22,416 bases of DNA from Candidatus Zixiibacteriota bacterium. Lineage in GTDB: Bacteria > Zixibacteria > MSB-5A5 > GN15 > PGXB01. Both the position numbers and the translations under genes were made by a program. The stretch is from NCBI GenBank assembly GCA_900498245.1, contig LS998015.1, forward strand, positions 1,679,076-1,701,491, in the 5' to 3' direction. Of the stretch, positions 1-22,416 are shown piece by piece. Under the pieces are notes generated by a model. That model searched no databases. It saw only the letters and a program-made list of their open reading frames with translations, and was not told the DNA's origin. Within the stretch, counting starts at the first letter, position 1. Each line of letters begins with the position of its first letter.

Positions 1-315
1 CTGTCGCTGTCCCATTATTATTCAGAAAGCGGGAGGGGGGCCCAGTTCGTGAAGTCGCACTCGCTCAGTTTCAGTGTCAAGGTGGAATTGACATCGAACT
101 GGCAAATAAGTTACTGGCAGAGTTATGATGTTGTTCGGGATCAGACGGTATCCCGGCGGATTGAAATCGAGCGGAAATTGCATTGCTGGCAGGGATATTT
201 TTACTGGATTCCCGACGGCTCCAATAAGGGCTATTATTTCCGTCTCAATGTCATCACGATTCCGGATATAAAGTTTGAAAAGTCGGAATCGGGACTCAAA
301 AGCGCCTTTTATTGA
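1..315 (+). CDS. lptD: LPS-assembly protein LptD-like, C-terminal fragment
   Basis: The reading frame is open from the first base and stops at TGA 313-315, giving the last 104 residues of a larger protein whose 5' end lies outside the window. The visible part is a run of alternating hydrophobic and polar strands rich in Tyr, Trp and Phe, as in an outer-membrane beta-barrel. It contains NWQISYWQSYD, then LHCWQGYFYWIPDGS and GYYFRLNVITIPDIKFEK. The pattern of Trp-x-Ile strand, 'hCW' strand, 'W-P-x-G-S' turn and 'GYYF' strand resembles the C-terminal end of LptD/OstA proteins in FCB-group bacteria, which insert LPS into the outer leaflet. The family call rests on remembered similarity of this C-terminus. 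Another large barrel with the same ending cannot be excluded. Confidence 0.65.
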   Translation: MSLSHYYSESGRGAQFVKSHSLSFSVKVELTSNWQISYWQSYDVVRDQTVSRRIEIERKLHCWQGYFYWIPDGSNKGYYFRLNVITIPDIKFEKSESGLKSAFY

Positions 316-394
316 TTCGAAGCATGACCCGGGAGATGCTCGCGCCGATAAGCCATTTTCGCGGGATTGGGACTTTTTTATATTGACAAGCGCA

Positions 395-423
395 TTAGAA
401 AAATAGTTGCTTCTGACTATAAT
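395..423 (+). promoter_or_regulatory. Candidate promoter of the HU gene
   Basis: A perfect TATAAT lies at 418-423, 39 nt before the HU start codon. The hexamer 17 bp upstream (TTAGAA, 395-400) matches TTGACA at only three positions. A perfect TTGACA at 383-388 is 29 bp away, too far for ordinary sigma-70 spacing. The stretch 316-462 holds no other gene. The -10 box is convincing and the -35 is not. Confidence 0.4.
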
Positions 424-462
424 GAGTGACAACCTTAAACTCCTTATGAAAGGGATCCTCTC

Positions 463-738
463 ATGACCAAGGAAGAAATGATTGCCATGATTGCGCGCGA
501 TGCCAAAATCAGTAGGCGTCAGGCCACGCAGGCGCTCGGTTCCTTCTTCAACAATGTCACCAGCAATCTTAAGAAGGGAAAGAGGGTCAGTTTTGTCGGT
601 TTCGGAACCTTCACGGTCAGCAGGAGAAAGGCCCGGGTCGGTCGGAATCCTCAGACCGGAGCCAAAATAAATATCCCGGCGGCCAAGGTTCCTCATTTCC
701 GCGCCGGTAAGGCTCTGAAGGAAGCGGTCCGCAAGTAG
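463..738 (+). CDS. hup: HU family DNA-binding protein
   Basis: A 91-residue histone-like protein that bends and compacts DNA as a dimer in the nucleoid. The helical N-terminal dimerisation half covers about residues 1-45. It is followed by the beta-arm signature: GFGTFTVSRRKAR (from about residue 46), then GRNPQTG and IPAAKVPHF, then AGKALK near the C-terminus. Length and motif order are standard for HU. IHF subunits share the fold, and the sequence alone does not separate them with certainty, but a single short gene with this arm is normally called HU. The start ATG has a modest purine-rich AAAGGGA at 449-455. The gene appears to be a single transcription unit, with a TATAAT upstream and an intrinsic terminator downstream. 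Confidence 0.95.
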   Translation: MTKEEMIAMIARDAKISRRQATQALGSFFNNVTSNLKKGKRVSFVGFGTFTVSRRKARVGRNPQTGAKINIPAAKVPHFRAGKALKEAVRK

Positions 739-761
739 TTTATTTGTCGATTATATTGATG

Positions 762-790
762 TAAGGCAGAGGATTCCTCTGCCTTATTTT
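762..790 (+). terminator. Intrinsic terminator after hup
   Basis: A perfect 10-bp stem AAGGCAGAGG / CCTCTGCCTT (763-772 and 776-785) with a 3-nt loop, extended by a T-A pair (762/786) and followed by TTTT at 787-790. It lies 24 nt after the hup stop and separates hup from the ftsK run. Confidence 0.85.
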
Positions 791-833
791 ATTATCATAC
801 ATCATTTGCAGGAAAAGGATAAAATCATTATTA

Positions 834-839
834 TATAAT
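834..839 (+). promoter_or_regulatory. TATAAT box abutting the ftsK start
   Basis: A perfect TATAAT ends 7 nt before the ftsK ATG at 847, so transcription from it would begin at or next to the start codon. No clear -35 is present at 16-18 bp (GGAAAA at 811-816). No Shine-Dalgarno motif lies in the 20 nt before the ATG. The region is A/T-rich, so a chance match is possible. Confidence 0.3.
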
Positions 840-846
840 CAATATT

Positions 847-3159
847 ATGGCCAATAAAAGAAAAAATGGGTCCGACTCTCGTAAGAGGAAAATCCTGGGA
901 ATTTTGCTGGTTTTGCTGGCGGTTCTAATTGTGATATCGCTCGGATCCCACACCGCCTGGGATGATCAGCAGCTTTTGAGTCGTGACAATCCCTTCAGGA
1001 TCGACTTTCAGAATCAAGCCGGGACCGCGGGCGCTTATTCCTCTTATCTTCTTTTCTTCTTTTTTGGCTGGCTGTCGTTTTTTATTCCGGTTGGCCTGGT
1101 TCTTCTGGCACTGCATTATTTTCCGGGAAAATGGAAGCGAAAAATTACTCCCGCGCTATGGTTTGTTCTTTCGGCCGGTATTCTGGTGACTATGATTTTA
1201 AATGTCGTTCTTATTAGGAACGAAATGGGGGCAGTTGATTTTACAAATACGCACGGCGGTTTTGTATTCTATTACTTGACCCGTTTCTTGATGAAAATCA
1301 CGGGTAGCGCCGGGTCGATCGCGCTATTGGGAGCGGGAATCTTAGCGGCCCTTGTCATATTGGGATATTCATATACCGCACTTACTTCAAAGATTGCAGT
1401 TCCGAGAATTCTTGGCCCGCTCAATATTTTAAAAGCGATTGGACGAGGCTTGATGAGCATAATCCTGTCGCTGACCGAATTGTTTCGTCAAAGAAGAGAA
1501 CGAAGAAAAGCCGAAAAGGCCGAAAGGTGCCGCCAAGAGGAAAAAGATAGAGCCGAGAAGGCGGCCGAAATGTCCGTACAGAGTTCAATTGATTCTGAGG
1601 ATGAAATACCGGGTGATGAAACTAAGCCAAAAAAGGAAAGCAATGCGGCTAAAAGTAAGGTCGTTTTGAAAAAGACGGCGCCCCCTATCGGGCGCGTGAC
1701 GGAAGATTATAGATTCCCCGGTCTGGAATTGCTTTTGGATAATCCCGAAGCCGGAGCTATGGTGAACGCCGATGAACTGGCGATGACGGCAAAAGCATTG
1801 AAAGAAACCCTGGAAACTTTCGGAGTCAATATCGACGGTCCGATTGACAAGTACCCCGGACCAGTGATCACGCGCTTTGAATTCAAGCCGGCGGCAGGAG
1901 TTAAGGTCAATCAGATTACGAACCTGGCTGATGATTTGGCGTTGGCACTTCGAGCCAAAAGGATTAGAATAATTGCCCCCATTCCGGGAAAGGCGGCCGT
2001 CGGGGTCGAAATACCGAATCTCAAATCGCAGATGGTCTATCTGAAAGAAATTATCGGCTCCGAAGTTTATTCAGACAATCGCCTCAGACTTCCTCTGGCA
2101 TTCGGCAAAACCACCGGCGGCAAACCATTTATTGCCGATTTGGCCAAAATGCCTCATCTTTTAATCGCCGGTGCGACCGGATCGGGGAAATCGGTCTGTA
2201 TTAATATCCTGATTACGTCGCTTCTCTACCGATTGCACCCGAACCAGATTAAATTTATTTTCATTGATCCCAAAATGCTGGAGCTTTCCGTGTATGCCGG
2301 AATGCCGCATCTGGCACGGCCGGTCGTAACCAATCCCAAACGGGCCGAAAAGGTTCTGGCCGATGCGGTCATTGAGATGGAAAATCGCTACAAAAAACTG
2401 GCCGCTCAATCAGTTCGCAATATCGAGGACTATAATTCCCGCCAAAAGGATCCGATCGAAAAGATGCCGTATATCGTGATTATTGTCGATGAATTGGCGG
2501 ACATGATGATTGCGGCTTCATCGTCGCGGATCGAAATGTTAATCACCCGCCTGGCGCAAATGGCGCGGGCGGTTGGCATCCATTTGATATTGGCCACCCA
2601 GAGGCCGTCGGTGGATGTCATTACCGGTCTAATTAAGGCAAATTTTTCGGCCAGAATTGCTTTTCAAGTGGCGTCAAAAATCGATTCCCGCACCATACTT
2701 GACGCCAACGGCGCCGAAAAGCTTCTGGGAAATGGGGATATGTTGTTTCTCCAGCCGGGCCAGCCCGAAGCGATTCGCCTGCACGGGGCCTTTATTTCGG
2801 GAGAGGAAACGGAGCGACTGGTAAAATTCATAAAGGATCAATTTCCGGCACCTGAAAAAATAGAAGGGGAAAAGGAAGAATCTCCGGAGGCGGAATCGGA
2901 TGAAGATGAAGTCGATCTGGATGACCCCTTATTTCATGAGGCGGCCGAAACCGTAATCCGTCACAAACAGGGTTCGGTATCTTTGTTGCAGAGAAAATTG
3001 GGCATAGGTTATCAGCGGGCGGCCCGGCTTATAGATAAATTGGAGGAGGCCGGGGTGGTATCCGCCTATGACGGCAGCAAGGCCCGGGAAGTGCTGGTTG
3101 ACAGAACCTATCTGGAAAAATTGGCAACATCACGTTCTTTCACGGATAAGAACCGATAG
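847..3159 (+). CDS. ftsK: DNA translocase FtsK/SpoIIIE
   Basis: Membrane-anchored hexameric ATPase that pumps chromosomal DNA at the division septum and acts with XerCD at dif. A basic N-terminus is followed by about four membrane helices (roughly residues 16-33, 67-91, 102-123, 155-177). Next comes a short charged Arg/Lys/Glu-rich linker (about 210-275), then the motor. Walker A is GATGSGKS at residues 442-449 and Walker B is IVIIVDE ending at D548-E549. The C-terminal winged-helix gamma domain that reads KOPS sites covers about 690-755 (GSVSLLQRKLGIGYQRAARL). At 770 residues it is a short-linker FtsK, closer to SpoIIIE size than to the roughly 1330-residue E. coli protein. The ATG at 847 lacks a ribosome binding site but gives the expected basic start before helix 1. 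The lolA-like gene follows 23 nt later, as lolA follows ftsK in E. coli. Confidence 0.97.
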   Translation: MANKRKNGSDSRKRKILGILLVLLAVLIVISLGSHTAWDDQQLLSRDNPFRIDFQNQAGTAGAYSSYLLFFFFGWLSFFIPVGLVLLALHYFPGKWKRKITPALWFVLSAGILVTMILNVVLIRNEMGAVDFTNTHGGFVFYYLTRFLMKITGSAGSIALLGAGILAALVILGYSYTALTSKIAVPRILGPLNILKAIGRGLMSIILSLTELFRQRRERRKAEKAERCRQEEKDRAEKAAEMSVQSSIDSEDEIPGDETKPKKESNAAKSKVVLKKTAPPIGRVTEDYRFPGLELLLDNPEAGAMVNADELAMTAKALKETLETFGVNIDGPIDKYPGPVITRFEFKPAAGVKVNQITNLADDLALALRAKRIRIIAPIPGKAAVGVEIPNLKSQMVYLKEIIGSEVYSDNRLRLPLAFGKTTGGKPFIADLAKMPHLLIAGATGSGKSVCINILITSLLYRLHPNQIKFIFIDPKMLELSVYAGMPHLARPVVTNPKRAEKVLADAVIEMENRYKKLAAQSVRNIEDYNSRQKDPIEKMPYIVIIVDELADMMIAASSSRIEMLITRLAQMARAVGIHLILATQRPSVDVITGLIKANFSARIAFQVASKIDSRTILDANGAEKLLGNGDMLFLQPGQPEAIRLHGAFISGEETERLVKFIKDQFPAPEKIEGEKEESPEAESDEDEVDLDDPLFHEAAETVIRHKQGSVSLLQRKLGIGYQRAARLIDKLEEAGVVSAYDGSKAREVLVDRTYLEKLATSRSFTDKNR

Positions 3160-3172
3160 CAGGGGCCAATCG

Positions 3173-3178
3173 TATAAT
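3173..3178 (+). promoter_or_regulatory. TATAAT box just before the lolA-like start
   Basis: A perfect TATAAT lies 4 nt before ATG 3183 in the 23-nt ftsK-lolA gap. No convincing -35 lies 16-18 bp upstream. The only SD-like stretch (AGGGG, 3161-3165) is 17 nt from the start, too far. It may be an internal promoter giving a nearly leaderless mRNA, or chance. Confidence 0.2.
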
Positions 3179-3182
3179 ATAT

Positions 3183-3803
3183 ATGAATCGTGCCGCGACT
3201 CTTTATTTTCCGCTTTTTCTGACATTTTGGGTTACGGCGGCGGCCGCCGGTCAGAAAAACAAATTCGACACAATTAAAAGTGAATTGGCGTCCGCGCGGG
3301 AGGTTAAGTTAAAGGTGGCGGTAGCGGTGACGTCTAAAATTTTCAAGGATGTCGACAGTTCCAATGGTGAAATCGCCATTGCCGATGACGGACGATATTT
3401 CGCCCAAATGGGCCGCGATATTTATTTGTTTGATGGAAAGTGTACCTGGGAAATTTCTTTGGAATATCGGCAGGCTACCAAAAGATGCCTTAAGGATGGT
3501 GAGAAATTTGAAAACCGCCTGGTCTTTATCAAGAATCTCGACGAATACTACGAGCCTCATCCTATAAGGAAGGATTTGATTTATCTACTGACGCGAAAAG
3601 ACAGCGATGACAGCCCCATGCCGGATTCATTGACGATCTTTCTCGATAAGTCTGCGGACAGAATTGCCCGGCTGGAATATTTTGATCTTAATGGGGATCT
3701 CAACCGCGTCTATATTTTGTCCGAACGACCTAACCCGGCAATCACGGATTCTCTTTATCACTTCAATCGGCCGGATTCCATGGAAGTCATTACTCTTCCC
3801 TAA
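3183..3803 (+). CDS. lolA: LolA-like periplasmic lipoprotein carrier
   Basis: A 206-residue exported protein. The N-terminal hydrophobic stretch ends in AAAA-G, giving a likely signal peptidase I site near residue 22. The mature part has the LolA/LolB-like layout: an initial helix (FDTIKSEL), a strand around GEIAIADDGRYFAQMGRDIY, the turn LFDGKCTWEIS, then a helix with 'YRQATK' and further beta strands with DSLTIFLDK. LolA ferries lipoproteins released by LolCDE across the periplasm to the outer membrane. The fold call comes from the 'GrYf...IylfDGk..We' pattern. It is supported by position directly after ftsK, a known ftsK-lolA neighbourhood in other Gram-negatives. Divergence is high, so a related LolA-fold outer-membrane factor is possible. 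Confidence 0.65.
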   Translation: MNRAATLYFPLFLTFWVTAAAAGQKNKFDTIKSELASAREVKLKVAVAVTSKIFKDVDSSNGEIAIADDGRYFAQMGRDIYLFDGKCTWEISLEYRQATKRCLKDGEKFENRLVFIKNLDEYYEPHPIRKDLIYLLTRKDSDDSPMPDSLTIFLDKSADRIARLEYFDLNGDLNRVYILSERPNPAITDSLYHFNRPDSMEVITLP

Positions 3804-3809
3804 AGATAA

Positions 3810-5138
3810 ATGCGTTTCTTTATCAAAAAACTGGGCTGTCCCAAAAATGATGTGGACGGCGATTATATTGCCGGAAAATTGCTGGCTGACGGGCACCAGT
3901 TGGTCGATCGGGAAAATGAGGCAGAGGCGGTAATTGTAAATACTTGCAGTTTTATACTTCCCGCCAAAGAGGAATCAATTGCCGAAATCCTTCGCTACGA
4001 GAATTTAAAAAAGGAAAAAAAGATAGGGCGGCTTTATGTGACGGGATGTTTATCCCAGCGCTATGGAGAGCATCTTCTGAATGACATCAGGGGGATTGAC
4101 GGGGTTTTCGGATTGGGGCAGATAGAGGCCCTCGCCCGCGCCGTGGCACTTCACAGGCCCGAGCGAACGAGTGCCATTCAGCCGGCATTAAATCTCGATT
4201 ATTTAAGCGGCGAGCGACGTTATGTAGACCATTCATATCCCTTCGAGTATCTTAAAATATCCGAAGGATGCGACCGCTTTTGCAGCTATTGCGCTATCCC
4301 TCTTATCCGGGGGAAATATCGCAGTCGACCGCCTGGGGAAATTGTGAAAGAGGCGCGCTTGCTGGCCGAGGAGGGAAAAAAAGAGATTATTCTGGTTTCC
4401 CAGGAGGGTACCGGATACGGCCGCGATCTTGATGACGGTGTTGATATTATCAATCTCCTGACGGCCTTGCAGGATATTGACAAAATCGAATGGATTCGAC
4501 TCATGTATTTGCACCCTGAAGCCGTGAATGATCGTCTAATCGATTTCATGGCCGATTCCCCCAGGGTTTTGAGTTATTTTGATTTGCCCCTGCAGCATAT
4601 AAACGACCGGATTTTGAAAGCGATGAACCGGCGAATCGACCGGGGCCGAATCGAAGAAATATTGAACCGTATAAGGTCGGCAAACAGGAATAGCACAATC
4701 AGGACTTCATTTATCGTAGGATTGCCGGGCGAGACTGACGAGGAGTTCGCCGAACTTTGTGATTTTGTCGATGAATTCGAATTCGATCGGTTGGGAGTGT
4801 TTAAATATTCATTGGAGGAAAATACCCCGGCCGCCAATTTTGGAAATCAGGTCCCGGAAACAACTAAGGAAGAACGGATGGATGCCCTTATGGCTCTCCA
4901 GCAGGAGATCGCTTATCAAAAAAATATTGACTTGATTGGTTCTGTTCAAAAGGTTATAATTGATAAAACGGATGACGGCGGCGTGGCGATTGGCCGGACC
5001 CCGGGCGATTGTCCCGAAATTGATCAGAATGTGATTCTGAAGAATCAAGAGGTTCGGGTAGGAGATATTCTGGAAGTAAAGATCATTATGGCCGATGGGT
5101 ACGACCTAATTGCCGAGATCCCGGAGGAAAGGCCATGA
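3810..5138 (+). CDS. rimO: Ribosomal protein uS12 (S12) methylthiotransferase RimO
   Basis: Radical-SAM enzyme that methylthiolates a conserved aspartate of ribosomal protein S12. It has 442 residues, the usual length. The N-terminal domain carries the second 4Fe-4S cluster ligands C10 (KKLGCPKND), C46 (VNTCSF) and C80 (TGCLSQRY). The radical-SAM cluster motif is C154-x3-C158-x2-C161 (GCDRFCSYCAIP). A C-terminal TRAM domain covers about residues 375-440. The 'GCPKN' and 'NTCSFILPAKEES' motifs point to RimO; MiaB normally has 'GCQMN'. The gene starts 6 nt after the lolA-like stop without a visible ribosome binding site, and its stop overlaps the next start as ATGA, indicating co-translation. 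Confidence 0.95.
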   Translation: MRFFIKKLGCPKNDVDGDYIAGKLLADGHQLVDRENEAEAVIVNTCSFILPAKEESIAEILRYENLKKEKKIGRLYVTGCLSQRYGEHLLNDIRGIDGVFGLGQIEALARAVALHRPERTSAIQPALNLDYLSGERRYVDHSYPFEYLKISEGCDRFCSYCAIPLIRGKYRSRPPGEIVKEARLLAEEGKKEIILVSQEGTGYGRDLDDGVDIINLLTALQDIDKIEWIRLMYLHPEAVNDRLIDFMADSPRVLSYFDLPLQHINDRILKAMNRRIDRGRIEEILNRIRSANRNSTIRTSFIVGLPGETDEEFAELCDFVDEFEFDRLGVFKYSLEENTPAANFGNQVPETTKEERMDALMALQQEIAYQKNIDLIGSVQKVIIDKTDDGGVAIGRTPGDCPEIDQNVILKNQEVRVGDILEVKIIMADGYDLIAEIPEERP

Positions 5139-5779
5139 TTAAATATGAAAAACTCGGCATTTTTCTCTCGAAACCGATCGCACTGATTTTTGTGCTTGTT
5201 TATTTGCTGCAATCAGCCTTAATAATTTTCCTGGTAAAAGATAAATTCGATCTTGAAAAACAGATTGATTTCCAGCGAAAAAGAATTCTCGAACTGGAAG
5301 AAAAGCAGAAGATTCTTAAGGTTATCGAGGACTTCCAAATTGGATTTACCGATAAGGAAGTCGGTGAACTGACCGAAGTTATTTCTTCGGAATGCAAAAA
5401 ATACGAATATGATCCCCTGTTTCTTTTGTCATTGATAATAACGGAGTCATCGTTCAAGCGCCATCGTGTCTCCCCGAAAGGGGCGGAGGGCCTGATGCAA
5501 ATAAAACCGATGACCGGGCGCGGTCTTGCCAGCAAGATCGGTGTTGATTGGGAAAACAGCCGAACCCTTCAGGAGCCGGAGTACAACGTGCAAATGGGCT
5601 CACTGCACCTTTTTGAATTGATTCTGAAATTCAAAGATGTAAAAAAGGCCCTTATATCGTACAATCTAGGCGAAACCGCCACCATGAAAAAAATCCGCCT
5701 GAATGAACCCCTGCCGCGGTCCTATCTCGATAAGGTCATGCGCAACTATGAAATGCTTAAGGAGAAATATAAAAGTTGA
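5135..5779 (+). CDS. Membrane-anchored lytic transglycosylase (SLT/MltE-type domain)
   Basis: A 214-residue murein lytic transglycosylase that would cleave the MurNAc-GlcNAc bond to a 1,6-anhydro product in the periplasm. An uncleaved-looking N-terminal membrane helix (about residues 15-34) is followed by a short charged heptad stretch, probably coiled coil (38-64), then the SLT domain (about 75-205). The catalytic glutamate is most likely E104 in IITESSF. The downstream family motifs are SPKGAEGLMQIKP (residues 113-125) and SYNLGE in the place of the usual 'AYNxG'. The start ATG overlaps the rimO stop (ATGA) and has a good GGAGG at 5123-5127, 7 nt away. Position between rimO and a bamD-like gene fits an envelope growth role. 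Which MltE/Slt70 subfamily it belongs to is not clear. Confidence 0.88.
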   Translation: MIKYEKLGIFLSKPIALIFVLVYLLQSALIIFLVKDKFDLEKQIDFQRKRILELEEKQKILKVIEDFQIGFTDKEVGELTEVISSECKKYEYDPLFLLSLIITESSFKRHRVSPKGAEGLMQIKPMTGRGLASKIGVDWENSRTLQEPEYNVQMGSLHLFELILKFKDVKKALISYNLGETATMKKIRLNEPLPRSYLDKVMRNYEMLKEKYKS

Positions 5780-6570
5780 AGACAAGATATTTATATTTGG
5801 GGGTGGGTACAATAATGGCCGTGGCGCTGTTTATCGGCTGTGGGACCCCTTCAATAAAGATAGCGACCAATGTATATGCCCAATTTGATATTGCCAAGAA
5901 GGAATATGATCAAAAGCATTATTTAAAAGCGATCCAGGGCTTTCAAAGGGTAGTGTTCAATTTTCCCGGCGCCACTATAGTCGATACCGCGCAATATTAT
6001 CTGGCGATGTCGTATTATGAAAATCACGAATATGAGTTGGCCTCGGTGGAATTCAATCGATTGATCACCAATTACCCGCAATCGGCCTTTGCGGACGACG
6101 CTCAATTTTTGGCGGGCGTATGTATGTATAAGGCGACGCCGAAGCACTACGGTTTGGATCAGGAAGAACTGACCAAAGCCATAAAGGCCCTGGAGGATTT
6201 TATAACGGATAATCCAGATTCGCCGCGCCTGGATGAGGCCAGGGGGGTTATCAATGAAGCTAGAACGAGATTGGCCAAAAAGCAGTATCAAAATGGTCTT
6301 CTATATTGGAAAATGGGTAATTATGAAGCGGCTCGGATTTATTTTCAATTGGTTGTCGATGAATATACCGATACCCAGTTTGCGTCATTTTCTCTTTTCA
6401 AATTAGGCGAAATTCTAAGTAAGCAGTCAAAATATGCCGAGGCCCTGGCCAAGTTTAATAATTTCATAACCATTTACCCTTCGAGCAATTTGGTGCCCGA
6501 AGCCCAGAAAATGATCGAACAATTATCCCGGAAAACGGATTCGGCTGATGTCTCCGGCTCTGCCAAGTAG
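5776..6570 (+). CDS. bamD: Outer-membrane assembly lipoprotein BamD-like (TPR)
   Basis: A 264-residue lipoprotein with tetratricopeptide repeats, resembling BamD/YfiO of the BAM complex that folds outer-membrane barrels. The signal sequence ends at FIGC, with C22 the likely lipidated residue. Five TPR-like helix pairs follow, for example YLKAIQGFQRVVFNFP, YELASVEFNRLITNYPQS, AIKALEDFITDNPDS and YAEALAKFNNFITIYPSS. The TTG start at 5776 is preferred over ATG 5815. It keeps a basic residue pair and a full hydrophobic core ahead of the lipobox, has AAGGAG at 5759-5764, and overlaps the previous stop (TTGA). The last 23 nt overlap nadD. A YbgF/CpoB-type TPR lipoprotein is the main alternative. 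Confidence 0.85.
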   Translation: MKTRYLYLGVGTIMAVALFIGCGTPSIKIATNVYAQFDIAKKEYDQKHYLKAIQGFQRVVFNFPGATIVDTAQYYLAMSYYENHEYELASVEFNRLITNYPQSAFADDAQFLAGVCMYKATPKHYGLDQEELTKAIKALEDFITDNPDSPRLDEARGVINEARTRLAKKQYQNGLLYWKMGNYEAARIYFQLVVDEYTDTQFASFSLFKLGEILSKQSKYAEALAKFNNFITIYPSSNLVPEAQKMIEQLSRKTDSADVSGSAK

Positions 6571-7150
6571 CGGTTCCTGGGGGATAATGGGAGGGATCTT
6601 TGATCCCATTCATTATGGACATTTGATTCTGGCGGAGTCCGCTCTTGAAGGCTGCGGCTTTTCCGGAGTCTTATTTGTTCCGAGTTTCAACCCTCCGCAC
6701 CGGGAGCAAAAACCAGAAGCATCGTTTGAGGATCGTTGCCGGATGGTCCAACTTGCCATTGAAGGGCATGATCGTTTTCTGAGTTCGGATTTTGAAAAGG
6801 ATTTGAAAAGCCCGGGATATACTCTTGCCGTAGTAGATTTTCTTAAATTGAAATCCCCTGAAGTAACCTGGAACCTTATTCTGGGGGCCGATAATATCGC
6901 GCAGTTCGACCACTGGCACAGCCCCGAGGAATTGGTGAAGCGGGTCAAGATATTTGTGGGTAATCGCCCCGGGTATGATCACCAATTTCAAGACTCACGC
7001 TGGGCGGAACAAGTCGTACCTTTTGAAATGCCGTATATCGGCCTCTCTTCGACTCAATTAAGAAAACAGCTCAAGGGGGGAAGATCGATCCGGTATCTTG
7101 TCCCTGATGAGGTCCGGCGATTCATCGAAAGCAAAAGGCTTTACAGGTGA
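6548..7150 (+). CDS. nadD: Nicotinate-nucleotide adenylyltransferase NadD
   Basis: A 200-residue cytosolic enzyme that joins nicotinate mononucleotide and ATP to deaminated NAD in the NAD pathway. The nucleotidyltransferase signature GGIFDPIHYGHL is at residues 15-26, with the ATP-contacting H22 and H25 (HxGH). The second motif is GLSSTQLR, the ISSTxIR equivalent, followed by the usual C-terminal 'YLVPDEVRRFI'. ATG 6548 lies inside bamD (23-nt overlap) and supplies the first beta strand (SWGIM). The next ATG (6587) would delete it. The stop overlaps polA as GTGA. NadD is not a usual partner of bamD or polA, so the cluster looks like a general housekeeping operon. Confidence 0.95.
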   Translation: MSPALPSSGSWGIMGGIFDPIHYGHLILAESALEGCGFSGVLFVPSFNPPHREQKPEASFEDRCRMVQLAIEGHDRFLSSDFEKDLKSPGYTLAVVDFLKLKSPEVTWNLILGADNIAQFDHWHSPEELVKRVKIFVGNRPGYDHQFQDSRWAEQVVPFEMPYIGLSSTQLRKQLKGGRSIRYLVPDEVRRFIESKRLYR

Positions 7151-9879
7151 AAGACAAAACTCTATTTCTGGTTGACGGCTCGGCCATATTTTATCGGGCG
7201 TATTTCGCTTTCATTCGCAATCCCCTGATAAACTCCAAAGGCGAAAATGCCTCCGCGCCGTATGGTTTTATCAATTCCCTTCTGAAAATAATAAGAGATG
7301 AAAATCCCGATTATATGGCGGTCGCCTTCGATACCAAGGCCCCGACATTCCGGCATCAAATGTATGATGAATACAAATCGACCCGCGCCAAGATGCCGGA
7401 TGAACTGGTGGCCCAATTGCCGCGGATACGGGAGGTCACGGAGGCCCTGAATTTGCCGGCGCTGGAAAAGGAGGGATATGAAGCGGATGACATAATCGGG
7501 ACCCTGGCAAAAGAGGCGGAGAAGCAGGGGTTACATGTCTGGATCGTATCGGGCGATAAAGATTTGTTCCAATTAGTATCCGACCGGATCAGAATGTACA
7601 ATCCGCAAAAGGGGTCTTTGCCGGCGGAAAAATTGGATCGTGACGGGGTAATTGCCAAATTCGGGGCCCCCCCGGAAAAAGTTGTCGATGTTCTTTCTCT
7701 CATGGGCGATTCTTCGGACAACGTGCCGGGAGTGCCGGGTGTGGGGCCAAAAACCGCGATTGCATTAATAGAGGAATTCGGCAGTGTCGAGAATGTCTTG
7801 AAAGAAGCCGCAAGTATCAAGGCCAAAGCAACCCGAACCAAGATTCTGGAAAATATCGATAAAGCCAGGTTATCCAAAGAACTGGTTACGCTGGATACTT
7901 CCGTCCCCATAGAATTTTCGCTCGAAAAGATGAAAAGGGGCAAAATCAATTTTGAAAAGGCCAAGAAGCTTTTTTTGGAGCTGGAATTCACATCGCTTCT
8001 GGAGCAATTGGCGCGTGAATCTTCGGAACTCTCCCTGGCGCCACAAAATCAAGAGGAGATCTTCAAAAGCAGTTCCAGAAAAGCCGATTATATTTGTCTC
8101 GATACGATGGAGAAACTTCGAAATGCTTTGGCCAAATTGTCCCAAGCGAAGGAAATCGCCATAGATACAGAAACTACCTCGCTGAATCCGCTTCAATCAG
8201 ACCTGGTCGGTATTTCACTTTGCGCCTCGGCGGGGACCGCATATTATATCCCGGTCGGTCATGTCGAAACGAATAAGAATATACCGATTAATGAGGCCAG
8301 AGAAATCCTGAACAGACTTTTCCTTGACAGGAAAATACAAAAATTCGGTCAAAATATTAAATTTGATATCGAGGTCCTTCGCAGGGCGGGATTCGAGATT
8401 GAACCGATATCTTTTGACACCATGCTGGCCTCATATGTAATAAATCCCTCGGGGCGTCAGCATAATCTGAATCATCTGGCATTTGAGCACTTCAATTACA
8501 CCATGCAGCCGATTACGGACCTAATCGGTACAGGAAAAAAGCAAATTTCCTTTTCTCAGGTGGACGTGGATAAAGCCACCTTCTATTCGGCCGAGGACGC
8601 CGATTTTACCTATCGACTGCGCGGAATTCTGGCTCCCAAATTGGATGAATTAAAACTCAATAACCTTTTTTATAATATCGAGCTGCCCTTAATCAAGGTT
8701 TTAGCGGCAATGGAAGAGGCCGGCGTAAAAGTGGATACTTCCTTTTTGGGCGAGATGTCCAGAGATATGGACGGTCAAATTTCGAAATTGATGAAGGATA
8801 TCTTCGTCGAAGCCGGCGAGGAGTTTAATATAAACTCGACCCAACAGCTGTCCCGCATCCTCTTTGAAAAGTTGAAACTTCCCACCAAAGGCAAAACGGC
8901 CAAGAAGACGGGCTTTGCCACCGATGTCAAAGTACTGGAGGAACTGGCCGCGCTTCACAATCTCCCGCGTCTTATACTTGATTACAGGCAACTGATAAAA
9001 CTAAAGGGAACATATGTTGATGCAATCCCGGAACTCGTGAACGGTGAAACCGGCCGTGTTCATACTTCCTTCAATCAGACTATAGCCGCAACGGGGCGAC
9101 TTTCGTCGACGGACCCAAACCTTCAAAATATCCCGGTGCGCACGGAAATCGGGCGCGAAATCAGAAAGGCCTTTGTGCCGCGAGGCGATGAGTATTTGAT
9201 AATGTCATCCGATTATTCTCAAATCGAATTGAGAATTTTGGCTCACTTTTCGGAAGACAGGACTTTGATCCTCTCTTTTGAAAATGGGGAAGATATTCAT
9301 GCCCGGACGGCCGCGGAAGTTTTCGGAGTGGACATCAAGAATATATCCCCGGAAATGCGGCGCGCCGCGAAGACCGCCAATTTTGCCGTGATTTATGGAG
9401 TCTCGGCGTATGGGCTCTCGCAACAGACGGAGTTGGATGTCGGGCAATCGAAAGATTTTATCGATACCTATTTCTCCCGTTATCCGGGAATAAAAAAATA
9501 TATGGATGACACGATTGCCTTTGCCCGCAAAAATGGCTATGTAACGACTTTGTTCAATCGGATCAGGTACTTGCCGGAAATAAATGCGAAAAATTTTCAA
9601 GTCAGACAATTCGCGGAGCGGACCGCTATCAATACTCCCATTCAGGGGACGGCGGCGGATATGATTAAAATAGCCATGATCGGCATTTATGAAAAAATAA
9701 AAGGAATGAAATCAAAGATGATTCTTCAAGTCCATGATGAATTGGTGTTTGACGCCCATAAGAGTGAAATTGTGGACTTGATGACGATCGTTAAATCCGG
9801 TATGGAAAACGCGGTCAAACTCAAAGTCCCTGTGGTTGCAGATATTGGGACCGGCCCCAATTGGCTAAGCGCAAAATAG
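7147..9879 (+). CDS. polA: DNA polymerase I
   Basis: A 910-residue repair and Okazaki-fragment polymerase with all three domains. The 5' nuclease domain (about 1-290) begins LFLVDGSAIFYRAYFA and contains the helix-hairpin-helix GVPGVGPKTAIALI. The 3'-5' exonuclease domain (about 310-500) is apparently active: D340-x-E342 (AIDTETTS), the GQNIKFD motif and YSAEDADF. The polymerase domain has motif A with D689 (SSDYSQIELR), the O-helix with K742, F746 and Y750 (RRAAKTANFAVIYG), and motif C with D864 (QVHDELVFD). Phe at the O-helix position equivalent to E. coli F762 predicts discrimination against dideoxynucleotides. The start is GTG, overlapping the nadD stop. coaE follows after 14 nt. No truncation or frameshift was seen. 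Confidence 0.98.
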   Translation: MKDKTLFLVDGSAIFYRAYFAFIRNPLINSKGENASAPYGFINSLLKIIRDENPDYMAVAFDTKAPTFRHQMYDEYKSTRAKMPDELVAQLPRIREVTEALNLPALEKEGYEADDIIGTLAKEAEKQGLHVWIVSGDKDLFQLVSDRIRMYNPQKGSLPAEKLDRDGVIAKFGAPPEKVVDVLSLMGDSSDNVPGVPGVGPKTAIALIEEFGSVENVLKEAASIKAKATRTKILENIDKARLSKELVTLDTSVPIEFSLEKMKRGKINFEKAKKLFLELEFTSLLEQLARESSELSLAPQNQEEIFKSSSRKADYICLDTMEKLRNALAKLSQAKEIAIDTETTSLNPLQSDLVGISLCASAGTAYYIPVGHVETNKNIPINEAREILNRLFLDRKIQKFGQNIKFDIEVLRRAGFEIEPISFDTMLASYVINPSGRQHNLNHLAFEHFNYTMQPITDLIGTGKKQISFSQVDVDKATFYSAEDADFTYRLRGILAPKLDELKLNNLFYNIELPLIKVLAAMEEAGVKVDTSFLGEMSRDMDGQISKLMKDIFVEAGEEFNINSTQQLSRILFEKLKLPTKGKTAKKTGFATDVKVLEELAALHNLPRLILDYRQLIKLKGTYVDAIPELVNGETGRVHTSFNQTIAATGRLSSTDPNLQNIPVRTEIGREIRKAFVPRGDEYLIMSSDYSQIELRILAHFSEDRTLILSFENGEDIHARTAAEVFGVDIKNISPEMRRAAKTANFAVIYGVSAYGLSQQTELDVGQSKDFIDTYFSRYPGIKKYMDDTIAFARKNGYVTTLFNRIRYLPEINAKNFQVRQFAERTAINTPIQGTAADMIKIAMIGIYEKIKGMKSKMILQVHDELVFDAHKSEIVDLMTIVKSGMENAVKLKVPVVADIGTGPNWLSAK

Positions 9880-9893
9880 AAAAGAATTGAGAT

Positions 9894-10484
9894 ATGCTCA
9901 TCGGAATAACCGGTCAGATCGGTTCCGGGAAGACTGAAGTCGCCAGGCTTTTCCGCAAGCATCGGGCATTTGTCATTTCCGCCGACAAAATCGGACATGA
10001 TGTCGTTGACAACGACCCCAAAGTCCTCGGAAAATTGGTCGCCGCTTTTGGTCAGGGAATTATTAATTCGCGCGGCCGCCTGAACCGGAAACAGCTGGCG
10101 CAAATCGCTTTTTCATCAACTCGCGGGAAGGCGAAACTTGATTCTATTGTCCATCCACCTCTTCTCAAAGAGTTATCTCGCCAGGTGAGGAACGCTCAAA
10201 TAAGAAATAAACTGGTTGTTGTCGATGCTGCCCTACTGATTGAATGGGGCTGGCACAAAAAGGTCGATTATCTTTTGGTTGTGTTGGCTCCCAATCGGGC
10301 GAAAATTGCACGTCTGATGAATAAGGGGTATTCTCAGAGAGAGGCCCATAGCCGGCTTAAATCTCAGTTATCCGCAAGGCGATATCGTCAGGTCGCCGAT
10401 AGAGTAATTTATAATAATAAATCTCTTGCTGCACTTGAAGTTCAAGTAAAAGAAATCATTTCCGCCTTGACCAAAAAGGGTTGA
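9894..10484 (+). CDS. coaE: Dephospho-CoA kinase CoaE
   Basis: A 196-residue P-loop kinase that phosphorylates the ribose 3'-OH of dephospho-CoA, the last step of CoA synthesis. The P-loop GQIGSGKT is at residues 7-14. The family motif SADKIGHDVV ('DAD.iaH.l' type) follows, then DSIVHPPL and VVDAALLIEWG. The basic Arg/Ser lid region has RLKSQLSARRYRQVAD, and the C-terminus has the usual 'N..sl..L..qv'. Length is standard. It ends the compact ftsK-coaE run; the next gene has its own leader. coaE often lies beside polA in bacteria, which supports both calls. Confidence 0.96.
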   Translation: MLIGITGQIGSGKTEVARLFRKHRAFVISADKIGHDVVDNDPKVLGKLVAAFGQGIINSRGRLNRKQLAQIAFSSTRGKAKLDSIVHPPLLKELSRQVRNAQIRNKLVVVDAALLIEWGWHKKVDYLLVVLAPNRAKIARLMNKGYSQREAHSRLKSQLSARRYRQVADRVIYNNKSLAALEVQVKEIISALTKKG

Positions 10485-10508
10485 CTTTAGTCTATAAAAT
10501 CATATATT
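10481..10508 (+). promoter_or_regulatory. Candidate sigma-70-like promoter of the transketolase unit
   Basis: TTGACT at 10481-10486, overlapping the coaE stop codon, is followed after 16 bp by TATATT at 10503-10508. Each hexamer matches its consensus at five of six positions. Transcription from here would give a leader of about 45 nt before the transketolase ATG. Confidence 0.5.
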
Positions 10509-10559
10509 ACTACGAAAATTTAGTTACAAAATTCACAAACTTATGGATTCGGAGGAAAG

Positions 10560-12569
10560 ATGCCGCTCCTTGATTCCAAAACCGGGAAGGTTATTCGGGA
10601 TTACACGATAGAAGAATTGAAAGAGCGCGCCAATTACATGCGCGGTCTGGACATGATCTCACTCTGCTCGGCCCAATCGGGACATTCGGGCGGAACTCTA
10701 TCAATGATGGATATATTGTCGTGCCTTTATCTTAAGGTGGCGCGACACGACCCCAAAAATCCGCATTGGGAAGATCGGGACAGAATTATCTGGTCCGCCG
10801 GTCATAAGGCTCCGGCGTTGTATATTTCCCTGGCGGCGTCGGGATATTTTCCCGAAGAAGAACTGGCCAAACTGAGAATGCTGTATGCTCCTTTCCAGGG
10901 ACATCCGCACCGCAAGGATTTGGCCGGTGTTGAAATTTCCTCCGGCTCTCTCGGCCAGGGGTTTTCGGTGGCGGTAGGGAACGCGCTGGCCGCTAAATTA
11001 GATAAAAAGAATTACAAAGTTGTCGCCATAACCTCCGACGGCGAACATCAGGAAGGATCGATGTGGGAGGCGGCGATGGAAGCCGGTAATTTTAAATTGA
11101 ACAATCTGATAAATATCATTGATTTCAACCGTCTCCAAATTGACGGTACCGTTGAAGAAGTCCAATCAATCGAGCCGTTCGCCGACAAATATCGGGCTTT
11201 TAAATGGGATGTTATCGAAATTGATGGTCACAATCATGAACAAATTCTCGACGCCTTAAATAAGGCCTGGAACTCCAAAGAGAAGCCGACTTTGATTCTT
11301 GCCCGCACCATAAAAGGGAAGGGCGTGAGTTTCATGGAAAATGTAGTCGGCTGGCACGGCAAACCGCCTAACAAAGAGGAAATGACCAAGGCTCTTGCTG
11401 ATCTAAAATTGAGTGACAAGTTTGATATTAACAAATTTTTCAGCGTCGGCAGTGAATGGCAGACAAAAGTCGAGAAAAGACTTGAAGCCAAATTGCCGAA
11501 ATTCAAGAAAGATTACTGGTGGAACAAGCAGTCCAATATGAAAGTGGATATGGACCCCACCCGCAAAGGCATGGGACGGGCTTTGGACGAGTATGGCAAT
11601 GATGAACGAATTGTCTGTATCGGCGCCGATATTTCCGATTCCATTACCATTTCCGATTTTTATAAGAAACACCCCGAACGCAAAAATCGCTGGATATCGG
11701 TGGGCGTTGCCGAGCAGGGTGGGACGACTGTCGCGGTCGGTTTGGCCAAAGAGGGGAAAATCCCGGTATTCGGCACATATGGAGTCTTTTCATCGGCGCG
11801 CAATCTTGATCAATTACGGGTCTCAATCTGCTACGGTGATTTCAATGTCCTAATTGTCGGGGCTCACGGGGGAGTGTCCGTAGGTCCGGATGGCGCCACT
11901 CATCAGGAACTGGAGTCACTATTTCAAATGTGCGGCCTGCCCAATATGAATGTGGCAGTACCGGCCGACTCCGTTGAAACCAAGAAGATGACAAAAGCCA
12001 TGTTATTTGACATAGTCGGACCCAAGTACATTAGATTCGCCCGCGAAGCGACGCCGATCGTTTCTGACGAAAATACTCCATTTAAGTTCGGTGTTGCCAA
12101 CGTCTACCGTTTTCGGGGCGAGAAGGAGAGTTTCAAAGACGCCTTTGAGGTCAAGCTTTCCACCGATTACAAATCGGAAAACGAAGATCTTACCATAATT
12201 TCCTGTGGCCCGGAAACGCCGGAAGCTCTCAGAGCCGCATGGATTCTGAAAGCCGATTATGGATTGGAAACTCGTGTCATTAATTTGCATACCGTGAAAC
12301 CGATGGACAAGCAAGCCGTACTTAAGGCCGCCAAAGAGACGGGAGCAATTATAACGGCTGAGGAACATCAGGTCGGCGGACTTGGCAATCAAATTGCCGC
12401 CACAGTTCTCGAGGAAATGGGATCAGTCGGAAAATCTTTACCATTCGGAATGGTGGGAGTCAAGAACAGGTTTGGTGAGTCCGGACTTCCCTGGCAACTG
12501 GTGAAGGAGTTTGAGGTTTCGGCAGAGTATATTGCCGATAAGGCCCGTAATCTTCTTAACTTGAAATAA
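10560..12569 (+). CDS. tkt: Transketolase
   Basis: A 669-residue thiamine-diphosphate enzyme that moves two-carbon ketol units between sugar phosphates in the non-oxidative pentose phosphate pathway. The N-terminal PP domain (about 1-280) has GHSGG, the HxxP-type GHPHRKDLAG, and a TPP/Mg motif starting at D160-G161-E162 and ending at N190 (IIDFN). The Pyr domain (about 325-500) carries the conserved catalytic glutamate E385 in VGVAEQ. The C-terminal domain has ISCGPETPEA. Both halves are fused in one polypeptide. The glycine usual before 'DGE' is Ser159, a change seen in some family members and not expected to inactivate the enzyme. Ribosome binding site GGAGG 10551-10555 is 4 nt before ATG. 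The aminotransferase lies downstream in the same apparent unit. Confidence 0.95.
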   Translation: MPLLDSKTGKVIRDYTIEELKERANYMRGLDMISLCSAQSGHSGGTLSMMDILSCLYLKVARHDPKNPHWEDRDRIIWSAGHKAPALYISLAASGYFPEEELAKLRMLYAPFQGHPHRKDLAGVEISSGSLGQGFSVAVGNALAAKLDKKNYKVVAITSDGEHQEGSMWEAAMEAGNFKLNNLINIIDFNRLQIDGTVEEVQSIEPFADKYRAFKWDVIEIDGHNHEQILDALNKAWNSKEKPTLILARTIKGKGVSFMENVVGWHGKPPNKEEMTKALADLKLSDKFDINKFFSVGSEWQTKVEKRLEAKLPKFKKDYWWNKQSNMKVDMDPTRKGMGRALDEYGNDERIVCIGADISDSITISDFYKKHPERKNRWISVGVAEQGGTTVAVGLAKEGKIPVFGTYGVFSSARNLDQLRVSICYGDFNVLIVGAHGGVSVGPDGATHQELESLFQMCGLPNMNVAVPADSVETKKMTKAMLFDIVGPKYIRFAREATPIVSDENTPFKFGVANVYRFRGEKESFKDAFEVKLSTDYKSENEDLTIISCGPETPEALRAAWILKADYGLETRVINLHTVKPMDKQAVLKAAKETGAIITAEEHQVGGLGNQIAATVLEEMGSVGKSLPFGMVGVKNRFGESGLPWQLVKEFEVSAEYIADKARNLLNLK

Positions 12570-12621
12570 TTTTGAAATTCGCAGGCGGAAGCCTTATATG
12601 GCACCGTCATGGGAGATAAAT

Positions 12622-13785
12622 ATGAAATACGCTGAAAGATTAAAGAGACTCGGAACCGAGACCGCATTTGAAGTCTTAGTGCGGGCCAAGGGGCTTGAAG
12701 CAAAGGGGATGGAAGTTATCCATCTCGAAATTGGGGAGCCTGACTTTGATACTCCAAAACATATATCAGAGGCAGGTATCAAAGCCATTCGTGACGGTTA
12801 TACGCATTATAATCCGGCCGCAGGATTTCCCGAAATCAGGAAGATAATTTCCGATGAAATCAATAAAACTCGCGGGATAAAGTCCAATCCCAATCAGGTG
12901 GTCATAACTCCCGGGGGTAAGCCAATAATTTTCTTCACAATTATGGCTCTGGTCGATGAGGGTGATGAGGTTATTTACCCCAATCCGGGTTTCCCAATTT
13001 ATGAATCAGTGATCGAATTTTTGGGGGCGAAAGCGGTTCCTATACCGCTTCGCGAGGAAAACGATTTTCGGCTCGATGTCAAAGAGCTGCGCAAGTTGGT
13101 GACGCCCAAAACCAAACTGCTGATTATTAATTCTCCCCAGAATCCGACCGGCGGTGTGTTGACTCACGCCGACCTCGAAGAAATAGCTCGAATCGCAAGG
13201 GAGCATGATATTTGGATTCTCTCCGACGAAATTTATTCGCGGATCATCTATGAGGCCAAATTCGAATCGGTGTCTCAATTTGTGCCGGAGCGCACCATTA
13301 TTCTCGATGGTATGTCCAAGACTTATGCCATGACCGGCTGGCGATTGGGCTACGGAATCATGGAAGAGAAATTGGCCTCGTGGATTTCGCGTCTATGTAC
13401 CAATGATCATTCTTGTACCGCCGCTTTTTCCCAGATTGCGATGGGGGCGGCTATTACCGGTCCGCAGGATGATTCTCAAGCAATGGTCGCAGAGTTCAAG
13501 CGTCGCCGTGATGTCATTGTAGAGGGCTTAAATAAAATCAAGGGATTCTCCTGCAAGAAGCCTTTGGGCGCTTTCTATGCTTATCCCAATGTCCAGGGTA
13601 CCGGGTGGAAATCAAAGGAATTGGCCGATTATTTGCTGGACAACTTTGGAGTAGCCGCTTTGTCGGGCACGGCGTTCGGTCACCTTGGAGAAGGCTATAT
13701 GAGATTTTCATATGCTAATTCCGTTGAAAATATAAAAAAGGCCCTGGCCAAGATTGAGCAGGGGGTAGCAAGTCTCAAGCACTAG
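12622..13785 (+). CDS. Class I/II pyridoxal-phosphate aminotransferase
   Basis: A 387-residue fold-type I aminotransferase of the AspC/AspB-like family, which exchanges amino groups between amino and keto acids. It shows HLEIGEPDFDTP near the start, the cofactor-contacting NSPQNPTGG, the Asp/Tyr motif LSDEIYSRI, and the PLP Schiff-base lysine K233 in DGMSKTYAMTGWRLGY. A C-terminal substrate-binding arginine is in EGYMRFSYAN. The start at 12622 is preferred because GGGAG (12611-12615) is 6 nt upstream and it aligns with usual family starts. An in-frame ATG at 12598 would add eight residues. Aspartate, alanine or aromatic substrates are all possible; the sequence does not decide. It is followed by a strong terminator. 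Confidence 0.9.
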   Translation: MKYAERLKRLGTETAFEVLVRAKGLEAKGMEVIHLEIGEPDFDTPKHISEAGIKAIRDGYTHYNPAAGFPEIRKIISDEINKTRGIKSNPNQVVITPGGKPIIFFTIMALVDEGDEVIYPNPGFPIYESVIEFLGAKAVPIPLREENDFRLDVKELRKLVTPKTKLLIINSPQNPTGGVLTHADLEEIARIAREHDIWILSDEIYSRIIYEAKFESVSQFVPERTIILDGMSKTYAMTGWRLGYGIMEEKLASWISRLCTNDHSCTAAFSQIAMGAAITGPQDDSQAMVAEFKRRRDVIVEGLNKIKGFSCKKPLGAFYAYPNVQGTGWKSKELADYLLDNFGVAALSGTAFGHLGEGYMRFSYANSVENIKKALAKIEQGVASLKH

Positions 13786-13806
13786 ACTCAAGTTTTTGAA
13801 AAATTG

Positions 13807-13860
13807 TCCGATTTTTATGCAGTAGATGGAGTGATTTACGCATAGAAATCGGATTTTTTT
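13807..13860 (+). terminator. Intrinsic terminator after the aminotransferase
   Basis: The left arm TCCGATTTTTATGC (13807-13820) pairs with GCATAGAAATCGGA (13840-13853) over 14 bp with a single G-U wobble, around a 19-nt loop. Seven T follow at 13854-13860. It closes the tkt-aminotransferase unit. Confidence 0.9.
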
Positions 13861-14022
13861 ATGTTGACATTATTTTTTGCAAAGTCTAACTTCTTATCAC
13901 AGTGGGAATTAGTGATTTCCGCAACCGGGAAAAGCTTCTTTACGGATTTTGTTTGGGAAGGGCATTTTGGGTTTGACTTTAAAGTTGTTTGTCTAAATAA
14001 CTAAGGTAGTCGACCAAAACAC

Positions 14023-14039
14023 AAGGAGGTGAAAGGAGG
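14023..14039 (+). promoter_or_regulatory. Tandem Shine-Dalgarno-like motif far upstream of the receptor start
   Basis: AAGGAGG occurs twice at a 10-nt period (14023-14029 and 14033-14039). The first copy, as AAGGAGGTGA, is fully complementary to the canonical 16S rRNA 3' end. The receptor start at 14091 is 51 nt beyond the second copy and has its own SD, so this motif does not serve that start directly. Confidence 0.55.
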
Positions 14040-14056
14040 CAAATAATCTCATTTCA

Positions 14057-14098
14057 TTGTTAACCTTTAACCTTATGGAGGGTATCCAAGTTGAATAG
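14057..14098 (+). other. Possible leader peptide ORF overlapping the receptor start
   Basis: A 13-codon frame runs from TTG 14057 (internal ATG at 14075) to TAG 14096-14098, encoding LTFNLMEGIQVE after the start. It overlaps the first eight bases of the receptor gene in another frame. It lies downstream of the tandem SD motif, but the spacing of 17 nt to TTG is long. It could couple translation to the receptor, or be chance. Confidence 0.2.
14077..14082 (+). promoter_or_regulatory. Ribosome binding site deciding the TTG start of the receptor
   Basis: GGAGGG lies 8 nt before TTG 14091. No ATG or GTG is available in frame after the in-frame stop TAA at 14061-14063, so this site supports TTG as the true start. 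Confidence 0.7.
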
Positions 14099-17003
14099 AA
14101 AGATATTCGCTTCAGTTTTTCTGATAGTCTTGGCATTGGCATTTGTACTCCCGCAGTACATCTTTGCCGGGACCGTCGGCAAGATATCCGGGAAGGTAAT
14201 TAACGAGGAAACGAAAGAACCACTTCCCGGTGTCGCCGTATCGCTGGTCGGCACCAAAATGGGTGCCTTGACCAATGAAGAAGGGGAGTATTACATTTTA
14301 AACGTCCCGGCCGGGAATTACACCATACAGGCCCAGTTGATCGGTTTTGCTCCGGTGCAGGTGACAAACACTCAGGTTACCCCCGACCTGACAACGTACA
14401 CTGATTTTTCACTTTCGAAAAAAGCTCTGGAATTGGGCAAAACAATTGTGGTTAGGGCGGAACGGCCGCTGGTAATCAAGGATAAGACCACCTCGGTTGC
14501 TATCACATCGGGTGCCGAACTGCAACAGATGCCGGTCCGGGGTTACGATCAAGTGGTCGGACTGCAGAATAGTGTGGTCCGGATGAATTCCAACGTCGAT
14601 ATTCGTCAGCGCGGCGCCCGCGAATCGCTAGCGTCGGCTCCCGAAATAAACCTTCGCGGCGGTCGTCCCTCGGAGGTGGCTTATTATGTCGACGGTTTTT
14701 CTCAACAAGATCCTCTGACAGGTATATCCACAGCCAGCATCGCCAATAATGCGGTGGAAGAAGTGTCCGTTACTTCGGGCGCCTTCGACGCCGAATATGG
14801 CAATGTGGCGTCAGGTATTGTCAACGTCATCACCAATTCCGGTACCGATAAGTATCACGCCAAAGCGGAATTAGCAAGTGACAACATTGCCAATCCCTTC
14901 GGCTATGACAGTTTCGATCAGAATTGGTATTCGGCCGATGTCAGCGGACCGATCCCGGGAATGAAGAAGGCGTATTTCTTCCTCTCCGGCGAGCGGCGCT
15001 GGTTTGGCGACAGAACACCCTCAAAGATTACCAAGGATTTGTATCAGGAATTCGGCGTTGACAAATTCTATAATCTCAAAGAGCCGCAGCGTCTCCCGAA
15101 TAATACTCTTGACGGGTATTCTTTCCAGGGAAAACTGGATTTTGATCTGACTCAGAATATCAAATTGGCCCTTATGGGAAATGGCTCCCGCGACAGATGG
15201 CAGGAATATCGCCATTATTATATGAACCCGAGATTCACCGATGAAATCAAGCATCTGCCCCGGTATGATGACAAGAATCTTGGCCTGAACGCCAAGATCA
15301 CCCATACGCTGAGTCCGCAGACCTTTTACAATTTGAGTGCGTCTTATTTCATGACGGAAAGAACTCGCGGAGATGGAGTCTGGTTTGATAACACGGCAAG
15401 ATATAAAAGGGCGTTGACCAACCCCAGATATGATACCTATAATCTCTTCCGGCAGGGGGACAGCGTTTTTGCCAGCGATTTGAATCCCAGTATTCCCAAG
15501 GGATCCGAGGCCGACACCTTCGTTACTTTCTACGAATCGTATTGGAACAACTTCATGCATCGCAAGTCCTCATATATCGGATTCAAGGGTGATATAACCA
15601 GCCAAATAGGTCGTAGTCACACTGTCAAGGCCGGTTTTGAATATCAGAGACATACCCTGAGATATTATGAGAATTTTGATGCAACGCTTCAACAGCTCTT
15701 ATACACCAATGTTAATAATTATGGATTTGACAGTCTGGGGAACGAAACGGATGCTCTGGATTTCAAGAGTTCTACAAAGCACCCAATTAATCTGGGGCTT
15801 TATGTTCAGGATCGATTTGAATGGAGTTCCTTCATTCTCAAGGCGGGTCTAAGATTTGATTTGTTTGATTACAAGGCCTTGCGGCTGCGTGACGTGAACC
15901 GGCCCTTTGATCCGGATAATACCGGGAGCAGTACTCTTGACAGAAGCGATTTGACCAGTACCAGGAAATTTTACCGAGCCTCGCCGCGTTTGGGCATTTC
16001 TTTCCCTGTAAGCGATAAGACGCAATTTTATTTCAACTATGGCCAATATTATCAACGTCCGGATTTGACAAATCTATACGCTTCATATAATTTTCTTGCG
16101 GCACGTATTACCGCTGGATCTTATTACCCATTCCCAAGCCCGGATTTGGGCCCGGAGAAGACCACTCAGTATGAGTTTGGTCTCACCCATCAGCTTGGCG
16201 ATATGGTCGCCATGGGCGTGGCCGCTTACTATAAGGATGTTGAAGATCTGACTCAAATCTTCCATCAAAATGCCATTCCCAGGGCATTTGATTATTATGC
16301 GAATACCGATTACGGAACTATTAAGGGTGTCGATTTCAATCTGACCATGAAACGGACCCATAACATCGCCCTTGATCTGAAATATTCGCTCAGCTATGCC
16401 AATGGGACCGGATCGTACTCGCAATCGGCTTTTAATATTGCCTGGAAGAATCCGCAGGGAGGATTTGCAAAACAGACGGCGCCTCTCGATTATGACCAGC
16501 GCCATAGTATCATCGGCATTATCGATATCAGAACCGGAAAAGGTGAAGGCCCGCTTCTGGGCAACATTCGCATTCTTGAAAACACCGGCTTAAACGCCGT
16601 AATCCAGGCCGCCAGCGGTCTGCCGTATACACCGATGCAGATTTATGACGGTGTCAGTCCGAACGCCGCCGTTCAGCAGATTCCGACGGGGCCGATAAAT
16701 TCAGCGAATATGCCCTGGACGTTCAATATTGATATCAAGCTTGAACGGACTTTCTATTACAAGAATTACCGGTTCGTTCCCTACATCTGGGTGAGGAACC
16801 TGCTTAATCGCGAAAATGTGGTCGGGGTGTATGAGGGAACGGGCAAGGCAAATACATCCGGTTATCTGGAGTCGGCTGAAGGCCAGACTCGCGATATTGC
16901 CAGCGGCGGAGAATTCGGTTATCGCTACCGTTTCGAAGAGAATGACCCCAAGAACTATCTCAATCCCAGAATGATAATCTGTGGATTGCGGATGGCTTTC
17001 TAA
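14091..17003 (+). CDS. TonB-dependent outer-membrane receptor with carboxypeptidase-regulatory-like domain
   Basis: A 970-residue outer-membrane receptor. The signal peptide ends near residue 26 (YIFA-G). A carboxypeptidase-regulatory-like Ig domain covers about 28-112 (GKISGKVINEETKEPLPGVAV ... 'GEYYILNVPAGNYTI'). Then comes a possible TonB-box stretch (KTIVVRAERP), a plug domain (about 130-260, with LRGGRPSEVAYYVDG and GAFDAEYGNVASGIVNVIT) and a long beta-barrel ending in Phe (LRMAF), as expected for BAM substrates. The layout is SusC-like, but no SusD-type lipoprotein follows. Instead a secreted CTD protein starts 18 nt later. TTG start with GGAGGG upstream. The ligand is unknown; receptors of this class import glycans, metal chelates or peptides, or take part in surface protein handling. 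Confidence 0.92.
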   Translation: MNRKIFASVFLIVLALAFVLPQYIFAGTVGKISGKVINEETKEPLPGVAVSLVGTKMGALTNEEGEYYILNVPAGNYTIQAQLIGFAPVQVTNTQVTPDLTTYTDFSLSKKALELGKTIVVRAERPLVIKDKTTSVAITSGAELQQMPVRGYDQVVGLQNSVVRMNSNVDIRQRGARESLASAPEINLRGGRPSEVAYYVDGFSQQDPLTGISTASIANNAVEEVSVTSGAFDAEYGNVASGIVNVITNSGTDKYHAKAELASDNIANPFGYDSFDQNWYSADVSGPIPGMKKAYFFLSGERRWFGDRTPSKITKDLYQEFGVDKFYNLKEPQRLPNNTLDGYSFQGKLDFDLTQNIKLALMGNGSRDRWQEYRHYYMNPRFTDEIKHLPRYDDKNLGLNAKITHTLSPQTFYNLSASYFMTERTRGDGVWFDNTARYKRALTNPRYDTYNLFRQGDSVFASDLNPSIPKGSEADTFVTFYESYWNNFMHRKSSYIGFKGDITSQIGRSHTVKAGFEYQRHTLRYYENFDATLQQLLYTNVNNYGFDSLGNETDALDFKSSTKHPINLGLYVQDRFEWSSFILKAGLRFDLFDYKALRLRDVNRPFDPDNTGSSTLDRSDLTSTRKFYRASPRLGISFPVSDKTQFYFNYGQYYQRPDLTNLYASYNFLAARITAGSYYPFPSPDLGPEKTTQYEFGLTHQLGDMVAMGVAAYYKDVEDLTQIFHQNAIPRAFDYYANTDYGTIKGVDFNLTMKRTHNIALDLKYSLSYANGTGSYSQSAFNIAWKNPQGGFAKQTAPLDYDQRHSIIGIIDIRTGKGEGPLLGNIRILENTGLNAVIQAASGLPYTPMQIYDGVSPNAAVQQIPTGPINSANMPWTFNIDIKLERTFYYKNYRFVPYIWVRNLLNRENVVGVYEGTGKANTSGYLESAEGQTRDIASGGEFGYRYRFEENDPKNYLNPRMIICGLRMAF

Positions 17004-17021
17004 GCGAAGTGAGGGAGAAAA

Positions 17022-20000
17022 ATGATAAAAATTAAACTTTTCGTAGTTTTAATAGTGTTACTTCTGACGGTACCGCTAGCGGCGGCCCCGCCGTCGGGAT
17101 GGACCAATTTCCTTCCGGACAAACCGCTTAAGCCTGCCATTATTGATAACACGACGTTTATTGATGCTAATAACATCTTCATGTTTGTTACCAATCATGG
17201 CAACTACGGCAGGGATTTAAGCGGATATTTTGGCTATGATTATGGGACCTGGTTCCCGTATACGTCGATTCCGGATATCATAGCCGGCCGTGATCCATCG
17301 CCATATTATGCCGGGGGTTTGTGGATTGGAGCCATAGATTCGGCTACCGGCCAGACCCGAGTAACCATTGCGGAATATAGCGATGAATATGTCCCCGGCC
17401 CCATGTCGGGAGGCACATTTGAGGTCGATCGGCCGGAATTCAAAGTCTATAAGCTTTACGCGGAAAGCTTAATGACGAATCCCAACCAGACCTATCTTGA
17501 CTATATGCAATATGCGGTGCCGCTGGGAGCGCCCATCCCGTGGGTCATTGATACTTTGGTTGACACCCTGGTTTCCCCGCCGGATACGACCATTGACACC
17601 ATTCCGTATATACTCGGAGATCAGATGTGCTGGGCGGTATTCAATGATGCTAATCCGTCACAGCATTCAAATAATTCTGGGAGCACCTTGCCCCTGGGGG
17701 TCGAGGTCCGACAGACGACCTTCTCGTTTAATCGGGAAGACGCTTTGGGGAATGTGATTTTCTTCCGGTTCCAGGTATTCAATAAAGGAAACAATGTATT
17801 AAGGAATCTTTATTTTTCGGCCTGGAACGATCCGGATCTGGGCGGGGCAGGAGATGACTTCGTCGGGTGCGATACGAACCTGTCTATTGGTTTTGTATAT
17901 AATTCCAATAATAACGACCAGTATTATGGTTCGACTCCTCCCAGCCTTGGCATAGATTTTTTCCAGGGTCCGCTCCTCTTTACGGGAAATGATGCCGATA
18001 CGGCGAAAATGTGGAACACCAAGTGGCCCGGTTATAAAAACATGGGAATGACCTCATTTAACAAGTACATCAACGGCACCGATCCACGCGATAATTTTGA
18101 GAGTTACAATTATATGCGGGGATTGACAAAAGAGGGAAATATCTATATCGATACCTCCACCGGTCTTCCCACCACGTTCCAGCTCAGCGGCGATCCGGTT
18201 GCGGGAAAAGGCGATCTTGATGTTTCGCCAGCCGACCGCCGAATGATGCTCAGCACGGGACCTATCACATTCCGGCCGGGCGATAGCACTGAAATTCTTA
18301 CGGCCATGGTGATTGGACGAGGCGGTGACAGATTATCGTCAGTTTCTGTGATGAAGTATTTCGACCGGTTCGCTCAGTCGGCCTATGATGTCGATTTCAA
18401 GTTAGCCAAACCGCCGGCCTCTCCGATTGTTACCGCGGCGCCTCTCAATAAGACAATTGTCCTTTCGTGGACAGACACCTCTGAGGTGGTCCCCGGAGAT
18501 TATCAGTTCCAGGGATATACCGTATATCAGGGGGAATCGGGCAACGGGCCGTGGCATCGAATAGCCAACTTCGACGTAGTCGACGGGGTAGCGCTAATTC
18601 TTGATGAGGTTCTGGATCCGCTCACCGGCGCCTTGGAGTCCAGGGGAGTGAAATTCGGCACCGATAATGGAATTTCCTATAATTTTGTTGTGCAGCAGGA
18701 TTATATCAATGGCGGGGAACTGAATAATTTAACGGAATATTTTTTCAGAGTCGAGGCATATTCATATGATCCCGCTCAGACCCCCAAGACCTTGACAGCG
18801 GCCAACCGTGATCAGATAGTTGTGGAGCCGTGGGATCAGCCTGCCGGAACTCATCTACAGGCGAACGCCACAGATACACTTCCTGTGACGCACGCGACTG
18901 GGTTATCAGATGGGATAGTTAATGTAGAGGTGCTGGATCCGACGGTCTTTAATGGACATACTTACAGGCTCACTTTCCAGGATACGACTGTCATGGATCG
19001 GTATGGGAATACCGTTAATACCGTGTGGAATTTGTATGATGTTACCGACGCCAAATGGGTATTGAGATATCAGACAAATCAAACCGGAAATAACGACTAC
19101 TATGTAACTGATGGATTTTTGGTAAGGGTTACAGGCCCGTCGACTGCGGGAATAAAACCTGATGATCTGTATACCACCGATGATAGCACCAAATGGGGCT
19201 GGAAAATTCCAGCCGGCACAAGGCGCTGGACTTGGGCGAACGGAGCCGGATTCGAATTTGAGGGGTTTGAAGGTGCCCTTGGCTGGGTAGCGCTTGATGA
19301 AGTCTTCGCTTCGACTACCGGGAAAGTAGGGGTAACGGAAACCAAAAATGTCCTGTTAAAATTGGCCACCGTTGATTCAGTGGGCAATTTCAGCACAGAC
19401 GATCCAAATGTATCTTACGGTTATCGTTATGGCCGAGGTTTTACTGCGCCTCCGGCTCAGCCGAGTTTTGCGGCTCATATGATCAACACCACGGGCAGTG
19501 GTTACGCTTTTCAGGATTTTGCCAAAACTATTCCGTTGTCGGCATGGGATATTGATGTTAATCCACCGCAGCGCCTTACCTTAGGATATTTGGAGAATAA
19601 TGCCGAGCATGGCCTTGTAGACGGAATATATTTCCCGGCGCCAAGCGATACTTTGGCGGCCTATGATCTGGATAACACCGACGCGGCGGCACCGCGGGAA
19701 TTCCTATTCATCTTTCCAAATGCATATAGTGAGACTCCAGATCCCGAGTTTCAGGGTGATCTTCTGAATTCGCCCAATACTCCAACAATGTATTGGGGAA
19801 CATTTAACAGAAGAGTGAGCGCTGTTCCTTATTCTCCCGACAGTTCAGGAGAGGATCAGTTCCTTATCATCCCTTCAAAGATAAATAGCCCTCTGGACAC
19901 ATTCACTTTTGTGGTCCCGGCTCCGACTCATACAGCCAATAATGTAGATCTGGATAAGATAACGGCGGTGCCGAATCCGTTCTACCTGTTCAGCGGCTAT

Positions 20001-20264
20001 GATCCCAATCCGGGGAGCAATCTGCTGAAGTTCCATCATATGCCGACTAAATGTACCATCACCATATACAATTTGGCCGGAGATTTGATCAGAACCATCA
20101 GGAAGGACGACCAGACGCCGATTGCGACCTGGGATCTGCTGACGGAACAGGGTTTACCGGTGGCATCCGGTATCTATATTTATGTGGTAGACGCTCCGGG
20201 ATTTGGTCAGAAGATTGGCAAAGTTGCTATCTTCGTGGAATCCGAAGTTTTGAAGATCTACTAA
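17022..20264 (+). CDS. Large secreted protein with FnIII domain and FlgD/T9SS type A-like C-terminal domain
   Basis: A 1080-residue exported protein of unknown function. The signal peptide ends near residue 22 (LAAA-P). Residues about 30-460 have no domain I can name. They are rich in Tyr, Asp, Asn and Gly and include an acidic motif around 270-285 (DPDLGGAGDDFVGCDT) followed by YYGSTPPSLG and DFFQGP. A fibronectin type III-like domain spans about 464-585 (IVLSWTDTSE ... YFFRVEAYSYD). After another undefined beta-rich part, the C-terminal about 100 residues resemble a FlgD-type Ig or T9SS type A sorting domain: AVPNPF, then CTITIYNLAGDLIRTI, then PVASGIYIYVVDAPG and KIGKVAIF. An SD (GAGGGAG) precedes ATG. 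It sits between the receptor and a PorV-like gene, consistent with secretion to the cell surface. Confidence 0.85.
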   Translation: MIKIKLFVVLIVLLLTVPLAAAPPSGWTNFLPDKPLKPAIIDNTTFIDANNIFMFVTNHGNYGRDLSGYFGYDYGTWFPYTSIPDIIAGRDPSPYYAGGLWIGAIDSATGQTRVTIAEYSDEYVPGPMSGGTFEVDRPEFKVYKLYAESLMTNPNQTYLDYMQYAVPLGAPIPWVIDTLVDTLVSPPDTTIDTIPYILGDQMCWAVFNDANPSQHSNNSGSTLPLGVEVRQTTFSFNREDALGNVIFFRFQVFNKGNNVLRNLYFSAWNDPDLGGAGDDFVGCDTNLSIGFVYNSNNNDQYYGSTPPSLGIDFFQGPLLFTGNDADTAKMWNTKWPGYKNMGMTSFNKYINGTDPRDNFESYNYMRGLTKEGNIYIDTSTGLPTTFQLSGDPVAGKGDLDVSPADRRMMLSTGPITFRPGDSTEILTAMVIGRGGDRLSSVSVMKYFDRFAQSAYDVDFKLAKPPASPIVTAAPLNKTIVLSWTDTSEVVPGDYQFQGYTVYQGESGNGPWHRIANFDVVDGVALILDEVLDPLTGALESRGVKFGTDNGISYNFVVQQDYINGGELNNLTEYFFRVEAYSYDPAQTPKTLTAANRDQIVVEPWDQPAGTHLQANATDTLPVTHATGLSDGIVNVEVLDPTVFNGHTYRLTFQDTTVMDRYGNTVNTVWNLYDVTDAKWVLRYQTNQTGNNDYYVTDGFLVRVTGPSTAGIKPDDLYTTDDSTKWGWKIPAGTRRWTWANGAGFEFEGFEGALGWVALDEVFASTTGKVGVTETKNVLLKLATVDSVGNFSTDDPNVSYGYRYGRGFTAPPAQPSFAAHMINTTGSGYAFQDFAKTIPLSAWDIDVNPPQRLTLGYLENNAEHGLVDGIYFPAPSDTLAAYDLDNTDAAAPREFLFIFPNAYSETPDPEFQGDLLNSPNTPTMYWGTFNRRVSAVPYSPDSSGEDQFLIIPSKINSPLDTFTFVVPAPTHTANNVDLDKITAVPNPFYLFSGYDPNPGSNLLKFHHMPTKCTITIYNLAGDLIRTIRKDDQTPIATWDLLTEQGLPVASGIYIYVVDAPGFGQKIGKVAIFVESEVLKIY

Positions 20265-20282
20265 GCAAGGAGGATAGAAGAA

Positions 20283-21272
20283 ATGAAATATAAATCAGTT
20301 ATAATAATTCTGGTTCTCCTTGCCATAAGCCTGAGTACGGCTTATGCGGGGAGCGAACGCCGGATCGGAACCGCCGGTGCCCAGGAACTGCGTATCCCGG
20401 TTGGGGCACGCGGAACGGCTCTGGGCGGCGATTTGATTGCGGATGTATCCGGTGTGGAGTCGATGTATTATAATCCCGCCGGGATGGCCAATATGGAAGG
20501 CACCGAGGCATTATTCAGCCATCAGCCATATATTGCCGATATCAAAATCAATTTTGCCGGAGTAGCCACGAATATTGCCAATTTCGGCACTATCGGGGCC
20601 TCGGCTAAAGTGGTTTCGATCGGTGATATGATTGAAACCACAGAGGAATTCCCCGATGGCACAGGGCGTGTTTACAGCCCCAGTCTTTCGGTCCTTTCTG
20701 TTTCGTACGCCAAGAGCCTGACATATAACGTAGCTTTCGGTCTTACTGCCAAATTCCTCAGTGAGAGGATATTTGAAGTCTCCGCCACGGGGGTAGCTTT
20801 CGATGTCGGGTTCATTTACAATCCCAATTGGCATGGTGTGAAACTGGGTATGGCTATCAGGAATTATGGCCCTCAGATGAGATTCAATGGCGATGGCTTT
20901 AACCGGACTCTCGACGGGCGCCCGGTTCGGCCGGAAGGGGCCTCCTTTGACCTTCCCAGCGCTTTTGTTCTCGGAATGTCATACAACTTCCTGAATTCCG
21001 GGCCGAATTCGGCCGTGGTTATGGGCAATTTCATGTCAAACAATTATTCACAGGATACCTGGATGGGCGGCGCCGAATATTCGTATGACGGCAAGTATTT
21101 TCTCCGCGCCGGCTATAATTACTCGTCGCAGACTTCATATATCTATGGATTCACGATGGGTGCCGGATTGGCCGTCAATTTCGGGAAAACCAAGGTGACC
21201 TTTGAGTATGCCTGGAGCCAGACCGACGTCTTCGATAATAATCAGTATTTTACCGGCAAAATAAACTTCTAA
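20283..21272 (+). CDS. PorV/PorQ family outer-membrane barrel protein
   Basis: A 329-residue outer-membrane protein. The signal peptide ends near residue 22 (AYA-GSE). The start of the mature protein has the family hallmark: GTAGAQELRIPVGARG, then ALGG, then ESMYYNPAGMANM. The rest alternates like a FadL-type beta-barrel (GVAFDVGFIYNPNWHGVKLGMAIRNYG) and ends in Phe. In Bacteroidetes, PorV (LptO) takes secreted proteins from the type IX translocon and delivers them for surface attachment, and PorQ is a related subunit. Here the gene lies 18 nt after a protein with a T9SS-like C-terminal domain, with a strong AAGGAGGA (20267-20274). A dedicated carrier role for the neighbour is an inference. 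No PorU, Sov or PorKLMN gene is in the window. Confidence 0.85.
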   Translation: MKYKSVIIILVLLAISLSTAYAGSERRIGTAGAQELRIPVGARGTALGGDLIADVSGVESMYYNPAGMANMEGTEALFSHQPYIADIKINFAGVATNIANFGTIGASAKVVSIGDMIETTEEFPDGTGRVYSPSLSVLSVSYAKSLTYNVAFGLTAKFLSERIFEVSATGVAFDVGFIYNPNWHGVKLGMAIRNYGPQMRFNGDGFNRTLDGRPVRPEGASFDLPSAFVLGMSYNFLNSGPNSAVVMGNFMSNNYSQDTWMGGAEYSYDGKYFLRAGYNYSSQTSYIYGFTMGAGLAVNFGKTKVTFEYAWSQTDVFDNNQYFTGKINF

Positions 21273-21291
21273 GTTTTGCCGAGATGAAATC

Positions 21292-21324
21292 AGCCGGACG
21301 GTTTCCGCCGTCCGGCTTTTTTTT
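21292..21324 (+). terminator. Intrinsic terminator closing the receptor cassette
   Basis: A perfect 10-bp GC-rich stem AGCCGGACGG / CCGTCCGGCT (21292-21301 and 21308-21317) with a 6-nt loop, followed by a run of eight T at 21317-21324. It lies 20 nt after the PorV-like stop codon. Confidence 0.95.
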
Positions 21325-21359
21325 GTTGTATATCACACCCGGAAGATTTAATTAGATGT

Positions 21360-22151
21360 ATGAAATATGGTTTGGTTGTTAGAAATGTGACGGACCTGCG
21401 AGCGAAGCCGAAATTTCATTCGGAACGCCGCAGTCAGATCCTGTTCAATGAATTCGTCCGGATGGGGAATATCGTAAATGGCTACTGCCATATTTGTCAG
21501 AGTGATGGCTATCAGGGTTGGGTCGATATACGGGCGCTAAAAGCCTTGCCAGAGAAAAACCATAAATTTAAACCTGACTGCCTGATAAATACCCCTGTCT
21601 GCCATCTGAAATCTGGTTCCTTAGGTAGCACCGCAAACCTGCCGTTTATCTTCTATGGTACATCTATGAAACTATCGAATATTCGAGGGACCACCGCAAT
21701 AGTTGCAGATTGGCGCGGAAATGAATATAGGGTATCAAGAGGGCAGATTTCTCCAGTGGGCAAGTCCGGACAATTGGCAGGTAAAGGCAGACAGATCGTG
21801 ACTGAAGCCGGGAGATTTATTGGTACCCCATATCTATGGGGCGGGATTACCTCTTTTGGAATCGACTGTTCCGGCTTAGTTCAAATGGTTTATCGATCAA
21901 TCGGAAAACACTTGCCGCGGGATAGTTCTCAGCAGAGAAAGACGGGACGGAAAGTAAATCTTGAGGCTGTCAAATCAGGTGACCTGTTTTTCTTTAAGGG
22001 CCACGTTGCCATCGCCATTGATAAATACCGGATGATTCATTCTTCGCTCGGTTCCGGCGGCGTCTATTACAATTCAATGAATCCCCACGATCCTGACTAT
22101 CGAAGCGATCTGGCCGATATCTTTATCGAGGCCAGGAGGGTGCTTAAATAG
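21360..22151 (+). CDS. SH3b-NlpC/P60 murein peptide endopeptidase, no signal peptide
   Basis: A 263-residue cysteine peptidase resembling gamma-D-glutamyl-L-diamino acid endopeptidases (YkfC / dipeptidyl-peptidase VI type). Two bacterial SH3-like modules appear in the N-terminal half (about residues 4-62, with DLRAKPKFHSE and GYQGWVD; and about 75-130). The NlpC/P60 domain follows (about 140-260). The catalytic cysteine is C170 (GIDCSGLVQ) and the catalytic histidine H215 (GHVAIAID), with H227 in MIHSS as the likely third residue. No signal peptide or membrane helix is present, so it should act in the cytosol on imported murein peptides. A dipeptide epimerase-like frame begins at its stop codon, which supports that role. 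The ribosome binding site is weak (GGAAG, about 14 nt upstream). Confidence 0.88.
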   Translation: MKYGLVVRNVTDLRAKPKFHSERRSQILFNEFVRMGNIVNGYCHICQSDGYQGWVDIRALKALPEKNHKFKPDCLINTPVCHLKSGSLGSTANLPFIFYGTSMKLSNIRGTTAIVADWRGNEYRVSRGQISPVGKSGQLAGKGRQIVTEAGRFIGTPYLWGGITSFGIDCSGLVQMVYRSIGKHLPRDSSQQRKTGRKVNLEAVKSGDLFFFKGHVAIAIDKYRMIHSSLGSGGVYYNSMNPHDPDYRSDLADIFIEARRVLK

Positions 22152-22153
22152 AC

Positions 22154-22416
22154 ATTAAGGTTTTTCATCTTGATCTGCCGCTAAAGCGTCCCTTTCGATT
22201 GGCGGCAGGAAGTTCCGCGGTCAAAAGAAACAGATTTATTTGCATTGACGGCAATTTTTTCGGAGAAGCCGCCGGATCAGTATATTATGGGCCTAAGGAC
22301 GAAAATATTTGGGATGATTTACAGGTGGCCGCAGAGAGACTTCGCGGGCCGAGAATATTGACCGTCGACCATCTCCACGAGGTCGCATCTGCAGATATGA
22401 ATTCGGTTTCAAAAGC
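22154..22416 (+). CDS. Dipeptide epimerase-like protein (enolase superfamily), 5' part only
   Basis: An open frame runs off the window end; 87 residues are visible. It reads IKVFHLDLPLKRPFRLAAGS, then NRFICIDGNFFGEAAGSVYYGP. This matches the N-terminal capping domain of enolase-superfamily members such as L-Ala-D/L-Glu epimerase ('LPLkrPFr.a.g', then 'G.a'), though the catalytic residues lie beyond the window. Adjacency to an NlpC/P60 endopeptidase fits murein peptide recycling. No ATG, GTG or TTG lies ahead of the conserved start: the in-frame stop TAA at 22145-22147 is followed only by ATA, GAC, ATT. The start given is the ATT at 22154, and the true start is uncertain. Confidence 0.6.
   Translation, partial: MKVFHLDLPLKRPFRLAAGSSAVKRNRFICIDGNFFGEAAGSVYYGPKDENIWDDLQVAAERLRGPRILTVDHLHEVASADMNSVSK

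Follow-up and report, generated by a model that had tools for sequence, protein, structure and literature searches.

What would hold together, as one transcription unit, the genes of a TonB-dependent receptor, a secreted surface protein and a PorV-like outer-membrane protein? This question arises in a window of 22,416 nucleotides, the whole stretch of DNA analysed here, from a 3.5-Mb Zixibacteria genome that we searched with profiles and read in selected stretches. Three genes lie on its forward strand: A (14091–17003, +; TTG start, 970 aa), B (17022–20264, +; 1080 aa), encoding the putative T9SS cargo, and C (20283–21272, +; 329 aa), encoding a PorV/PorQ-family outer-membrane protein. The reading frames given in the preliminary description were exact, as was the spacing of 18 nt between A and B and between B and C, and a GGAGG-like ribosome site lies 5' of each gene. 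The terminators that it placed on either side are also genuine: the upstream one (13806–13861, +) has a hairpin at about 13806–13854 followed by T7 (folding z-score -5.3), and the downstream one (21292–21325, +) has an 11-bp GC-rich stem at 21292–21317 followed by T8 (z -4.5). Read by eye, the N-termini of all three proteins have the appearance of Sec signal peptides with no lipobox cysteine; that of B has a hydrophobic stretch that closes in PLAAA, without cysteine. Rfam gave no match on the window, so a riboswitch gives no clue to a ligand.

The trio is not a local accident. Among the 57 full-length B loci with flanks readable on both sides, 56 keep the order and strand A–B–C, a recurrence far beyond chance, and the outer neighbours of the trio vary between loci. 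It occurs in at least six phyla (Zixibacteria, Latescibacterota, Eisenbacteria, Gemmatimonadota, Delongbacteria and Calditrichota), with an A orthologue upstream of B in relatives. The genome of the window itself holds a second, diverged A–B–C trio, as well as an A that adjoins a short B paralogue. A is a TonB-dependent outer-membrane receptor, with a CarboxypepD_reg N-domain (PF13715, 68.7 bits), a plug (PF07715, 29.7 bits) and a TonB barrel (PF00593, 88.8 bits). Of the SusC-like architecture proposed for it, the layout of CarboxypepD_reg, plug and barrel at the N-terminus stands, but we rejected an identity as SusC/RagA on the model score (TIGR04056, 52 bits, cut-off 368).

B is built from four parts. 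Its N-domain (17103–18386, +; residues 28–455) is a beta-supersandwich whose fold resembles the N-terminal domain of GH15, GH116, GH94 and GH65 enzymes (Z 18–19, 239–276 residues aligned, 3.2–4.3 Å, 11–12% identity). By structural comparison it is the fold of a non-catalytic domain of carbohydrate-active enzymes, and the catalytic barrel of those enzymes is absent from B. This comparison was run with the whole B model and its matches are dominated by the N-domain, so other folds missing from them are no evidence. A beta-rich linker region of intermediate divergence follows (18405–19091, +; residues 462–690), and then an exchangeable module and a C-terminal T9SS sorting domain (19890–20261, +) of a long form (tail ...GKVAIFVESEVLKIY), in which a conserved tail extends past the usual end. 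The NCBIfam model of the T9SS sorting domain matches residues 995–1060 (TIGR04183, 25.2 bits, cut-off 23). In a fold comparison run on a same-genus homologue of B, whose sorting domain is 86% identical, PorZ (Z 10.2), PorU (9.2) and mirolase (8.7) led, with RemA at 8.1 and NucA at 8.0; Foldseek matched the sorting domain to the NucA CTD with a prob of 1.00, and the RemA and NucA domains used as references come from T9SS complexes. Sequence model and fold agree in predicting that B is a type A-like T9SS cargo. The FlgD/T9SS type A ending that had been ascribed to B is borne out by both, but not by FlgD_ig, which stays at 16.7 bits (cut-off 27), or by Pfam PF18962, which has no match on B. Searches of B for the CHU_C type B signal and against PHROGs also gave no match.

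The machinery for such a cargo is encoded in the same genome. The SprA/Sov translocon scores 611 bits with TIGR04189, summed with neighbouring segments (cut-off 200), and the PorU sortase 691 bits with NF033707 (cut-off 420); the PorU gene adjoins a PorV-family gene and an M6-type cargo, and the genome holds 49 canonical sorting domains. The GldM domain (PF12080) and GldN (TIGR03523) found no match in this genome, and both models were equally silent in control genomes, so these searches have no bearing on a motor of the PorL/M/N type. Lack of recurrence, lack of T9SS core genes and a plain Ig repeat at the end of B would each have undermined the reading of the trio as a unit; all three were looked for and none was found. 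Overall, the interpretation offered in the preliminary description is partly supported.

The most unusual feature of B, overlooked in that description, is the module of about 260 residues (19095–19886, +; residues 692–955) between its conserved N-terminal part and the sorting domain. At least four sequence types of module occupy this position, type I in this genome. In a pair of sister genomes (G006 and G013), A is 97% identical, C 98%, the N-terminal part of B 95% and the sorting domain 89%, with the module at 17%; three further sister pairs repeat this pattern. Module types are scattered over the tree of A and C, requiring 14 changes against a mean of 14.4 for shuffled labels. The exchange itself is shown by sequence comparison. 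The trio module types recur, nested within the N-domain, in B paralogues that form tandem arrays with no A or C there, and the trio modules of three genomes (G032, G020 and G054) cluster with array modules of their own genome. A search of the window's own genome for types I and II found one type I copy, that of the trio, and no type II. In the model of the window's B, the module has low confidence (blocks of pLDDT about 29–80), so we left its fold uninterpreted, and a type II module model gave no convincing match in structural comparison. Covariation of A with module type was considered and rejected: sister pairs differ at scattered places in A, and the correlation of A and module distances is r 0.09. 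With module type thus independent of A, contact between the module and A is improbable.

Our best explanation, which we put close to but short of an even prospect, is that A, B and C form a single, ancient, co-inherited unit for surface uptake, in which C is the shuttle of B, B feeds A and the module is swapped as a block. B would be made with a Sec signal and then exported over the outer membrane through the SprA of the T9SS; C would be reserved for B, collecting or holding it at the surface, while the PorV encoded beside PorU would serve the general cargo pool. At the surface, the beta-supersandwich and the exchangeable module of B would bind a ligand, which B would then pass on to A, the TonB-driven channel. 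The module would be replaced en bloc by recombination with related genes, including the tandem-array paralogues of the same genome. Since it is replaced as a block, the exposed specificity would change and delivery (sorting domain and C) and transport (A) would stay constant. Wholesale, repeated exchange within constant surroundings hints at a diversifying binding surface, and we take the module to be an exposed ligand or antigenic surface. It is possible, though we would not expect it, that this variation reflects escape from phages or predators that target an exposed epitope and not ligand choice: replacement in blocks without phylogenetic signal and independence from A would fit, and there is a precedent in P. 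gingivalis, in which mosaic surface alleles are unrelated to phylogeny (PMC5266723). However, types I, III and IV are of ancient origin and can still be recognised across phyla, which a small set of ligand types fits equally well.

Delivery by C, as proposed in the surface-uptake reading, draws on both family membership and phylogeny. C belongs to the PorV family, as had been proposed (NF033709, the PorV/PorQ family model, 174 bits, cut-off 90), and its best match among solved structures is PorV itself (6h3i, profile match E 2e-25); it falls under the cut-offs of the PorV equivalog (NF033710, 70 vs 250 bits) and of PorQ (93 vs 220). We rejected a PorP/SprF identity, as C matches PorV_fam instead, and found no match to the Slam family in Pfam or NCBIfam. 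The 29 trio C proteins form a single clade (SH-aLRT 100) against eight PorV paralogues of this genome, the PorU-linked PorV among them; the C of the second, diverged trio lies nearest. This separate clade and the co-inheritance of C with B support well the idea of a dedicated PorV-type carrier; that C transports B is our inference. Alternatively, and rather doubtfully, C could be a permanent outer-membrane anchor that retains B beside A after a general PorV has collected it. PorP-like proteins do bind their type B cargo and keep it on the cell surface (PMC9143113), C lies below the PorV equivalog cut-off, and the conserved tail of the sorting domain could mean retention and not cleavage; against this, the closest solved structure is that of a shuttle, and PorP belongs to another family. 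We also rejected a rule of one private PorV per long-form sorting domain: in the same genome, four tandem proteins with similar long sorting domains, and a fifth protein as well, lack a PorV gene in the stretch that was read. A private PorV is therefore not required for that signal type.

In the surface-uptake reading, B would also act with A and feed it. Genes can, however, be co-transcribed without their products being partners: A could import a ligand of its own, and B (an adhesin or glycan-binding coat) and C could act independently, with dosage keeping the unit together. This we consider unlikely. In its favour, residual distances of the N-terminal part and the sorting domain of B follow those of C more closely (partial r 0.43 and 0.44) than those of A (0.14 and 0.13), and the distances of the variable module track neither, but the distances are not independent and all these correlations are weak evidence. 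The array paralogues, with the same N-domain and modules, likewise do without A or C. Yet every trio across the phyla has A, no locus with a readable upstream flank keeps B and C with another gene in place of A, and the same genome contains both the second trio and the A that adjoins a shortened form of the pair, with a short B paralogue. Very improbable is that B ends in an ordinary Ig/FlgD-like repeat and is no T9SS cargo: the sub-threshold FlgD_ig, the silent PF18962 and a TIGR04183 margin of 2 bits would allow it, but the domain sits at the extreme C-terminus, T9SS sorting domains are its top fold matches, short B paralogues bear canonical sorting domains, the neighbouring C is of the PorV family, and SprA and PorU are present.

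The surface-uptake reading finds its closest parallels in the Slam-dependent systems (type XI secretion), in which a TonB-dependent receptor, a partner at or beyond the surface and a dedicated outer-membrane delivery protein are encoded together, as in TbpA/TbpB-Slam1 (PMC8560813) and in HphR/HphA/HsmA (PMC8406197). By analogy, the trio is best read as a candidate equivalent of TbpA/TbpB-Slam within the T9SS, its surface module being swapped as a cassette. It differs in its predicted delivery by the T9SS (SprA, a PorV-type protein and a C-terminal signal), in that B does not look like a lipoprotein, in the phyla concerned and in the block-exchanged module. Whether it amounts to a third dedicated design of receptor, surface protein and delivery protein, after Slam/TbpAB and SusCD, based on the T9SS with a private PorV, spread over several candidate phyla and diversified by recombination with modules for ligands or antigens that the tandem arrays keep in store, is a more speculative proposal that we would not call likely. 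In SusC/SusD and RagA/RagB, as in the trio, a surface protein is encoded together with a TonB-dependent receptor whose N-terminus carries a carboxypeptidase-regulatory domain. The likeness to a SusCD pair that had been suggested holds only as an analogy, because A fails the SusC model, B has neither a lipobox cysteine to be read by eye nor, as anticipated, any SusD family detectable by Pfam, and the trio has an extra gene for delivery.

Within the T9SS, the nearest arrangement is that of Flavobacterium johnsoniae, in which a PorP/SprF shuttle is encoded next to its type B CTD cargo (PMC12618676, PMC9143113); there, PorP-like proteins are the partners of type B cargo, and a single PorV is said to serve every type A signal (PMC12618676). 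The trio shares the cargo-specific outer-membrane shuttle adjoining the cargo gene, but combines a type A-like signal with a PorV-family protein and adds a TonB receptor. It would thus be a widely conserved case of a type A-like signal seemingly with its own PorV-family partner, which runs against the statement of a single PorV common to all type A signals. It would also tie the T9SS to TonB-driven uptake in lineages in which this secretion system is almost unstudied; a limited literature search found no paper on the T9SS in Zixibacteria. As a natural experiment, in which the cargo module varies and sorting domain, carrier and receptor are constant, it indicates which parts need to match if delivery and transport are to work and which part faces outward. 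Exchange of this kind has a precedent in Porphyromonas gingivalis, in which RagAB has mosaic alleles and Kgp, a T9SS-exported surface protein as B is predicted to be, has interchangeable variants of a terminal adhesin domain that are unrelated to strain phylogeny (PMC5266723). The Kgp variants occur within one species, whereas the modules of B are exchanged between genera and are also found in the tandem-array paralogues, nested in the N-domain.

The TonB-dependent receptor (A, 14091-17003), the secreted cargo (B, 17022-20264) and the PorV-family protein (C, 20283-21272) lie on the forward strand and, as the preliminary description had stated, are spaced 18 nt apart at both gaps, with an intrinsic terminator on either side. 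A carries an N-terminal carboxypeptidase-regulatory domain; signal peptides were called by eye from the sequence. With the NCBIfam model for T9SS type A sorting domains, the C-terminus of B scores 25.2 bits, above the cut-off of 23, and its sole Pfam match is a sub-threshold FlgD_ig. At 174 bits, C clears the cut-off of 90 for the PorV/PorQ family but stays below those of both equivalog models, PorV and PorQ, and is not PorV proper; PorV 6h3i is its relative among solved structures (profile comparison, E = 2e-25). By membership, A is not SusC and B is not SusD. Immediately 3' of the trio is an NlpC/P60 peptidase with an SH3 domain (21360-22151), an adjacency kept only within the same family.

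We looked for B orthologues in 60 relatives, mostly metagenome-assembled genomes (G000, the window's own genome, G044 and G055 are single contigs), and retrieved their surroundings. On the same strand, A lies just 5' and C just 3' of B wherever the contig permits, and the genes outside the trio differ between genera. When bacterial and archaeal genomes were scanned, further B loci came to light in Latescibacterota, Eisenbacteria, Gemmatimonadota, Delongbacteria, Calditrichota and a record named Cloacimonetes. The expected recurrence was borne out, with A-B-C present in 56 of the 57 full-length B loci that have both flanks readable. The 29 trio C proteins form one clade (support 100), separate from eight PorV paralogues of the own genome; its sister is the C protein of a diverged second trio encoded there. 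Taken together, this recurrence and the separate C clade indicate that A, B and C have long been inherited together and that C is not just the general PorV. The second trio (G000:C1:790000-806000; L081:1774-8175) has an identical gene order and shares 29% (A), 24% (B) and 37% (C) identity with that of the window.

Among the T9SS core genes sought elsewhere in the genome, a single 3.5-Mb contig, SprA and PorU are both present; PorU is adjoined by a PorV-family protein and an M6-type cargo. For the motor and ring genes, searches with the GldM domain (PF12080) and GldN (TIGR03523) gave no match here or in the control genomes. Across the genome, 49 places match the Pfam sorting domain, and nine PorV-family matches individually exceed the family cut-off. 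The SprA gene has murB on one side and the selenocysteine genes selA/selB on the other (G000:C1:2337000-2344000; L088). The PorU-linked PorV-family protein (907 aa; G000:C1:2522375-2525098; L080:7375-10098) has an unusual large insert, in which around 500 extra residues split the PorV match after its first N-terminal part. Other PorV-family genes adjoin large secreted proteins (G000:C1:2398000-2414000, L085, where two in tandem follow an 834-aa protein; and 1601000-1617000, L084), which suggests that PorV-family proteins may be paired with cargo throughout this genome.

By function, the trio resembles Slam-served receptor-partner-delivery clusters such as HphR/HphA/HsmA (PMC8560813) and TbpB neighbourhoods (PMC8406197); family searches of A, B and C found no Slam. 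On the delivery side, it resembles PorP/SprF, which are cargo-specific shuttles for type B cargo (PMC12618676, PMC9143113); in that literature, PorV is said to recognise all type A signals. If a type A-like signal has a PorV-family partner inherited along with it, that would amount to a variant of this one-PorV rule.

In structure models, residues 28-455 of B match a beta-supersandwich, resembling the domain at the N-terminus of glucodextranase and of GH116, GH94 and GH65 enzymes (best Z values of 18-19 over 239-276 residues). Unlike those enzymes, the model lacks the catalytic barrel, and a predicted fold in common with carbohydrate enzymes does not prove sugar binding. A beta-rich linker (462-690), the variable module (692-955) and the sorting domain (957-1080) follow. 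The sorting-domain fold, from a same-genus homologue, has the PorZ, PorU and mirolase sorting domains as top matches, with RemA and NucA near; the domain itself is of the long form, and its tail, ...GKMAVFxExEVLxIY, is conserved. Five more own-genome proteins have similar sorting domains, and no PorV gene lies in the stretches read around them. Four of these five are encoded in tandem (G000:C1:1929000-1940000; L216:4083-14895); they are secreted proteins of around 850-900 aa whose long-form sorting domains end GKFVIIK or GKLVIIM, and the stretch read there contains no TonB receptor gene either.

Four sister pairs have differing modules in otherwise near-identical operons. In G006/G013, identity is 97% in A, 95% in the B N-part, 17% in the module, 89% in the sorting domain and 98% in C; G023/G032, G000/G001 and G036/G038 show the same pattern, the B N-part of G000/G001 also being only 65% identical. 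Along B, identity in the module is no higher than expected by chance, and it recovers to 70-100% in the sorting domain. Modules of the same type are around 50-75% identical across distant genera, and five module states on the A+C tree require 14 changes, no fewer than with shuffled labels (mean 14.4). For most of their length, types I, III and IV are distantly related to one another, and type II gives only short matches to the others. All four types are also found in B paralogues, where they are nested within the N-domain; many of these paralogues stand in tandem arrays, and they terminate in either a canonical type A sorting domain or a dockerin-like tail. In the type II module tree, the modules carried by the trios of G032, G020 and G054 cluster with modules from the arrays of their own genomes. 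Given this nesting and grouping, recombination with paralogues is the likely source of modules, and between-species transfer would be a further route. The own genome has one type I copy and, when searched, no type II module. Within the species P. gingivalis, T9SS surface proteins of mosaic make-up have been described (PMC5266723).

We propose that the conserved sorting domain, C and A constitute a frame within which the module is free to change. B would be exported via SprA, and C would collect or hold it; displayed beside A, B would then pass a ligand on to this receptor. For A, the N-part, the sorting domain and C, pairwise distances show correlations of 0.75-0.89; for the module, the values are 0.09-0.19. 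In partial correlations, B follows C (0.43-0.44) more closely than A (0.13-0.14). These values fit such a frame and a free module, but are only a hint because the pairs are not independent. Given that the module does not track A, what it faces is more likely to be the ligand, a phage or a neighbour than receptor A.

In many B paralogues, a dockerin-like tail takes the place of the sorting domain (L089:6588-8051, where it scores 21.2 bits and the cut-off is 22.9; L199, L200, L202, L204-L207, L212, L213 and L215). The own genome encodes cohesin domains above the cut-off, and cohesin-dockerin surface display is possible.
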